From IMG/VR virus record IMGVR_UViG_3300004097_000006, positions 1-63,569 of that record: a DNA stretch of 63,569 bases. One strand, written 5' to 3'. How positions within the stretch are numbered: position 1 is the stretch's first letter; every line of letters starts with the position of its first letter. The notes under the pieces are model-generated. The model worked only from the letters and a program-made list of their open reading frames with translations, made no database searches and had not been told where the DNA came from. Below are positions 1 through 63,569 of the stretch, piece by piece. A program made the translations under genes and the position numbers. Source of the stretch: a virus.

Positions 1-120
1 TTCGTCAAGGTCGTCCGGGTCTTCCTCTTCGTCAAGGTCGTCCGGGTCTTCCTCTTCGTCCGGGTCTTCCTCTTCGTCAAGGTCTTCCTCTTCGTCAAGG
101 TCTTCCTCTTCGTCTTCGCC
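1..120 (-). repeat. Tandem 18/27-base repeat encoding acidic motif
   Basis: In the coding direction, units of GACGAAGAGGAAGACCTT and its CCG variant repeat head to tail. Some carry an extra GACGACCTT. They encode DEEEDL- and DEEEDPDDL-type units. Near-identical DNA units suggest expansion by slippage or recombination; the array may continue past the window edge. Confidence 0.8.
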
Positions 121-1338
121 GTCAAGGTCACCTAAACTAAATGCCTGCTCGTGTCGCTGCTCGATTAATTCGTCAAGGTCGTCCATAAGTTTATCGGATT
201 CGTTATCATCGAAGTCACGGTTTTCAGGGTCAGGCATATCTGCGTCCGACAGGTCACTATCATCGAAGTCATTAGAAGTACCACCTTCCCCTCCAGACTC
301 TTCGTCATCGTAGTCCTGAGTATCATCTGAATCCAAGTCCATCTGCTTAAGGGCGTCTAGATTCTCTTGCAGATCCATATCAGATAATACGCCCTCGTCC
401 TCTTTAGGCTTTTTACCCTGCACTAATATATCCGCAAGCTCTTTACTGGTCTTAGGTTTCATAGTAAGATTGACTTCTTTCTTACGGCCCTCAAGTCTTC
501 GCTTCAATCTCTCGCGTTCGGACCTAATGGCTTCTTGATCCTCCCGTCTCTTCTTACGCTCCTGATTCTTCTTTTCACGCCTAGCTGCTTCGTTATCGGC
601 TCTGGCTAGGTTTCTATCAGAAATGCGTCGGGCCTTGTCCGATTCTTTTTCGTACTGAAGGTTCTCAGCCATTTCTTCAACAGAGATGGTCCCTTCAGGC
701 CATTTATTCTTAGGCATTACTTTCGATGCGTTAAGTACCATATCAAACTGCTCTTTACTTATAGTAAGTACTTTACCATCAGTAGTAACTAGTTTAGCTC
801 CTTTACTATCACGTAAGAAGCGGACACCTACAATAGACTTCTTTGGGAATGAGTGAACAACCTTGGTACCATTACGCTTCCTAATGGGAGTTATGTCCGT
901 AAAATTACGCCATTGGTAATTCTCGAAACTTATACCGTTCTTCAATTCATCCCCTACCCGAGCTTGCGGCTTGAAGTAAGTAGCATCCCACTTAGACTTC
1001 TCTTGGGCCTTTTGGACTCTACCAAGGCCTTTAGGCCCTAGTGTGCGAGAAGCACGACCTCCCTCTCCCTTGTTATTAGTCAGTGGAGGTGGCTTACGCT
1101 TAAGTTTAGAGTTTTTAGATATATTAAGGCCTACACGCTTAGTAACCGTAAAGTCAATGTGGTAGTCTTCAGGAAAGACTATATAGAATTTATCACCCCT
1201 AATGGCTTTCATGCCGTATACGGCACCTTTCACTAATAGTCTCTCATGCTTTCTTGCTACCAGATTCTTATTACGACCTGTATAGGTGTACCATTTGAAT
1301 TGGTCTAAGTTTTCAAACTTAGCGGATTCGCTTAACAT
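1..1338 (-). CDS. Acidic-repeat protein, 3' end cut by window edge
   Basis: An open frame of 446 codons starts at ATG 1338 (upstream AAGGAAT ribosome site) and runs off the left edge without a stop. The N-terminal third is mixed and rich in basic residues. A highly charged middle part (roughly residues 235-290, many Arg/Lys/Glu) looks like a long helix or coiled coil. The last 150 or so residues become extremely acidic and end in tandem units of the type DEEEDL / DEEEDPDDL. The repeat is also visible in the DNA as near-identical 18- and 27-base units at 1-120. I do not recognise a family. It lies downstream of virion genes, so a structural or scaffold-type role is plausible but only inferred. 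The C-terminus cannot be seen. Confidence 0.8.
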   Translation of the reverse strand, partial: MLSESAKFENLDQFKWYTYTGRNKNLVARKHERLLVKGAVYGMKAIRGDKFYIVFPEDYHIDFTVTKRVGLNISKNSKLKRKPPPLTNNKGEGGRASRTLGPKGLGRVQKAQEKSKWDATYFKPQARVGDELKNGISFENYQWRNFTDITPIRKRNGTKVVHSFPKKSIVGVRFLRDSKGAKLVTTDGKVLTISKEQFDMVLNASKVMPKNKWPEGTISVEEMAENLQYEKESDKARRISDRNLARADNEAARREKKNQERKKRREDQEAIRSERERLKRRLEGRKKEVNLTMKPKTSKELADILVQGKKPKEDEGVLSDMDLQENLDALKQMDLDSDDTQDYDDEESGGEGGTSNDFDDSDLSDADMPDPENRDFDDNESDKLMDDLDELIEQRHEQAFSLGDLDGEDEEEDLDEEEDLDEEEDPDEEEDPDDLDEEEDPDDLDE

Positions 1339-1375
1339 AGAAATATTCCTTTTTTATATATAACTATAAATTAGA

Positions 1376-4300
1376 TTAACCGCCTTGTATATATCCTGCT
1401 GGAGGACAATCATAACACATATTTTCACAGGGCAAAACTCTAATCCAAATAAATCTACCGCCATACGGAACTATTGAATAGTCGTTATCGACAAGGCCTT
1501 TCGCTTCCGCTGCCTGTTCTGCAATTTCGGCAGTCTCAAATGTTCCGTCCAAATAGCTGTCAGTAAATTTATCAAAGAAGACCTCTGACTTAGAAGACAT
1601 ATAAACCGTAGGGTTAGTAATGACTACTGTGTCAGGGCGCGATATTGTAAGTCTTGAGTAATCAGGCACAATGGTATCAGGCCTAGTCCATTTAACAGGT
1701 ACTGGTATAGGTACTACTATAGGAGACCTGGTTACTACTACAGGATGTACGTTGTAAGATTGGATCGAAGGTCTAGCTCCAACTACTACTGTACTATTTT
1801 TTAATACTTTAAATAACCTAGGTCCTGCGACAGGTTTTTTAGGGGCTATTACTTTAAAAATTCTTTCTGCCAGTGCAGGAGGAACAGGTGCATTAAATTT
1901 ATATGGAGTAGCCCACTTGATTTCAGGATGTACGTTTACTATAGTATCCTGCCTAGCTGCACGCTTATATCCGCTGTTATCGTAGGCTATGGCTTCAGGT
2001 CTGTAAGCCTTAATGTTATTAGGTGTCTCCTGATATACAACAAAAGAACGTTCAAACTTAATAGTTTCCGCTCTAGGATATATAGTTGAATCCGAGTTAT
2101 AGCTGACAAGTACAGGCTGTCTAAGCTCGTCTTTAGCCCAAGGTATGGCCGGCATTAATGCCGCAGGACTATCCGGAAATATAACTGCCTGTAGGTCACG
2201 TATATCAGACGCACTAAAGCTTACAGGGTTATGGATAAACACAGTCACACCGTCGTGCCTAGTTCCTATCTTAGGCGCGGACCCTTCTGACTTAAATGCC
2301 TCGTACCCATTCACTAGCTCCCTATGTGCGCCTCTAAAAAGAGACATCACATCGTTACTGCCATGAGTCTCTCTTCTCAAGTTATTTGAAACTAGAGAAG
2401 TTGACTTATTCTTGCCGTAAGCAATTGAAGATAATGCCTTGCTCGATGAAAGAGATCCTAGTATAGATCCCTGTCTGTCTACTAGTACGGAACTTGAGCC
2501 TACTAAGGCTGATATAGGTGAAGTATCAGCATACGTACTTACTGATGGGTTGACGACTGAGATAGCTTTTGAGGCTTTAATAGTGGCGCCCTTGGAGGGT
2601 ATAGACGCCACTCTTAGGGGTGTCAAAACTGGTCGTGTACTAACACTTACAATAGACGTATTTAGAGTTCTTTCTACTAAAACAGGCTTTCTCATGAAAG
2701 TAGTAGCATAATCAGGACGGTCTATTGAGACTACATCAGGCAGAATATTACTTTCATACTCTTCGACTTCAAAAGTAGATAATTCCCATAGGCCTGTCCT
2801 ATAGCCGATAGTTACTTCCAGTACATTACGGTCACCGTAAGTAGGTCTAGCGAATCCTTCAAGCTGTAAGGTAGATCCATTAGAAATTATATGATGGAAA
2901 TCGTCTGTAAGGACACCTCTATAGTCTAGAAGGTGGTTAGCTATATCAAGTCTAACGCCGTCTATAATAGGTACAGTTCCGTAAGGTATTACAAGAGGGA
3001 CATAAGTACCCTCCATTAAACCACTTACCGTAACTATATCAGATAAAACTCTATCTGCTATGTGCAGGTTTTCCTTGAAACCAAAGTAAAAACCATTAGG
3101 TACGTAATCTGGTATTGTCTGGGCGATAAAATAAAATGTACTATTACCTAGAACCATTGGAATGGAATGGTCAGTCAGGTAGTTAAACGTAGAGGTTAAT
3201 CCTATGGATATAGTATCACCATGTTTAACTTTTGCTGTATGGCCAGGTAACTGAATACCGTTAATTACCAAGAACGAATCATATATGTCAGGTATCTTTA
3301 CATCGACTTCTGCATCAAAGTCAGTAAGCTCCACTATAGCAGGTGAGCTTATAACAGATTGCCCTAATTTAACATTGAGGACTCTATTCATTATATCTAA
3401 AGAGTCAGGGTCTTGGAAGTCCAAGTCAGCTACTACAGGATTTGGCTCTACTGTAGTATCAACTGTAGTTATATAGACAGGGGACGTGAATATATCCGCG
3501 TATGTAATGTTGGCTGATACTACATCATAAGCATCCGGCCCTGAGGTCAAACATAAGGACAGACTATCTCCGTCTTCGATATCCACAGATGCGGCCTTAG
3601 AGTCCGCATCTCCGTTCACCATGAGTAAACCATTATCCGTAGTTACCGTCTGGGTTACACCTAAACCTAGTCCGAATACTGTATTTGAATCCAAACAAAT
3701 CTCAGTATTTGCTGCTACTACCTTAGGTAAGAACACTGTATATCTGGGCAGTATGTTAGGTGTGTTAGGTAGTAGTGTGTAGCTATATATCGTTTGACCT
3801 ATCACAACAGGAATTAAATCATCCTGACCTGTTTCTCGTATAGATGTTGTACGTATAGCCAGCGTATCACCTGCCACAACTGTGGCGCTCTTACCTGAGG
3901 GGACTCCGTTTACAAGTAGTTCAGTCTCTTGCGTGGTTATTTCAGGTAAAAATACTTGGGTATCTACATTAATGCCCTCTAACGTGACAGGGATGGAGTC
4001 TACTACAGTACCTACATAACCTAACTGGCTTTCACCTAAATTGTATAAGTCAGGCTCGGTATCATAATCAAGAATCTTTAAATCAATGTCTGCGTAAAGG
4101 TTAGGTATGAATACTAAATTGCCTAGTATCGCTATACCGTAGGAAGGTCCTTCCGTAGTAGCGGCCTGTTTAACCAATCCTGGGGGGTCGACTATGTCCT
4201 GGGTATACAGATTATGACCTACGTCATCTACGTATATAACCTCCGTACCTCCATCGCGTCGAATCTCAGTATAAGTATGGTATTTAATATTAGTCTCTTT

Positions 4301-5344
4301 CAGAGTTCTAGTCCTAAGACCTGTCTCACCTCTGAAATAAGTCTGACCACCTTCAAGACCATGGTTAACTAGTATTACGTCCGACACAGGCTCATAGTAA
4401 ACTTTGAAGGCGTTACGTGACATACCTGAGTAAACAGTACCGTCGAAATCGACAACTGTAGTACCTGATACAATGGCCGCACTAATAGTCTCGGTGTTCA
4501 CTACGAAATCTTTAATGACAATTCCGTACTCCAATGGTGTTTCTGTATAGGCAAAAACATCATCGAATTCAATCTTTCTTAAACTGGTAGCGCCTTTCTC
4601 TAAAATGAAAATAGTACCATCGGTACCTGAAACTTTCAAAGGATCCTGAGATTCAATTTCCAATTTCACATTATAAGATTCATCAAATATGACTATCTTA
4701 TTACTTTTACGGTAGGCTACTGCGAATCCATAGCGTACACCAGCCGTGTCAAATAAGGTAAAGTCTGATACTGGGCCTAATAAATCAGTAGGTATAATAC
4801 CCTTAAATATTGGTTCATCCCTAAAATAGGCAGTACTGTCCAAGACATACGTCATATCTCTATGGTAGTCATGGATATGTGTTCTATATTCAGGTAAATC
4901 TAATATAGGTGAGTCTGAGAGAGGTACCGTAGTCTTTAAGGTTAAGTCTACTTTATCGTAGACAGAAATCCCCCTTAAAGGTGATGCCGTCCAGTTACTA
5001 TCAGGTAAAACTTCATAAGGCTCTAGATCTAAATATTCTTCATCGAAGATAGACCCTGAAACTGCTTCGGATATTACAACAAAAGTCCCTGCTAATATTC
5101 CGTCTTGCAGTACGTTAACGAAGACTGGGGTCCCTTTAGTAGTAGAAGCGCTTACGTATACGCTTACCGTATCACCTGCATATACTTCTGCGCTAGGCCC
5201 TTTTCTGGATCCATTGACAGACAGGCCACCAAGGTCTACGCTCATAGTTTCTGATGAAAGTGACTGAGTAGTTACCTTGAACTCAAGACCAATTACCTCT
5301 TCTCCGAGAGACACACCTGACCTATAACCTAATTCGTATAGCAT
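1376..5344 (-). CDS. Large modular virion protein (tail or baseplate associated)
   Basis: A 1322-residue protein with a good AGGAA ribosome site. Roughly residues 1-110 and 440-800 contain repeated beta-type modules that share the pattern 'V/I-N-G ... V-x-x-G-D-T/S-x-x-I/L' (for example VNGVPSGKSATVVAGDTLAI and VNGDADSKAASVDIEDGDSL), at least four copies. Between them, about residues 150-430 have short beta-strand-rich repeats suggestive of a propeller. The last 300 residues are rich in Pro/Val/Ser strings such as RPDTIVP. The protein ends with a Cys-rich tail (CENMCYDCPPAGY). No catalytic motif is seen. Its place next to sheath and adhesin genes supports a virion protein; the exact position in the tail is unknown. 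Confidence 0.75.
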   Translation of the reverse strand: MLYELGYRSGVSLGEEVIGLEFKVTTQSLSSETMSVDLGGLSVNGSRKGPSAEVYAGDTVSVYVSASTTKGTPVFVNVLQDGILAGTFVVISEAVSGSIFDEEYLDLEPYEVLPDSNWTASPLRGISVYDKVDLTLKTTVPLSDSPILDLPEYRTHIHDYHRDMTYVLDSTAYFRDEPIFKGIIPTDLLGPVSDFTLFDTAGVRYGFAVAYRKSNKIVIFDESYNVKLEIESQDPLKVSGTDGTIFILEKGATSLRKIEFDDVFAYTETPLEYGIVIKDFVVNTETISAAIVSGTTVVDFDGTVYSGMSRNAFKVYYEPVSDVILVNHGLEGGQTYFRGETGLRTRTLKETNIKYHTYTEIRRDGGTEVIYVDDVGHNLYTQDIVDPPGLVKQAATTEGPSYGIAILGNLVFIPNLYADIDLKILDYDTEPDLYNLGESQLGYVGTVVDSIPVTLEGINVDTQVFLPEITTQETELLVNGVPSGKSATVVAGDTLAIRTTSIRETGQDDLIPVVIGQTIYSYTLLPNTPNILPRYTVFLPKVVAANTEICLDSNTVFGLGLGVTQTVTTDNGLLMVNGDADSKAASVDIEDGDSLSLCLTSGPDAYDVVSANITYADIFTSPVYITTVDTTVEPNPVVADLDFQDPDSLDIMNRVLNVKLGQSVISSPAIVELTDFDAEVDVKIPDIYDSFLVINGIQLPGHTAKVKHGDTISIGLTSTFNYLTDHSIPMVLGNSTFYFIAQTIPDYVPNGFYFGFKENLHIADRVLSDIVTVSGLMEGTYVPLVIPYGTVPIIDGVRLDIANHLLDYRGVLTDDFHHIISNGSTLQLEGFARPTYGDRNVLEVTIGYRTGLWELSTFEVEEYESNILPDVVSIDRPDYATTFMRKPVLVERTLNTSIVSVSTRPVLTPLRVASIPSKGATIKASKAISVVNPSVSTYADTSPISALVGSSSVLVDRQGSILGSLSSSKALSSIAYGKNKSTSLVSNNLRRETHGSNDVMSLFRGAHRELVNGYEAFKSEGSAPKIGTRHDGVTVFIHNPVSFSASDIRDLQAVIFPDSPAALMPAIPWAKDELRQPVLVSYNSDSTIYPRAETIKFERSFVVYQETPNNIKAYRPEAIAYDNSGYKRAARQDTIVNVHPEIKWATPYKFNAPVPPALAERIFKVIAPKKPVAGPRLFKVLKNSTVVVGARPSIQSYNVHPVVVTRSPIVVPIPVPVKWTRPDTIVPDYSRLTISRPDTVVITNPTVYMSSKSEVFFDKFTDSYLDGTFETAEIAEQAAEAKGLVDNDYSIVPYGGRFIWIRVLPCENMCYDCPPAGYIQGG

Positions 5345-5349
5345 AGCTA

Positions 5350-5400
5350 AATTCCTATGGAAACAAGAAATGGGCGTGCCTCACTAAAAGACACACCCCC
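5350..5400 (-). other. Stem-loop between virion genes
   Basis: On the minus strand GGGGTGTG is followed about 13 bases later by CACGCCC, which pair with one wobble. It lies between the end of the 5420-6580 gene and the start of the next gene. There is no proper T-run, so it is more likely an mRNA processing or stability element than a terminator. Confidence 0.3.
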
Positions 5401-5419
5401 TATTCAAAGTACTACCTAA

Positions 5420-6580
5420 TTAAACGCCGCCGCCTTCTACTAACATTAAGATACGCATACCTTTGTTGTTAATGTGGTTGGCATTCATTGCTTTGTACTT
5501 ACGTGGTGTAGATTCGCCGTATACGGTTACCTCAGTTTCTGACCATTGAGAAATAACATCCGCAGAAGTATAAGCGAATAGGTCAAGCTCATGAGGGTAA
5601 GAGTAACGTTGAGTATTTAAACCTTTTGCGAAATTAAGGATAAACTGGTTATCTTCCGACGTACTTACTTGCTGAGTACTGTTAATAATACGGGTTGCAT
5701 CTGCTGTGTCAATTACCGCACTGTGCGGAATATCTGGTGCATTTATATCGCCTTCACGTATAACAAACTGGTTAATACCATCAGGCTCAGGAGCGTTTAA
5801 CGCGTCATAGGTAGTACCGTCTAACGCTATAGTTCCTGTACCATCAGCTCTAGCACCACCACCACCATTCTCAGAGAATACACAAAATAGAGGAGCTTTA
5901 CCGTCCAATACCGCTCCGCCTGTAACGTCAACCATACGTTGAATACAGAACCAACCGTAAGATGCACCATGATTATCGCGTGATTCTACCCATACCATTA
6001 CCATTATACCTCGAGGCGTAACAGTTAGACGGTACGACATAGGAAATGATTCGTAATCTATTTTAGTTAGATCGATTCCCCAATAAGCAACGTTCATTGT
6101 GTAGCACTTACTCTGAGCTGCTGAGGCTAAATCACCTTCAGGCGCTAAAACCTTTCTGGTGTTCTGCGCGGATTTGTCTAACGATTTATATGTAAGTAAA
6201 CCTGATGTAGCGAAGTCTGTATCACCTACGCTTACGCTCTTAGACATAGTTACTTCTTTAGTAGCACTATCAACCATAACGTTTGTAGGTGTATTAGCCC
6301 AAATACGAAAGCCACCTTCATCGTTATCTACTTCAAACATTAAACGCCAAGGTTGTCTAGAGTCATAAGACGCATTCCCCGAATCAGACTCTTCAATAGC
6401 AAGAGGATCTACTGCCGTTGTAGGTCGCATTAAAATTCGCTTCGACTCACCGTCAATAGTTAAATTGCTATCATTGTCGTTCACGTTCATTATCTCAAAG
6501 CCATTAGCGGCCAAGTCTGTCACTAGTGATTGGACAACTGCTTCCATTCCTACCAGATTACGTTTTTCAATAGTAGCCAT
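5420..6580 (-). CDS. Virion-type protein, member of a paralogous pair (A)
   Basis: Start chosen at ATG 6580 (MATIEKRNL), which has AGGAG seven bases upstream; a longer frame to 6625 has no ribosome site. The 386-residue product is a clear paralogue of the neighbour at 6671-7732. Both begin with '(S/T)IERNxxV', both contain 'WFCIQRxVD', 'FSxxGGGG' and 'NTQRYxYPHxLDxxxYTSADVISQ', and both end with 'NKGMRxLMLxxGxG'. This implies tandem duplication. No enzymatic motif is visible. Setting in the tail gene block suggests a structural protein; I do not recognise the family. Confidence 0.75.
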   Translation of the reverse strand: MATIEKRNLVGMEAVVQSLVTDLAANGFEIMNVNDNDSNLTIDGESKRILMRPTTAVDPLAIEESDSGNASYDSRQPWRLMFEVDNDEGGFRIWANTPTNVMVDSATKEVTMSKSVSVGDTDFATSGLLTYKSLDKSAQNTRKVLAPEGDLASAAQSKCYTMNVAYWGIDLTKIDYESFPMSYRLTVTPRGIMVMVWVESRDNHGASYGWFCIQRMVDVTGGAVLDGKAPLFCVFSENGGGGARADGTGTIALDGTTYDALNAPEPDGINQFVIREGDINAPDIPHSAVIDTADATRIINSTQQVSTSEDNQFILNFAKGLNTQRYSYPHELDLFAYTSADVISQWSETEVTVYGESTPRKYKAMNANHINNKGMRILMLVEGGGV

Positions 6581-6670
6581 TACGGGTACTCCTAATTTAT
6601 TTAGAATTAAATTTAGATATCCCACTTCAAGATATCATACTAAAAATTACATGTTTGAGGCATGCAAATA

Positions 6671-7732
6671 CTAAGTGGCAGAAATACCTGAACCCACGAT
6701 CAACATAAGCATTCGCATGCCTTTGTTATCCTTGAAGTTGGCATTCATAGCCTTATACGTCCGCGGCTGTGTTTCACCGTAGATAAGGAGCGAAGGCTCA
6801 CTGTACTGCGATATTACATCTGCGGACGTATAGCATATCATATCCAGTTGGTGCGGGTATGCGTAACGTTGAGTATTTATTCCTTGTGGAAAGTTCAACA
6901 TATACTTATTACTCTCGCTAATAGCGACCTGCTGGATAGGATTTATTATAGGGCTGGAATCGGCTGTAGGTACAACAGCGCTAACCGATTCTGTAGGTGC
7001 GTTTACATCGTCTTCACGTACTACAAACTTACGTATACCCTCAGCGTCAACTGTATCAAGGTTAGAGCCGCCTCCCCCATCCTGAGAGAACACGCACCAT
7101 AAAGGGGCATGGCCGTCTACAAGAACTACACCATCTGAATCTACGGCTCTCTGTATACAGAACCAGTTAAAACAATCGCCTGCTCTATCTTGCGCTTCCG
7201 CCCAAGTAAACAATACAATACCATGATCGGATACGGATATACGATACGATAGAGGTACTGCTTCTACATTTGTTTCTGAGGGAAAACAACTCCAAGTAGA
7301 AGAACCAGGCTCTCTGTGGAAGAAACTACGATTATAATCCGTAGAATCCCCGTCCACGTTAAGTAAGCCTTGCTCCTTGTCTTCATCAGGTGCTGCTATA
7401 GCAAATGACGACCCCGGTACATACATTATCTGAGTTGGCGTTACTACGTTAACTGAATAAGAGTTAGCCACCTCGTCAGATATATTCTCGATGCGAATCA
7501 CTATACGCCAAGGTTGGGTATCAGCAAGAGCATCAACATCAGTAGTAGGTTTAAGGACGTACAACACAGTACTATCGGAGTAGGACGTCCCTGCACTACT
7601 TATATTAAGTACACCTCCTGTTGCATCGGCTGCTAGTTCCACTTCGAAGCCTCCTGATACCATAGCGTCTACTATGGATTTCCACATAAGCTGTAAGCTT
7701 ACAAAGTTATTACGTTCAATACTAATACCCAT
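6671..7732 (-). CDS. Virion-type protein, member of a paralogous pair (B)
   Basis: 353 residues with GAGGAG upstream of ATG 7732. It shares its whole length with the 5420-6580 product, as described there: N-terminal ERN motif, central WFCIQRAVD and GGGG loop, and C-terminal NKGMRMLML. The two proteins differ most in a central stretch (about residues 60-130), where the other copy is longer. Being adjacent and in the same orientation they look like a duplicated gene whose copies diverged, perhaps as two chains of one tail substructure. No catalytic residues recognised. Confidence 0.75.
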   Translation of the reverse strand: MGISIERNNFVSLQLMWKSIVDAMVSGGFEVELAADATGGVLNISSAGTSYSDSTVLYVLKPTTDVDALADTQPWRIVIRIENISDEVANSYSVNVVTPTQIMYVPGSSFAIAAPDEDKEQGLLNVDGDSTDYNRSFFHREPGSSTWSCFPSETNVEAVPLSYRISVSDHGIVLFTWAEAQDRAGDCFNWFCIQRAVDSDGVVLVDGHAPLWCVFSQDGGGGSNLDTVDAEGIRKFVVREDDVNAPTESVSAVVPTADSSPIINPIQQVAISESNKYMLNFPQGINTQRYAYPHQLDMICYTSADVISQYSEPSLLIYGETQPRTYKAMNANFKDNKGMRMLMLIVGSGISAT

Positions 7733-7749
7733 TATGGGTTCTCCTCGAC

Positions 7750-8511
7750 CTATTGCATGGCCAGATAGTCTATAATTACTTTGGGAGTGACAGGAGCCAC
7801 GCCCAAGTTCTTAAACGTAAAATAAAGCTTATCACTAACAGGTGTTTCTAAGTTAGCCATAAACGAGAATCTACGCTTGTACTCTTTAGTGCTTGCATCG
7901 ACTAGAAGAACACCCTCATCCTGCATAAAGTCTATGTGACTAATGAAGGTGAAAGGGTTCTTATCATCACGCATGGACGTGGTGTATCCCGTTAGTTGTA
8001 TATCAGGGGCATTCAGTATGACTTTAAGTAACATTAACGTTTTAGCTAAAGGTAGCTCAAAGTCATATACCTCACCCGTTGATAACTGTAAGGGACACTC
8101 CAACTCGGAAGTCCCCCGGGCTCCGGCATTAGTCGCAGCGTCAACCCATTGTATAGAACCATCAAGCTGTTTCTGAGCCAGTTGCCCTGGCGAACCTCCA
8201 GAGGGTAAAATACGATTGATGTCGATGGCAAGGGCGCCGTCTTCGTTAATTAGCATCGGAGCAACAACTTCTCCGATGCCCCCTCCCAGAGAAGCGTCAA
8301 GCCACTCTGAGAGGTCATCAGACATTTGGTAGTAGGCGCTAGTCTCTTTTACGTAGACTAACATACCGGGCTTCTTCTTAACTATGTGCATATCATCACG
8401 TTCGACTAACGTAGTCAGAGATTGAAAGCCACCACGTAAATATTTATCTTCAAGTAAGAAGGGGAGCTGAGGAAACGAGGGCAACAGGAACGATTGTAAA
8501 AATACAGGCAC
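7750..8511 (-). CDS. Tail-fibre-type virion protein
   Basis: Start set at GTG 8511, which sits five bases after a perfect AAGGAGG and just past the stop of the preceding gene. ATG-based alternatives would lie deep inside that gene or lose the conserved N-terminus. The 253-residue product has a Gly-rich 'GGSPGQ ... DGSIQWVDA' segment (about residues 125-145), a pattern common where tail fibre shafts meet their tip. It then has a beta-rich C-terminal half ending with 'PKVIIDYLAMQ'. It follows the Ig-domain adhesin in the same operon, so it is probably another fibre or a fibre-associated protein. Family assignment is by pattern only. Confidence 0.65.
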   Translation of the reverse strand: MPVFLQSFLLPSFPQLPFLLEDKYLRGGFQSLTTLVERDDMHIVKKKPGMLVYVKETSAYYQMSDDLSEWLDASLGGGIGEVVAPMLINEDGALAIDINRILPSGGSPGQLAQKQLDGSIQWVDAATNAGARGTSELECPLQLSTGEVYDFELPLAKTLMLLKVILNAPDIQLTGYTTSMRDDKNPFTFISHIDFMQDEGVLLVDASTKEYKRRFSFMANLETPVSDKLYFTFKNLGVAPVTPKVIIDYLAMQ

Positions 8512-8521
8512 AGCAACCTCC

Positions 8522-11500
8522 TTAGAATGATGGCATATTGTCTTCAAAAAAGGCGTAAGTATCAGGTCCAAGTACGCCCGCGAAGTCAGAACGATAGATA
8601 TGCCAGTTCTCGCCAGCAATGCTAATGATAGCAGGTTTATTGGAGCCCAAGAACCCAACAAGAGGCCACGTAGCTCCACCCAAAATACTAGGATTTGTTC
8701 CTCCGTTCCAATAGTACCACAAGGCTTTACCTGGGGATAATTCCGATTCAGGTATAGCCAAGTAGGTGTGTCCACTAGTACCAAACGTCAACGTCTGACC
8801 TATAACAGGCGAAGCTAACTTATTAGGTAGAGCTTCTATAAACGCTTGCGTGTATGGCCAAATATCAGCACCTGACTCGTCATAACCCCAAGCAGCAGAA
8901 AGTCCACTAACTGGAATATCTTTAACTAGTATAGAGTGACTATCATCTAGTGTGGTGCCGTTCTCAGTGTACGTAAAACTAACAGTAACCGATGTATCAT
9001 TTCCTACGTCAGCAGGAGCAGAAAATATACCGCTGGAATCCACGCTAGCTCCTTCGGATGGACCTGCAAATGACCAGGTACCCGAAGTAGTTACTGCCGC
9101 AGTAGAGTTATCATCGTAAGTTACCACAGCAATTAAACTACCAGTCTGACCTTCATCTACCTCAGAAGGCCCTGATATCTCAACGCTAACAGGAATAGGC
9201 GCTACAGCTCTAATTGATATAGTGTGTTCGGCCGTCTTAGTAACCCCACCTATAGTATAAGTTGCTTCTAACACCATGTTCGAGTTTTCTGTCACGTTAC
9301 CTGAGGTAACAATGTTATCTGATATAGATCCGTAAGTACCTCCAGATAAAATCACGTAGTCAGAAGAACCTGTTACGACAGACGTAGTGGAGTCTTCAAA
9401 TGTTGCCGTTACAGTCAGAGGTGTAGTGTTACCTCCTTCATCCAACTGAGCTAGACCTGATAACGAAATACTGATTAATGGGTTCAGTGTGTTTCCTATA
9501 CTAACTACATGTGTGTCATCTACAGTAACATCGCCTTCCGTGTAAGAAGCGGAAAGGACAACACTACTAGGACCGGTAACAGTAGGTGCAGTAAAACTAC
9601 CTGCCGTTGAGAAGGCACCTGTGTCGGCACTTGCCGTACTGGCCGTAACCGTTTTGGTAGTTGAGTCACTCATTGTAACTTGGAACGTATAAGAAGTTAT
9701 AGACTCCTCATCCACACTAATAGGACCTGTAATTTCAATCGAGGTAGGTACTACATCAGCAACAATGTTAATTGTCTTACTAGCACTAACAGTGGTTCCT
9801 TCTTCTTCATACGAAGCGGATACGGATACTGTGGTGTCAGATGAAATGTCCATTGTATTAACAGTAGTGTTATTTAATACCGTAGCTTTAGATACATCGT
9901 CCGAAGCAAAATCAGTAACCGTAACCATTTTAGTAGTTGAGTCACTCATTGTAACTTGGAAAGTATACGTACTGGAGTCATTCTCATTTATAGAGTCTGT
10001 GCCCAATATCTCCATACTTGTAGGTACAGGTAATGCTTCAATATTAAGGTTGTGTGTGTCCGTAACAGAGACCCCATCCTCCTCATAAGAAGCAGAGAGT
10101 ACCACCGAAGTATCTGCGTCAATATCACCACCAGTAACCACACTGTTATCTGAGACTACGCCTGCAGCTCCATCAGAAGAAAAGTCAGCCACTGAGACTA
10201 ATGAAGTAGAACCATCAGAGTATGTAACTTCAAACGTAAACGTTTCTTGGTCACCTTCCTGTATAGTGTCTGCACCTATGATCTTAAGGGACGTAGGAGC
10301 CGCATTAGCCACGTAGGTCAATTCATGAGTGTCGCTAACAGTGACACCGTCTTCCGTGTAAGAAGCAGATAGAATAGCCGATCCGTCAGAAGTAATAGAA
10401 CCCACAGTCGCCGTATTATTACCTGATATAGAAACGTCCACATTATCAGAGGCGAAGTCCGTTACATCAACTAAAGACGTAGTTCCATCTGAATAAGTTA
10501 ACTTAAACGTATATAGCTCTACACCAGACTCAATCGATGTCGAAGAACCTAGAATCTCCAGAGATTGAGGTGCAGGCGCAGCTACTAAATCCACAGGTAA
10601 GGATGCACTGACTGTAACACCGTCTTCCGTATAAGAAGCAGTTAGGCCAGCTGAACCGTTAACCAGTATTGAACCTACAGTGGCGTCAGAATCCGTAATA
10701 ACTAAGTCTACATTATCAGAGGCGAAGTCCGAGACTGTAACCAATGACGTAGTTCCATCTGAATAGGTAACTTGGAATGTATAAGATTCGGTCTCACCTT
10801 CGTCAATACTACTGGCTCCTAGTATGGCTAATGACTGAGGGGCTGAGGCAGCAATTAAACCTACAGGGTGCGTAGCGTTAACCGTAATGCCATCTTCCGT
10901 GTAAGATGCGGATAGTTCAGCGGCACCATCAGCTAGTATTGAACCTACTGTGGCATCATCGCCTACTACTGTCAAGTCCGCATTATCAGAGGCTAAATCA
11001 GATACAGTAACCATTTTGGTACTTCCATCTGTCATAGTAACTTGGTACGTATAAGATTCGGTTTCACCTTCTCTAATACTACTGGCTCCTAGTATAACTA
11101 ATGACTGAGGGACGGGGTCTGCTACCAAAGTAACGTTGTGAGTATCTGTAATAGTATGGCCTAACTCCGTATAACTAACAGTCAGTATGGCTGAACCATT
11201 TGCATTAATATCACCTACTGAGGCAACTGAACCTGCGACTACCAAATCAACACTGTCCGAAATGAATGAGTCCAGGTCCTCTAAATCTAACATTCGAGTT
11301 GTGCTATCCGAATAAGTAACTTGGAATGTATAAGATTCGGTTTCACCTTCGTCAATGCTACTGGCTCCTATAATCTCTATGCTCGAAGGAATTGAGTCGG
11401 CAACAATATTAACAGTTAGTGAAGCATCAAGTAGAATACCGTCAACTGCAAATGAGGCTTCTAGGACAATAGACGTATCATTAACTATGTCTAAAGTAGT

Positions 11501-12973
11501 TAATTCACCATCCGTATTAAATATACCTGATGTAACGTCACTAGAAGTAGCGCCGTCTACCATAGATATATCCTGAGTAGTTCCATCAGAGTAAGAAACG
11601 ACGAAATCGTAGGTGTAAGTGCCTTCTTCCTGTACAGTAGCAAGACCTGTGATGGTCAAACTAACTGGAATTACTTCCGCCAGTATGGTAACAGGTAATG
11701 AGGCACTAAGTATAATACCTTCGATAGCTGATGACGCACTTAAAACTGTAGGGGTGTCATTAGTAATGTCCATTGCAGTTAAGTCACCGTTAATACCAAA
11801 TGTGGCAATAGGTGCTGAGCTACTAGCGGTATCTGGTGTTATATCCGAAGTTGCTCCATCGGAGTACGTCACACGGAACACGTAGCTGCCTGTAGTTTGC
11901 TCAGGTTGCGTCTCGTTACCTATGATTGCAAGTGATTGTGGAACCACTGGGGTAAATAGGTCTTTAACATTGATAACTAAGAGTCCATTAACGAAAGTCC
12001 CAGGATGGTACTTATCCTCAAGTTTAGCGTTAACGGTTATAGTAGTATCAGAACTTATGTCAGGAATAGTAATTACACCGCTCTGATCAATAGTAATACC
12101 TTCTGCGTTATTTTCAATTGTCCAAACAATGTCAGAAGGATTGATATCCCTAGTGTTATCATCGAATACGCCGTCGGCCTCTACTTGACCTGTAGCGTTA
12201 TCACCCAGCTCAACTGCACCTGAGGCTAGCCTCGCATCAACAGCTATGAGAGTAGGAATGAAGTACGTTACATCATCTTCTGTGGGAAGACGCCACTCAC
12301 CGAACCATTCGTTCGTACGATCAGGGTTATTCCCAGTTAAGAAGAACACGGAACCTTCTTCTGGAAGCTGAGAGTAATCAAATGAAACGAAGGTGTCTGT
12401 ATCGCCTACAGAGTCAGGATAGTTTTCATCGATAGAGTATTCTCCGTCGATGTGTACCATAGTCCGTGGCTTATCAGGATGTGTATGCTCTTTAGGTGTG
12501 CGGGCGCCTAAAAATCCAGGGTAGTCAAAAGTAACAACAACAGGGTCGCCGCCTTGGACTTCAGGTATCAATATAAGACCTGCTTTCAGAGTTGAGGCAG
12601 GCCCTAAAGAGAACTCACCTTCAATACCTAATTCAAATGGGTCAGCATCACTAATTGCTTGATAGTATTGGTCTACTACGTAAAGCATATCAAAGGTAGT
12701 GATTTCTTCCCACGTACTCTTTCTACCATCAGCGTTAGTATGATTAGTACGACGATATACTGTATTATACCAAGGGTCTTCTGGGTCACACACAAGCCAT
12801 AATACGTTGTAAGGTAATTGCGAAAAAGTAGGTTCGTCATAAGAACTTACCATCAAAAATGTTCTGTGATCTGGTTCAAGTTCGAAAGTTAGTGGATTAG
12901 TCTTGTCTACATTACGTAGATCTGATAAATACAAGTAGTTCGAAATGAAACTCTTTAACTGTTCATCTGCCAT
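8522..12973 (-). CDS. Giant adhesin-like tail protein with about 12 tandem Ig-like domains
   Basis: Two ATGs (12976 and 12973) follow AGGAG; the second has the better spacing. Residues 1-170 form a connector domain shared with the protein at 13000-13647. After one divergent copy, at least eleven tandem bacterial Ig-like (Big/BID type) domains follow from about residue 360 to 1345. Each has the signature 'P-x-S-(L/I/M)-x-I-x-G-x-x-x-I-x-E' and 'YSDGTT'. A distinct 130-residue C-terminal domain rich in Trp, Gly and Tyr caps the chain. Such chains are known in phage tail fibres and bind carbohydrate or extend a receptor-binding tip. The C-terminal cap is the likely receptor-binding part by position (inference). 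Repeat copies are also similar in DNA. Confidence 0.8.
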   Translation of the reverse strand: MADEQLKSFISNYLYLSDLRNVDKTNPLTFELEPDHRTFLMVSSYDEPTFSQLPYNVLWLVCDPEDPWYNTVYRRTNHTNADGRKSTWEEITTFDMLYVVDQYYQAISDADPFELGIEGEFSLGPASTLKAGLILIPEVQGGDPVVVTFDYPGFLGARTPKEHTHPDKPRTMVHIDGEYSIDENYPDSVGDTDTFVSFDYSQLPEEGSVFFLTGNNPDRTNEWFGEWRLPTEDDVTYFIPTLIAVDARLASGAVELGDNATGQVEADGVFDDNTRDINPSDIVWTIENNAEGITIDQSGVITIPDISSDTTITVNAKLEDKYHPGTFVNGLLVINVKDLFTPVVPQSLAIIGNETQPEQTTGSYVFRVTYSDGATSDITPDTASSSAPIATFGINGDLTAMDITNDTPTVLSASSAIEGIILSASLPVTILAEVIPVSLTITGLATVQEEGTYTYDFVVSYSDGTTQDISMVDGATSSDVTSGIFNTDGELTTLDIVNDTSIVLEASFAVDGILLDASLTVNIVADSIPSSIEIIGASSIDEGETESYTFQVTYSDSTTRMLDLEDLDSFISDSVDLVVAGSVASVGDINANGSAILTVSYTELGHTITDTHNVTLVADPVPQSLVILGASSIREGETESYTYQVTMTDGSTKMVTVSDLASDNADLTVVGDDATVGSILADGAAELSASYTEDGITVNATHPVGLIAASAPQSLAILGASSIDEGETESYTFQVTYSDGTTSLVTVSDFASDNVDLVITDSDATVGSILVNGSAGLTASYTEDGVTVSASLPVDLVAAPAPQSLEILGSSTSIESGVELYTFKLTYSDGTTSLVDVTDFASDNVDVSISGNNTATVGSITSDGSAILSASYTEDGVTVSDTHELTYVANAAPTSLKIIGADTIQEGDQETFTFEVTYSDGSTSLVSVADFSSDGAAGVVSDNSVVTGGDIDADTSVVLSASYEEDGVSVTDTHNLNIEALPVPTSMEILGTDSINENDSSTYTFQVTMSDSTTKMVTVTDFASDDVSKATVLNNTTVNTMDISSDTTVSVSASYEEEGTTVSASKTINIVADVVPTSIEITGPISVDEESITSYTFQVTMSDSTTKTVTASTASADTGAFSTAGSFTAPTVTGPSSVVLSASYTEGDVTVDDTHVVSIGNTLNPLISISLSGLAQLDEGGNTTPLTVTATFEDSTTSVVTGSSDYVILSGGTYGSISDNIVTSGNVTENSNMVLEATYTIGGVTKTAEHTISIRAVAPIPVSVEISGPSEVDEGQTGSLIAVVTYDDNSTAAVTTSGTWSFAGPSEGASVDSSGIFSAPADVGNDTSVTVSFTYTENGTTLDDSHSILVKDIPVSGLSAAWGYDESGADIWPYTQAFIEALPNKLASPVIGQTLTFGTSGHTYLAIPESELSPGKALWYYWNGGTNPSILGGATWPLVGFLGSNKPAIISIAGENWHIYRSDFAGVLGPDTYAFFEDNMPSF
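8930..11930 (-). repeat. Tandem Ig-like domain array seen at DNA level
   Basis: About eleven units of roughly 270 bases recur within the adhesin gene. Some copies share long identical stretches, such as ACATTATCAGAGGCGAAGTC at about 10440 and 10710 (as written on the plus strand). This similarity would allow unit gain or loss by recombination. Confidence 0.8.
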
Positions 12974-12999
12974 CATAATCTCCTACAGAATTAATTAAA

Positions 13000-13647
13000 T
13001 TAAGGAGCAGCGGTAATATCTGCTGCCATTAACTTGCCCCAGCCTGCGCTTGTAGAGCTAGTAGCTTTAAGTACTGAGCCTACGGCAGGAGTACCGTTAG
13101 AAATAGCGACAACACCTGTCGCATGTTGCAATTCAGTTGCAGGAATCTCTGCATGTTCATGAGGTAAAGGCTCACGCGCATCGTCTAAACGCGGGTCACC
13201 CTGAACTACGGCTACAGGTGTAGACCCATCGGGAGCATCATGTGAAATAAGTACAATTCCCATCTCTGTCGTAGATGCGGCACCCGCAGTCTCACCACTA
13301 CCTATAGAAGATAAATCGTCGGTATCGTAAAACTGCTCGTCCCATATATTCTCTAAGTAATAAAGAACTTCCCAAGTATGATTATACTCTGCGTTAAGTC
13401 CATCGGCATCTTTACTGACACGCTTTAGTGCATGGCGGTAAGTAGAACTATTTGGATTAAAGTCAATCCAAATAACGTTTAGTGGAAGAATCATATTCCA
13501 CGGTTCTTTTAAAGCACAAACGAACGTACTAGTTTTGCCTATGCTTGTATTGGTTCGACGCATTACCTGCGGTGTTTCTTCTGATAAGTTAGCTGCATCA
13601 GAAACTACTTCAAGTCCTGCTATATATCTCTGGAGTAAAAGTTCCAT
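13000..13647 (-). CDS. Short tail protein, paralogue of the adhesin N-terminus
   Basis: 215 residues. Residues 25-165 match the first 170 residues of the 1484-aa adhesin encoded next. Both have 'LP(L/Y)NV(I/L)W', 'YR...R...DADG/NADGR', 'TWE', a 'GLxLIP/GIVLIS' strand and a 'P(H/K)EH' motif. The last 50 residues (ATGVVAISNGTPAVGSVLKA... GWGKLMAADIT) resemble the short shaft-to-tip motif of phage tail fibres. It therefore looks like the minimal fibre or connector module without the Ig chain. Gene order (sheath, this gene, adhesin) suggests the shared domain docks both proteins at one tail site; this is inference. Confidence 0.7.
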   Translation of the reverse strand: MELLLQRYIAGLEVVSDAANLSEETPQVMRRTNTSIGKTSTFVCALKEPWNMILPLNVIWIDFNPNSSTYRHALKRVSKDADGLNAEYNHTWEVLYYLENIWDEQFYDTDDLSSIGSGETAGAASTTEMGIVLISHDAPDGSTPVAVVQGDPRLDDAREPLPHEHAEIPATELQHATGVVAISNGTPAVGSVLKATSSTSAGWGKLMAADITAAP

Positions 13648-13684
13648 AGTTTTAAAACCTCTTTTTCTTTATGTTGAACGAAGA

Positions 13685-13714
13685 TACCACTAGAAGGTAC
13701 TTCCCCTAGTGGTA
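13685..13714 (-). other. Nine-base-pair stem-loop after the tail sheath gene
   Basis: TACCACTAG and CTAGTGGTA form a perfect inverted repeat with a 12-base loop, about 20 bases past the sheath stop and upstream of the next gene. No run of T follows on the minus strand. It may be an attenuator or an RNA-processing hairpin that sets the high sheath level apart from downstream genes. Confidence 0.5.
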
Positions 13715-13733
13715 CTACTAATGCTTTTTAGTT

Positions 13734-15389
13734 TTAAAGTTCGTCGGCCGTTACGCGAGAACCAGTAGGGTTTATGTTGAAGGCGACATGCACACGCTTA
13801 ACTGCAATCGTAGGCGTATAGTATAGATCAATAACTAAATCGCCGTTGGCGATGATGTCAGGTGTATTGTTTACCTCAGAACAAACAACTTTGTACTCGT
13901 ATACGCCACGTCCTGTACGTATAGGATCCATGAACTTCTCAACCATCATACGTAATTCTGTACGCAATCGGTTATCATTTGGATCAAACAGTTTGTAACG
14001 TGCTGCTAAGCTTGTTGCTTTAAGTATGTAGTTTGTTAAACGGCGCACGTTAACCCACTGCAAAGCACTAGCCATACGCTGAGTAGTCTGCTGATCCCAT
14101 ACAACAAAACCTTGGCCGGGTATGTTTCTTATGCAGTTGACTTGGACTTCGGATAAAGAGTCACGGTGACCTTGGCCGTAATGAACGGCTAGTCCTCCAA
14201 CACTCAGGCGGCCTCGGTTAATACCTGCCGGTGCAAACCACACACCCCGTTGTTGATCAGTATAGGCCATTACACCCGCAATGAATCCCGACGGTGGTAC
14301 ACTTAGTTTCTTGCCGCTATTCGAATCCGTAACGTTTACATTAGGAGTATATAAGCCTGCGTAGGAGCTATCAAGGTTAAGTTCATTAACCTTGTATACG
14401 TTTGCGGCAGAGGTCTCTTGTTTATCTGATGGCATATCCAACACAGCAAACGCGTCACCACGTAATCTTGCCAGTCTTTCCATAGAACGATGTACTGTAG
14501 GATTAGCATAACCTGCATTGATAAGAATGTTTACATCAATTGAATCTATGTCTTCAAACAACTCCCAGGCTAAAGCTATTTGGTCCTGTGTCACTCTTAA
14601 TCCGTCAGAGCCTCCATCAAAACGCTCGAAAGCATCTGTAACGACATCAAGATTTTCACAATAAGGGTTATTAAGGACACGGATGTGTTTAGATCCGCTT
14701 GTTGGGTTATTAATAACGTCTTCGATAAATAGTTGGTTACCTTCGCCGTCAACCTGTTCCTCACGAGAACACAGGAACTTCTCTAAAGGAGCTTCAAATT
14801 CACCTCCTTGGTAGTTTAAGAACACTTCGACGTAAAACCATTTAGCATCGTGCCCATTGCCACGTAAGGCAACCCCATCAGGATTAGCAGGTCGGATGCG
14901 TACAGATATACTGTTGTTCCACTTGCCTGGATCGATAGAATAAAATGCAGCCAGTATTAAGCTTACACCCGGTGTAGCTGGCGTAAATTCTAAGTTGTCT
15001 TCAGGAGCTTCAATACCTAAAGGTCTGTTAGATCCGTCATCGAAGTTGTTCAAGGCGAACTTAGGGTTATGTGCATTTGGATCATCGGTTGTCCAATAAG
15101 CACCTGCACTTAAAGCACCGTTAACTACACGGACAACTTGAAGGCGTTTCGAAACATCTAGGAAAGGGTCTACGCATTGTGCCATAAATCCAAACTTGCC
15201 TGGAGTACCGTGACCAAACTTACTAGTATATTCTACGTGGTCTGTCACTAAAGTTGTCTTTAGTACAGGCCCTTTTGGAGCTTCGCCGACGATAGCACCT
15301 ATACTAGTAGAAACCGCAGCAACTCGCTGAGATAAATCTATAGTCTGGGTGTAGACGCCTGCAGAAGCGTTTGGTGATGCAATTGGCAT
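13734..15389 (-). CDS. Contractile tail sheath protein
   Basis: 551 residues with a very strong AAAGGAGGAAGG ribosome site. The N-terminus 'SPGVY/ASAGVYTQTIDLSQ ... STSIGAIVGEAPKGP' and the C-terminal segment 'VNVRRLTNYI' through 'EVNNTPDIIANGDLVIDLYYTPTIAVKRV' are typical of tail sheath proteins (T4 gp18 / FI-type family). The sheath polymer surrounds the tail tube and contracts to drive the tube through the host envelope. Length is within the usual 400-660 range. A terminator lies immediately upstream (15485-15510), so this gene begins its own late transcription unit. This is the best evidence that the phage is a myovirus. Confidence 0.93.
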   Translation of the reverse strand: MPIASPNASAGVYTQTIDLSQRVAAVSTSIGAIVGEAPKGPVLKTTLVTDHVEYTSKFGHGTPGKFGFMAQCVDPFLDVSKRLQVVRVVNGALSAGAYWTTDDPNAHNPKFALNNFDDGSNRPLGIEAPEDNLEFTPATPGVSLILAAFYSIDPGKWNNSISVRIRPANPDGVALRGNGHDAKWFYVEVFLNYQGGEFEAPLEKFLCSREEQVDGEGNQLFIEDVINNPTSGSKHIRVLNNPYCENLDVVTDAFERFDGGSDGLRVTQDQIALAWELFEDIDSIDVNILINAGYANPTVHRSMERLARLRGDAFAVLDMPSDKQETSAANVYKVNELNLDSSYAGLYTPNVNVTDSNSGKKLSVPPSGFIAGVMAYTDQQRGVWFAPAGINRGRLSVGGLAVHYGQGHRDSLSEVQVNCIRNIPGQGFVVWDQQTTQRMASALQWVNVRRLTNYILKATSLAARYKLFDPNDNRLRTELRMMVEKFMDPIRTGRGVYEYKVVCSEVNNTPDIIANGDLVIDLYYTPTIAVKRVHVAFNINPTGSRVTADEL

Positions 15390-15484
15390 TATACCTTCCT
15401 CCTTTGGATGTGTTTAGCCTATTAAACATAAAGTTAAATTAGCAAAAAGACACAGGGAGGTCAGTTTTGAGGGAAAGGAGACAC

Positions 15485-15510
15485 AAAAAAACCCGCAAAG
15501 TGCAGGCTTT
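15485..15510 (-). terminator. Rho-independent terminator after the J-domain gene
   Basis: Minus strand: AAAGCCTGC, loop ACTTT, GCGGG, then seven T residues. It is located 55 bases past the J-domain gene stop and upstream of the sheath gene, separating the two transcription units. Confidence 0.8.
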
Positions 15511-15563
15511 CTTAGAGTACGTATTTTATATATCAATAAACAGTAGACTGTTTGTAGGTCTTC

Positions 15564-16460
15564 TTAAGATTCATTCAAATCCCAATCCCAGTCGTCATCT
15601 CCATCTCCATCTCCCTCGGATTGAAAAGAAGTATCTATATCATCGTAGACGCTGCGGTTACTTGAAGCGGCACGAATATTCTCAATGGCCTTTTCAAATT
15701 CCCCTATACTTAGTAGTATCATTCTACGATAAGCATCAGTAGCAGGACCTGTACCAGACTTCCTATAAATAGAAGTGATTAAGGCATCTTCCGTTTGCAT
15801 GAAGTCTCTCCAGTCACGCTCAACCGAAGCATATACCTTTTTGTACTCAGACAGTAAAAGCAATAGGCGCTCTTTAGCCTTGCTTGACCTGCTCTTAATT
15901 TTAGACTTAGAGTCCTGTAGAGTAACCCATAAGGATTCAAGAGTTTCAAGGTCATTGGATTTGTACGCTCCATACGCCGTATGGAATGTATCAGTAAGTA
16001 TCGTACTCCCACCGTTCTTATCTGGGTGGCACAAGTTACTGATCTTTTTAAACAGTCGAGCACAGGCTTTTCTTGTTTCCCTACCACCTAAGTCAGGCTC
16101 TTGAGAACCAGTTCCTTCAATAAAGTCTTTATCAGAGCCACAGCCAATAAAATCCTCATCGTCCAGTAAGTCAGGACGGAAGGTACCTTCCGTCACTTGG
16201 GATTTAGCTTCGTGTAAGTAAGCTTCATGTCTTGCAGTCAAGGCATCTAGTTTTGCAATCTCTTCGTATAAAGATGGATTAAGTTCCCCGAACATGGTGT
16301 CGCGGAATTCTTGCTCCTTGTCCAAAGCATCCCGAAGGTAGTTAATGTCAGTCTTTATCTTCTCGATTTGAGTCTGTAAGTTTTGCTCAGTCTCAGGGTC
16401 TTCGTAAACTACCAGGGACGTGCAAGGGATTAATAATGGATTTTTCATAATATTGAACAT
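15564..16460 (-). CDS. J-domain (DnaJ-like) protein
   Basis: 298 residues. Residues about 128-180 hold a J-domain with the diagnostic HPDK at 145-148 ('ARLFKKISNLCHPDKNGGS', followed by 'FHTAYGAYKSND'), preceded by a long predicted coiled coil (about residues 22-90). After the J-domain there is another helical region, and the tail is acidic with alternating Asp/Gly (GDGDGDDDWDWD). J-domains stimulate Hsp70 (DnaK) ATPase. A phage copy could direct host DnaK to virion assembly or replication complexes, but the client is unknown. No Gly/Phe or zinc region of classical DnaJ is present. It is the last gene before a strong terminator. Confidence 0.8.
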   Translation of the reverse strand: MFNIMKNPLLIPCTSLVVYEDPETEQNLQTQIEKIKTDINYLRDALDKEQEFRDTMFGELNPSLYEEIAKLDALTARHEAYLHEAKSQVTEGTFRPDLLDDEDFIGCGSDKDFIEGTGSQEPDLGGRETRKACARLFKKISNLCHPDKNGGSTILTDTFHTAYGAYKSNDLETLESLWVTLQDSKSKIKSRSSKAKERLLLLLSEYKKVYASVERDWRDFMQTEDALITSIYRKSGTGPATDAYRRMILLSIGEFEKAIENIRAASSNRSVYDDIDTSFQSEGDGDGDDDWDWDLNES

Positions 16461-16508
16461 AGGGTTAGGGTTCCTATCGAAGACTAAGGGACGTAGGCCC
16501 CCGTCTGT

Positions 16509-16697
16509 TTATTGTTGCGCAACTAGCTGTTGTATTGGCATATCAAGTAACTGTTTTAACCTTACACTTATTTGATTGCGTTTTGCGGCATGTTTCTTCA
16601 ACCAAGCTAAGTTATTACCAGAGCGACTGACTTGGCGTTTATGAAACGGTAAATCTAAGTCTCTATCCTCTAACAAGGTATTCAATTCGTCTAACAT
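16509..16697 (-). CDS. Small hypothetical protein, 62 aa
   Basis: A 62-residue frame with AGGGGAA upstream of ATG 16697. It is tightly packed between the neighbours (12 bases after one and 48 before the other) in the same orientation. The product is mostly helical and basic in the middle (KKHAAKRNQISVRLKQLL). No family recognised. Confidence 0.55.
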   Translation of the reverse strand: MLDELNTLLEDRDLDLPFHKRQVSRSGNNLAWLKKHAAKRNQISVRLKQLLDMPIQQLVAQQ

Positions 16698-16709
16698 TAT
16701 ATTATTCCC

Positions 16710-17114
16710 CTATAAGGCATCTTTATAAAAATCGTTAATAGCCTCAGCAGCCGTGTACTCAAGGGAGTAGCGTCGGAGTAACAACATAGCATCGTGACTA
16801 GCACCATCATCCGATGAAGCAAGATTATTTTGAATAATTAAATTAGTAGCTTCTCGGATCCACAGACTTTCCGCTCTATCTATAGTCATGTACTTTAATA
16901 CAGGTGTTGGATTTTTAAGATTCAAGGCAACCATACAGCAAACACGCTGTCCATAACCTACTCTTATTTCTTCGAAAGTAGGTTCCTGTAACGTAGCTAA
17001 GGGGAGGTCGGTGGAGGTTTGTAATACCTCAGCTTCCTGTATGAAGGTCATTGGGACCCAGACACGTTTAACAAACCATCGGTTTTTAGTAACAGTTCTT
17101 ATAATTTTTTGCAT
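16710..17114 (-). CDS. Hypothetical protein, 134 aa
   Basis: 134 residues in a mixed alpha/beta pattern, with a basic N-terminus and a helical C-terminal half ('SLEYTAAEAINDFYKDAL'). No recognisable catalytic or binding motif. The gene is preceded by a promoter-like AAACTGTAAA element and a leader hairpin (17146-17190), so it probably starts a transcript that runs into the J-domain gene. Its ribosome site is weak. Confidence 0.65.
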   Translation of the reverse strand: MQKIIRTVTKNRWFVKRVWVPMTFIQEAEVLQTSTDLPLATLQEPTFEEIRVGYGQRVCCMVALNLKNPTPVLKYMTIDRAESLWIREATNLIIQNNLASSDDGASHDAMLLLRRYSLEYTAAEAINDFYKDAL

Positions 17115-17145
17115 GGTGGTATTTCTCTACTTTAGTTAATCGTAC

Positions 17146-17161
17146 CTAAGGTTATCCTTAG
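17146..17161 (-). other. Leader hairpin
   Basis: CTAAGG, four-base loop, CCTTAG: a perfect six-pair stem. It lies between the promoter-like element at 17168-17190 and the ATG at 17114, so it would sit at the 5' end of the mRNA. It could protect the transcript end or affect translation. Confidence 0.45.
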
Positions 17162-17167
17162 AATGCT

Positions 17168-17190
17168 TGTATACTACTTATTTACAGTTT
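17168..17190 (-). promoter_or_regulatory. Candidate phage promoter, AAACTGTAAA type
   Basis: Minus strand AAACTGTAAA (17181-17190), seven bases, then TATACA (17168-17173). The same spacing to TATATG is seen at 28993-29015. It is positioned in the gap upstream of the 16710-17114 gene. Confidence 0.5.
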
Positions 17191-17210
17191 CAAATTTAGT
17201 AGCAATTAGG

Positions 17211-17654
17211 CTAACCATCGCCTTTAAGCTCCTCTACGTACTCGCCTGTGAAGGATAGCTTCATACTTCCAGGCAGTTGTGCTTTGAGTACTTCGATGTC
17301 CTTAGTATCAGGCTTATACTTAAGCGTAATATGCAGAGTGAAATCAGGGTATGAATGAATCTCACCGTATAGTTTCTTGATAGCCATGTGTCGTCGATGT
17401 AGTTCTGCGCTCCGCATCTTCAATACAAGACCCTGCCATTTACCTTCTCCTAAGACCGCCGCTCCAGTAACCTGAGCAGTAAACTTGCGATTGGGTTTAG
17501 CAGTATACTTTATTTCGTCATCAGGAGCGTATAACATGGTGACGTGGTACTTGTCGGAGGGTAGTAAATTTTTGATGCCTAAGCTTTCAGCGAATTTCTT
17601 AATATCGTCTTTTGATTCTTTGGTAGGTTTCAATCCTATGTAAGTTCCGGTCAT
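17211..17654 (-). CDS. acb1: 2H phosphoesterase, Acb1-like anti-CBASS nuclease
   Basis: Start at ATG 17654 (MTGTYIGL), supported by GGAGAA upstream; 147 residues. Two H-x-T motifs, HVT at 37-39 and HIT at 108-110, define the 2H phosphoesterase fold. Beyond these the protein resembles T4 Acb1 (gene 57B, about 150 residues) along its length as I recall it: N-terminal 'GTYIGL', 'PSDKYHVTMLY', 'GLVLKMRSAEL.RRH', 'YPDFTLHITLKY' and a C-terminal 'EYVEEL'. Tyr5, Trp73 and the C-terminal Glu residues are candidates for the ligand-binding and catalytic residues. Acb1 hydrolyses cyclic di- and trinucleotide messengers made by CBASS systems, blocking effector activation. A tRNA-ligase or cyclic phosphodiesterase role is the alternative. 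The neighbours are small unknown genes, typical of an accessory cluster. Confidence 0.8.
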   Translation of the reverse strand: MTGTYIGLKPTKESKDDIKKFAESLGIKNLLPSDKYHVTMLYAPDDEIKYTAKPNRKFTAQVTGAAVLGEGKWQGLVLKMRSAELHRRHMAIKKLYGEIHSYPDFTLHITLKYKPDTKDIEVLKAQLPGSMKLSFTGEYVEELKGDG

Positions 17655-17679
17655 TATTTTCTCCGTGCGGCTACTGAGT

Positions 17680-17964
17680 CTAGCCAAAATGGTTATTTAC
17701 GATTTCTGAATTAGCAATATGATTAGCATCTGATTCATCCATTGCCTTACGTAAAGTGTTGAAGTGTAAGGCATCAACAACTATTGACCTAGAGCCTCTG
17801 TACACAATGTATATGTGAACCAAGCAAGGGTAACTCTCAGGGTAACCCTCGATAGCAAGGTTCCTAAAATCATCGTCACCGACGGCATGCTTAATAGCTT
17901 TCTTCAAACCAGCTTGAGTTCTTGCCATATAGAACCCTTTACCTTGGTATTCAAAGTTAGACAT
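17680..17964 (-). CDS. Small hypothetical protein, 94 aa
   Basis: 94 residues, with AGGAG six bases before ATG 17964. The ATG overlaps the stop of the upstream 51-codon gene (TAATG), so the two are probably translationally coupled. An alpha/beta pattern is seen, with a central hydrophobic strand (CLVHIYIVYRG) followed by 'SIVVDALHFNTLRKAMDESDANH'. Not recognised. It sits directly upstream of the Acb1-like gene, 25 bases apart. Confidence 0.65.
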   Translation of the reverse strand: MSNFEYQGKGFYMARTQAGLKKAIKHAVGDDDFRNLAIEGYPESYPCLVHIYIVYRGSRSIVVDALHFNTLRKAMDESDANHIANSEIVNNHFG

Positions 17965-18119
17965 TACCTACTCCTTCGCTTACGCTTAGCTCTGGCTTTA
18001 CTTCTTTTCAATCGAGCTTTACGAGTTCTATGTACGTCCTCAAATTGAAAACTAGAACTAGCTTCCTCAAGCGCTTCTAAGGTTCTATGTGGTTGGTAAA
18101 GAATAGATTCAACTTCCAT
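17964..18119 (-). CDS. Small basic-tailed protein, 51 aa
   Basis: A 51-codon frame (MEVESILYQPH ...) ending in TAA that overlaps the next ATG as TAATG, the junction type used throughout this genome. Residues 1-30 are acidic to neutral, while the last 20 residues are almost all Arg/Lys/Ala/Ser (RLKRSKARAKRKRRSR). AAGGA lies upstream, a little far from the ATG. The basic tail could bind nucleic acid. The tight coupling to its neighbour is the main support for its being a real gene. Confidence 0.55.
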   Translation of the reverse strand: MEVESILYQPHRTLEALEEASSSFQFEDVHRTRKARLKRSKARAKRKRRSR

Positions 18120-18179
18120 CCGAGATTTTTCCTTGCTTTATATTTTAAATCAAAGTGCCTACATAGAATATAGTATTCA

Positions 18180-18842
18180 TTATAAATCCAGTAAGGTCTT
18201 TTGTACCACGTTCTGTCCAGTTAAGTAAATAGCATTGTCCACTGAGCAATACAGCTTAGTGCCGATAAAAGTAACAGGGTCCATTGTACTACCCATTACC
18301 ACTATCCTAGGTATATCACTATAAATCTCAAGCAAGTCCCTAAGCTTCTCTAACTTAACATGTGAGGAGGTCTCCACGATGTTAGACATTATCAACATTG
18401 AAGGTTTGTCTTTTTTGCCGTCACGATAGGGGTCTTGGTAACTTCCTGTAAGTCTATGCCATACAGGAGATGCTTTGCCTATCTTGGACCTGGCTGACAT
18501 ACCATCATACTCCTCAATAGCTGCGGCGAATATATTTGCAGCAAGCATTTTACTCCTAGTGTCTGTAGGATAACTAGTGATGACAGTTAAGCCGCTCCCC
18601 TTAAGAGGATTGTCGAAAATCTTCTCAAGTGAAGTTTGTTGCTTACTTGATGAAATCTGGGAAGTCTTCATAGCTTCAAACTTAGGCTTGAAAGCTATGA
18701 TAGCATCCTCCAAGCGGAAACTATTCCGTCCCCCTAGTACCGATCTATCCAGACCGTGAGTCTTCATACGCTTTAACGTATCGGAATTGAACTTAGTGTT
18801 AATTAAGTCAATCTCATTGCCACTTTGTTGTTTTTCTGCCAT
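18180..18842 (-). CDS. Hypothetical protein, possible degenerate AAA-type fold
   Basis: 220 residues. The C-terminal half alternates strands and helices ('GLTVITSYPTDTRSKMLAAN', 'PSMLIMSNIVE', 'PRIVVMGSTMDPVTFIGTKL', 'NAIYLTG') in a way that recalls a RecA/AAA-like core. However, it has no Walker A GKT/S and no clear Walker B, so any ATPase relation would be degenerate. Residues 1-75 are polar and probably flexible. Lying next to the SF2 helicase gene, it could be a helicase accessory or loading factor; that is speculation from position only. Confidence 0.6.
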   Translation of the reverse strand: MAEKQQSGNEIDLINTKFNSDTLKRMKTHGLDRSVLGGRNSFRLEDAIIAFKPKFEAMKTSQISSSKQQTSLEKIFDNPLKGSGLTVITSYPTDTRSKMLAANIFAAAIEEYDGMSARSKIGKASPVWHRLTGSYQDPYRDGKKDKPSMLIMSNIVETSSHVKLEKLRDLLEIYSDIPRIVVMGSTMDPVTFIGTKLYCSVDNAIYLTGQNVVQKTLLDL

Positions 18843-18990
18843 ATCTATCCATCAATAAATTTATTAGTAGAAGGAACGTCACTAGACCCATAATAGTAGA
18901 CAACTGGTAGGGTAGTATGCCCGGGTCTAAAGCTAAAATTGCGGCTACGATTGAGAGGCCTAGGCACACTACTTGAATTAATCTGTACAT
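18814..18990 (-). CDS. Small membrane protein, two predicted TM helices, 58 aa
   Basis: A 58-residue frame whose ATG at 18990 overlaps the stop of the helicase gene (TAATG) and has GGGAG six bases upstream. Two hydrophobic segments (about residues 4-21 and 31-47) are separated by a short turn (LDPGILPYQ), and the C-terminus is basic (DRYGRKTTKW). This is the layout of a helical-hairpin inner-membrane protein. Its last 29 bases overlap the start of the next gene. Class II holin-like, superinfection-exclusion or membrane-anchor roles are all possible; the sequence does not decide. Good start signal and coupling support a real gene. Confidence 0.65.
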   Translation of the reverse strand: MYRLIQVVCLGLSIVAAILALDPGILPYQLSTIMGLVTFLLLINLLMDRYGRKTTKWQ

Positions 18991-20669
18991 TATTTTCTCC
19001 CGAAGCGTCTGCCGCCTACATTACCTATAGACTTAGTAGAGACGCCTAAGCCTTCATAAGGTAAATCACCATCACCTTGTTTCTTTCTACCGTATGTTAG
19101 TTTAGTATCAACGCCTTGTTCTATGTGTGACATGTCATTAAACTTATAGGCGTCACGGCTACCAGCCATTAGACCTTTTAGTTTCTTTATTGCCTGCTTA
19201 CTGAACTTATGTCCCAGATTTTTACTAAAGCCGACTGTCTTTCTAAAGCAGCCAATACTAAGTCCTATGTCTGGGTCAACAAACATTCTAACTATAGGTT
19301 GCTTCTTGCCGGGCATTGGAGTACATACTCGATTGGACTCTTGTTCCCAGTTAGGTTCATTCGCCATAGGCATACAATAGTATAGTGTGTCCCAACGAGG
19401 TATATTAATACCTAATTGAAGTAGCGGTCTGTATCCGACCACAACTTTAATCTTACCTGAACGTGCGAGGCCTACAACATCTTTACGTCTGTTCTTGGAC
19501 TTAGCACCACCGACAAACTCTGCCGCAATCTCTTTCCCTGCTCTAAGATTCAACTCAGCTACAAAATCAAGAATATGGTTCTTACGCTTCAAGGCTACTA
19601 CAACACTTCGCCCTGCTTTGACATCTCGCATAACACATGACATAATTTGTTCGTTTCGTTTCTCATGACCACTTAAAAAGTTTTCACAATAAACGAAGCC
19701 CGCAGGACCAGAGTAAGCACTCTTACTCTTTACACCCTCAGTCTCATAGATATAAAGCTTAGGACTCATGGCTTTAACCGAAGTCTCAGCGGTGACAGGA
19801 CCTACTAATTGTTCAATTAAAAACTCCTTACGATCTTTACGTTTAGGTGTGGCCGTAAGCCCAAACTTATAACGCATGGCTAACTTTGATATAGTACGGG
19901 AGAACTCACTGGCATTACCGCGGTGTACTTCATCTATAATTAACGTACCGAAGTTTTCATTCGCCCACTTAACTCGTTTAGCGCCCGAAGTACCTGCATA
20001 GAAACTCTGAATAGTACATAGGCCTATCTCAAAGTTCTTGAAGTCTGATTCTTTCTTGAGAAAGCCGCAAAGAGGTTTACCTGCTTTCTCTTCAAGCTCA
20101 GGTAAGTTAGTCATAGGAGGATTGTTATCACCACCCATGATAGTCTCGTAGAAACCATCTAAGAAGTCTTTCTGATCGGCTACTATCAGTACTCTACATC
20201 CTAGGGCAATACCTCCGGCAGTTCCCATAACGGTTTTGCCTGTGCGGGGTGCAGACTTTGTAAGTCCGTAGCCGAACTTTAGCCAGTTAGAGAACACTGG
20301 TTCTTGGTAATCACGAAGTTCGGCTGTAAACTTAACCTTATGCTTGAATTTAGGCTGTGAACGTAAATCTTTTATTGTGAAGTCTTCGAAGTCAATGCCT
20401 ACTTTCTTTTCAAGATTCAGCCTATCACCGATAGGGAACTTGTAGAATGATTTGCCTTGTCTCCTAACTTCTTTGGCCGTACATATACTACCTTTATATC
20501 CGCCATGCTCGCACTCGTCGCATACGGAAGAATGGCGTTGATGCCTGTATTCGCAATTCTTACAAATACTTTCCTCATACATGTGATTAGTGTAGGCTTC
20601 AACGGCCTCTTCTTCATCTATAAATTTCGTGGGTATGAAGATACCTTCACGAAGAATGATTTTAGCCAT
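18990..20669 (-). CDS. SF2 DNA helicase, UvsW-like, with N-terminal Cys cluster
   Basis: 559 residues. Cysteines at 36, 39, 50, 53 and 63 plus nearby His residues (CKNC, VCDEC, SIC) suggest a zinc-binding domain. The helicase core follows: Walker A 'APRTGKT' near residue 140, DEVH box near 248, motif III 'LTATPKR' near 272, and a motif VI-like 'EQESNRVCTP' near 443. This matches the UvsW/RecG-like SF2 group of T4-type phages. That group remodels branched DNA, unwinds R-loops and joins replication to recombination. The final Arg of motif VI appears as 'QESNRVC'. The stop overlaps the start of a small membrane protein gene. GGGAG precedes the start. Confidence 0.85.
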   Translation of the reverse strand: MAKIILREGIFIPTKFIDEEEAVEAYTNHMYEESICKNCEYRHQRHSSVCDECEHGGYKGSICTAKEVRRQGKSFYKFPIGDRLNLEKKVGIDFEDFTIKDLRSQPKFKHKVKFTAELRDYQEPVFSNWLKFGYGLTKSAPRTGKTVMGTAGGIALGCRVLIVADQKDFLDGFYETIMGGDNNPPMTNLPELEEKAGKPLCGFLKKESDFKNFEIGLCTIQSFYAGTSGAKRVKWANENFGTLIIDEVHRGNASEFSRTISKLAMRYKFGLTATPKRKDRKEFLIEQLVGPVTAETSVKAMSPKLYIYETEGVKSKSAYSGPAGFVYCENFLSGHEKRNEQIMSCVMRDVKAGRSVVVALKRKNHILDFVAELNLRAGKEIAAEFVGGAKSKNRRKDVVGLARSGKIKVVVGYRPLLQLGINIPRWDTLYYCMPMANEPNWEQESNRVCTPMPGKKQPIVRMFVDPDIGLSIGCFRKTVGFSKNLGHKFSKQAIKKLKGLMAGSRDAYKFNDMSHIEQGVDTKLTYGRKKQGDGDLPYEGLGVSTKSIGNVGGRRFGRK

Positions 20670-20803
20670 TATACTCCCGGGTTATTCTACGTTACTTGCA
20701 TTTACACTATAGGCCACAGTCTATCATTGGACGGGATTAAGTGCGTATCACTATCAGTAAATTTGAATAATCGTAATGAACCTACAATATTTTAGGAACT
20801 AAA

Positions 20804-21487
20804 TTACACTTTTAGCGCATACGTTATATCGGAGGCAGCTTCTTCATCGTCAAGGTCATCGCTGTTAGTACCTGCATTGCTTCCATAATCATCATCTATA
20901 TCGGAGGAAGCATTGCCATTCTGAAAACCCACCGTGTCCATATGAACCATTGAGGTAGCCATACCACGAGGTCTGCCGCTAGAAACCATATCCTTTAAGT
21001 GGGATAGCTGCTCGTTGGTAGGTACAAAAGCATCTGAAACATCTTGCACGGCAGCATCGGCACGTTCGATTCTACGTTCACGTATTCTTTGCTGTACTTG
21101 GTAGTGCTGCAAATAGCGAACAACCTTTTGATGTAATTCAAAGTCGATAACTTGCTGAGGGGTAGGCGGAGCAAAGGTACGTACTACCTTAGCAATAAGT
21201 GTAACAGATTCCATCAACTGTTTTGCTTTAGATTCTTTAATGCGTTGGGTAAGTATTCGCTGTGCGCCTTCTTTACCGTGGTGCGCCACGAGAGTGTCTA
21301 TCAACTTGCGGCCCGCCTTGTGCAATGGATTTTCTACTTTAGCTCCAGTCACACTGCCTGACCTAGTTTTACCTGAGTGTGGATTGCATTCTGCAATACC
21401 TGTACGCATTGCCGTAATACCATTAATTTCTTTCTGTTGGTGTTCAAATACTTCTGGACGATTTGTATTCTTCGGATATTGTAGCAT
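20804..21487 (-). CDS. Hypothetical protein with acidic C-terminus, 227 aa
   Basis: 227 residues with AGGAAA upstream. Residues 1-60 are polar. Residues 60-150 look helical and basic (QRIRERRIERADAAVQ). The last 40 residues are acidic (DIDDDYGSNAGTNSDDLDDEEAASD). Acidic tails of this kind occur on phage scaffolds and on single-strand-DNA-binding or helicase-loading proteins, but nothing here decides. It lies in the replication block between the SF2 helicase and the clamp-like gene, 8 bases after the preceding gene. Confidence 0.6.
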   Translation of the reverse strand: MLQYPKNTNRPEVFEHQQKEINGITAMRTGIAECNPHSGKTRSGSVTGAKVENPLHKAGRKLIDTLVAHHGKEGAQRILTQRIKESKAKQLMESVTLIAKVVRTFAPPTPQQVIDFELHQKVVRYLQHYQVQQRIRERRIERADAAVQDVSDAFVPTNEQLSHLKDMVSSGRPRGMATSMVHMDTVGFQNGNASSDIDDDYGSNAGTNSDDLDDEEAASDITYALKV

Positions 21488-21495
21488 AACGTTTC

Positions 21496-22041
21496 CTATT
21501 TCATGTTGATGCGGCCTTCGTTGCGTATAACAACTTCGAAGACACTAACCATATTTTTAACTGCGTAACCTGTCTTATCAATATCTTCAATGTAGATATA
21601 AATCTGTGTACGTAATGACGTAATATCATCGAGGTACGTATGAAAATCCCTAAGGATGGTATCGATAAGTTTGGTTCGCTCTTTAATTGTACTAAACAGT
21701 TTTAAGTCGGCGCTGTATGTTAACATTACGTAGTCGCTAAAATGGTCTAAGTGCGACTTCAACGAGCGCTCTATCTCAGAACACACAACGGCCATTTCGG
21801 CAAGACGGGAACGTGCAGCTACTTCGAAGGCACAAGCCTTAGCCATCTTCTTAAAGAAGTTCGGGTCTTTAACACGAAGCTTGCCTACGGAGCGAGTCTG
21901 ATGATTTACTTTCATCTCGTTTCGCCAAGCCTTTGTTTGTATCTTGTCCCGATTCAGCTCAAGCGCCGCATCCATCTGCTTGTACCGTTTATCTTTCTTT
22001 ATCTTTCTTCTAACTCTGGATATTTCTTCTTTGCTAGCCAT
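21496..22041 (-). CDS. Hypothetical mostly helical protein, 181 aa
   Basis: 181 residues. The N-terminal 60 residues are strongly basic (VRRKIKKDKRYKQ), and the remainder is helical with a hydrophobic heptad-like pattern ('LSTIKERTKLIDTILRDFHTYLDDITSLRTQIYIYIEDI'). Start is coupled to the previous gene by TAATG. Unrecognised. The basic N-terminus could contact nucleic acid; neighbours are replication genes. Confidence 0.6.
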   Translation of the reverse strand: MASKEEISRVRRKIKKDKRYKQMDAALELNRDKIQTKAWRNEMKVNHQTRSVGKLRVKDPNFFKKMAKACAFEVAARSRLAEMAVVCSEIERSLKSHLDHFSDYVMLTYSADLKLFSTIKERTKLIDTILRDFHTYLDDITSLRTQIYIYIEDIDKTGYAVKNMVSVFEVVIRNEGRINMK

Positions 22042-22511
22042 TATGAATCTCCACGACTTTCATTACCTACGGTTACTAAGAATGAGTTACGTTTCGTACT
22101 CAGTGCTATTGCCACAGAATTACTAGAGTCGTCGTTGTATACCAATACGCCGCCCGTACCGCCTTCACCTTTACAGTTAAATTCGGTGGCCGTATCTTTG
22201 TCCTTAATTGATACTCTGTAGGGCGCGTATAGGCATAGTCTAGGGTTAACTACTAGTAGACTGCCTATGTATACCCCTTCAATTGATTTTATTAAGTACT
22301 GGGTCAATGATCCACTATGGGCTATCTCTGACTCCACATCAACCTTTAGGTCTCTCCAGTCTAGAGTATCCCTATGGAATAATACTATATGGTATCTTCC
22401 TTTAGTAGCCTTACCTAGAGCAGTAAATGTATCTAATGCGACCATGTCACCATTAACGGCAAAACTCTTACCTAAGTTTCGTATTGGGGATATACTATTA
22501 GGCAGTTCCAT
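22041..22511 (-). CDS. Hypothetical protein, 156 aa
   Basis: 156 residues, mainly beta-type, with a Gly-rich loop (CKGEGGTGGVLVYNDD). Both ends are TAATG overlaps, with the sliding-clamp-like gene upstream and the helical protein downstream. No motif recognised. Its tight coupling to the clamp-like gene suggests co-expression with the replisome. Confidence 0.6.
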   Translation of the reverse strand: MELPNSISPIRNLGKSFAVNGDMVALDTFTALGKATKGRYHIVLFHRDTLDWRDLKVDVESEIAHSGSLTQYLIKSIEGVYIGSLLVVNPRLCLYAPYRVSIKDKDTATEFNCKGEGGTGGVLVYNDDSSNSVAIALSTKRNSFLVTVGNESRGDS

Positions 22512-23695
22512 TACTGACTCACACTTCCCATAAGAGTTAATTTAGAGCCTTTACTAGGGGTTGCTTTCACGGTATACATTTTAACATCAAGTCCACCTTT
22601 ACGTGTGTAAAGAGACATGGGTATACAATCTTTATCAGCCAAAGTAATTAAATCTTCAAATATAATTGGATCGATTCGAATTTCAAGCTTAGAGGCTTTC
22701 ATTTTTAGGTTTGATACTTTAAATGAATCGCTACCACTACCGCTATCAGTCTTCAAACTAATCTTAACGAGACCTTTTTTAACGATGTTGAATATGTATC
22801 GGCTACCTTTGTGGGCAAGAGAGCTAATGCTCTTCTGTGTCTCAATTAACTTGGCTCCTGTCTCAAACATGCAAACAGGTTTATCCAGCGCTGCAATATA
22901 CATAGGTACTTTACGGTACAACTCGTCATCAGCCTGTAGAGGAGGGAATCCGATCAGGTAATCATCTCCGTATACCGCAAAACCTTTACTGGTCATTGAG
23001 AAGTTTGATTCCGTATCGCCTGTGAACTTGTCAACGGTAGTAAACAACTGAGCAGGTAGAGCCAACTGAAATGGCCTATCTTTAACTTTCAACTTAGCTT
23101 CGTAGTGGGCTAGGTGTAGTTCATCCGCAGTACTAACTGTCAGTACATTATCAGAGAAACGAACACAGCTTAAAACTATTTTGTTTTGATATAGGTCATT
23201 GATACGAGTACGCTTGACACCTTCACGTATCTTTATCATAAGTTCAGGGCTTAACTTACTACCGCCGTCCACACCTTTAAACATGGAGTTAACACGAATG
23301 ACCTGATCATCAGCAATCTTAACCGTATTTACGTCACCTGTAAACTTACCTTTAACCGCTTTATAGTTTAAGCTACCGCCATTGTAAGCGAACGACATAG
23401 CCTCCCGGGTTTTCATTAACTTAACGAATACCTCCGGCTCGGATATAATAAATGAACCCTTACCTTCAACTTCAACGTCAGGTAACTCAAGAACTCCATG
23501 AGTCTCGTCGCTATATCCTACCACGTAAGCACTTTCGCCGTCACTAACGATTAAATGGAAACGACCTACATCGGATTTACTACTGTAGCCTGTCACTTCC
23601 ATTATACGTTGGATCTTCTCCACCATCTTCTTAGCGTGGACCGTGAACGAGAAACCGCTGCCTTTATTCTGTATCTTCAAGGGCTTTAATGCCAT
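22511..23695 (-). CDS. Putative DNA sliding clamp (beta-clamp-like)
   Basis: About 395 residues, near the bacterial beta-clamp length (about 370). Three repeated alpha/beta segments can be traced. Segment one, 'FSFTVHAKKMVEKIQRIM ... LIVSDGESAYVVGY', is followed by 'FIISEPEVFVKLMK'. Segment two has 'LALPAQLFTTVDKF' followed by 'FAVYGDDYLIGFPPLQADDELYRKVP', like the strand before the conserved clamp loop. Segment three ends with 'IPMSLYTRKGGLDVKMYTV'. A clamp-loader ATPase is encoded at 49449-50657. The start is ambiguous among TTG 23701, ATG 23698 and ATG 23695; 23695 has the best distance from AGAGG. The family call is by pattern and should be tested by structure prediction. Confidence 0.65.
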   Translation of the reverse strand: MALKPLKIQNKGSGFSFTVHAKKMVEKIQRIMEVTGYSSKSDVGRFHLIVSDGESAYVVGYSDETHGVLELPDVEVEGKGSFIISEPEVFVKLMKTREAMSFAYNGGSLNYKAVKGKFTGDVNTVKIADDQVIRVNSMFKGVDGGSKLSPELMIKIREGVKRTRINDLYQNKIVLSCVRFSDNVLTVSTADELHLAHYEAKLKVKDRPFQLALPAQLFTTVDKFTGDTESNFSMTSKGFAVYGDDYLIGFPPLQADDELYRKVPMYIAALDKPVCMFETGAKLIETQKSISSLAHKGSRYIFNIVKKGLVKISLKTDSGSGSDSFKVSNLKMKASKLEIRIDPIIFEDLITLADKDCIPMSLYTRKGGLDVKMYTVKATPSKGSKLTLMGSVSQ

Positions 23696-24032
23696 CATCA
23701 ACCTCTTTGCGTTTTTGTAGTTCTTCTAGTTGTTTTACAGTTGCTATCTTAGTACGATCCGTAGGCTTAACTTCGAAGCAAGCAATAGAACCTTGTTTAT
23801 TGTATACGGCAACTATCTGGTATTTATTATCGCCTACAAGTCCATTGATGATGCCGAGGGAATCTGAAATCAGAATCCGAGCATTCAATGGTGTTGTTTC
23901 GATAGGGTGCATAGCCACGTCAAAGCTAAACATACTAAGTTGACGTACCATAGACACGGTGTTCAGTGGGTCTAAGAGAAGCAATTGACTTAATCTTTCT
24001 GCCATGCCTTCTTTTATTTTTAGCTCAGACAA
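23664..24032 (-). CDS. Small hypothetical protein, TTG start, 122 aa
   Basis: Start is a TTG at 24032, five bases after GAGGTG; the next ATG (24005) has no usable ribosome site. It overlaps the stop of the QueE-like gene by 13 bases and the start of the clamp-like gene by about 32. It has a helical N-terminus, a central beta region ('KYQIVAVYNKQGSIACFEVKP') and a charged helical tail. Not recognised. Confidence 0.6.
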   Translation of the reverse strand: MSELKIKEGMAERLSQLLLLDPLNTVSMVRQLSMFSFDVAMHPIETTPLNARILISDSLGIINGLVGDNKYQIVAVYNKQGSIACFEVKPTDRTKIATVKQLEELQKRKEVDDGIKALEDTE

Positions 24033-24937
24033 TCTGTCACCTCGCTAACTTGGTAGTTCCTGTTATATATAAAGCCATATCGCATAGCCATGTGCTCGTG
24101 TGCCTTCTCGGTAGGAGGTGTAATACCTACGGGAAATACGTAAGGAACGATACTTAGAAGACGTGTCATGTAGTCCGAAGTGTCACCGCTATTAATCCAC
24201 GTAGTCCCCATAGTTTTAATGTACTCCTTACACACATCAAAGTAAGAAACAATATCGTCGAAATCTTGGGTCTTGTATCTTGTAGGGAATACCAAACTAA
24301 CGCCGAAGTTCGACGTAAACTGCTCTAATATAATACTAGGCATTATACTCATGTCCGTATCCTCACCCGATATGGAAAGCTTAGGTGAATTCAAGAAGTG
24401 TACCGTCCTTTGAGCTTGCTCAATATCCGAGTAACGGTCGCGCCATCTTGTTAGATAGGATTTAAAACTAGACTTAAGATGTTGTGTAGAGTTGGTTTCT
24501 ATGGAAACAACAGAAGGTGGAATTAGTCTAGCTACCGCGCATCGTCTATCTAAGGCCTTAAGAATCTCGACTATACTTTCTTGCTGTAGTAAAGGTTCGC
24601 CTCCACCTATACTTAGAACTACTGAACTCCGGTTGAAGAAGCCCTTAGGTCCTACAAGCTTAAGTATTGCATCTGCTATGTGGTACGCATCGCCCATAGT
24701 AGTAGCATGGAAATAATCAGTATCCCATGCAAATCTATGGCTACAGCCAACAGTAAATCTAGTCCTATCAGCTTTACCTTCTTGAGTGTCAATAAAGATA
24801 AGGTCTTCGTTCTTAGGATTATTCATAGCGGAGCAGGTAAGATTGCATCCAAATAATTCTAGATGTATAGTAGGGAGCCCGGCTAGAGGTCCATACTTAT
24901 AAGGCGCGGCATATATACCTACATATCTAATCTTCAT
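24020..24937 (-). CDS. queE: QueE-like radical SAM protein (7-deazaguanine synthesis)
   Basis: 305 residues; start ATG 24937 overlaps the polymerase stop (TGATG). The N-terminus 'YGPLAGLPTIHLELFGCNLTCS', a 'FAWDTDY' segment and 'LSIGGGEPLLQQ' (residues about 109-118) match 7-carboxy-7-deazaguanine synthase. That enzyme converts CPH4 to CDG with SAM and a 4Fe-4S cluster. The usual C-x3-C-x2-C is altered: Cys31 and Cys35 keep the first spacing, but the third position is Met38. The next Cys is Cys65, just before the FAWDTDY segment. This is either an insertion between cluster ligands or loss of one ligand. Phages use this pathway to make 7-deazaguanines for DNA modification; partner genes are not visible in this window. 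Confidence 0.75.
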   Translation of the reverse strand: MKIRYVGIYAAPYKYGPLAGLPTIHLELFGCNLTCSAMNNPKNEDLIFIDTQEGKADRTRFTVGCSHRFAWDTDYFHATTMGDAYHIADAILKLVGPKGFFNRSSVVLSIGGGEPLLQQESIVEILKALDRRCAVARLIPPSVVSIETNSTQHLKSSFKSYLTRWRDRYSDIEQAQRTVHFLNSPKLSISGEDTDMSIMPSIILEQFTSNFGVSLVFPTRYKTQDFDDIVSYFDVCKEYIKTMGTTWINSGDTSDYMTRLLSIVPYVFPVGITPPTEKAHEHMAMRYGFIYNRNYQVSEVTDCLS

Positions 24938-27900
24938 CACGCTGCTTCCTTAGCCCGTTTATCTTTCTTGGCTTTAGCTTTCTCGGCTTTACGAAGTTTC
25001 TTAACTTCTTCTTTTTTCTTACGTTCTTTCTCTTCACGCTCTTCCTTAATGAACTGGCGTGTGTTTGCAGAAAGTTCTGAACGGTACTTCTTAGAAAGCT
25101 TTCTCTCTTTCTTAGAACGAGGGTCTGTATCACCCATAGAATCAATCTTGGTACGTGTGGCCCAAAGTTGCTTCTTCATAAACTCAGGCATTGTATCGTA
25201 TTGTTCCTCAAAGATATTATTCATGACATCATCAATATCTATCTCGTGGTCCCATTCCTCATTCTGAAATTCAAGGGAGGTACGTACATGCTTCTTCATC
25301 TGCTCAAACGAGAAATCCCAACCTTTAACGTCACGCTCAGTAGGTCCAATATCAAAGTCAACTTCAGGTGAAGATACAAAGCTGTAACCATAACGCTCTT
25401 TGATCTTATCTTCAACTACGGAGGTTAAGCCTCTATCTATGAAATCTAACGCTAACCAGAAATCTTCGTAGGCAACTTCGACTGTTAAACTATCGTGCAC
25501 CGATACACATAGGTCCATATCAGGATAATGTCCAGTTTCTTCGAAGTGCTCATACTTCATTCGGTCAACGTTACGGATACCTACCATCATTAAATCAGAA
25601 CCGAAACCCTGTACTAATGAGTTAACAGACTGCCTTAGGCACCTTGCATTAATACCATCTAAGTTTGGAACTGACTTAGGTAAAGCTAAGCCCCAAAGAT
25701 GACGGCGACGGCCGATAGGTGATTCACAGAAGAAGTACTTATTAACTATGTCATGTACTTTAGAGAACCATTTAACACCAACAGGGAATCGTTCGAGGAA
25801 TCGTTTCTTTAACTCAACAATCTTAGCAACCGTGTTATCGGTAGCGGCAGCTAGACCGTTATCACCTTGTCCGTATATCAAACCGAATATTACGGTCTTA
25901 ACGGAGTCACGTAAGAACTTAGTAACGGCAGATACGTCAACGCCAAAGAAGTATGCAGCATTGATTTTATGTACATCACCTTCTAAATCAATCTTTCTCC
26001 ATATTAATGGATCTGGGAATAACTTATAGCGGTTACGGAAGTCGGCACCTACTTGGAATACGTCAGCAACAGCTTGGTCTCCAGATATGATTGACCAACA
26101 ACGTACTTCATGTGCAGAGTAATCCACTTTGATAAGTATCTTACCTTTGCCTGCAATGAACAATCGTTTAATGTGCTTACCAAGTTCTGAGCGGCTTGGT
26201 ATCTGCTGTAGATTCGGCTTCTCAGCCGATGTACGACCCGTTACGATCTTACTAAAGTTGTAAGTCGGTCGGATTCGTTTATCAGTCTTGAGGTCGTCGT
26301 CACTACCCCAAAGTTTGATTAAGCTTTTTACATAGGCGTCACGGAGTTTCTTAACTTTGGTTATCTTATCAAACCAAGAAACTTCTTTAACTTCCTTATA
26401 TGCTTTCTGGAAGTCTTTACCTATAGCACCTTCTTTCTCCCCGTTAGGTCGTATGTTCTTACCTAACTTCAAAGGTTTTAATCCAAGTACATCGAAGAAC
26501 AGTACTTGCTTATGTTCGGATTTAGTAAGGTCAAACAGTGTAGCTTTGAATGACCCCCATAGACCTTCAGTCGGAACTTTATTATCCGCGCCTAGAATTG
26601 CATTCGCTTTAGCTACAGCTTTAGACTTATACAATCTATCTTCGGCTTTCTTGAGTTCTACGTTAATAGGACTGTCAGGTAGTTTAAGTCTGAACAGGTA
26701 TTCGATATCTGCTAAGGCTCCGGTACACTCAAGGGTACTAAACACATTAATCTGATCGCTGATTTGATTAGCGACCATTTGGTAATAGTAATCATATCCT
26801 TCATCCTCAGCCCGCCTAAGTTGTTGCTTATAGATATGGAAAGGGACAATAACATCAAGCGCACAATATTCCAACAGAGGTCTATCTAAATCCGTATCTT
26901 TAATAGTAGCTCGGTTCTCTTTACCAAAATCACTCTCAAGAAACGCGGTACAACCGTACTGCATTGCCATGTTACCTAAGTTGTAGTAACCGTAGCCAGT
27001 CATAGTGGTGAGTATCTTCATGTTTTCATCAAGAACATATTCGCCAGCAATCAAGTCCCATACGTTTGACTTGTAGTATTTGATTTTGAAGTTAGTCCGC
27101 ATTATGTTTAAATCGAACTTACCATTAACATAGATTTGAACGTCATTGTTATTACCATACTCAAAGTATTCCCTAAGCATCCGAATAACGATTTTCTTTT
27201 CTTTAGTCGTGAACGGGCTGTCTTTATGGTGAATCGGAATGATAAAGGCACTTTTGCCATCGTCACTCATTTGAACCGTTAGGACGTTATTCACAATTCG
27301 CGCTAAGTTTTCGGTCTCCGTGTCTATAGCAACGACTTTGGCTTTTGCCATTCGATCTAAACACTTCTTAACCTTACCTACTGTGTCAGTGAGAATCGTT
27401 TTATACTTAGGCTTTCTAACACCGCCTACTTTACGGTAAAGTGAAGGTATTTTGTAGCGCATCTTACCTTCAATGCCTGTAATCAGGTTTCGTGTTACAT
27501 ACCCTAGAAGATAAGAAGACACCCCTAAATTGAACTGGCTTTTGCCTCCAAGCAGTGAATTTAAGCTCAACGTTGGGACATTTTTGAACGAATGTCGTTT
27601 ACCCTTGTACTTAATACTAGTGTTAATAGAAGTGCCTAAGAAGTTACTGACATTTCCTTTTGCCCAATGTAGCTTAGTACTGTTCAACGCGGCAAAGGGC
27701 TTAGGTCCAAAGGTTATCACGACATCAGGCTTATATTGAACAATAGCGGAGTTTAATCTTTTCTTGAAAAGCTCCTCTGACTCTTCGATAAACTCTTGGG
27801 ACTTATTATACGTCTTGAAGGCATTAAAATTAAAACCCAGCCAATCTAAATCTCTCTCCGATACTTTGCATCCGTAAACGTCTCTCGCTACGTCAAACAT

Positions 27901-28107
27901 AGCCATAAGAGTCTCGCCTGTAAAGCCTTGAAGTAACTTGCCTCTCACCAAATCCTCAGTAGGAACATGATCGAGAACAAACATTACTTTAGGGGCTCCT
28001 TTCTTTCTATGCCTAGGCAGTTCAATATAACTATATCCATCGTCGTCTCCATCGGAGAACTTAGATGAAATTTTAAAATCGAAAGGGGCATACTTAATTC
28101 CACTCAT
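24937..28107 (-). CDS. DNA polymerase, family A, with N-terminal UDG-like domain
   Basis: 1056 residues with AAGGAT before ATG 28107. Residues about 38-200 look like a uracil-DNA-glycosylase-type fold: 'KVMFVLDHVPTEDLVRGKLLQGFTGE', 'FNAFK', 'DVVITFGPKPFAAL', 'PTLSLNSLLGG'. The 3'-5' exonuclease begins with 'AIDTETE' near residue 262. Polymerase motif A is 'KVDYSAHEVR' (about 660), motif B 'RDSVKTVIFGLIYGQG' (about 735) and motif C 'VHDSLTVEV' (about 870). The last 55 residues are a Lys/Glu-rich helix. All key polymerase and first exonuclease acidic residues are present, so it should be the active replicative polymerase. A UDG-like N-terminus is known on the SPO1-type polymerase; here its catalytic residues are not obvious. 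Confidence 0.93.
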   Translation of the reverse strand: MSGIKYAPFDFKISSKFSDGDDDGYSYIELPRHRKKGAPKVMFVLDHVPTEDLVRGKLLQGFTGETLMAMFDVARDVYGCKVSERDLDWLGFNFNAFKTYNKSQEFIEESEELFKKRLNSAIVQYKPDVVITFGPKPFAALNSTKLHWAKGNVSNFLGTSINTSIKYKGKRHSFKNVPTLSLNSLLGGKSQFNLGVSSYLLGYVTRNLITGIEGKMRYKIPSLYRKVGGVRKPKYKTILTDTVGKVKKCLDRMAKAKVVAIDTETENLARIVNNVLTVQMSDDGKSAFIIPIHHKDSPFTTKEKKIVIRMLREYFEYGNNNDVQIYVNGKFDLNIMRTNFKIKYYKSNVWDLIAGEYVLDENMKILTTMTGYGYYNLGNMAMQYGCTAFLESDFGKENRATIKDTDLDRPLLEYCALDVIVPFHIYKQQLRRAEDEGYDYYYQMVANQISDQINVFSTLECTGALADIEYLFRLKLPDSPINVELKKAEDRLYKSKAVAKANAILGADNKVPTEGLWGSFKATLFDLTKSEHKQVLFFDVLGLKPLKLGKNIRPNGEKEGAIGKDFQKAYKEVKEVSWFDKITKVKKLRDAYVKSLIKLWGSDDDLKTDKRIRPTYNFSKIVTGRTSAEKPNLQQIPSRSELGKHIKRLFIAGKGKILIKVDYSAHEVRCWSIISGDQAVADVFQVGADFRNRYKLFPDPLIWRKIDLEGDVHKINAAYFFGVDVSAVTKFLRDSVKTVIFGLIYGQGDNGLAAATDNTVAKIVELKKRFLERFPVGVKWFSKVHDIVNKYFFCESPIGRRRHLWGLALPKSVPNLDGINARCLRQSVNSLVQGFGSDLMMVGIRNVDRMKYEHFEETGHYPDMDLCVSVHDSLTVEVAYEDFWLALDFIDRGLTSVVEDKIKERYGYSFVSSPEVDFDIGPTERDVKGWDFSFEQMKKHVRTSLEFQNEEWDHEIDIDDVMNNIFEEQYDTMPEFMKKQLWATRTKIDSMGDTDPRSKKERKLSKKYRSELSANTRQFIKEEREEKERKKKEEVKKLRKAEKAKAKKDKRAKEAA

Positions 28108-28146
28108 TCGGCATCCTTAATTATTGCATGTTAAGGCCTTTTCACA

Positions 28147-28965
28147 CTAAGCCAATACTTTACCGTGAATCAAATTCATTAGCTTGGACATTAAGTGTTT
28201 ATCGGCCTTAAGAAATTGTACGTGCAGCTTACTTTTTCGTTCTGCGTAGACAGGTGCGTACTTTGGGTTATCTCTTTCGAAGCAACTTATGTTATGTATG
28301 GCATCGGCTGTCTTGATATTCTGTACATGTTCCGAACCATTAACATAGTGTTCAGTGGTACTATGATCAGGATTTAACACACTAAGAGGTAACGGATAAT
28401 CGATAAGGGACTCAGTCTTTGAGCAGCCACATACCAAGTAGGCAGTGTCTCTACCGAATATTATCTCTAAAAGCTCTACCGTTGCCTTAGTACCTTCTAT
28501 TGTATCGTGAAGTAACGTAGCAGATAGTACCATTACTGTTTCAAACTCGTTGAGGTCGGCATAACGGTTAGTGACCTGTGATATAATGTAATACACCTCA
28601 AGAGGATGTTCAATATAAGGTTCGCCTGTATTACGAGCATGGTCAACGGCTTCTGGGTCACCGTGTAAGTATGTAGCCAATGCGAGTGCGAACATAATCA
28701 TGTGTTGGTGAAAGTCAACGCCGAATATGTTTTGAAGTTCTGCGTCTACGCGATTGATTACATCGTAGTGGTGGAAATCTATTTCGTCATTGATGGACAT
28801 CAGCATAAAGTCACAGTATGCTTTGGTGTCAGAGGTAGTCATCAGGTGATTGGGATAGAGGAAGTGTTCAGGGATGTGGTGTTTATCGCCTTTTAAATAT
28901 GGAATGAGTAATTCACGTTTCTTAACGGCGTAAGAATAAACATAATCGATGTACTGGTGTTGCAT
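28147..28965 (-). CDS. HD-domain alarmone hydrolase-like protein (SpoT/Mesh1 type)
   Basis: Start set at ATG 28965; the earlier ATG at 28995 lies inside the promoter-like TATATG. 272 residues. The HD domain of (p)ppGpp hydrolases is visible: 'ARNTGEPYIEHPLEVYYI' (Arg and His ligand), 'LSATLLHDTIEGT' (HD-x-x-E) and 'IKTADAIHNI' (distal Asp). The usual HDxxED motif reads HDTIEG, so Glu is kept and the Asp is replaced by Gly. No synthetase, TGS or ACT domain is present, making it a stand-alone hydrolase-type protein. It could lower ppGpp or (p)ppApp during infection, or act on another 3'-phosphorylated nucleotide. It has its own candidate promoter. Confidence 0.75.
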   Translation of the reverse strand: MQHQYIDYVYSYAVKKRELLIPYLKGDKHHIPEHFLYPNHLMTTSDTKAYCDFMLMSINDEIDFHHYDVINRVDAELQNIFGVDFHQHMIMFALALATYLHGDPEAVDHARNTGEPYIEHPLEVYYIISQVTNRYADLNEFETVMVLSATLLHDTIEGTKATVELLEIIFGRDTAYLVCGCSKTESLIDYPLPLSVLNPDHSTTEHYVNGSEHVQNIKTADAIHNISCFERDNPKYAPVYAERKSKLHVQFLKADKHLMSKLMNLIHGKVLA

Positions 28966-28992
28966 ACAAAAATACCCTATATAGCAATTAGT

Positions 28993-29015
28993 CATATAGG
29001 GTATCTTTACAGTTT
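28993..29015 (-). promoter_or_regulatory. Candidate phage promoter, AAACTGTAAA type
   Basis: Minus strand AAACTGTAAAGATACCC followed directly by TATATG. The first 17 bases are identical to a site at 57297-57313. It lies about 28 bases upstream of the chosen start of the HD-domain gene. Confidence 0.5.
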
Positions 29016-29101
29016 GCTTGTTTCCAACTACTTAGGCCACTTTTCATGGAATAGAAGTTGTATTATGCTACCTTGGTCGATTATTAGTCCACATGGGTAC
29101 A

Positions 29102-29584
29102 CTATCCTTGGCGATGTTTCTGCTTAAGCTTCTCTTGTCGCTGAGGTTCCTGCTTACGGTTCTCTTGTCGCTGAGGTTCCTGCTTACGGTTCTCTTGTCG
29201 CTGAGGTTCCTGCTGCGTAGGCACATGCGGTTGTTCAACTTTCTTAGTATCATTAGATACTTGAGTTTCCGACACTTTAGTTACACTAACATTGCCACGG
29301 CTGCGGAACATCTCTGTTAGTTTCTCGTCACTTAGTTCAGGATGACAAACAAGTCCTGTCTGTGGGTCACGATAAAGTATTGAGGGCAGTTGGGCATTCG
29401 GATTAAATGGAAGTCCTTGGTTAGGAAGCCCACCAGTGAATGACCCACTGACCTCAAATGCTTTCTTAGCACTAATAGAAGCCGGTCCCCAAATACCATC
29501 TAGCTCACCACGATAGAATTTTAAGTGAGACATAACAGCCTGTTGCCGTCTAAGACGGTCGGGGTTGGTATCAAATTGTTTCAT
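29102..29584 (-). CDS. Peptidoglycan-binding-like protein with Gln-rich repeats
   Basis: 160 residues with AAGGAAA upstream. Residues 9-45 ('RLRRQQAVMSHLKFYRGELDGIWGPASISAKKAFE') carry the PG_binding_1 pattern, with 'FY.G.LDGIWGP' and 'A..AFE'. A variable linker follows, then three direct copies of a ten-residue unit QEPQRQENRK (about residues 124-154). No catalytic domain is fused, unlike endolysins. It may bind cell wall as a virion or lysis accessory protein, or use the fold for another contact. The repeat unit is 30 bases and conserved at DNA level. Confidence 0.65.
   Translation of the reverse strand: MKQFDTNPDRLRRQQAVMSHLKFYRGELDGIWGPASISAKKAFEVSGSFTGGLPNQGLPFNPNAQLPSILYRDPQTGLVCHPELSDEKLTEMFRSRGNVSVTKVSETQVSNDTKKVEQPHVPTQQEPQRQENRKQEPQRQENRKQEPQRQEKLKQKHRQG
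29105..29210 (-). repeat. Three 30-base tandem repeats
   Basis: Copies of a 30-base unit containing (plus strand) TTCTCTTGTCGCTGAGGTTC occur three times within the preceding gene. They encode QEPQRQENRK; the last copy diverges at its end. Confidence 0.85.
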
Positions 29585-29628
29585 TACAAATTTCCTTAAA
29601 TTAAGCGGAGGCCGAGGCCTCCGGCATA

Positions 29629-32600
29629 CTATTTAGATTTGCTACGAGTTACTTTAAGCTGACTTATAGAATCAAGCGCTTTGTCTATGTTGGTAATCGT
29701 ATAACCAGCTTCAACAAGCTCCTTAAGTTTACGTTTAGCTTCCGTTTTGTTCACCGCGAAGAAGATGTTCATTCCTTCATGATGTTTCCATTTAGATGCA
29801 GCACCTGGTACAGATCGGTCCATGAATTTACGTACAAGTGGATTAGTACGTAAATCAATTGCTAGACGAACACGGTCTTGCATAACCATTGGATAGATTT
29901 TAATAGACTTTCTATCGCGTGCTTCTATATGTCTCTGTCTATGGAACTGAGGAAGCTCAGATTGAACTTTAGCCGCAAGTCGAGCATTAAAATTTATAAC
30001 TTTACGTTCTTCAAAAGCATCTTGGATAACCTCAAGGCGTTTCTCAGATTTAGCGTCCAGCTTAATCTTCATCTGCTTAGCCTGTGCTTCAATCCACTCT
30101 ACAATGGTCCAGAATCTTTCATAACGATTAGTTTCAATGTACAAGTAATCGCCGAAAGGTACAAAACTAAATTGTTTCATATCATGGGCATCCGGGTCTC
30201 TCAAGTTAGCATGGATGGCAATGAAGCCATCATACACACTTGGGATAATACGTAAACGTCTATCAGCAGTAGTCTTACTGTCATCAGCTTTGATGATCTT
30301 AACCTGGTCTTTAGCCGGCTTAGGCATCTTCTCACCTTTCTTGATGATCTTAACACCTTCATTAATTGGCTTACCTGCTGCGATATTTTCTTTGCGCTTC
30401 TTGGCCTTCTTAGATTTTGCACTTTCTTTAGCAGAGGCTGAGCTAATACGTGCGTCTTCTTTCTCACGGCGGTCCGCTTCCTTGCGACTAGCATCATCGA
30501 TTTCTTTCTGAGCACGATCTAATGCTTTCTTTTCTTTGGCGGTGCCCCAAGTATTTTCAACGCGGAAGAATTCATCAAACTGTTTATCAGAAAGCTTAGT
30601 GGCTATGTGAACTAAAGAAACATCGAATGTCTCAAGTTCCTCACTACCAGCAAGTCGTACAACTACAGAACGAATAGGTCTTTTCTCAAGACGGCGGTTA
30701 CCCTCCGAGTCACGGCCTTTACTGTATCTAAATTTGACGCCAACAACTGTACCGTTGCCGAATTCAGTTTTAACAGGAAGTCCTTTAATCATATCGGCGA
30801 TTTCGTCAGGTTTACGTGAGTCATCGATTGTATGTTGCGACATATAATCAACCATTCTATTTAAACCAAAACCGTGAGGGTCAGCAATACGTTGACTACC
30901 TACAATAGGAACGCTGTCCATTAGCGCAAAGTCGTCTCTTGCCGGAGCAGGAGTAAGAGGAATCATTGCAGCAACGGTCGTCTTACGCATCTCACTAAAC
31001 TCGTTACCTTCAATGTCATTCAGCATTGCCTTGGCTTCAAAGTATTCCATGAAGTCCTCAATAGTCGAACGCTCACGTAAGGTTTCAAGGCTCATTGATA
31101 TAGGCGTTAGGTCAAATTCATTAAGTTCTTCGTAGCGCTTATTCCCTTTTTCATCGAACTTTGTTTTCTCTACTGTACGCCACATTAGTCGGGCGATCTT
31201 CGCAACTTCCGAAGTACCACTAGTCATAATCCAGTCAATAAAGATTACTTCACGTGGCATATCACCAGGCTTACCGTCTTCGCCGATGTTTGCAGCAGCA
31301 GGGTCAGGTCGGAATATACGAGCAGTAGACTGATCGTAATCACCAGGAGACCAAGGACTATCTACACGGATAATACGTGATGCCATCTGCAGGTTCTGAC
31401 CTTCAGTTATTGATTGCTCATTAGCAATTAATATCTTACAGTTAGGGTCAGTTTTAAACGCTTCTAAGTTATCCCACTTATCTTCACCATCTAGTGATCC
31501 ATGGAATCTCTTAGCCATGGATTTGTACTTAGGAGGTAACCCTTCAAAGATTGCGTTAACCGATCGTGTATAGCGACAGAAGATAAGTACCTTGCCTCTA
31601 ATCTCAAGCTTCCAACGTTCAGGGTCTTTCGATGGTTCTTTAATAGATGGTGTGTCATACTCTAAACGTTTACGAGTATCACCAAACTTACGAGCCATAT
31701 AGGTATCACCATTGGAATCTTCTACAAGATCCAATTCTTTATGAGTCATACCTTTGTTCCAATAAACGATAGCATGTGAGGTATTTAATGCACTAAGGTC
31801 TTCTGGTTTGTAAGTAGTAAAGTGATTATCGATACGGCCTATAACATCTTTAACTTTAGTCGGTACGAACTCTTTTATACCTGCTTTCTCTAAAGCTTCA
31901 CGACCGGAAGGGTCGCCCCAAGGATCTGTTACTAGTTGCTCTAAACGTTGCATGTAGTACTTAAGCTGGTTCGGATCGACTTTGGATAATTCGTCGTCGT
32001 CGTCCTCTTCTAAACCAAAATCTTCGATCTGTCCTATTGAATCCGGATCAGAATCAGCACCCATAGCGTCGATACCGTCATCGTCTGCTTCTTGTCGGTC
32101 CATAGCATTGGCTCGTTTCTTGTCATTGATTTCTTTCTCTAATTGCTCTACAACATCGTTAAGTACGGCGTTGTAAACTTCATAGTGAATCTCTGAACCA
32201 GGGTTAGATGGGTCAGCAATAGAAGTCTTAACAAGTATATCAACAGGGTTAGGCAACATGAATGCCCATTCCTTTTTCTTTTTAGTTATAACAGCACTAT
32301 GGTTAGCCAGCTTAGACCTAACACGGGCAGCACTATCATTAGAAGAAGCATCAAACTCATAGTTAAAAAGGTTAGTAGTACGGAATATATGTGAACTATA
32401 TAAGGCTGCTTGGCCGACAACATCAGTAATGTCTTTATGCACCAACGTACCTGTAGCCAGTCGGACGTACTTTACGCTACTTAGTGTGGTAAGTTGCTTA
32501 GTTGCTTTATGTGTAATACTTGTTAAGTTCTTACACTTGTGGGATTCGTCCAATGCGATGTAGTTAAAGCCAAAACGCTTTAAGAACTCTACCATACCAG

Positions 32601-35463
32601 AAACATGGATTGACTTAGTACCATAAGACATCAGGAAAGGCTTAGACTTAACGAAGTTCAAACCAGCAACAAATATCGTATTAGGTGGTGCGCCCTGAAT
32701 CATCGCAGCTAACTTCTCGTCACCCCAACGTTTCCATACTTCTGTTTTAAGAGGTACTACGTTCCAACTACCTTTAGTAACCTTAACCATATCTTCACAC
32801 CAGTTACCAACTAAATGGTCTGGGCAAAGTACAAGGGCTCGTATACCGTCTGGGTCTTCGTTCTGCACACAACCTATATCGACTAGTAACGCTATTGTCT
32901 TACCTCCACCAGGTGCAACATCAATAGTAGCGAACTTAGGGCGTTTACGTAATGTACGATGAATATCTATTTGGTGTGGAAACATCTGACTGCCTTCGGC
33001 AAGACCAGGCATAACGATGTCGTCAGCATCTAGGGAGTCATCCTTACGGAATGAATCGATAATGACTTCTGCTTTCTCAAAGTACTCAGTAGCTTGAGGA
33101 ACCATCTTACCAAGCATGATTGCAAGAGGCATAACTTCCATACTAATAGTTTGGAAACTAGGCAACGTCACATCTTTTAGCAGGCCTTCTACGCCTTCGA
33201 AGTTCTGTGTCATCAAGTCTTTGCTACTTACTTTAGTAAGAGCCATACAAGCCTTCTGGAATACACGACCACCAAGGTAGGCGTAAACATTACCAAAGTC
33301 TGCCAGTGTGCTCGATCTTTTATTAAAGAATCGAGGATGATCTTTGATTTCTACATCGAAAGACTCAGGGCCAATCTCACGCATTACTTGGGTACGTAAA
33401 TTACTACCAGGGCCTGCTTCGGCATCTTTAATAGCATAGGTTATTAATCGTTTAATGACCTCACCTGTTTTAATCACATCGGAAGCTTGTAGACTTAGGT
33501 CATTACGGATAACAGATTTATATAAACCGAGCTCGAAGTCATTAGAATCAAGAGTTGGTAAGGATAGCTCTTCGGCAGCCTCCTCAATCAACTTACTCAA
33601 GGTTGGGACTTTCTTTCTTATGGCCATGTATGTATAAGTACGTAGCAATGAAGCGAACGGTGGGAATCCTAAGAAACCACTCTCTGCGTCATCTTTCCAG
33701 TAACCAAACTTGATTGATTCTGGAGTAACGTGCATGTCAGTACCGTCGGGTTTGATGTGCATCATCATCATCGCCAGGCTGTCTGCAAAATCTTTAACTA
33801 TAGGAAGTTCGCCTTCTTCTGAGAAGTCAAAGCCTAAGTAATCAGATACAGTCAACGCATCAGGTACAGTAGATCCTTGTAAGTCAATGTTGTTTTGTTT
33901 GAAACTATTGTTAGCACCTACAGTTAAGATGGTGTTGTAGTCCCAAGAGTAACTAAGTACAGTACCCTTGTATTCTTCCAACTTCTCTTTCTGAGCACGT
34001 ATGCTCCCTTGGGCATCAGCGGAACCCGAAGCAACAATTTGTTCGTCAGTCAACGTCACATTATCAGTTACAGGAACTCCGTGTTCATAAGACAAACGAA
34101 TCAATTCTTCCATCGAAGACTCGTACGCTTTGGCATTATCAAAGTCGGCTGCGTCTTGCTTAGGCACATACATCAAACTACCGATAGGTCCAACAGTCAA
34201 ACTGTCTTCGTCACTTCTACCTCCATCGACATAGTAACCTGCTTTCTTACGTTCTTCAACCAAATTAGAGGTACGTGAAGCTGGAACGATATATCGAGGT
34301 AGGAACTTACGAGTAATACCACCAGTAGAAGAACCTGCAGGTCGTATATAGTACTTACCCCACGTAGTTATCCAAGTATGCAATGCGTATAGTGATAGGT
34401 CACCGCTCTCAGACTGTGAGATGTAGTTGACGAATTCTGTAGGCAGGTTTAAGCAATAAGTAATACCAAAGTTAACCGACGCCAACATACCTTCTTTAGT
34501 AATCAATTTACTATTGTCAGGCTTATCCGTGCCGTCTTGGTGGGTTAGATAGTATGACCATTCCTTTGCAACGTTTTTGTTTACTTCCCGTATGCAAGCC
34601 AAAGACATATACTTGTCAAACTTGCTAACAAGGTCCTTATCAGGGTTGACGAAGAATTCAAATTTAAGAGGAAGGCCCATGTAATCGGCCATCTTTTGAT
34701 TTAAAGCTTCAAAGTCCCAAGTCCAGCGCTTCTGGTGAACTTTACGCATGTCTTGCTTAGAAAAGGTAGTAGCCTCACCGAACAATTCTTTGTGTAAAAA
34801 CTCACACGCTTTTATTACACCTAGACTTAGTTCAGTGCTATAATTACCAAGACGTTCGTTTTCGTAGAAACCTTCAGTCGATGGGTTACGGTTAACTTGA
34901 ATCTCAGCAATAGGTTGGGCACGAAAATGAATACCGCCTTTAAGAGCTTTCTGTGAACCCGGGATGCCAGAAAAGATAATATCCTTACCTTTCTTAAAAC
35001 GCTCACTGTCTTTAATTACGTGGTGCTGACCTTGACTCAGCACACCGAATACAGTACTCAGGTGCTGTTTCATTTCATCTTTATGGACTTCTTGATTTAA
35101 CGCATTGGCTATAGAAGTTAGGTTAGAGATCATATCTCCACGTTCCATGTCTTCCAACGTACTACCGTTAGCTAAACAGTATTGGGCAAAGGCAAAAAAC
35201 TTGCTAATACCGTAGGAGACTTTAGATAATTCAGGTACGAGCCTTTGTAGGTCATTACCTGTGGGGCCTCCCGCAGCAGCAGACTTCTTACGTGTAGGAA
35301 AGAAGTGACCCATAAAGTCTTTCATGCTTTCAGGAGCCAACTGCACTGGTGCCATTGAGGCCGCTATAGGGTCGGCAACATCGGAGGTTGCGTCTTTAGA
35401 TGTCGAGATTAAACCCTGCGCATAGGAGAAGAGTTCCAGATTATCGTCATTAGATTCGAACAT
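29629..35463 (-). CDS. Giant SNF2-type SF2 helicase/ATPase protein, 1944 aa
   Basis: AGGAT precedes ATG 35463. The N-terminal 800 residues match no domain I know. A SNF2-like motor follows: Walker A 'DVAPGGGKT' (about residue 848), 'LVLCPDHLVGNW', DESH box (about 973), motif III 'LATGTL', then an insert with an acidic stretch. The second RecA lobe has 'GKVLIFCRYTRSVNAIF', 'ILIANEQSITEGQNLQMASRII' and motif VI 'QSTARIFRP' (about 1380). The C-terminal 500 residues include a long basic/acidic helix with many Lys. SNF2 motors translocate on double-stranded DNA. Possible roles include chromosome remodelling, displacement of bound proteins, or DNA carried in the virion. It is the largest gene here and starts just after the 35468-36016 gene. 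Confidence 0.85.
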   Translation of the reverse strand: MFESNDDNLELFSYAQGLISTSKDATSDVADPIAASMAPVQLAPESMKDFMGHFFPTRKKSAAAGGPTGNDLQRLVPELSKVSYGISKFFAFAQYCLANGSTLEDMERGDMISNLTSIANALNQEVHKDEMKQHLSTVFGVLSQGQHHVIKDSERFKKGKDIIFSGIPGSQKALKGGIHFRAQPIAEIQVNRNPSTEGFYENERLGNYSTELSLGVIKACEFLHKELFGEATTFSKQDMRKVHQKRWTWDFEALNQKMADYMGLPLKFEFFVNPDKDLVSKFDKYMSLACIREVNKNVAKEWSYYLTHQDGTDKPDNSKLITKEGMLASVNFGITYCLNLPTEFVNYISQSESGDLSLYALHTWITTWGKYYIRPAGSSTGGITRKFLPRYIVPASRTSNLVEERKKAGYYVDGGRSDEDSLTVGPIGSLMYVPKQDAADFDNAKAYESSMEELIRLSYEHGVPVTDNVTLTDEQIVASGSADAQGSIRAQKEKLEEYKGTVLSYSWDYNTILTVGANNSFKQNNIDLQGSTVPDALTVSDYLGFDFSEEGELPIVKDFADSLAMMMMHIKPDGTDMHVTPESIKFGYWKDDAESGFLGFPPFASLLRTYTYMAIRKKVPTLSKLIEEAAEELSLPTLDSNDFELGLYKSVIRNDLSLQASDVIKTGEVIKRLITYAIKDAEAGPGSNLRTQVMREIGPESFDVEIKDHPRFFNKRSSTLADFGNVYAYLGGRVFQKACMALTKVSSKDLMTQNFEGVEGLLKDVTLPSFQTISMEVMPLAIMLGKMVPQATEYFEKAEVIIDSFRKDDSLDADDIVMPGLAEGSQMFPHQIDIHRTLRKRPKFATIDVAPGGGKTIALLVDIGCVQNEDPDGIRALVLCPDHLVGNWCEDMVKVTKGSWNVVPLKTEVWKRWGDEKLAAMIQGAPPNTIFVAGLNFVKSKPFLMSYGTKSIHVSGMVEFLKRFGFNYIALDESHKCKNLTSITHKATKQLTTLSSVKYVRLATGTLVHKDITDVVGQAALYSSHIFRTTNLFNYEFDASSNDSAARVRSKLANHSAVITKKKKEWAFMLPNPVDILVKTSIADPSNPGSEIHYEVYNAVLNDVVEQLEKEINDKKRANAMDRQEADDDGIDAMGADSDPDSIGQIEDFGLEEDDDDELSKVDPNQLKYYMQRLEQLVTDPWGDPSGREALEKAGIKEFVPTKVKDVIGRIDNHFTTYKPEDLSALNTSHAIVYWNKGMTHKELDLVEDSNGDTYMARKFGDTRKRLEYDTPSIKEPSKDPERWKLEIRGKVLIFCRYTRSVNAIFEGLPPKYKSMAKRFHGSLDGEDKWDNLEAFKTDPNCKILIANEQSITEGQNLQMASRIIRVDSPWSPGDYDQSTARIFRPDPAAANIGEDGKPGDMPREVIFIDWIMTSGTSEVAKIARLMWRTVEKTKFDEKGNKRYEELNEFDLTPISMSLETLRERSTIEDFMEYFEAKAMLNDIEGNEFSEMRKTTVAAMIPLTPAPARDDFALMDSVPIVGSQRIADPHGFGLNRMVDYMSQHTIDDSRKPDEIADMIKGLPVKTEFGNGTVVGVKFRYSKGRDSEGNRRLEKRPIRSVVVRLAGSEELETFDVSLVHIATKLSDKQFDEFFRVENTWGTAKEKKALDRAQKEIDDASRKEADRREKEDARISSASAKESAKSKKAKKRKENIAAGKPINEGVKIIKKGEKMPKPAKDQVKIIKADDSKTTADRRLRIIPSVYDGFIAIHANLRDPDAHDMKQFSFVPFGDYLYIETNRYERFWTIVEWIEAQAKQMKIKLDAKSEKRLEVIQDAFEERKVINFNARLAAKVQSELPQFHRQRHIEARDRKSIKIYPMVMQDRVRLAIDLRTNPLVRKFMDRSVPGAASKWKHHEGMNIFFAVNKTEAKRKLKELVEAGYTITNIDKALDSISQLKVTRSKSK

Positions 35464-35467
35464 TCTT

Positions 35468-36016
35468 TTATCCTTTTATTAAACCGTAAGAGTCAGCTAG
35501 CTTTGTCCAAATAGCTAGAGGTTCATACTCACTATAGGCCGATTGATTTATTAGTAGTTTAGCTTGAACCCATCTATCAAGCTGAGGTAGGGACTTCCAA
35601 TAGTTGGTAGATTTAAAGAGATCTTTAAGTTCATAGGCTTTAAGCTTACCTAGTCTCTCAAGGAACGTATTCTCACAACGTTCTATGTACATAGAAACTA
35701 AAATATCGTCTTCGTTAAATGGATTTACATCCAAAGGTATATCCAATTCGTCGGATTTGGCACTAGTAAGTTCCATGTTCATAGATAGAACTGCACCCAT
35801 AAGAAGACCTATAGTCTCCTCAAGGTCTGATGGATCAAGAGAATCCACAGACAAGCCACGACTACGTAAAATTGACATAACAGCTTCGAACTTGTTACTG
35901 TATTCTATGTCGTCTACACTGGACGTACTTATGATATTATTTATAATGGGCTTTAATCTAGGATCGTCTTGTAGCGTCTTAGATAAAGCTTCTTGTGTTC
36001 GTTTTAAAAAAACCAT
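35468..36016 (-). CDS. Hypothetical helical protein, 182 aa
   Basis: 182 residues, AGGAA four to five bases before ATG 36016, and only four bases from the SNF2 gene. Mostly helical with an even charge mix; segment 'DPSDLEETIGLLMGAVLSMNMEL' is hydrophobic. No family recognised. Co-transcription with the SNF2 gene suggests shared timing. Confidence 0.65.
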   Translation of the reverse strand: MVFLKRTQEALSKTLQDDPRLKPIINNIISTSSVDDIEYSNKFEAVMSILRSRGLSVDSLDPSDLEETIGLLMGAVLSMNMELTSAKSDELDIPLDVNPFNEDDILVSMYIERCENTFLERLGKLKAYELKDLFKSTNYWKSLPQLDRWVQAKLLINQSAYSEYEPLAIWTKLADSYGLIKG

Positions 36017-36023
36017 ACGTTCC

Positions 36024-36893
36024 TCACATAGGTAGACTTCTTTTAATTACTTTCTTGATTTCAACTAAGACATCTTTCTGTCCTAAGTTGCCTCCAAAGA
36101 ATATGATAGGTATATCTAAAATAAATCTCAGAGCCAATAAGTCACGACCTGCCCTATAAGCAAGTACATGAATACCTTTAGTATCTACTCTAGCCCACTG
36201 TCGGTTTGGCTTTTTTAATACTTCGGATTCAGTTAGATATCGGGTCTTCGATAAGTTCGAGTTTAAATTACGTTTCTTGCCTTGCATCTGAGAGGGCAAT
36301 TCATTCCTATATAGATAGTTCTTTAGGGAATATAATATAGGGTCCAACGAGGTGCGTTCTGACGTACTACCAAAGTCTGTTTTCTTTAAGATAAACTTTT
36401 TTCTAGGTACCATAAATAAAGTTACTTGCGCCTGTATATCAATATTGGCATTAATGAAAGCATTAGTATCAGGATTAAGTATAGATATATCGTCTTTGTA
36501 AATAGACAACGTGCGGTTTAAGTTTTTCTGCCTAAGAAATGTACCGAGGTCTTGCTTGAATCCTAGTAACTTATGATGCAGTTGCCTTCTTGAGTTATCC
36601 AGTAAATTAAACTTAGACTTGTCGTAGGCACTGGAGGCTTGATTATCCATGTATGATATAAAACCACAACATACCAGATAAAGGCCGTGCTCAGGGAAGT
36701 CACCCTGAGTGTATAGGTCATTACTCGTCTGAGTACTAAGGAACTTCTCCCAAACATCATGATAATCTAAATCAACTACCTGTGGAAACATAGTGATACT
36801 AGGAGGTTTTGACCTATCCGTCTTTGATACGCCCATTCGGTCGAGTTCTTTAACTACGTCAACTGACTTGGGTCTTGTTAGTGTTATTTTCAT
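36024..36893 (-). CDS. Hypothetical protein, 289 aa
   Basis: Start at ATG 36893 overlaps the HNH gene stop as TAATG; a longer TTG reading upstream is less likely. 289 residues of mixed character. The N-terminal half has 'PSITMFPQVVDLDYHDVWEKF' and the C-terminal segment has 'GIHVLAYRAGRDLLALRFILDIPIIFFGGN'. No known motif. It sits between a nuclease and the SNF2 block, and virion or packaging roles are both possible. Confidence 0.65.
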   Translation of the reverse strand: MKITLTRPKSVDVVKELDRMGVSKTDRSKPPSITMFPQVVDLDYHDVWEKFLSTQTSNDLYTQGDFPEHGLYLVCCGFISYMDNQASSAYDKSKFNLLDNSRRQLHHKLLGFKQDLGTFLRQKNLNRTLSIYKDDISILNPDTNAFINANIDIQAQVTLFMVPRKKFILKKTDFGSTSERTSLDPILYSLKNYLYRNELPSQMQGKKRNLNSNLSKTRYLTESEVLKKPNRQWARVDTKGIHVLAYRAGRDLLALRFILDIPIIFFGGNLGQKDVLVEIKKVIKRSLPM

Positions 36894-37345
36894 TACTCGT
36901 AATTCCTCCAAGACTCGCCACGTTTAGTTTTAGTCCCTTCGTGTGAGTTTCTCCTTTGGGCATTAGCTCGTTTAGCGTTAGCCTTAAGTAAGTTTCTGCC
37001 TTTTCTGTTTATACTGCCTATTTTGTTTTCATGACAACGTTCACATAGGATTTGTATGTTACCTCTGGAGGTAGTACCTCCTTGTGCTACGGGTACTATG
37101 TGATCACCATATATAGTACCCGTATAGTGCTGTCTATCTAAGCTACGTTTACAGTTATCGCAGGTGCATCCATTAACTTCTAGTCTATCTTCCTTTAGCT
37201 GCCTCAATCTAAGGCCCCTAGAGTTATCTGACTGGCTAGAATTAGTTCTACGTAATCGCTCACCTGTCCTAGTACGGCCGGATAGATTGCCTCCGCGTGA
37301 AGCCACACCGCCACGAGGAGCACCTGTACGTCTTCGATTTGTCAT
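36893..37345 (-). CDS. HNH endonuclease
   Basis: 150 residues. Residues 62-105 form an HNH domain with two CxxC pairs (Cys62/65 and Cys101/104) for structural zinc, 'GDHIVPVAQGG' with the catalytic His82, Asn96, and 'LCERCHENK' with His105. Flanks are very basic (about 15 Arg in the first 45 residues and a Lys/Arg-rich tail), fitting DNA binding. It is linked to its neighbours by an ATGA overlap upstream and TAATG downstream, so it is an integrated operon member rather than a free-standing homing insertion. Packaging-associated HNH proteins are similar in size. No terminase is adjacent, so its role is open. Confidence 0.85.
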   Translation of the reverse strand: MTNRRRTGAPRGGVASRGGNLSGRTRTGERLRRTNSSQSDNSRGLRLRQLKEDRLEVNGCTCDNCKRSLDRQHYTGTIYGDHIVPVAQGGTTSRGNIQILCERCHENKIGSINRKGRNLLKANAKRANAQRRNSHEGTKTKRGESWRNYE

Positions 37346-38076
37346 TGTTCTGATAACACCCTAAATATTGAGTCAGAAGCATTGTCTAAAGCATCCTGTA
37401 AATCAAGACCACTCTCTTTGGCAAACTTCTTAGTCTGGTTGAGGAAGGTAATCAGCTTATCGTCACTAAGATCTTTCTGAGCTTGATTCTTCACACTCTG
37501 GAAGAACTTCATTAATGCAGCGGCTGACTGCTGTCCAAAAGGCTGCATAACATTGGCTTCTAAATCCTCAGCGGCCATTGTAATATCTTTCAGTGCTCGT
37601 AGGTCGGCAATGATATCTCGCATCTGGTTATAAACCTGCATCAAAGCATATATATCCTTACTGTCTGCTCCTTTTAAGCAATGTCCTTCTTTAACGCGTG
37701 CTATAGATTTCAGTGTCTCAAACATCGTGACGTATTCTTGGAACTGAGCATTCTCTTTTACTTGAGGACGTTCGTTCTCAATCTGCTCAATGATTCCATC
37801 CATACCTTTAATGGCTTCGGACTTGGCTTCGGCTCTTACCATTAACTCGCCTTGAGTAACAGGCTTACGTTTCTTCTTTTTCTTTTTCTTAATTACATCG
37901 TCAATATCGGAAATACTAGATGATGGTTTCTTCTTTTTCTTTTTCTTTGATAACGACTCCGCACTAGGTCGTTTACGAATAGTATCTTCCTTATTTGATA
38001 CCTTCTTCAAAATCTTTTTCTTTTTAACTGGCTTCTTCTTTTTAGGAATATCACCAAGCTCAATTGCTTCTGCCAT
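37342..38076 (-). CDS. Lys-rich N-terminus protein, helical C-terminus, 244 aa
   Basis: Start at ATG 38076 (MAEAIELGD) preceded by AAGGCGG; the upstream start at 38100 has no ribosome site. Residues 10-80 contain several poly-Lys blocks (for example KKKKKKK) and Ser/Thr spacers. Residues 85-240 are helical with likely coiled-coil parts. A basic disordered N-terminus plus helical body resembles nucleoid-associated or internal head proteins, but this is only a resemblance. Ends in an ATGA overlap with the HNH gene. Confidence 0.65.
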   Translation of the reverse strand: MAEAIELGDIPKKKKPVKKKKILKKVSNKEDTIRKRPSAESLSKKKKKKKPSSSISDIDDVIKKKKKKKRKPVTQGELMVRAEAKSEAIKGMDGIIEQIENERPQVKENAQFQEYVTMFETLKSIARVKEGHCLKGADSKDIYALMQVYNQMRDIIADLRALKDITMAAEDLEANVMQPFGQQSAAALMKFFQSVKNQAQKDLSDDKLITFLNQTKKFAKESGLDLQDALDNASDSIFRVLSEQ

Positions 38077-38098
38077 AAAGTACCGCCTTGAAACGACC

Positions 38099-38124
38099 AT
38101 AGGGCGACAAGCGCCCTATTTTTT
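38099..38124 (+). terminator. Stem-loop with T-run on the plus strand
   Basis: ATAGGGCG, loop ACAAG, CGCCCTAT form a perfect eight-pair stem, followed by six T on the plus strand. All genes here run on the minus strand. As a terminator it would stop antisense transcripts. On the minus strand it is a hairpin starting at the stop codon of the 38116-38340 gene. Confidence 0.45.
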
Positions 38125-38340
38125 AGGAATCTGACCAATAGATAGACGGATTTCCTGTAGGGCCTTCTCGTATAAATACCAGATAGGCCTAACGTGCCGT
38201 ATAACATCCGCATTCTCGAAGTCCATAACTAAAGGGCTGATAAAGCCCTTTGCTAGTTCGAACTCGACAGGATCTGTGATGTTTACACGTAAAGTTTTTG
38301 CAACGGCTGTAATGCGTCGTTGCATCTTTGCATCCATCAT
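38116..38340 (-). CDS. Small hypothetical protein, 74 aa
   Basis: ATG 38340 lies six bases after AGAGGG, within a few bases of the preceding gene's stop. 74 residues: a basic helical N-terminus (KMQRRITAVAKTLRVN) and a C-terminus with 'VIRHVRPIWYLYEKALQEIRLS'. Not recognised; part of the structural-looking run from 43 to 37 kb. Confidence 0.6.
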   Translation of the reverse strand: MMDAKMQRRITAVAKTLRVNITDPVEFELAKGFISPLVMDFENADVIRHVRPIWYLYEKALQEIRLSIGQIPKK

Positions 38341-38350
38341 AGCATACCCT

Positions 38351-39172
38351 CTACGAGAAGGCGTAGCCACGGATCTGTTTTTCCAGCTCACGGAAGAACT
38401 GAGCGTTATGACCGTAGATTTTGCGGTAGTAAGAAATCAAATCATTTGCAGATGAAGTAGATACTTCCATAGATTCAGGTTCTTCGTAGCCCGGAATACC
38501 GTGATTCTGCACAATAGCTTCTTCTCTAATAGTAACAGGTTGTTGATCGGGATTATCATTAAATGCGATAACTGATAAATGGCCTGTAGGTTGATGTTGG
38601 TCATTTACTAATGCAGTGACTACAAAGCCGTTGTGCATCTTACCTGCGTGTGCAAAAGATACGAAGTCCTGGCTATCTATTTTGTTGATGCCTCGAAGTA
38701 CTCCGGCAGAAGCAACAGATTGGAAGAATTGACGGTCTCGGCTATTAGCTGTTGCTTCGGTTACATTGGAGCAACTTTCTAACAGTTGGCCAATTTCTGA
38801 GGCATCATCTATAGCATTTGATCGAACAAGAACTTTACCTGCTTCGTTTTGTCGAAGTGACCAGATATTCTCTTTACTATCCATATAGATATTAGAGCTA
38901 ACGCTTGAGAAGCCGGCCATACCGTCTTCGAAAGGTATGACTTCGTTAGCAGCAGACATCGCTAATCTTACAGATGTTCTGTAAGGTGTATTTTCAATAA
39001 CACGCATAGATCCTTCAATAGGAATTAAGTTGCTATCGACAGAGGCCTGTAGAGCAAAAGCGGCAGACTTACCATCAACACCTTCACGACTACCGTGAGT
39101 GATAATAGCTGTAACCATTGCTGTTGATCCGTCCAATACAGTTGATTGTTTTACGTGTGCGGTGATAGACAT
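38351..39172 (-). CDS. Putative virion protein, 273 aa
   Basis: 273 residues with GGAGAG six bases upstream. Beta-rich sequence with 'MAGFSSVSSNIYMDSKENIWSLR', 'VASAGVLRGIN' and a helical C-terminus ('DLISYYRKIYGHNAQFFRELEKQIRGYAFS'). This resembles virion head or tail accessory proteins in style, but I do not recognise a specific family. It is preceded by a 99-base gap with a stem-loop and followed closely by other unknown genes. Confidence 0.6.
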   Translation of the reverse strand: MSITAHVKQSTVLDGSTAMVTAIITHGSREGVDGKSAAFALQASVDSNLIPIEGSMRVIENTPYRTSVRLAMSAANEVIPFEDGMAGFSSVSSNIYMDSKENIWSLRQNEAGKVLVRSNAIDDASEIGQLLESCSNVTEATANSRDRQFFQSVASAGVLRGINKIDSQDFVSFAHAGKMHNGFVVTALVNDQHQPTGHLSVIAFNDNPDQQPVTIREEAIVQNHGIPGYEEPESMEVSTSSANDLISYYRKIYGHNAQFFRELEKQIRGYAFS

Positions 39173-39250
39173 TTGTATCTCTCCATTAATAAGGATTGTT
39201 TGTTTACGTGGTAGTAAATTAGTATTTGGGTATGTCTTGTTACTTTATAG

Positions 39251-39274
39251 TTAGTACATCGTCTAGCGTACTAA
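39251..39274 (-). other. Seven-pair stem-loop at a gene end
   Basis: TTAGTAC ... GTACTAA pair perfectly with a ten-base loop, overlapping the stop codon of the 39271-40431 gene. There is no T-run. Probably an mRNA 3'-end or processing element. Confidence 0.4.
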
Positions 39275-40431
39275 CCTCTACGTACAAGAGGAGACCTTGC
39301 TGTCAAATTGTACTTAGTTACAGGTGAGTTAGTGATACCAAGTTTAGCGAAAGTCATAGCACCTGAAATTAAACGGGCGCCTTGTGAGCCATCACCTGAT
39401 ATAACGCCTGCTTTAGCTAATAGCTTCTTGGTCTCTTTAACTTGGTCACTTATCTGTCCTTCTATTCGTCCAAGAGCTGCTTCTATAGAAGGCGAACGGT
39501 CTACATTGAGATTCACAGTCTGGCCTGAGAAATCAAAGGCCATAGCACCCTCAGCTTGAAGCTGGGCAGATAGTGCGTAGTATGTAGAGCATGTAATCCA
39601 AGCTTGCAATATAACGCCTTGCATGTTCATACCAGTAAAGGCGGTCAAACGAGGAGCAATTTGATTAAACAACATTAAGCCTCTATGTAGATACGTCAGT
39701 ATATCCTGTTGTGTGTATTCTAATTCAGGAATAACGTTCTGCAATCGAGCCTTGTTAATATGGTCTTCTATCATACTGGCGGCCATAAGAACTTGAGGAG
39801 TCACGGCCCAAACCTTATAGGTCATAGATTCAAGACGATTAGTATTTATATGCTCATAGTCAACAATAAGAACATGAGGTTCTAAATTTTTATCATCCAG
39901 GACAGCAGGCATTGTTACCTTAGTCATCTCTTCACCAACTCTAGTCTTAACGGAGACGTCCGTTATATCGAGCTGGTCAATAAGATAAGAATTACCCTTC
40001 GATAATGTCATAGTAACCAAGTGTTCATCTTTGTTATAAGGGAAGGGTAGAAAGAAGTTAATCTTAGCGCCCGTCCTCGACTGTATAACAATATCCGTCA
40101 CACGGTTCTGTGCGCTAGGTTCTACTAGTAATGGGTGCTTAAGAGTGTGCGTATCCAGGTCGTCATCTACGAATCTCCACACCACAGAGAAAGTAGTTAA
40201 GTCCTTTAAGTCCAGTACAGGTACCCCTAAGTCGACAGCCCACAGCCCAGGCATGGCATCAGGCGTAGCCGTGACTTGGGCGACTACGGCAGGTTTTTCC
40301 CCACGTATGTCATACAGAATTACTTCTGGCCCCGCGGAGCCATCAGCAGGCTGTAGTGGATCATCCATACTGTCTAAGAATTCTTCTTTTATAGAAAGCG
40401 TTTCGCCTTCAACGACTCTAAATTGTGACAT
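39271..40431 (-). CDS. Putative virion protein, 386 aa
   Basis: 386 residues; ATG overlaps the preceding stop as TAATG. N-terminal 110 residues are beta-rich ('VILYDIRGEKPAVVAQVTATPDAMPGLWAVDLG'), like a jelly-roll or Ig-like wall. Residues 215-330 are helical, with 'AFTGMNMQGVILQAWITCSTYYALSAQLQAEG'. The tail is Gly/Ser/Arg. The mix fits a head-completion or tail-connector protein, but no named family is recognised. It belongs to the TAATG-linked set 39271-42835. Confidence 0.6.
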   Translation of the reverse strand: MSQFRVVEGETLSIKEEFLDSMDDPLQPADGSAGPEVILYDIRGEKPAVVAQVTATPDAMPGLWAVDLGVPVLDLKDLTTFSVVWRFVDDDLDTHTLKHPLLVEPSAQNRVTDIVIQSRTGAKINFFLPFPYNKDEHLVTMTLSKGNSYLIDQLDITDVSVKTRVGEEMTKVTMPAVLDDKNLEPHVLIVDYEHINTNRLESMTYKVWAVTPQVLMAASMIEDHINKARLQNVIPELEYTQQDILTYLHRGLMLFNQIAPRLTAFTGMNMQGVILQAWITCSTYYALSAQLQAEGAMAFDFSGQTVNLNVDRSPSIEAALGRIEGQISDQVKETKKLLAKAGVISGDGSQGARLISGAMTFAKLGITNSPVTKYNLTARSPLVRRG

Positions 40432-41540
40432 TAGAATATCTCCTCGAGGAATTTTCGCATTCTATCATCTTCCTTAATAATAAGTTTAGATGCTTGCTGG
40501 ATAGATGAAAACATTTGTATGAAATCCTGTTCAAGTTCAGGTCTTAGTTCAAATCTATCTAAGACTCCTTGTAATACAATGGTGACTTCTAAGTAATCGT
40601 CCGTCTCTCCTATACCTCCAGGTACTACTAAAGCATAAAGCAAGTGCAATGTGCCATAGACAGAGTCTTCTACTTTTGAGGGTAAACTCTTAGATTTAAG
40701 TATTTGAAGTAACCCGCGTATACCGTCCATTATAAAGTAGGACAACGTACCTACGCCTACTCCATATACGTAATTAGTTGCGATAGGTGAAAGTCTAGGC
40801 CCTAGTAGGTCAAGCATGTGTACACAGAAATATAAATCTAACTTTGTGCTAAAATGCCTGGCCATAAGTAATTGACTTGCTTGATTCCAGAAGTCTATGT
40901 TGAAGGGCCAGTACATAGGATGTGTAGACTTCATTAGATTAGGTAATGATGTTTCTAAATACCTAGTCTTTAAGATACCTTCAGGAGTATTAGGTACTTT
41001 AAATACTGATGTGGCTTTAGGGTTATATTCATGTATAACATAGTTCTTTGTAACAATACCAATGAGATTATACAAGGCGAGTATGTCGTTGGTTAGTCCC
41101 CACGCTACTTTACTGCCTTTCAATATTTCTTTTGGAACTGATATGATAAGATTATCAGTAGCACTAGTTATGGATCGTCCCCACATCAAAGTATAATCAG
41201 ATAAATGATTTTGATAGACTGAGACAGGAGTTTTGATAATAGGTCTTGAGACCATACTAAAGGTCAACGTTAGTCCTGTCATAGGTTTGACAAGGTCTTC
41301 GTGAGGACGCTCCGAATAACCGACAGAGTGTTGCGTATCAGGATTGTATATATTAACTAAACTAAATAGTCCTGATTTAACCGCTGGATGTCCTGCGTCA
41401 TATAACTCTTGTAAGATATACTCTAGGACAGGAGACAATTCCTGTCTAACCGCAGCAGCACTAAATACGGCAGATGCCGAACCCTTAACGCCTCTCCATG
41501 AGTTTAATCGGAAGTTAGATTGGATTTGTCTATGTGTCAT
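40431..41540 (-). CDS. Putative virion protein, 369 aa
   Basis: 369 residues, both ends TAATG-coupled to its neighbours, which implies matched production. Mixed alpha/beta, with 'GLTLTFSMVSRPIIKTPVSVYQNHLSDYTLMWGRS' in the first half and helices in the second, ending in a charged helix. No catalytic or metal-binding motif. Function not recognised. Confidence 0.6.
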   Translation of the reverse strand: MTHRQIQSNFRLNSWRGVKGSASAVFSAAAVRQELSPVLEYILQELYDAGHPAVKSGLFSLVNIYNPDTQHSVGYSERPHEDLVKPMTGLTLTFSMVSRPIIKTPVSVYQNHLSDYTLMWGRSITSATDNLIISVPKEILKGSKVAWGLTNDILALYNLIGIVTKNYVIHEYNPKATSVFKVPNTPEGILKTRYLETSLPNLMKSTHPMYWPFNIDFWNQASQLLMARHFSTKLDLYFCVHMLDLLGPRLSPIATNYVYGVGVGTLSYFIMDGIRGLLQILKSKSLPSKVEDSVYGTLHLLYALVVPGGIGETDDYLEVTIVLQGVLDRFELRPELEQDFIQMFSSIQQASKLIIKEDDRMRKFLEEIF

Positions 41541-42835
41541 TAGATGAATTCCCGTCTCAGCGCTTGCATAGCTCGTCGTGCTTCGTCTTTAGAAATACCG
41601 TCCATGTGAACCATACGCTCAACTGCCTGCTCAAGTATCTTAGGAGTCAAGTCACCTTTTTGTACACGCTCTGACGGAGTAATAACGAACTCTATCCACT
41701 TACGACCTTTTTTGCCGTTGACAATTTTATGTGCAATAGTGTCTTTAAGATATCGGTCATACTTTCGGTCATTAATTACGACCTCTCTACGACGAACCAG
41801 TATACTAAGTATAGAGCGGGCTTCGTCCACGGCAGTCTTTATAATAGAGGCGTCAGCGCCTTTTTCGAGTCTACAGTATATCTTGCCGTTCTGAACTCTA
41901 AGTCCATCGATATGATCAGATGAATCAGGTAGTGCGGAATTACGGAAGTCATGTGTCTTATTCAGAGGGAACCCTTTAAGGGTCTTACGCCCATGCTTAG
42001 CGACAAAGTTATCGCCAGCTAAAAATCCGTTAATGCGGCGCTTAGCTTCTGCTGTTGAGCCTACCTGTTTACCTGGGTCAAAGCTTCCGGGTATACGATT
42101 AAGATTTATAGTAGTCAGTGAGTGATTAAACTCGCCTGAATCCAGGTCAACAATAGCTGTCACCACTACCGAATAGAAGTCGTAACTATAACCTTCGTCA
42201 TTGACTAGGTCGTTAATAATTATAATAGTCTGGTACCAAATCTTATCGGGGACTGGATTAAGTACGAACAACTTAACAGTAGTGCCTGAATAATTATCTT
42301 CCGACAGTACTTTTTTAATATGTGCAGTAATACCTTTAACAAACTTGACGTGTTCTTTAGGTTTACTTTCGCGGCCAATTTTAGCCATCGCTCTGACTTG
42401 GCGGTCACGATCACGTGCGGCAACTTTTACTAAGTCGTTAATAGCCTTGATAGTCTTCTTCTGGAGATCGGCATACGGAGAAAAGGCATCGCTTAGTATA
42501 ACTTGCTTGGCCGATTCCAGTTCAGCAATCTTTTGTGCTAGTCGATTAAGCTCACGACTATTCTTTACTAGGTCTTTAGTGTTAGGTGCTTTGTAATCTG
42601 AAATAACACCTGAAGGGCCTTTACCTTTAGTTCGGCTTAAATCGCCCAACTCTATGTCTTGTGCGCTAATAGATATTTTTATAGAACCGCTAACACTCTT
42701 CTCAAGTGCAGAGGTGTGCTTTGATATCTCAGACAGGTCAGCCTCAATTATACCTATTACGGCTTGAATATCCTTAACGCTTCTGGCGTCACGGATGGCT
42801 TTCATATTGTCGGAGTTTTGATTCACTCGAAACAT
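41540..42835 (-). CDS. Putative virion protein, first gene of a coupled trio, 431 aa
   Basis: 431 residues with AGGAT before ATG 42835. Residues 1-160 are helical (coiled-coil-like: 'SRELNRLAQKIAELESAKQVILSD'). The middle has strands such as 'IWYQTIIIINDLVN' and 'FYSVVVTAIVDLDSGEFNHSLTTINLNRIPGSFDPGKQVGS'. The C-terminus is basic and helical. It begins a transcript directly after a strong bidirectional terminator (42877-42900), with an AT-rich promoter-like stretch between. Not recognised. Confidence 0.6.
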   Translation of the reverse strand: MFRVNQNSDNMKAIRDARSVKDIQAVIGIIEADLSEISKHTSALEKSVSGSIKISISAQDIELGDLSRTKGKGPSGVISDYKAPNTKDLVKNSRELNRLAQKIAELESAKQVILSDAFSPYADLQKKTIKAINDLVKVAARDRDRQVRAMAKIGRESKPKEHVKFVKGITAHIKKVLSEDNYSGTTVKLFVLNPVPDKIWYQTIIIINDLVNDEGYSYDFYSVVVTAIVDLDSGEFNHSLTTINLNRIPGSFDPGKQVGSTAEAKRRINGFLAGDNFVAKHGRKTLKGFPLNKTHDFRNSALPDSSDHIDGLRVQNGKIYCRLEKGADASIIKTAVDEARSILSILVRRREVVINDRKYDRYLKDTIAHKIVNGKKGRKWIEFVITPSERVQKGDLTPKILEQAVERMVHMDGISKDEARRAMQALRREFI

Positions 42836-42852
42836 ATCAGAATATCCTACGA

Positions 42853-42876
42853 ATTCAATTATATATTATATACGAC
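42853..42876 (-). promoter_or_regulatory. AT-rich promoter-like stretch
   Basis: Minus strand GTCGTATATAATATATAATT lies between the terminator and the 42835 start. It contains a TATAAT-type -10 but lacks the AAACTGTAAA element seen elsewhere, so it may be a late-class promoter. Confidence 0.4.
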
Positions 42877-42900
42877 AAAAGCGGACCTAAGTCCGCTTTT
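42877..42900 (-). terminator. Rho-independent terminator, bidirectional
   Basis: AAAAGCGGAC, loop of four bases, GTCCGCTTTT: a perfect ten-pair stem ending in T-runs on both strands. It is located about 30 bases past the stop of the histone-like gene. Confidence 0.85.
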
Positions 42901-42928
42901 ATTTTACTTGCTAAACGCTATTGAAGAA

Positions 42929-43594
42929 TTAAGCCGCTCTAGTAGCTTTGTTCTTGTTTTTAGCTCTAGTCTTTCCTGCTTTCTTAGCGCCAGCTGATGC
43001 GCCAGAACGTTTCTTAACTGCACCTTTAGTAGTACGTAAAGAAGGAAGCTTAGTTAACTTAGGTGTTACTTTCTTGAAAGTAGCCTTTTCCGCTTTAGCA
43101 ACTACGATCTTACCATCTTTGATTTTAGGCTTGCTAGATTTCTTAGCTTTCATGCGAGCGTTGTAGGCACGGGTAAGGTTAATTAATGCAGCTTTTTGCT
43201 TTTTAACTAAGTTACCTTGAGCTACCTTCTGGCTTTTTTCAACTAAAGCTTTTTTCTTAGCAAAAGCTTCTTTAGCATTAGCCATTGCTTCGCCATGCTT
43301 AGCAACACGTTCAGCTAATTTCTGTTTAATAGTTTTAGTCTTCTTACCTTTAAGACGATCACCTGTTACTTTTGCGCGTGCTGCTTTTTTCTTCTGATCG
43401 GCAGCAGAAAGTTTCGGTTTTCTTGTACCTGGTTTTTTCGGAGCAGCAGGTTTAGTGGCTGCCTTAGCTGGTTTTTTCTTCTTCATTGTAGGTGCATTAG
43501 TAGTTTTGAATTTTGAACCAACGCCTGCTTTTCGCTTAGTTGCGGTTTTCTTAGGTGCTGCTTTCTTAGGTGCTGCTTTCTTTTTAACGGCCAT
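42929..43594 (-). CDS. Histone H1-like Lys/Ala-rich DNA-binding protein
   Basis: Start at ATG 43594 (MAVKKKAAPKK) with AAGGAG seven bases upstream; 221 residues. About half the residues are Lys or Ala, with Pro-containing repeats (KKAAPKK, PAKAATKPAAPKKP) at the N-terminus and a central helical segment ('RVAKHGEAMANAKEAFAKKKALVEKSQKVAQG'). It looks like bacterial histone H1-like proteins and the basic core proteins of some large phages that compact DNA. It forms its own unit: 265 bases of leader upstream and a strong terminator downstream, consistent with high expression. Confidence 0.75.
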   Translation of the reverse strand: MAVKKKAAPKKAAPKKTATKRKAGVGSKFKTTNAPTMKKKKPAKAATKPAAPKKPGTRKPKLSAADQKKKAARAKVTGDRLKGKKTKTIKQKLAERVAKHGEAMANAKEAFAKKKALVEKSQKVAQGNLVKKQKAALINLTRAYNARMKAKKSSKPKIKDGKIVVAKAEKATFKKVTPKLTKLPSLRTTKGAVKKRSGASAGAKKAGKTRAKNKNKATRAA

Positions 43595-43814
43595 GATAGG
43601 CTCCTTTAAGTATTTGTAGTTTAACGAATGAGTTAACGACAATCCGAAATCCCATTCATTAAGCCGGGATTGATCTTCGTCTTGTCTAGTATGAAATTAC
43701 ATAGGTGTACTACTATTTACGAAAATTAAGAGGCATTTGCTAAAAAAGATTCGGAAGAATTGAGCGCACATTAATCATCCAACTAGAGTATTCTAATATC
43801 ATGCCGCTCACCTA
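43595..43814 (-). promoter_or_regulatory. Leader region of the histone-like gene
   Basis: About 220 bases without a gene. On the minus strand it contains the inverted repeat AATCCC ... GGGATT (12-base spacer) about 50-85 bases upstream of the start, and several AT-rich stretches that could be -10 boxes. No AAACTGTAAA element. No convincing small ORF seen. Confidence 0.35.
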
Positions 43815-43850
43815 AAAAAGCCTAGACAACTTTCGAAGGCTAGGCTTTTT
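43815..43850 (-). terminator. Rho-independent terminator, bidirectional
   Basis: AAAAAGCCTAG and CTAGGCTTTTT form an eleven-pair stem around a 14-base loop, T-rich on both sides. It lies directly after the stop of the gp47-like gene (43859). Confidence 0.85.
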
Positions 43851-43858
43851 AAAATAAA

Positions 43859-44905
43859 CTAATAGTTAGTTTGCATTGCCTCTTTAACTAAGGCTTTCGC
43901 TTTGTCGAAGTCTCTCTTCTTCCAACCAGCACTCTTCATAGAAGAAGCTAACTTGAATGTAGGGTCTATCTTAGGTATGTCAACGGACTGCTGCTTAAAC
44001 TCGTCCGCACAATCAAGCTCTTTAATTTTAGTCTTACCTTGCGAATCAAACAACTGCCTGATGTTTGGATACTTCACCATTAAGTCGGAAGGTACTACAA
44101 CACTAGGGTCAACGTACAGACGATAGCGAACAGAGTCACTGGTACTCAACTCCGTAAAATCTTTCTGGCTGCTAATGATGCGGGACTCCAAAGTAAAGTC
44201 AGGATGGTTGTTAATAAACTTGTGCTTGACTACCAGTTTCTTATTGACGTACTTAGCTTTGCACTCAATAAATCCTTTAGGTAATGACTCACCGAAGTTT
44301 TTCTGGTAGGGGTTACCGTTGTATAAAACACGCTTAGTCTTCAAGTACTGGTACTGATGTATATGACCACTTATAGTGAAGTCGCGCGGGTTACATTCAA
44401 TTTCAGTCTTCACCCGTAACGTCCTGCCGTTGTCTCCGACAGCTCCGTCGAATGAGGCATGGACAAAGTTTAGGCAGGGCTTCTTGTTCTTAATACTTTT
44501 CTTTGCTGGGAAGGATAACATGTTTATAACGATGCCGTCAATTTCAATCTGCTCAGGATTAGCATATAAGAATACAGTCTTAAACATGTTGTTTAGGCAC
44601 ATCAAGTTTAATAAGTCTAAACTTGTTTTCTTCTCAGCTTCCCAGTCATGGTTACCGTGTAGATAGTAAATGTTTAGTAGGCCGTCATACTTGGTAAGCA
44701 GATTAACTAAACCGAAGTAAGCTTCCCATGACATGCTATAGGAGTCTGCTATGTCGCCCGGTATAAACACATGCTTTATCCCGTTCTTCATCGCGTATTG
44801 GAATATTTTTTCAACTTCCGCAATCTGCCTTTGTATATGGTCATTAGGGAATAACTTTTTTAAACCATCAAGATGGAAGTCACTTGTTGATAAGAAGTGT
44901 AGCAT
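43859..44905 (-). CDS. SbcD/Mre11-type nuclease subunit (T4 gp47-like)
   Basis: 348 residues with the metallophosphoesterase motifs in order: 'STSDFHLDG' (Asp9, His11), 'IPGDIAD' (Gly-Asp at 50-51), 'LHGNHDWE' (GNHD 84-87), 'FVHASFDG' and 'SGHIHQYQ'. This is the Mre11/SbcD nuclease, partner of the SbcC/Rad50-type ATPase encoded at 45819-48158. In T4, gp46/gp47 resect double-strand ends to start recombination-dependent replication and degrade host DNA. The gene ends in a strong terminator and is the last of the clamp-loader/recombination run. Confidence 0.9.
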   Translation of the reverse strand: MLHFLSTSDFHLDGLKKLFPNDHIQRQIAEVEKIFQYAMKNGIKHVFIPGDIADSYSMSWEAYFGLVNLLTKYDGLLNIYYLHGNHDWEAEKKTSLDLLNLMCLNNMFKTVFLYANPEQIEIDGIVINMLSFPAKKSIKNKKPCLNFVHASFDGAVGDNGRTLRVKTEIECNPRDFTISGHIHQYQYLKTKRVLYNGNPYQKNFGESLPKGFIECKAKYVNKKLVVKHKFINNHPDFTLESRIISSQKDFTELSTSDSVRYRLYVDPSVVVPSDLMVKYPNIRQLFDSQGKTKIKELDCADEFKQQSVDIPKIDPTFKLASSMKSAGWKKRDFDKAKALVKEAMQTNY

Positions 44906-44974
44906 CAGGTTAAATCTCTTTTCATTTAATATACGTCCTTATTTATATGTACTGTCACAGTGCCCCCTATATGC

Positions 44975-45793
44975 CTATTTAATGGACTTCTGTGTGCGTT
45001 GGTCTATAGTGGTTTTGTTGGTCCTTTCATTATCCAGTTTAACGTTAATGTATCTAAGCTCAAAATCAGGAATACCGTAGCTCTGACCTATCTCCCTGAA
45101 AGGTACATCCTTTCCTCTCTTCTTATAGTCGATAACTTCTTCGAATGCTTCTTGGAAGCTAAAACCTATTTCAGTTAAAAGGATATCATCAAAGCGATTA
45201 CACATAAGTTCGGTAATACGGAGCTGACCTCCATAATTCTGGATGCGCTTACGCAGTAGGTTTGGACTTTCCCCTCCGTACAACCACTGACATATTGTAA
45301 GCGTTAACAACTTTTGGTTACTTGAACCTTTTACAGTATAGATGGCGCTCATTAACTTGTTTAGTAGGCTTCCTTGCTTTACGGCCTCTATTAGATTTGG
45401 CATAAAGTATCTAGTTTTAGACCTAGTAGGTTCGTCCTTACCTATCTTCTTCAAGTTAATTTCTTTAAACTTACTATGTAGTTTAAATCCAAAACTACGC
45501 TGTCCGCGAATTGGGTCGAAGTCCGAATAGAACATCTGGTCGAACTCATGAAGCTTACTAGGAGTACCATGTACAAAGAATACTTTCGAAGAAAAGGAAG
45601 AAGAACCTACTAACTTCCAGTTGCGTCTAAAATCGCGATATGTGGAAAATATCATAATGCGCTTGTACTTCCTAGAGTCATCTGGGATTAATATCTTTCC
45701 GCTCGGTACTACAGTTACAGACTTATGTCCTTTTCGGGTCAGCCAGCTAATGACCTGCTCGGGACTATGATTGCCAACACCTATTAATTGCAT
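44975..45793 (-). CDS. Hypothetical protein between gp47- and gp46-like genes, 272 aa
   Basis: 272 residues with AAGGAA six bases upstream. The N-terminus starts with an alternating strand pattern ('MQLIGVGNHSPEQVISWLTRKGHKSVTVVPSGKILIP'). The C-terminal part has 'DVPFREIGQSYGIPDFELRYINVKL', which looks like a helix-turn-helix-type segment. I considered a clamp-loader small subunit or a late sigma-like protein because T4 keeps such genes near 44-47, but no signature motif supports either. It could be an accessory of the gp46/47 complex. Confidence 0.65.
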   Translation of the reverse strand: MQLIGVGNHSPEQVISWLTRKGHKSVTVVPSGKILIPDDSRKYKRIMIFSTYRDFRRNWKLVGSSSFSSKVFFVHGTPSKLHEFDQMFYSDFDPIRGQRSFGFKLHSKFKEINLKKIGKDEPTRSKTRYFMPNLIEAVKQGSLLNKLMSAIYTVKGSSNQKLLTLTICQWLYGGESPNLLRKRIQNYGGQLRITELMCNRFDDILLTEIGFSFQEAFEEVIDYKKRGKDVPFREIGQSYGIPDFELRYINVKLDNERTNKTTIDQRTQKSIK

Positions 45794-45818
45794 ATAGATT
45801 CCTTTGTGGTTAGTGTAT

Positions 45819-48158
45819 TTAATTTATATTGATAGTACTCTTACCGTCACGTTTCTCAACTACCCAAACCTCGGCATCTTTAAACACGTTGGCAGGCTTA
45901 GGTGTTATCCAGAATATGTGAGGAACAATCTGACGTAGCTTAGGTAAAAAGTCTTCTATCATTCTACGTCTAACCGCGGCTGAACATGCTGCATCAGGTT
46001 CATCTAGTACAATGAAATTGGTACGTCTTGATTCAGGAATCATAGGAAGTAAGGCCACAACGAATAGCAATCTAAAACAATTACGCTCCGCGCCACTCAT
46101 GTGTCGTATGTCGGCCCATATACCGTTTTTAGAAGTTCTATACGTAGCACTGATGCCTCGAGAAGACGGTTCGAGTTTGAACTTAACCTTTTCGGGGAAT
46201 ATTAAACCGCTGTATTGATTTAGGGCACTCTCAAGAAGTTTCAATATTTGCGCTGCGGCTTGAAGCTTGAACTCAGTTGCGCCATACATTTTATACAAGT
46301 ACTCAATCAACTTCTTCTGTTTTATAATAGGCTTAATCTTTTTAAGCTTACTCTCTAACTGAGTTTGTTGGGCGAACAGGACTTCATACTCCCGTTTCTT
46401 AATTGAGATAGCACTGTATTGATCTTGCGCTTCGTCTAGCGTCGAGTTATACCCGTCAATCTTCTTAATTAGTTTAGCGGACTCTCCATCGATGTCTCCT
46501 ATATCAATGCCATCAAAACGCTTCTCAAGTGTAGCCAACTCTTTACGAGTAGAAGTAAGTTTATCTAAAGTATCCAGTAAAGCCTCCACTTCATCGGCAT
46601 TGTGATTACTACTAGGGTTCTGCTTAGGGCGTTTAGGTTTAGTCAACTGTCCTAGCATTTCCTGTTGATGATTCCAATCTTTAACTAACTTGCCTTGCTG
46701 TTCGATGGCCTTAAGTTTCTTCTGTAGTTTCTTCTCTGTATCTTTGAGTCCGACTGTATCAATAGGGCCTTCCCACCCGTTAAGCATCTTAACCAATGCT
46801 TTAATCTCAGTGGCATGTGCGATAGCTTTTATTAAGTTGGCGTGCTTCTTAAGCTGCTCGCGGGCTTTATCGGCCAGGCTAAGAATAGAATCGACGTCTA
46901 TAGTACTATCACATGTAGGACACTTCTCTCCGCCTGCATGTTCATGGTGCTCTAAGTTTTCAGCAATACGAATAGTATGGCTGGCTAAAGACAGGTCAAA
47001 ACCATCTGCATCTTTAGGAACTGCCTTGGCGCTCTTATACCCGTACTTCTTGAGACTTTCTTTTTGGTCATCTAATGCTTCACGCGTTTCCTTAAGTAAG
47101 GCGTTATGTTTACGAGCCTTTTTAAGTTTGCCTTCAATGCTATCTAGCTTATTATCAACGGTATCGTACTTTTTACGCAGTACATCTATATCGACTAGAG
47201 GGGTATCTCCGAGCTCCTCCTTAAGTAAGGCGATACGTTCTGTAATTGAGGAACTTAACTGGTCATAGTTTTCTTTGCGGTCAGAGTACTTGGCATACTC
47301 TACATGCAACGATGCTTGACGTTCCAAGTAATCCTTCAAATTCTTACGATCAGGTAATTGTTTCTTGAGTTTGGTTATTTTCTTTTGCAGTATTTTGAGG
47401 TCATCAATATCATCAAGTAGACTTTCAATCTTCTGCTGCTTCTTATATAACCTAGATAACTTGGATTTAAGTTCTTTAATATCTGAGGATAAGGTCTTAG
47501 CTCTCTTAGTACTATCAGGATTCCAGTCAAGACGTTTCAACTGCTGTAGACAAGCATCAAGCTGACCAGCAAGCGTGGTATACTCAATCTCCTTATCTTT
47601 AATCTCGCCTTTTTTAACAGACATGTGTTTACGGATTCTATCATATACTTCCAATTCAAACACATCGGTAACAAACTTCAATCGGTTAGTATCAGTCTCT
47701 ACCTGAAAGTAAAGCGGCTTTAAGTTCTGTACGTAACACGTAGAATAGAATTCATGTTCCGATATAGGGAACGTTGTCTCTAAGAACTTCTTAGCTACTT
47801 CTTGCTTAGCTATGCTTTGGTCGTTATCGTTAATACAAACGCTATATGAACCAGGGAACTGCTCAACTAAATATTTGTTATTGTCACTGGCAGTATATTC
47901 AATGCCGATACTGGACTTCTTACCTAGTAAGACTTCCTTCTTGCTTTTCTTTTTATTACTGATGGGTGTACTTTCGAACCTGATATTGGCTAAGGCACTA
48001 AATGCAAGTGACTTACCTGCGCCGTTAGTGTTGTCCGGTTCGTCACTATCATAATTCATACCTTGAATTATAACTAGCCCGTTGTTCTGGTCGATAGGAA
48101 TACTTTCCTGCTCAAACAAAACAACATCAGTCAAACGTATGTTGTGTAGATTAATCAT
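45819..48158 (-). CDS. SbcC/Rad50-type ATPase subunit (T4 gp46-like)
   Basis: 779 residues. Walker A 'TNGAGKS' at about 44-50, then long coiled coils on both sides of a zinc-hook 'KCPTCDS' near residue 413, the ABC signature region, and Walker B 'FIVLDEPDAACS' near 716. This is the canonical layout of Rad50/SbcC/gp46. With the gp47-like nuclease (43859-44905) it would tether and resect DNA ends. The length is larger than T4 gp46 (about 560) owing to longer coiled coils. Start overlaps the preceding stop (TAATG). Confidence 0.92.
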   Translation of the reverse strand: MINLHNIRLTDVVLFEQESIPIDQNNGLVIIQGMNYDSDEPDNTNGAGKSLAFSALANIRFESTPISNKKKSKKEVLLGKKSSIGIEYTASDNNKYLVEQFPGSYSVCINDNDQSIAKQEVAKKFLETTFPISEHEFYSTCYVQNLKPLYFQVETDTNRLKFVTDVFELEVYDRIRKHMSVKKGEIKDKEIEYTTLAGQLDACLQQLKRLDWNPDSTKRAKTLSSDIKELKSKLSRLYKKQQKIESLLDDIDDLKILQKKITKLKKQLPDRKNLKDYLERQASLHVEYAKYSDRKENYDQLSSSITERIALLKEELGDTPLVDIDVLRKKYDTVDNKLDSIEGKLKKARKHNALLKETREALDDQKESLKKYGYKSAKAVPKDADGFDLSLASHTIRIAENLEHHEHAGGEKCPTCDSTIDVDSILSLADKAREQLKKHANLIKAIAHATEIKALVKMLNGWEGPIDTVGLKDTEKKLQKKLKAIEQQGKLVKDWNHQQEMLGQLTKPKRPKQNPSSNHNADEVEALLDTLDKLTSTRKELATLEKRFDGIDIGDIDGESAKLIKKIDGYNSTLDEAQDQYSAISIKKREYEVLFAQQTQLESKLKKIKPIIKQKKLIEYLYKMYGATEFKLQAAAQILKLLESALNQYSGLIFPEKVKFKLEPSSRGISATYRTSKNGIWADIRHMSGAERNCFRLLFVVALLPMIPESRRTNFIVLDEPDAACSAAVRRRMIEDFLPKLRQIVPHIFWITPKPANVFKDAEVWVVEKRDGKSTININ

Positions 48159-48718
48159 TAAGTAGCTCCGTGCTTAATCCCATGGAGCTCTTTCGTATTC
48201 AAGCTGAACTCCGTAAGCATTTCTTCGGTAGCAGAACTATACCAACTAGAATCATTGTAATTACCAAGGGCGTCTAAGATACATCTGTTCCTGTTCTGCA
48301 AAACCATCCAACGAGGCATAACTCCGAGGGGTGGTTTATTGAGAGGTGAGTACTGAAAAGGATTAAGTATGCGAGTGCCTTTAGGGAAACCAAAGGTGCC
48401 CACATCGTTCGAGTAGGTCCAGTCACTATGGAGGTCAATATGCTGGTCTCCTTCAGGAGTCACTAGTACAATTACACCATGTAGTATACTACGTCCATTA
48501 GTTATAATGATGGGGTCACCTCGATCTAGGTCACGGCACTCAACCGAAGTGTATCCAGCAGTATGTAGAATCCTGCTAATTACCGAGGGAGAAGACTTAC
48601 CTACGTGTTCTTGGACAAAGATGCTAGGATCGAAGCCTTTAATAAGATCATTCGTGCTCCAACAGAAAGTCTTGTCATGGTCTATGTGATTGATAATCTT
48701 TTGGATTGGATCGCTCAT
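48158..48718 (-). CDS. Hypothetical protein, 186 aa
   Basis: 186 residues with AGGAA upstream of ATG 48718. A central beta stretch 'DRGDPIIITNGRSILHGVIVLVTPEGDQHIDLHSDW' resembles the small-barrel core of CHAP/NlpC-type domains. One Cys lies early (TFCWSTND, Cys19) and one His follows 'ILHG', but a full Cys-His pair in the expected order is not certain. TAATG links it to the gp46-like gene. Function unknown. Confidence 0.6.
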   Translation of the reverse strand: MSDPIQKIINHIDHDKTFCWSTNDLIKGFDPSIFVQEHVGKSSPSVISRILHTAGYTSVECRDLDRGDPIIITNGRSILHGVIVLVTPEGDQHIDLHSDWTYSNDVGTFGFPKGTRILNPFQYSPLNKPPLGVMPRWMVLQNRNRCILDALGNYNDSSWYSSATEEMLTEFSLNTKELHGIKHGAT

Positions 48719-48726
48719 TATTATTC

Positions 48727-49449
48727 CTAAAGGGTTTGCGCGTAGAAGTCCCGAGGGTCTCTATGATATTCAAGACTATAGTGATAGTTTACAGTAAGTC
48801 GAAGTGCCTCGGCTAAGCCGTCATCGAAGCTGAAACGTTCTTGGCAAAAGAGGATTGATTTCTCAATACAGCCTTCAGGCTGCCTCAAGGAACTAGCTAA
48901 CCAATCACAAAGCATTTCAAGTACGTCAATCAAAGTCATACTACGGACACCATTCTCATAGTGCTCAGGATGATGCCTGTTCTGTCTATAATGATTGTCC
49001 AATGCAGGTTTCATTTCTTCACGTAACTGATTGTACTCAGGACTATTAAAGGTAGTTAATTTTAACTTAGGAGTTACTTCAACAAATGTGTGTACCTCAG
49101 GGTCAACGAGTTTACTTTGGTCGTGAGTAATGCAGCGGTCAAGTAGAGACTTTAGTACAACTCCCATTCTAGCATTACGGTTACATCCCCGGAACATCAG
49201 TTCTGTGTTGACGGATATAGCATACAGATCACTATTAGGAGTGAGCTTAAGATAAGATATAGGATCATCTATAGCTCTATTGATCAAGGATATAATATCC
49301 TCACCCCCACAATGTTTGTCCAGTATAGACTTAAGACCATGTTGAATAAAACGTTGGACAAACCAAATATGTCTCCACGTTTCTGCGTTTGTTGCGAGAT
49401 GGTCTTTAGTTAGACCAGCTTCTAATATATTACCTAATTGAACAGTCAT
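48727..49449 (-). CDS. DUF5662-like protein
   Basis: 240 residues. The segment from about 125 to 200 shows the DUF5662 pattern as I know it: 'CITHDQSKLVDPEV', then 'HHPEHYENGVRSMTLIDVLEMLCDWLASS'. It is a conserved His/Asp-rich helical family common in phages, and its arrangement suggests a metal-binding hydrolase (HD-like), but the substrate is not known. The N-terminal 100 residues are an additional helical domain. ATG overlaps the stop of the clamp-loader gene (TAATG), so it is co-translated with a replisome gene. Confidence 0.7.
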   Translation of the reverse strand: MTVQLGNILEAGLTKDHLATNAETWRHIWFVQRFIQHGLKSILDKHCGGEDIISLINRAIDDPISYLKLTPNSDLYAISVNTELMFRGCNRNARMGVVLKSLLDRCITHDQSKLVDPEVHTFVEVTPKLKLTTFNSPEYNQLREEMKPALDNHYRQNRHHPEHYENGVRSMTLIDVLEMLCDWLASSLRQPEGCIEKSILFCQERFSFDDGLAEALRLTVNYHYSLEYHRDPRDFYAQTL

Positions 49450-50657
49450 TAGCGATTCACCGTGTAGTCATAATCATTAGCAATTACTTTAGCAATCCAA
49501 GTAGTAAGTAGCATACGCTCACTGATACCAGCCGTGTTCCACGTAATAGTTATTTGAAGGAGTACGTCCATGATGTTAATCAAGTTAGGTAACTGGAAGC
49601 TATCGTCCCACTCTTTCTTAGTTTCTTTATCAGAAAGAGCTTTCTTTTTCTCTTGATTGAAAAGCTTACCAATATAAGGACTAAACTTCATAGTACCCGT
49701 ATTGCTTTGGATAACCCAATCAACCAACCACTGCATCTTAGCAACAAGACCTCTAGGGTTATCGTTGGTGTTACATAGAGTAATAGCACCCGATAAGTTG
49801 TAAGATAACATAGCTATAAGCAAATCAACTGCCTGTGCATCTAAGCTCGCTTCACCCGTCGAGGCATAAAGAGACAACACCGATTTAGAGTCAAAGGCTT
49901 CACCACTATCGACTGCACCTACTAAGGATTGCAGTTGTGATAATGCTTTACGCATCTGGCCTTCTGAGAAGTTGGCGATCATGCCTAAAGCTTCGCCTGC
50001 TTTCTTCTTAGACTCGAATGGTACTTTCTCTTTAATCACAATCTGCTGCAAACGTTTCTTAATGATACTAGAAGCTATAGGCTTGACTGAAAGTTGGGTA
50101 CATCTATTAAGAACAGTAGGTAACATCTTCTCCGGGTCGGTAGTACACAATATCCAAATGGTGTCAGGCGCAGGTTCTTCAAGGGGTTTAAGTAATGCGG
50201 AGCTTGCTGCTTTTGTCATCAAGTGTGATTCATCGAGAACGATAATCCGCTTCTTACCTATCTGAGGAGCAACGTCTGCCGTACTTAACATGTTACGTAC
50301 GTCCTCAATTCGACCAAGCTCACCCATGTTAAGTTCTTTGTAATCTGGGTGTGACTTACCTAATGCTTGACCTGCTTCGTCGTCCGCACAGTTGATGGCA
50401 AAGTGTATCATTCGCGCTGTAGTAGTTTTACCGCTGCCCGTACAGCCTGTAATCATAATAGTGCTAGGGTAGTTGCCAGATTTCTGCCAACCATTAACGG
50501 TCTTTTGAATAGCATCTTGGCCTAGTAATCCACCTATGTTTGGCGGTCTATATTTTTCATGAAAGTTAATTGACTTTGGTGATTTACGGGAAGGGACTTT
50601 CTTAGTAATTCTAAGCTTGGGTGTTTTGGAAGTACTGATTTTCTTTTTAGTGGTCAT
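49449..50657 (-). CDS. Clamp-loader AAA+ ATPase (DnaX / T4 gp44-like)
   Basis: 402 residues. After a basic tail (1-30) comes 'FHEKYRPPNIGGLLGQ', Walker A 'GCTGSGKTTTA' (71-81), Walker B with 'IIVLDESH' (138-145), sensor 1 'WILCTTD' and the 'LNRC' (SRC-like arginine finger, about 183-186). This is the gamma/tau or gp44 family that loads the sliding clamp. A candidate clamp is encoded at 22511-23695. The gene has its own candidate promoter just beyond a terminator (50695-50754) and leads the run clamp loader - DUF5662 - gp46 - gp47, which recalls T4 order 44-46-47. Confidence 0.9.
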   Translation of the reverse strand: MTTKKKISTSKTPKLRITKKVPSRKSPKSINFHEKYRPPNIGGLLGQDAIQKTVNGWQKSGNYPSTIMITGCTGSGKTTTARMIHFAINCADDEAGQALGKSHPDYKELNMGELGRIEDVRNMLSTADVAPQIGKKRIIVLDESHLMTKAASSALLKPLEEPAPDTIWILCTTDPEKMLPTVLNRCTQLSVKPIASSIIKKRLQQIVIKEKVPFESKKKAGEALGMIANFSEGQMRKALSQLQSLVGAVDSGEAFDSKSVLSLYASTGEASLDAQAVDLLIAMLSYNLSGAITLCNTNDNPRGLVAKMQWLVDWVIQSNTGTMKFSPYIGKLFNQEKKKALSDKETKKEWDDSFQLPNLINIMDVLLQITITWNTAGISERMLLTTWIAKVIANDYDYTVNR

Positions 50658-50683
50658 GTATTTGTCACTCAGATATAGTCTAA

Positions 50684-50704
50684 CGTATCTTATATTTACA
50701 GTTT
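50684..50704 (-). promoter_or_regulatory. Candidate phage promoter, AAACTGTAAA type
   Basis: Minus strand AAACTGTAAATATAAGATACG (50684-50704), immediately downstream of a terminator and about 30 bases upstream of the clamp-loader start. Its position between a terminator and a new gene is the strongest support for promoter function of this motif. Confidence 0.55.
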
Positions 50705-50722
50705 GAGTCGAGCTGGAGACCT

Positions 50723-50754
50723 AAAAAAACCACTATACTAATAAGTAAGTGGTT
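50723..50754 (-). terminator. Rho-independent terminator
   Basis: Minus strand AACCACT, 13-base loop, AGTGGTT followed by a T-run (seven T in total). It ends the transcript carrying the dUTPase-like gene and the structured stretch at 50755-50892. Confidence 0.75.
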
Positions 50755-50758
50755 GATG

Positions 50759-50780
50759 GGTAGGGACCTAGGTCCCTACC
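50759..50780. repeat. Perfect 22-base palindrome
   Basis: The sequence GGTAGGGACCTAGGTCCCTACC reads identically on both strands. It could be a dimeric-protein operator or a long RNA hairpin; its place within a row of hairpins favours RNA. Confidence 0.8.
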
Positions 50781-50928
50781 GTATTTGTTTAATTGAACCC
50801 ACAAAAGCTAAAACGGTTCAATATGAAGCATTGCCATAATCAGACTTTGTAGCAATAAGCCACAGCTTCAAATTCAGACACTCCGTTGTCTGGACTATTA
50901 GTATCAAATTATAAAACTTAAATGTAAG

Positions 50929-51717
50929 TTACCCTAAAGTTACGAGGTTACGTTCTTTATAAGCATTATACGTGCCAGTCATATAAGTAGTTATACATTC
51001 AGCCGTCACAGGTACGCCTTCTAATTCCTTCGTACGTAAGTATCCAGTTAAGTAAACGTTATCCTCAACGCCATTCCATATCTTCTTATACGTGCCTTCT
51101 CTCTGGCCGTTAGAAGTACGGAACTTGTTTAAAGTATTCTTACCTAAGTAAACGCCGTATAAGTAATCGGCAGTAACTCCAAGAGCTTCACCCATAACGT
51201 TAACGTAGGCCCAATAACAAATACCATCACGTAAATATGAGTAGATCATCTGCTCACAAAGGTCCTGTATAGTCATCTCAGAGTAAGTAACAGGATTAGC
51301 GTCATCTACTTGTCTATTAGAAAAACGGCCAATGTTATAGATTGGTGGATAGAATACTTCTACGTCTTCGTCTTGGATTTCAGTATCACCTAACGTACGG
51401 GAGGTATCAGAAGCGGCAAAGTGCATAATATCAACAAGTTCCATAACTGCTTGGTCATGCGCTGCTTTGTAGGCTTCTTCGGTGGGGTGTTCGTTCTTCC
51501 ACCATTTGAAACCAATGTGCATAAGCAACTCACTTACCTCCACATGACCTGCGCGGTAGTATGGGATTTCGTTGTTAGTACTTGTGCGCCATGCCGTTGA
51601 CATTACATCATTGGCTTCACCTTGAAGATTAATAATCTCACGTAATTGAGCACCGGAGAACTGTAAGTTACAATTGTCCCCGCTTACTGCGTTCTTTAAT
51701 ATTAATAATGTTTTCAT
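50929..51717 (-). CDS. dUTPase-like all-alpha NTP pyrophosphatase (dimeric dUTPase/MazG type)
   Basis: 262 residues. The all-alpha NTP pyrophosphatase core is visible as 'EVSELLMHIGFKWWKN' (E60, E63) and 'MELVDIMHFAASDT' (E93, D96). These form the E-x2-E and E-x2-D metal sites of dimeric dUTPases and T4 gp56-type dCTPase/dUTPase. It would hydrolyse dUTP (or dCTP) to the monophosphate and pyrophosphate, keeping uracil out of DNA and feeding dTMP synthesis. DHFR and other nucleotide genes are nearby. The start overlaps the preceding DUF1353 gene by 50 bases. The structured non-coding stretch follows its stop. Confidence 0.75.
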   Translation of the reverse strand: MKTLLILKNAVSGDNCNLQFSGAQLREIINLQGEANDVMSTAWRTSTNNEIPYYRAGHVEVSELLMHIGFKWWKNEHPTEEAYKAAHDQAVMELVDIMHFAASDTSRTLGDTEIQDEDVEVFYPPIYNIGRFSNRQVDDANPVTYSEMTIQDLCEQMIYSYLRDGICYWAYVNVMGEALGVTADYLYGVYLGKNTLNKFRTSNGQREGTYKKIWNGVEDNVYLTGYLRTKELEGVPVTAECITTYMTGTYNAYKERNLVTLG

Positions 51718-52303
51718 GTCTTTTTACCTTTTTGTAGGAGGATCGTAGATAGAAACCAGGGACCTCTTCGAAAGATAGCTGGTCGCCTACTATATACTTT
51801 ACAGTTAGCTCAGCGTCACGCTGGTCTTCATATACATTATCTCTACGTACTACTTTATCCATAGGACATAGGTGAGCGTACTGAAAATTACGGTAACTAT
51901 CAAAGGTAGAGTATCCACATAGGTCGACTGCGTAATACATTAGGGTATTCGTCAACTTACTAACAGGGAGGACAGACATACCTATTTTGAATATTAAGTC
52001 AGCCTCGTGTTTTGTATAACGCTTACCGTCCGGCCGTAGAAGGAAGACGTTCCTGTAGATATAGTCATGAATAACAGCAGCTTTACCGTAAGGCCCGGTG
52101 GGATTGTATAACCACCATAAAGGTCTAGGTATAGATGCAAAATCAGTAATAAAGTTCTCGTGGACTTCAAGCTCAACTTTTTGCTGATCTTCAGGTGCAG
52201 CCTCTAAAGGCCACATGAACCAAAACTTAAAAGGTTCATGTACTCTAAAGTTTTTACCGTCAGCTAAGTGCTCTACTATCAATGGAGTGGTGAATTTAGT
52301 CAT
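51668..52303 (-). CDS. DUF1353 family protein
   Basis: Start at ATG 52303 with AAGAGG six bases upstream; 211 residues. The segment 'ENFITDFASIPRPLWWLYNPTGPYGKAAVIHDYIYRN' is the diagnostic core of DUF1353 (TDFASIPR, AAVIHDYLY). The family is widespread in phages and prophages, and its activity is not known to me. The conserved His-Asp (IHDY) suggests a metal-dependent or hydrolytic role. C-terminal part is charged. Confidence 0.8.
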   Translation of the reverse strand: MTKFTTPLIVEHLADGKNFRVHEPFKFWFMWPLEAAPEDQQKVELEVHENFITDFASIPRPLWWLYNPTGPYGKAAVIHDYIYRNVFLLRPDGKRYTKHEADLIFKIGMSVLPVSKLTNTLMYYAVDLCGYSTFDSYRNFQYAHLCPMDKVVRRDNVYEDQRDAELTVKYIVGDQLSFEEVPGFYLRSSYKKVKRHENIINIKERSKRGQL

Positions 52304-52313
52304 GTGTTGCCTC

Positions 52314-52700
52314 TTAATAAATATCAATTACCTTAACAGGTATTCGTTTACTACGGGAGGATATAATGGCGTCGGCAGTCCCTGTTGATATGCCATTCCA
52401 GAACCCTATACAGTAATGCGCCCGTCTTACCATGTCTGTATTTCTCAGACAACCTGCGGCATCACCGTGAGTGTCCCAATCTGCTACGTACTTTTTGTAT
52501 TTTATACCACGAGATCTAGACCACATTATTGTCCAAGTGTCTATACCTCTGGCGTCACCTACGAGCATCAGCACATCTTTAGCCGTCGTACCTTCCCTTA
52601 AAGCAGCTTTTGTAACTAAACTATCTAGTGTTCGCCACACTTTCCCAATACAATTGGGATGTACATCCCGGGAACCTGTGACTAGTATTCGTACTTGCAT
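52314..52700 (-). CDS. SLOG-domain protein (YspA/DUF2493 type)
   Basis: 128 residues. 'RILVTGSRDVH' at the N-terminus and 'LMLVGDARGIDTWTIMWSRSRGIKYKKYVADWDTHG' form the Rossmann-like SLOG core of the YspA/DUF2493 group. A second conserved segment is 'AGCLRNTDMVRRAHYCIGFWNGISTGTADAI'. SLOG domains bind nucleotides or nucleotide-derived ligands. Phage members are common and of unknown purpose. Its TGATG overlap with the HAD nucleotidase gene and proximity to dUTPase and DHFR suggest nucleotide sensing or turnover. Confidence 0.8.
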   Translation of the reverse strand: MQVRILVTGSRDVHPNCIGKVWRTLDSLVTKAALREGTTAKDVLMLVGDARGIDTWTIMWSRSRGIKYKKYVADWDTHGDAAGCLRNTDMVRRAHYCIGFWNGISTGTADAIISSRSKRIPVKVIDIY

Positions 52701-53308
52701 CAGTACAGTGTAAAGGTGTTCTTAGACGCACAGAATTCTCCATGTGTCCGAATGTGCCTGTTGTAAGGTGTCACACTCTTGAACGTAAGTATATCTGAAT
52801 TAAAACTGTCCGTGAGTGCTTTTGGGGAATCCTCAAACACGTACTTTAAGTTTGATCCGAATGTCGCTTTCGCCCAATCAATCTTGTCCATGTGGAAATC
52901 AAGAATGGCTATAGAATCATTCGGTATTAAATTACGTTCAATCTGCTTAATTGTATGGTACACCGAGTTTTCCCAGTAGTTACCTCTACTAGTCACTATG
53001 GCAATATGACAACGTTCATCAAACACATATCCGTTACGGACTCTTAGTACAAACTCACGGGCTTCTTCGTACCAATTGAACATTCTTAATAGACCGACTC
53101 TATTGAATTCAGCTAGGATGATAGGTCTAGGTATGTTTAGTATTTCCTCGAAGCATATTAAATCCGTAATATCTTCATAAACAAGACAGGCATTATACTT
53201 CTCGTTAACCACAGAAATAAGCTGAGGCAATATAGAACCTAACGTTTCGTCTAAATCAAAAAGGGCTACAGGAAGCTCACCATTATAACCTGTGAAATAT
53301 AGTTCCAT
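52700..53308 (-). CDS. HAD-family 5'(3')-deoxyribonucleotidase-like protein
   Basis: 202 residues. HAD motif I 'ALFDLDETLG' (Asp18 and Asp20), motif II 'IAIVTSRG', a Lys in 'DKIDWAKATFG' and motif IV 'YVFEDSPKAL' are all present in order. This fits the NT5C-like deoxynucleotidases that phages use to remove 5'-phosphate from dNMPs. The ribosome site is weak, and the gene starts directly after the stop of the preceding small gene, so it may rely on coupling. The substrate cannot be read from sequence. Confidence 0.75.
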   Translation of the reverse strand: MELYFTGYNGELPVALFDLDETLGSILPQLISVVNEKYNACLVYEDITDLICFEEILNIPRPIILAEFNRVGLLRMFNWYEEAREFVLRVRNGYVFDERCHIAIVTSRGNYWENSVYHTIKQIERNLIPNDSIAILDFHMDKIDWAKATFGSNLKYVFEDSPKALTDSFNSDILTFKSVTPYNRHIRTHGEFCASKNTFTLY

Positions 53309-53309
53309 A

Positions 53310-53702
53310 TTATGTCAACTGTATTTTTGATTCTAAGTCAATAGGAGTATTAGCTCTCAACCACGTATCCGCAAGTTCTTTAGTTGCCTCGGCCATCATA
53401 GACAATTCATCTTTCATAAACGGAATAGATGACGATGGAGACACCGAGAAATAAGGTAGTGGCATTTCAATAGGAGCGGGACCTTGTTGAGTAGGCATAA
53501 TAGCAGTAACCATCTCAATAGGAGCAGCTATTATTATCTCGAAATCTTCAACAACTTTAAGATCAGGTGATTCTGGCTCTTTATTAATTTTACTTTTATC
53601 TAAAATTGATTCAAGCTTACCGAAAATGGTACGTCCATTCTTTAACTTGAAACACAGTACTTCGTTTATGTTACTTCTTAAATAATTGATTGAATCTGAC
53701 AT
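53310..53702 (-). CDS. Small hypothetical protein, 130 aa
   Basis: Start at ATG 53702 with GAGGT six bases upstream, overlapping nothing but adjacent to the DHFR stop. 130 residues. The N-terminal 60 residues ('NEVLCFKLKNGRTIFGKLESIL') resemble an Sm-like strand-turn-strand, followed by 'EIIIAAPIEMVTAIMP' and a Pro/Ser-rich tail. I suspect a small beta-barrel, but no family is certain. Confidence 0.6.
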   Translation of the reverse strand: MSDSINYLRSNINEVLCFKLKNGRTIFGKLESILDKSKINKEPESPDLKVVEDFEIIIAAPIEMVTAIMPTQQGPAPIEMPLPYFSVSPSSSIPFMKDELSMMAEATKELADTWLRANTPIDLESKIQLT

Positions 53703-53703
53703 G

Positions 53704-54264
53704 CTATACCTCGCGTCTGTACGTAATAAAAGAATAGGGATGTTCGTTGTCTGCATCGGCAGGCATTGTTTGTTTTTTCTGCTCCACCCAACCTTCAGGT
53801 AGTTCAAAACGTGCCCACGTGCCATCAGCTTCGGGAAACGTTGTATGTATTAAAGTAAGCTCTACTTGGTTGATGTCTAGAAAATAAAAGGCTTGCTTGT
53901 ATATTTCTCCGCCGCCAATTACCCATACTTCTGAATAGTCACACTCAGTCTTATCGCTGTAGTAAGATAGTTGCTGCTCTAGCTTTAAGAAAGAGCCAGA
54001 TCTAAATACGTTCTGTGGCCACTCTACGTCCTTCTTCACGCAGGAAGTATCAAAGCGCCTTGGGTCAGAGGTAATAACAAAGTGATCACGTTTAGGCAGA
54101 ACAAAAGGAAGCGTATCAAATGTAGTACGGCCTAGGATAATAGGACGAAGGCTAGTAAGAGATTTAAAACGAAGCATATCACCTTTTTGTCTAAACGGCA
54201 AGCTTCCATCGGGTTTACCTATATAGCCGTCCTCACTTACGGCGACTATTACGTTAATCTTCAC
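53704..54264 (-). CDS. dfrA: Dihydrofolate reductase
   Basis: GTG start at 54264, five bases after AAGGAGG, overlapping the previous gene by 11 bases; 186 residues. DHFR landmarks: 'INVIVAVSEDGYIGKPDGSLPF' (N-terminal substrate loop), 'MLRFKSLTSLRPIILGRTTFDTLP' (helix C and NADPH binding) and 'VWVIGGGEIYKQAF' (conserved GG loop). It reduces dihydrofolate to tetrahydrofolate, supporting dTMP synthesis. Phage DHFRs are often near thymidylate synthase; no such gene is seen in this window, so the partner may be elsewhere. Confidence 0.9.
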   Translation of the reverse strand: MKINVIVAVSEDGYIGKPDGSLPFRQKGDMLRFKSLTSLRPIILGRTTFDTLPFVLPKRDHFVITSDPRRFDTSCVKKDVEWPQNVFRSGSFLKLEQQLSYYSDKTECDYSEVWVIGGGEIYKQAFYFLDINQVELTLIHTTFPEADGTWARFELPEGWVEQKKQTMPADADNEHPYSFITYRREV

Positions 54265-54967
54265 ATATACCTCCTTGCATTTCAATTGAAATAGTCTCAA
54301 TAATTTTATCAGGGTTGGTTTGGTTAGTTTTATCGGATAACCAACTTAGAGGTACTGAAAGTTGAGTGGATGCTTGTGGATGCCTTAAAGCTATGCCGTA
54401 GATAGCATCTTTGTCAGAATTGAATATATGTCCTCCCATCTGCCAGTGTTGATTAACCCCAACCTGAGCCTGTAAGTGCATAGGTTTATCATCTTCCATA
54501 CACATAGCAAAGGCTTTAAGTCTATTTGTACTAGTTAAAGCCATATTTGCAGGTAGTATAGGAGGCGTCATGTTCTTTTGGCCTAGTACCGAGTTGTATG
54601 TCCAGCGAGGGCAGTCAGCGAATGCCTCTAAGTATTTATCGAGTTGGGCGGTGTGATTACGGACGAACAATTCCTCGGGAGCATTCATTATGTTCCTGCT
54701 AAAGAATATACCGAACATGTAGTACTCTTCGGCAAGCTTACGTAAGTCAAAGATTTTCATGCTAGGTAGTTCCATAGTAAACACGCCAGGCTTTCCTGTT
54801 ATAGGTCTAGGCAATGCTTGGTCAATCTTACATTGAGAACCCATATAAAGCAACAACATAGGTTTACCTTCAACTAAAGGTATCTTAGTGTCACTTGTTT
54901 CAAAGAACACACTATAGTATCTAAATAGATCATAAGGACTGCAATTAAGAATATCTATATTAACCAT
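54254..54967 (-). CDS. Hypothetical protein, 237 aa
   Basis: 237 residues with GAGGT upstream; start lies 13 bases inside the previous gene and the end overlaps DHFR by 11. No recognised motif. Sequence features include 'GSQCKIDQALPRPITGKPGVFTMELPSMKIFDLRKLAEEYYMFGIFFS' and 'QAQVGVNQHWQMGGHIFNS', an alpha/beta pattern. I looked for thymidylate synthase signatures because of DHFR next door and found none. Confidence 0.65.
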   Translation of the reverse strand: MVNIDILNCSPYDLFRYYSVFFETSDTKIPLVEGKPMLLLYMGSQCKIDQALPRPITGKPGVFTMELPSMKIFDLRKLAEEYYMFGIFFSRNIMNAPEELFVRNHTAQLDKYLEAFADCPRWTYNSVLGQKNMTPPILPANMALTSTNRLKAFAMCMEDDKPMHLQAQVGVNQHWQMGGHIFNSDKDAIYGIALRHPQASTQLSVPLSWLSDKTNQTNPDKIIETISIEMQGGICED

Positions 54968-55593
54968 TTTTGGACCTCGTCTATTATTTCGTAAGCTGGA
55001 CGCTCAACAACAAGCCGAGCAGTAATGGTAGTGCGCCATCTAGATAAGCAAGAGCGACACTTCCACGAACCGTGTTCAGAAACCGAGAGGAGTTCTACTT
55101 GATTACTACCGCAGATGCAGATAGGTTTCTGTAACATGAATTGTTTTCTACGTTCGGTCAAGAATTCTAGAACGCGTAGGTCCTCTTTAACCTTAACCGA
55201 CTGCGCTCGTTCTATTTTAGCAATCTTACGGGCAACACCCCGAGGCAATCTATTCTTACTTAGATTATTGAAGGCAGTGTTCAGGGCTACGTAAGTCAGT
55301 TCAGGAGTTTTACGAGGACCGTAGTGATAAAGCATCTGGTACTTATTATTAAGTAGTGTCGCTTGGTGTATAACAGCGGTAATCGATTTACCACAACGTC
55401 GTCCTGATGCGACTAGGTCGCCCATACCCTTTTCAAGTACACGTTGCTCCAGTGTGGAAAAATCCATGCCGCAAGGTCTAACACTGGACTTGTCGGTCTC
55501 TGTAAAAGTTACGTTCGGTTTTCTTACCTTAGGGAGATTGACGTCAGGTGTAGATACCCAGTCTTCATTTGATTGCTCGATTAAATTATCCAC
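54955..55593 (-). CDS. Protein with Walker A-like motif and zinc ribbon, 212 aa
   Basis: GTG start at 55593, seven bases after AAGGAT, overlapping the peptidase gene by 8 bases. Residues 60-72 read 'LVASGRRCGKSIT', which resembles the Walker A of terminase large subunits (RRxGKS). However, the protein is only 212 residues and shows no Walker B or nuclease motif. Residues about 156-182 form a zinc ribbon ('CICGSNQ ... WKCRSC'). It could be a stripped terminase-like relative or an unrelated DNA-binding protein. Possible coupling with the metallopeptidase gene. Confidence 0.6.
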   Translation of the reverse strand: MDNLIEQSNEDWVSTPDVNLPKVRKPNVTFTETDKSSVRPCGMDFSTLEQRVLEKGMGDLVASGRRCGKSITAVIHQATLLNNKYQMLYHYGPRKTPELTYVALNTAFNNLSKNRLPRGVARKIAKIERAQSVKVKEDLRVLEFLTERRKQFMLQKPICICGSNQVELLSVSEHGSWKCRSCLSRWRTTITARLVVERPAYEIIDEVQKWLI

Positions 55594-56656
55594 CTTCAGA
55601 ATCCTTAATTAAGTTCTTAAGCGTGTGTTCCATTTCTTTAGTGATGTCTTTAGGTAAAGACTTCTTAGTCAGGAAGTACGCGAATGATTCGGCAAAGAAT
55701 TCTTCAACAGATTCCATACTGTACTCAGTTACGTCCGGGCTTACTAAACCAACATCCGCACTCTTAGGCCAATAATCTAGAATTGCTTTACCGCCTTTAG
55801 TTTTAACTAAGGCTTCAAGCTGCTTCTCATTTAACTTATGGACACGTTTAACGTAGGCGAAAGCTTCTTTAAGAACCTTCTTATCGTCTTCGTCACATTC
55901 ATCTTTGGCATACGATTTAAAATCATCGTAGCTAACCAAGGCTTTAGCCATCGCCTTCAACTGCTTCTCGGTAGAAGTATGCAGACGAACACGTTTGTGG
56001 AACAAGTCAGTCCAAATAACTTTAACGTCAGATGGAACACAACGGTACCAGACACCATGGCCAGCTTCATGGATGATAACGTACAGCATATACTTACGAT
56101 CTTTCATATCGACAGGACGTAATGTCATCTTGTCACCACGTTTGTAATTGAAGCTATACATACCTGCATATTTACCTTTAGCCATTCGCAGATCCGTACG
56201 TGTAAGAGGTAAGAATCTGCTGGCTTTATGTTCAGATAAAACGCTATAGGCCTTATTCAGAACTTGTTTGAGGTATTTCATCTCACGTTCGTCTTCAATC
56301 TTACGGAAGAAATGAATGGGACCCCAATGCTTATCGGTAAATGTCTGATCGTAGAATTCAAGCTTACATCCAAAGGCATCTTTGCCTACTGGAGGATTCT
56401 TACCTAGGCATGCCACAACATCGTTTTCTTCAAAGTCGAGAGTAATAGATGTATCATCATCCTCTACGCCTTCTTCAAGTAACAAACGGCCTTTAGCAAA
56501 CGCTGTACCTAACTTATATTTACCATTTGCTTTGATAATAACGTAGTCGTCTTTGCTGTATTTAATAGAAGGACCCTGATTAGCTAAAGAGGTTTTAGCT
56601 TTCTTGGTTAACTTAGTTTTCTTCTTTATGGTTGAAAGCTCTTGTGTCTTAGCCAT
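55586..56656 (-). CDS. Zinc metallopeptidase-like protein (HEAGH)
   Basis: 356 residues with GAGGAAAA upstream. 'YVIIHEAGHGVWYR' (196-200) is a HExxH zinc motif. A later 'SVEEFFAESFAYF' helix (about residues 315-328) offers the third ligand (Glu), as in gluzincin-type peptidases. N-terminal 30 residues are Lys/Thr-rich. Residues 35-80 include strands and an acidic loop. All three catalytic elements appear intact. Target is unknown: a phage protein to be processed, or a host factor. Overlaps both neighbours by 8 bases. Confidence 0.75.
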   Translation of the reverse strand: MAKTQELSTIKKKTKLTKKAKTSLANQGPSIKYSKDDYVIIKANGKYKLGTAFAKGRLLLEEGVEDDDTSITLDFEENDVVACLGKNPPVGKDAFGCKLEFYDQTFTDKHWGPIHFFRKIEDEREMKYLKQVLNKAYSVLSEHKASRFLPLTRTDLRMAKGKYAGMYSFNYKRGDKMTLRPVDMKDRKYMLYVIIHEAGHGVWYRCVPSDVKVIWTDLFHKRVRLHTSTEKQLKAMAKALVSYDDFKSYAKDECDEDDKKVLKEAFAYVKRVHKLNEKQLEALVKTKGGKAILDYWPKSADVGLVSPDVTEYSMESVEEFFAESFAYFLTKKSLPKDITKEMEHTLKNLIKDSEGG

Positions 56657-57044
56657 TTTGGTTTTCCTCAGGTAGGTCTATCATTAATACGAAATCACTT
56701 AATAGTGACTGGGTTGCATCCAGTCGGGCTACGCAGCTAATAAGATTCTGCTTCTGTCCATAATCGTAACTCAAGTTCTGAGCCATGATGGAAGTAAATT
56801 CCATTTCACGTTTATTGTTACAGTCATTCATGTAGTCAACAAACTTATCGCTGCTGATAACAAACATCATACTGGCAGGTGAGATATGATTGATGACCTC
56901 GATAGCACCCCAGAAACTACGGTTGTCTTTAGGTGCAGTGCCTCCGTATGTCTCAACTAAGTCAGCAGCGCTTGTGACAAGTCTAGGTGTGTCGGCGACC
57001 AAGTCATGGATATCGATTACGACTAAAAGTTTTGCGGTATTCAT
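56649..57044 (-). CDS. Hypothetical protein, 131 aa
   Basis: 131 residues starting at a TAATG overlap. The pattern 'AKLLVVIDIHDLVAD' then 'FWGAIEVINHISPASMMFVISSDKF' suggests a Rossmann-like sheet (strand, helix, strand). No catalytic motif is complete. Unrecognised. Confidence 0.6.
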   Translation of the reverse strand: MNTAKLLVVIDIHDLVADTPRLVTSAADLVETYGGTAPKDNRSFWGAIEVINHISPASMMFVISSDKFVDYMNDCNNKREMEFTSIMAQNLSYDYGQKQNLISCVARLDATQSLLSDFVLMIDLPEENQNG

Positions 57045-57199
57045 TAAGATATTACTCCTGCGTCTTCAAGTGCTTCTTCAGGTGAGGCATCATTATCAAA
57101 GTATTCTCTCCAGTCAGCCCACTTTTTCCAACCACGATTATTCGTAGTATTTTTTCGTATGAGCGTTCCTAACTCATTTAGCCATTCTCTATATGACAT
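57044..57199 (-). CDS. Small hypothetical protein, 51 aa
   Basis: Start ATG 57199 (MSYREWLNEL); it overlaps the stop of the previous gene by 11 bases and ends in TAATG. 51 residues, rich in Trp/Lys, with an acidic end ('DNDASPEEALEDAG'). Only the tight packing supports it as a gene; the ribosome site is weak (AGG). Confidence 0.5.
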   Translation of the reverse strand: MSYREWLNELGTLIRKNTTNNRGWKKWADWREYFDNDASPEEALEDAGVIS

Positions 57200-58295
57200 T
57201 ATTAAACCTATTTGGGTCAGTTGGATATACACCAAACCTAATACGGTGGCGATCTATATCATTATTAGATCTACTTAGATACAAGCAGATAACATGGGGT
57301 ATCTTTACAGTTTCCTCTATGTTTAAGTAGAGCTGGCGCTTATAGGTCATGTAGGGTCTACGTGCAAATTTAGGTATGTGTATAGAACCGCGCTCTAGGT
57401 ATTTGGCAGGGGTCTCGACTAACAAGCTAACTCTATCCAAGGCGCTGTACCAGAACTTAGCATCGCCCTCAGTATGAAATTTATGTAAGGCCTGCATAGC
57501 CGTATGATAGAAAGAGGCACTGATGGCCGCAGAGTACAACTCTAACTGGGACGAGTCTAGTTGGTGCTTAATCAAGGGTAACTCTTTCTTAATAGTATTC
57601 CATGTTGGGTATTTACCAGTTGCTTCGTGGTGGTCGAACATACTATTAATAATAATCTTACGGACAGGTCCTATTATCTTAGCTGTGTCCTCCAGTAGCT
57701 TTAGCTCCTTGGTGCTTATTGAGATAGATCCGTAACACATAGTATCTTCTGCAACTACGTCGGAGCGCATGCCCATATTACGGAATCGTTCGTGTGTAAT
57801 ACGGAGCTGGTCATTAAATTTAGTGTACTTTAAAAGACACCAACCAGTGGTCATGGCTTCGCTTAACTTTAATTGTTTGTTTGTATTAGTTGAGGGTATA
57901 AAGGTTTTCTCAAGGTGGGGAACTTCTTCCAGTAAGGTAAAGTCTATACCTAATGACCGTACTTTGAAGTCTTTGAATTGGAAAGGTAAGCTCCAGCCTC
58001 TGGGGACTTGGGCTTTTGCATCAGGCGAGGATAAGTAGTGCATTCTACCTCGACGTAAGATGTTTAAGAAAAGTTCTCTGGGAAACCATTCAAGTGGATC
58101 ATTAGCGTAGAGTCTGTCGATGTAAATAGGTAGCTGGCTATCATCAGTGAAGTAGTTAGACTGGTGTTTCTCAATAGTCCATACGTATATTTCAGAGGCA
58201 CGCTTTATCATACTGCGTAGTACTTTAATCTGGGAGCGTGTTGCTTGCAGTGTGAGTTTTGGGAAGGCAGCGCGGGGCTCGCGGGAAATAGCCAT
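57189..58295 (-). CDS. Hypothetical protein, 368 aa
   Basis: 368 residues, the first gene of the left minus-strand run beyond the 58.3-59.05 kb non-coding stretch. A candidate promoter (CTGTAAAGTATAAT) lies 40-50 bases upstream. The sequence is mixed: helical N-terminal 90 residues ('QIKVLRSMIKRASEIYVWTIEKH'), 'GWSLPFQFKDFKVRSLGIDFTLLEEVPHLEK' in the middle and a C-terminus 'SNNDIDRHRIRFGVYP'. I compared it mentally with TnpB/Cas12-like proteins because of the beta-barrel-like middle and found no RuvC motifs. Unrecognised. Confidence 0.6.
   Translation of the reverse strand: MAISREPRAAFPKLTLQATRSQIKVLRSMIKRASEIYVWTIEKHQSNYFTDDSQLPIYIDRLYANDPLEWFPRELFLNILRRGRMHYLSSPDAKAQVPRGWSLPFQFKDFKVRSLGIDFTLLEEVPHLEKTFIPSTNTNKQLKLSEAMTTGWCLLKYTKFNDQLRITHERFRNMGMRSDVVAEDTMCYGSISISTKELKLLEDTAKIIGPVRKIIINSMFDHHEATGKYPTWNTIKKELPLIKHQLDSSQLELYSAAISASFYHTAMQALHKFHTEGDAKFWYSALDRVSLLVETPAKYLERGSIHIPKFARRPYMTYKRQLYLNIEETVKIPHVICLYLSRSNNDIDRHRIRFGVYPTDPNRFNNVI
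57297..57313 (-). promoter_or_regulatory. AAACTGTAAA element inside a coding region
   Basis: Minus strand AAACTGTAAAGATACCC, identical over 17 bases to the site upstream of the HD-domain gene. It is in-frame coding here (within the 57189-58295 gene) and about 100 bases upstream of the 51-aa gene start. The TATA match seven bases on is lost (CATGTT). Confidence 0.3.
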
Positions 58296-58329
58296 AAGGA
58301 GATCTCTATTATCATTATCATATTAATGA

Positions 58330-58345
58330 TTATACTTTACAGAAA
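58330..58345 (-). promoter_or_regulatory. Candidate promoter with CTGTAAA and TATAAT
   Basis: Minus strand CTGTAAAGTATAATC lies about 45 bases upstream of the 57189-58295 gene. It shares CTGTAAA with the other sites but has a TATAAT directly adjacent. Confidence 0.45.
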
Positions 58346-58612
58346 GATAATAGTCGGAGGGTACCTCCGTTGGAAGAGGAGACCTTTGGTCGATCTCTTT
58401 CTTAACTAAACCTCCCAATAAACAATAAACCTATTACCGAAAACGATCCATTAGTCTATTGAGAACCAAGGTACTTAGATCTCCTTTTAATAGGTAAAAC
58501 CGAAGGTCCTTTTAAGGGCGCAATGGTCCTTCTCGCCGTTTTCTCAAGGGTCTTTGCATCGTTGTAATCGTCTGCGGGGTTTTGCATTGTTTCTTTGTTA
58601 ATCGCGTTTGTC

Positions 58613-58635
58613 GTCAAGCGGGTTCCCCGCTCGAC
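58613..58635 (+). other. Strong hairpin in the non-coding region
   Basis: GTCAAGCGGG, loop TTC, CCCGCTCGAC: ten base pairs with one mismatch, the most stable hairpin of the region. It is flanked by T/C-rich sequence (CTTTCTTTTTTCTCTC about 15 bases on). Confidence 0.6.
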
Positions 58636-58734
58636 GTTCTGATCGTGCTTTCTTTTTTCTCTCTTTGGACCCTTGTGGTCTTTTGTTTCTGATGGCTTAG
58701 AACATCATACTCGTTGCACTCACTTTACAGAATG

Positions 58735-58809
58735 CCCTAAACCAACTTTTTAGAAACCTCGATCTAGACCCCGGCGTACGGTAGAAGTACTCTGCTATAC
58801 CCTAAACCA
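58735..58809. repeat. Direct repeat pair CCCTAAACCA
   Basis: Identical ten-base copies at 58735-58744 and 58800-58809, 65 bases apart. An AGAATGC heptamer also recurs beside each. They could be iteron-like protein sites or repeated RNA elements. Confidence 0.55.
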
Positions 58810-58826
58810 CGTAGAATGCTATATCT

Positions 58827-58848
58827 GCCAATTCCGGGTTGGCTTTTT
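58827..58848 (+). terminator. Rho-independent terminator on the plus strand
   Basis: GCCAA, loop TTCCGGG, TTGGC, then five T. It faces away from every flanking gene, all of which are on the minus strand, so it implies a plus-strand transcript inside this region. Confidence 0.65.
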
Positions 58849-59048
58849 CCTGAATTTTAGTGTAAAATAAATCGTAAGTGGTTGATTACATTAACCATTT
58901 AGTTTTAGTCGACCTATACTGCCCTATATGCTACACAGGCGTACGTATATGCTCAATCTAAGCGTGGGGGTTTTTCAAACTAAAATTATTTAACCTGACC
59001 GTCCAAAAAATGACCAGTTTATTGTAGATCATTTCTTATTATCTAGAT

Positions 59049-60269
59049 TTACTTTAGCTTATATCCCTTATGGATATTCCGTAACGCCTCATTGGTTTGC
59101 AATGTCCTAGTATTAACAGCCCATTCAATTATTACTCGGTCAGCTAATTGCTTACGCGGAGCATCCGTAATTTTCAACGAGTAGTTTCTATCGGGTATAA
59201 TAATGACATCTCCTACATTTAATACGCCTATACGGGCAGGTAAGATAACAGTGGGGTTGCCTGAGGTTATATCACGTTCAAAGTCTAGAGTCTGAGCCTC
59301 TTCACTAAGGTTAACATAAATAGGTTCCATGCCTAAATCGAAACAGATAGATACATGGGTGAAGTTACTTTCATATACCCTAATACGTACATGTTTACCT
59401 CTGAACTCATTAAAGTACTCTTTACTTATAGGCTTCTTGCTAGTTGAGTCATCCCCTGCCTCATATATAAGAACACGCCCCAGGACATCTTCGTTATCTC
59501 TAACACTGAACGTACATTCCGTGTAAAACAAAGGCACCAGCACTTCGAAGTCGATGAAACCATCCTCTGCTTGCTTCTGGAACTGAGCAGGGTGTGCCGA
59601 CACGTCTACGTGATAGCCTCGTGAATCCACTATATCGTAGTTTGTTTTAACTTCATAGTGATATCCTGGTACTTCGAAGCCGGGCTGAAACCCTGTCCTA
59701 AAGCAAATACCACAGTTAAGTGTAGCACCTGAGAATATATTCTCCTCATATATAGCTTGCAGTGCTGGGTCTAGGTCCTCAATAGAGCTTCTGTCCATGT
59801 GATCTAAGTTATACAATTTACTATCTCTATTTAAGTCCCCTAGTTCTATGGCACCGTTCTGGTCAGCATCTCCTATGTGGTCATGTTTCTCAGCTATGCC
59901 TATATCTCCGAAGAAATTGTCATTATTTACCCTAATCTCAACGCCATCCATGGGACTTGACTGCGGCGCAAGTATAGGGGCGGTAGGTGAAGCGTCTCTA
60001 GTTCTTTCTTGAAGATCATCCGAATCAACGTCCATGACTTCATCGTATTCTCCTAGTGACTCTACTTTGTTACATGTGCACGGTCGGCCCATTCCTATTT
60101 TAGTTTGCTTAAATATTATAGCCGCTCTGGAGTTAACAAATAAAGCATTCTCAATCTTCTGGTGGAATGCGTCTACTGTCTCGTCCATTCTTTTCTGTGC
60201 GGAAACTTGTGTGAAGTTTCTAGCATTCTTCCTAGGCCTTCTGGCAGCTCCTCGTTTTATCCACGTCAT
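59049..60269 (-). CDS. Putative structural protein with Cys motifs, 406 aa
   Basis: 406 residues with AAGGG upstream of ATG 60269. N-terminal 30 residues are basic. 'GRPCTCNKVESLG' (about 60-70) and 'LNCGICFRTGFQPGFEVPGY' (about 185-205) hold CxC and CxxC pairs that may bind zinc or form a cluster. The rest is beta-rich and ends with 'GVLNVGDVIIIPDRNYSLKI', resembling phage virion proteins. No specific family recognised. It starts leftward at the divergent junction with the plus-strand genes. Confidence 0.65.
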   Translation of the reverse strand: MTWIKRGAARRPRKNARNFTQVSAQKRMDETVDAFHQKIENALFVNSRAAIIFKQTKIGMGRPCTCNKVESLGEYDEVMDVDSDDLQERTRDASPTAPILAPQSSPMDGVEIRVNNDNFFGDIGIAEKHDHIGDADQNGAIELGDLNRDSKLYNLDHMDRSSIEDLDPALQAIYEENIFSGATLNCGICFRTGFQPGFEVPGYHYEVKTNYDIVDSRGYHVDVSAHPAQFQKQAEDGFIDFEVLVPLFYTECTFSVRDNEDVLGRVLIYEAGDDSTSKKPISKEYFNEFRGKHVRIRVYESNFTHVSICFDLGMEPIYVNLSEEAQTLDFERDITSGNPTVILPARIGVLNVGDVIIIPDRNYSLKITDAPRKQLADRVIIEWAVNTRTLQTNEALRNIHKGYKLK

Positions 60270-60359
60270 AAATAAACCCTTACTCTTTGTGATTATGAAT
60301 ATAAATTAGAAGATAAGGACGTAATTTATACTATACCTAATAAATGCGAGAACCTAAAT
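60270..60359. promoter_or_regulatory. Divergent promoter region
   Basis: A 90-base AT-rich gap between the minus-strand gene starting at 60269 and the plus-strand gene starting at 60360. TATACT on the plus strand and TTATATTCATAAT on the minus strand are possible -10 boxes. It marks the strand switch of the window. Confidence 0.4.
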
Positions 60360-61019
60360 ATGATTTTTGGTATTATGGATAATAAAGGTAAGATGAAAAA
60401 AGGCGTACCTCTATTGATTTCTATCTTAGGAATAACTAGTGCTTTAAGTGTATGGGGAGTTAGTGCAGTCTGGGCTAACACCAAAGATACACACGTAAGT
60501 CTTAAAGGTAGCATAGAACAGCTACAGAAAAGAGACACTGAGATTCTTAGAGATATAGGAAATCAGGTTACAGGTATTCATACAGTTTTAGCCCAGACAG
60601 GCATCAATCCAGATATGCTTAATACGTTAGTCACTACAATGAAGGATGCTAATCGGGAAATAGTAGCAGCCCAGATTAATGGACAGTCTCAGGTGTTTGA
60701 CGAGAAATTAAAGCAGGCGCAAGATTCTACCGAGAGGTTTATACAGAAAAGTGCCGAAGAAACCGCGTTGATTAAAGATCAACAGGAAGAACTACAGGAT
60801 AAGGCTGACGAGGTAATATCTCGTTTTGACTCCTCAATAACCGAACAGAAGCTACAAGCACTACAACTAGAAGACTTAGCTAGGCAAGTTAAAGAATTCA
60901 ACAGTAAACAGCAGCAGATTAACATACGTAATGCTCAACAGGTTGCTGAGTCTTTCAATAAGATGGATGAAGTGCTTAAAGCCCTAGACCTAATTAGTCG
61001 CAAACTTGAAAAACCTTAG
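60360..61019 (+). CDS. Membrane-anchored coiled-coil protein, 219 aa
   Basis: One hydrophobic segment near residues 15-38 ('VPLLISILGITSALSVWGVSAVWA') after a basic start (MKKG), followed by about 180 residues of helical, Gln/Glu/Lys-rich coiled coil with heptad-like spacing. It would sit in the inner membrane with a periplasmic coiled coil. A signal peptide ending at 'VWA' is an alternative. Several ATGs (60360, 60375, 60393) are possible; 60393 has AAAGGT but short spacing. Spanin-like, lysis-control or exclusion roles are possible. No lipobox is seen. Confidence 0.65.
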   Translation: MIFGIMDNKGKMKKGVPLLISILGITSALSVWGVSAVWANTKDTHVSLKGSIEQLQKRDTEILRDIGNQVTGIHTVLAQTGINPDMLNTLVTTMKDANREIVAAQINGQSQVFDEKLKQAQDSTERFIQKSAEETALIKDQQEELQDKADEVISRFDSSITEQKLQALQLEDLARQVKEFNSKQQQINIRNAQQVAESFNKMDEVLKALDLISRKLEKP

Positions 61020-61034
61020 AGCATAGGATTTAAC

Positions 61035-61694
61035 ATGACAACTAAAGTCGAAGAGATAACAATGTTCAGTGCTGATCCCGGTACGAAGAATTTTGCCATC
61101 ACTGTTTTAAAAGGCAGATGTATAAGCGAAATTACCTATAAGGATATAGTGGTCGATGGAAAGAAGCACAAACGCAAACTAGTCAGTAAGAGACTTGAGA
61201 TTGAGATATTAGGTACAGGCATGTTGGCTCACGATAAACTACTATATAACGTAGTTGAAGCCCAAGCGGAGCTTATGGCTTTCGAGGAAAATTTAACTAA
61301 ACTTCTACATCCTTTTGATATAGGGATTGTTTACATGGAGCGTTTTCAATCCAGAGGCAATGGAGGCAGTACAATCGAAGCTATAAATATGGGCTTAGGG
61401 AGAATAACTAGCATGTTTAATCACCTTGGTCCTAAGTACCCTCGGTTTATTACTGCTGCTACTTGGAAGAATAGAGCCAACAAGAAGTTTGACTTGAAGC
61501 ATGAGTATAAAAACCAAGGCCTAACTTCTAAAGCTAAGACTTATGAAGGACCTACTGAACATCAACTGGATTCTACCTTGATAGGTGTCTATGGATTGCA
61601 TCAGCATTTCGGTATAGACGACTTTGAAATCTTTGATACTGAAAGTTACTTCGATACCTTTATGTCTATGTTCAAGGATTGCCCTAAACTGTAA
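61035..61694 (+). CDS. RuvC-like Holliday junction resolvase
   Basis: 219 residues with AGGAT six bases before the ATG. RuvC-type motifs in order: 'FSADPGTKNFAI' (Asp14), 'GIVYMERFQSRGNGG' (Glu near 101) and 'EGPTEHQLDSTLIGVYG' (Asp near 178). This matches the RNase H fold of RuvC and phage or poxvirus-type resolvases. It would resolve branched DNA before packaging, complementing the UvsW-like helicase and gp46/47. The fourth acidic residue is likely in the C-terminal helix but I cannot fix it. Confidence 0.85.
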   Translation: MTTKVEEITMFSADPGTKNFAITVLKGRCISEITYKDIVVDGKKHKRKLVSKRLEIEILGTGMLAHDKLLYNVVEAQAELMAFEENLTKLLHPFDIGIVYMERFQSRGNGGSTIEAINMGLGRITSMFNHLGPKYPRFITAATWKNRANKKFDLKHEYKNQGLTSKAKTYEGPTEHQLDSTLIGVYGLHQHFGIDDFEIFDTESYFDTFMSMFKDCPKL

Positions 61695-61719
61695 ACATAT
61701 ACTTTGGAACAACTGTAAA
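61686..61719 (+). promoter_or_regulatory. Two AAACTGTAAA-type elements before the 61731 gene
   Basis: AAACTGTAAA at 61686-61695 (overlapping the resolvase stop) and AACTGTAAA at 61711-61719, just before the AAGGAG ribosome site. The only plus-strand occurrences of the motif, and they precede a plus-strand gene. Confidence 0.45.
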
Positions 61720-61730
61720 GGAGACGACCC

Positions 61731-62327
61731 GTGGCTCGTAAGAAGTTTAGACTCGAAGATCAAGAGATACCTGTAGTTAATACGACTGAGGTAAATAGTT
61801 GCCCTGAGCAGGACTTTTTCGCGTACATAGGTAAGTGTTCTATTCGGAGTTGCCAATACTACACAACGGAAACCTCTAGGGGCTGTTTGTCTCTTGATAG
61901 AAAAGAGAGTAGCAGCAAGGCAATTACTGATATTGAACTCTACCACTATAAGTTCAAAGGAGGGCCTGTCACCCAAAGAAATGTCAACACTAAACGTAAA
62001 CTGGCCGTAGCTCGGGTGCGTAATATAATCATACTACAGTACTTTATATTCTATATAGATGAAAAGTTTCCTGAAGATGAAGGTCTTGAGTACGAAGCCG
62101 GTGTATCGCAAAGAGTTGACGACCTTATATCATCGTACCCTCTACGTATTAAGCGATTGAAGTTTAAACCCTGGATGCTAAGATTCATCCTGGACGAGAA
62201 CATCTTAGAAGAGTATATGGAGTCAAACGTGCAAAATAAGAATTCCGATGTTAATTTAAAAAACATGTTAGACTTAGTGCCTAAGAAATTAGCCAAAGTC
62301 CAACTTGATGTCCAACGTATGTGTTAA
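61731..62327 (+). CDS. Cys-rich hypothetical protein, GTG start, 198 aa
   Basis: GTG at 61731 lies eight bases after AAGGAG; 198 residues. Four Cys (24, 36, 41, 52 approximately: 'NSCPEQDFFAYIGKCSIRSC ... GCLSLD') could bind zinc. The following residues are basic and helical ('NVNTKRKLAVARVRNIIILQ'), and the C-terminus has 'LKFKPWMLRFILDENILEEYM'. A transcriptional or virion role is possible; I do not recognise it. It has its own candidate promoter elements. Confidence 0.65.
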   Translation: MARKKFRLEDQEIPVVNTTEVNSCPEQDFFAYIGKCSIRSCQYYTTETSRGCLSLDRKESSSKAITDIELYHYKFKGGPVTQRNVNTKRKLAVARVRNIIILQYFIFYIDEKFPEDEGLEYEAGVSQRVDDLISSYPLRIKRLKFKPWMLRFILDENILEEYMESNVQNKNSDVNLKNMLDLVPKKLAKVQLDVQRMC

Positions 62328-62365
62328 TCAAAAACAGCAAAAGCTAAACAGCTAGGAGTGTTAGA

Positions 62366-63058
62366 ATGAGTAAAAAAATTAAACTTCGTAACGTAGAGTT
62401 ATCTACTTACATTAAAGAGACTAAAGATGAAACAGGTTCGGCCTTATTTATCGTTAATACGATGAAGCGTAACAAAGGTCAAATACTTTTCTCTTGTATG
62501 GGTGAGTTAGGCAGTCCTCAAACAGTTAAGGTTCCAGCGACATGGATTCCAGTAGACCTTACTGAGCAGGCGCAGCGTGAGAAGCTAATTAATTCTACGG
62601 AATTCAAAGCGTTACTTCGTAAAGGTGTTATAACTATTGTTATGGCTAACGTCTCTGACGAAAAAGCTAAACTTGGTTTTATTGGAGCCGAAGATGCACT
62701 TAAGCGTCCTGAATGCCGTGCTGAGTACGATTCTGTACTTGCAGCCACAGGCTCAGTAGCAACCGCCAGCTTGTCCGAAGAAGAAGGTCTTGACTTAGAC
62801 GGCGCACGTAAATCTAGTGAGTCTTCTATGGACCACGAACGTCAGGCTTCCGATATGGCTCTATCTATCGTTGCCCGTGAAGAAGGCGGTGAGCCTGAAG
62901 AAACTCTTGTGAATGCTTTCCGTACACGCATGGGTGAGTTCTCTGAATCTGATTTAAAATACATAGCTGATAACGTAACTGGATCTAGTCTAACTAAGTT
63001 AGCTTTAGAAGCTTTAGAAGACGATAATACAGACGTTGACGGCATTAACTTAGGTTAA
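62366..63058 (+). CDS. Hypothetical protein, 230 aa
   Basis: 230 residues, AGGAG seven bases before ATG 62366. The first half is beta-rich ('VELSTYIKETKDETGSALFIVNT', 'TVKVPATWIPVDLTEQAQREKLI', 'KGVITIVMANVSDEKAKLGFIG'), while the last 90 residues are acidic and helical, ending 'LEDDNTDVDGINLG'. Good codon flow and a terminator 25 bases after the stop suggest high expression. Could be a decoration or scaffold-type virion protein. No named family. Confidence 0.65.
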   Translation: MSKKIKLRNVELSTYIKETKDETGSALFIVNTMKRNKGQILFSCMGELGSPQTVKVPATWIPVDLTEQAQREKLINSTEFKALLRKGVITIVMANVSDEKAKLGFIGAEDALKRPECRAEYDSVLAATGSVATASLSEEEGLDLDGARKSSESSMDHERQASDMALSIVAREEGGEPEETLVNAFRTRMGEFSESDLKYIADNVTGSSLTKLALEALEDDNTDVDGINLG

Positions 63059-63082
63059 TCTACCTCCCTTGTTAAGTACACC

Positions 63083-63109
63083 AAACCCAGTATTGTATCT
63101 GGGTTTTTT
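63083..63109 (+). terminator. Rho-independent terminator
   Basis: AAACCCAG, eight-base loop, CTGGGTTT with six T. It lies between the 62366-63058 gene and the C39-like gene. Confidence 0.85.
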
Positions 63110-63127
63110 ATTATCTGAGGAACCAAA

Positions 63128-63569
63128 ATGAAACCCGTATATCAAACAGTAGTAGATAAAGATATAGGTAATTGTATGCAGGCAGCAGTAGCCAGCCTGC
63201 TAGAACTTAGACTAGACGAAGTACCTAACTTCATAGACTACGTATGTGAAGAAGATACATCTAAGTGGTTACTTAAGTTTATGGACTTCATGGAGGCAAA
63301 AGGATATGAGGTTGAAGGAACTAGAGAGCTAGCGCCTAATAAAGAAGAAACTTATGCGGATTTACGTGAGGAGTTTTTGATTCAAGGATGTATCTACGCA
63401 AGTGTTAAAAGTAGGTCTTTTGCGCGAGGATTCCACGCAGTATTGATTAACAGTGAGGGCATAGTGGTACACGACCCGAACCCTAGCAAAGCTCATTTAG
63501 GGGTCGATGTAGTTAAATCTGAGGAGCTATACTATTGGACTATGTTTGTCCCTTTACAAGTACAAAAAA
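63128..63569 (+). CDS. C39/papain-like cysteine peptidase-type protein, cut by window edge
   Basis: ATG 63128 with GAGGAA six bases upstream; the frame is open to the right edge (147 codons seen). The N-terminus 'DIGNCMQAAVASLLELRLDEVPNF' is a recurring phage/bacterial C39-like signature, with Cys16 as the candidate nucleophile. 'GFHAVLINSEGIVVHDPNPSKAH' supplies the His (FHA) and Asp/Asn (HDPNPS) of a papain-like triad. Whether it cleaves protein or uses the fold otherwise is not known. The C-terminus is outside the window. Confidence 0.75.
   Translation, partial: MKPVYQTVVDKDIGNCMQAAVASLLELRLDEVPNFIDYVCEEDTSKWLLKFMDFMEAKGYEVEGTRELAPNKEETYADLREEFLIQGCIYASVKSRSFARGFHAVLINSEGIVVHDPNPSKAHLGVDVVKSEELYYWTMFVPLQVQK

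Follow-up and report, generated by a model that had tools for sequence, protein, structure and literature searches.

A divergent member of the Acb1 family at an accessory site in a jumbo-phage genome

Does the small gene at 17211..17654 of the window (by which we mean the whole stretch of DNA analysed, a virus record of 63,569 bases) encode an Acb1-type nuclease directed against host CBASS, as the earlier note had proposed, or an RNA-repair enzyme of the LigT kind built on the same 2H fold? Here we present an analysis of its sequence, predicted fold and genomic site. The gene is a divergent member of Acb1, a known family, and lies at an accessory site in a jumbo-phage genome; named Acb1 proteins have already been recorded for this group of phages. 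The gene and its surroundings are as follows.

13734..15389, minus strand: tail sheath (PF04984, phrog_23)
15564..16460, minus strand: p298, a 298-aa gene adjoining the sheath gene (tblastn to NCTB E 1e-16, PaBG E 3e-5)
16509..16697, minus strand: p62, conserved, bounding the insert on one side (phrog_37224; tblastn to NCTB E 3e-14, Y3 E 1e-8)
16710..17114, minus strand: p134, an orphan downstream of acb1 (no Pfam, PHROG or PADLOC match at E<=1)
17211..17654, minus strand: acb1, Acb1-family 2H phosphoesterase of 147 aa (Pfam PF23474, AlphaFold2 model, aligned tetrad)
17680..17964, minus strand: p94, 94 codons, separated from the acb1 ATG by 25 nt
17964..18119, minus strand: p51, a short basic ORF of 51 codons, overlapping p94 as TAATG
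18180..18842, minus strand: phrog_20094 gene (annotated DNA polymerase), bounding the insert on the other side (tblastn to NCTB, PaBG, Lu11 and Y3, E 5e-34 to 1e-36)
18990..20669, minus strand: UvsW-like helicase, in conserved order (Pfam, PHROG, tblastn to relatives)

The acb1 reading frame runs on the minus strand from an ATG at 17654 to a stop that ends at 17211, with a good ribosome site, CGGAGAAAATA-ATG, directly 5' of the start. A longer version initiated at a TTG at 17687 was dropped because no ribosome site precedes that codon, and a scan for promoters and terminators gave a signal no better than that of shuffled sequences. The product carries HVT at residues 37-39, HIT at 108-110, GTYIGL at 3-8 and EYVEEL at 138-143, the four motifs that the earlier note had read there.

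Profile searches place the protein in the Acb1 family. PF23474, the Pfam profile of Acb1, matched residues 2-146 with 94.3 bits (cut-off 27; E 7e-27), which is far above chance: none of 14 control genomes rang with this profile at E<=0.001 and a single one, Bacillus subtilis, did so at E<=0.1, below the cut-off. A closer match to a LigT-type profile, which would have spoken against the Acb1 assignment, was not found, since all such scores stayed below their cut-offs (PF13563 2_5_RNA_ligase2, 26.4 against 27; PF02834 LigT, 16.8 against 23.3; and, in NCBIfam, TIGR02258 RNA 2',3'-cyclic phosphodiesterase, 14.1 against 65.7). Searched by sequence, the PDB returned FBB1 Acb1 (7t26, E 9e-9), followed by chains of the Acb1 of Burkholderia phage BCSR5 (E 0.022 and 0.55). 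The protein also matched phrog_755, labelled 'RNA ligase', with 112 bits; this looks like the Acb1 family under an older label, since the product of T4 57B is itself named RNA ligase in its RefSeq record. Many GenBank records give the family this label too. All 14 members of an alignment of the window protein with 13 relatives (A1) matched PF23474 at E<=0.01.

The earlier note had described a match to T4 Acb1 along the entire length. This stands for the profile, with its span of 2-146, but not for the pairwise comparison, where BLASTP against T4 57B gave 30% identity over residues 2-113 only, plus a chance second piece; in the comparison of pocket residues given below, the likeness stops at the lid. 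Divergence is also apparent from tblastn with the 147-aa protein: 1,421 of the 50,697 phage records were hit at E<=0.1 (1,243 at E<=0.001), in every case below 60% identity, and phage NCTB gave the best match, at 40%. Among the viral contigs searched there was one locus, belonging to the same phage; in the genome contigs no relatives were found, either with this protein or with the Pantoea domain described below as query.

An AlphaFold2 model of the 147 residues, built from 15 sequences, has a mean pLDDT of 80 and a pTM of 0.75, with weaker parts at residues 101-130 (block means 62-71) and at the C-terminus (68). Using this model as the Foldseek query against the PDB, ranks 1-5 were Acb1-type chains, with TM scores by query length of 0.66-0.73, and ranks 6-10 were other 2H proteins, with 0.48-0.62. 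VIA-align gave the same division among the rows listed: the first four were Acb1-type chains, with Z 16.0 for 7t26, then 15.6, and 15.2 and 14.6 for the BCSR5 phosphodiesterase (PDB 9q2g/9q2y, molecule named Acb1), ahead of PH0099 at Z 11.5 and E. coli LigT at Z 11.2. The BCSR5 enzyme, which is captured with open and closed lids according to its PDB entry titles, is 17-18% identical to the window protein in the VIA alignment. E. coli LigT and the archaeal and bacterial 2',3'-cyclic phosphodiesterase-like proteins share the 2H fold (Z 11.2-11.5) but are longer chains of ~165-185 residues. The predicted fold is thus closest to the Acb1 2H phosphoesterases, and profile and fold scores alike led us to reject identity as a LigT or 2'-5' RNA ligase, so that Pfam, NCBIfam, the PDB sequence search, Foldseek and VIA-align all bear out the earlier choice of Acb1 over LigT. 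The name Acb1 is already in use, in a collection of predicted viral structures, for proteins of PaBG, Dickeya JA29, RisingSun and Klebsiella Miami.

A role in RNA repair, in which the protein would open RNA ends bearing a 2',3'-cyclic phosphate, nevertheless deserves weighing, since Iyer et al. 2021 predict it for the 2H proteins of group 2.2 jumbo phages, including NCTB, Lu11 and PaBG (PMC7824862); the 2H fold permits it, and the 'RNA ligase' labels in PHROG and GenBank point the same way. The LigT-type profiles and structures, however, rank clearly below Acb1, and in the searches that follow no candidate partner passed its cut-off. RtcB (PF01139) was found in none of six records (the window, a longer 261,788-base record of the same phage, NCTB, PaBG, Lu11 and Y3), against 9 of 14 control genomes, while PF09414 gave only two sub-cut-off matches in the same six, against 8 of 14 controls; the PF09414 match in this phage reads, by its motifs, like an NAD-dependent DNA ligase. 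No tRNA gene lies within the window. A search with PF09511 (Rnl1) carries no weight, because none of its controls rang. Taken together, these observations make an RNA-repair role quite unlikely, and the window would add a divergent Acb1 to a jumbo-phage group whose 2H proteins were read as RNA-repair enzymes.

We therefore favour, as fairly probable, an Acb1-family enzyme that degrades the cyclic di- and trinucleotides of CBASS, a reading that leans on analogy with T4 and FBB1. By that analogy the HxT motifs formed by H37/T39 and H108/T110 would cleave, with no need for a metal, those cyclic di- and trinucleotides that contain adenine. The adenine would be held by Y5, Y102 and E141, the 2'-OH would attack the 3'-5' bond via a 2',3'-cyclic phosphate intermediate to leave a linear product, and host CBASS effectors would be kept off during infection. 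Reaction, substrate and CBASS target are all what we infer from the named enzymes, and weighing against them are the absence of W74 and W147, the ~30% identity to T4 and the weaker model at residues 101-130 and the C-terminus. Neither of the two sponge families looked for, the Tad2-like one and the Acb2/Tad1 hairpin, turned up in the window or the 261,788-base record, so that a broader anti-defence setting was not apparent. The Tad2-like sponge is present in PaBG and Lu11; for the Acb2/Tad1 hairpin, no match passed the cut-off in the six records, three weak ones lay in PaBG and Lu11, and the control rang in none of 14 genomes.

The residues that line the pocket offer a closer comparison. In Acb1 the catalytic tetrad is H44/T46/H113/T115, base stacking is provided by Y12, W74, F107 and W147, and E141 contacts the adenine (Hobbs 2022, PMC9117128); a C-terminal lid, residues 145-152, closes over the ligand (PMC9117128). 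We aligned 29 chosen, non-random sequences, consisting of the window protein, named phages, one plasmid and viral contigs. Of 35 loci from one search, 5 were included (L028, L040, L042, L048 and L049); L071 and L072 were unused, and neither the structure alignment nor the residue table contains L052. All 29 rows have HxT followed by HxT or HxS, with Thr at position 115 in 21 and Ser in 8. The window tetrad is H37, T39, H108 and T110, and Y5, Y102 and E141 fall in the Y12, F107 and E141 columns, Y102 being a Tyr for Phe; the positions of R94 and E138 of T4 Acb1 are aligned as well.

The other side of the pocket differs from that of T4 and FBB1 Acb1 (PDB 7t26/7t27, PF23474). Leu68 occupies the W74 column, with W73 near it in the sequence, and the chain ends KGDG at 147, inside the lid region, where it has neither Trp nor Phe, so W147 is missing. 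By this alignment the window protein is without two of the four base-stacking aromatics of FBB1/T4 Acb1, and it is placed in the PF23474 family and not in the narrower FBB1/T4-type lidded Acb1, since W74 and a lid with W147 are both absent. Of the comparison of fold and pocket with Acb1 suggested in the earlier note, the fold thus held, with Z 16.0 against 11.5 for the first non-Acb1 chain listed, while the pocket agreed only in part. With the lid and two stacking tryptophans gone, the ligand would probably sit less tightly than in T4/FBB1. W74 and W147 would, we infer, serve the second base, an assignment of our own and not one taken from PMC9117128.

Outright decay, with the protein kept for binding in the manner of a sponge or for nothing at all, would also account for a lost lid. 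We regard this as very improbable: the catalytic tetrad is complete, the residue that contacts the adenine and the ribosome site are both preserved, and the gene is identical in two assembled records, though these come from the same phage population.

How the lid is distributed in the family was judged from the 29 rows, in which the C-terminal alignment is uncertain (Voja6 was scored lidless despite a Phe in the lid column, and residue 74 of L048 is ambiguous). With that proviso, a lid Trp or Phe was counted in 16 rows and E141 is kept in 14 of these 16, against 4 of the 13 lidless rows, the window protein being among those 4. An aromatic at 74 accompanies the lid in 15 of 16 rows and is found in 3 of 13 without it, but the tree gives only one or two independent pairs, too few for a statistical test, and the association was set aside. 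The tree, built without the columns compared here and with 11 of 26 inner branches open, needs two changes to explain the lid trait. On it the window protein clusters with NCTB, Carin-5 and Yersinia GN1 (support 81/81, not starred); by these sequences it is part of a lidless portion of the Acb1 family, which the tree does not show as a single branch. The closest sequence, NCTB BN7874_181 (40%), is likewise lidless and shares the GKW motif found at window residues 71-73, but has Lys at E141 and Ser at T115. A search of titles and abstract openings found no published description of a lidless Acb1 branch; the BCSR5 structure work lay outside that search, and we claim no priority.

The missing lid raises the question of whether the lid is what limits Acb1 to small rings. 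The Acb1 pocket is reported to take di- and trinucleotides only, larger rings clashing, and T4 Acb1 not to cleave cA4; nine further Acb1 proteins each cut 3'3'-cGAMP and cAAA, their lid state being left aside here (PMC9117128). An open, lidless pocket could shift the substrate range, for example to cA4, or away from 2',3'-c-di-AMP to avoid Panoptes, an idea that the ring clash invites and that the joint loss of W74 and W147, with the adenine-side residues kept, would suit. Panoptes is a possible reason for a changed range because 2'3'-c-di-AMP is among the molecules that T4 Acb1 cuts, and this defence can be set off when the enzyme is expressed (PMC12657230). Expression of T4 Acb1 reduced colony formation with Panoptes, although deletion of acb1 from T4 was reported to be without effect on Panoptes defence (PMC12657218). 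E141, moreover, is kept as in T4, the loss of the lid may merely weaken binding, and only two changes on the tree are needed for the lid, the co-loss with W74 not being independently replicated. We accordingly hold a shifted range to be rather unlikely. Less likely still is the broader proposition that the lidless Acb1s of this phage, NCTB, Carin-5, Yersinia GN1 and several other large phages cut cA4 or larger rings and so oppose both CBASS and type III CRISPR signalling; in such enzymes the tetrad would be kept (with the adenine contacts, in the window protein) and an open second-base site would admit rings that lidded Acb1 cannot cut. Cleavage of CBASS di- and trinucleotides remains the reading that we prefer.

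What kind of phage carries the gene is apparent from a second record, IMGVR_UViG_3300028829_003504 (261,788 bases), which encodes the same protein at 100% identity. We compared the two records over the 12.4 kb around acb1 and at both window ends, and all of these were 100% identical; the two records most likely represent one phage population, and the window is therefore part of a jumbo phage (~260 kb). A short tandem repeat of 9-base units occupies positions 1-130 of the window, and the longer record continues with similar repeats, so that the low end of the window is probably an assembly break. The phage is a jumbo myovirus of the NCTB/PaBG/Lu11/Y3 kind, termed the 'Lupandier group' in the PaBG paper (PMC7412058). 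Identity of the sheath is 50% to NCTB, 46% to PaBG, 41% to Lu11 and 37% to Y3, and no DNA match to the 8000-32000 stretch of the window was found in the phage collection.

The order helicase, phrog_20094 gene, p62, p298 and sheath recurs in NCTB, PaBG, Lu11 and Y3, save that tblastn at E<=0.01 gave no match for p62 in the PaBG or Lu11 stretches and none for p298 in those of Lu11 or Y3. In the window, 1,482 bases holding p51, p94, acb1 and p134 are inserted between the phrog_20094 gene and p62. In Y3 just 10 bases separate the corresponding genes, and NCTB carries two genes at this site, one of them for a GTP cyclohydrolase. No p62 was found in PaBG or Lu11; there the phrog_20094 gene directly adjoins the one that follows or overlaps it. 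This variation supports the earlier note in calling the cluster accessory. The G+C content of the insert (40%) is nearly that of the window (41%), and thus there is no compositional sign of foreign origin.

Acb1 matches over the cut-off occur at other genome places in three of the four relatives, NCTB, PaBG and Y3; the same profile search gave none in Lu11 at E<=0.1. The NCTB gene lies ~70 kb from the NCTB sheath gene, and the window site is also unlike the T4 neighbourhood, gp1-57A-57B. Such differences of place between related genomes are what one would expect if a counter-defence gene were exposed to shifting pressure. The core genome of schizotequatroviruses includes an Acb1 homologue, which was detected in virions (PMC12028318).

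The two coupled genes of 94 and 51 codons that had been noticed upstream of acb1 do exist, with their TAATG overlap. The suggestion that they are defence-related fared less well, since no defence or anti-defence family of Pfam, PHROG or PADLOC was matched, and p51, p94 and p134 are without a Pfam or PADLOC match at E<=1. The PHROG match of p94 is at chance level (E 0.07), its single-sequence model (pLDDT 58) is too poor to serve as a structure query, and no solved relative was found in the PDB (best E 0.33). At E<=1, p94 matched 25 of the 50,697 phage records, the strongest with E 1e-11, and the 15 records listed are all >200 kb. In Klebsiella phage YC1 (252,505 bases), the only record with both positions listed, the Acb1 match lies near 1,000 and the p94 match near 207,000, so the two are not paired there. 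For p134 a single one of the 50,697 phage records matched, at E 0.5.

Other genes of the region gave minor observations. The p298 product has a sub-cut-off Pfam match to DnaJ (E 0.07), in a stretch that we take to be HPD-type J-domain-like. A 1484-aa tail protein (8522-12976) and the neighbouring 215-aa protein (13000-13647) align, each with its N-terminal part, to identical stretches in NCTB, PaBG, Lu11 and Y3, which suggests that the two proteins share a domain.

Acb1-like domains were also found within larger proteins. In Synechococcus phage Ssp-JY40 (L059:567-2426), a 619-aa protein encoded directly after the large terminase ends in such a domain, with HxT/HxT and a lid-like DW, and the C-terminus of the solved Pam3 portal protein (PDB 8hds) matches the Acb1 profile with E 4e-12; both domains are possibly virion-borne. 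Viral contig IMGVR_UViG_3300047089_000244 (L052/L055) has an Acb1 profile match of 35.5 bits inside a 1393-aa open frame. The Pantoea plasmid NZ_CP034366.1 (L056:2937-6053), a phage-like plasmid that encodes tail and lysis functions, carries the domain in a 1038-aa protein between odaE and ddrA, the sole Acb1 match among 72,556 plasmid records at E<=0.01. Finally, in Aeromonas phage AerS_266 (L061:1504-2363), an annotated anti-Thoeris gene and an annotated anti-CBASS gene share one base, the product of the latter being lidless in the 29-row alignment; this phage is an example of paired anti-defence genes.
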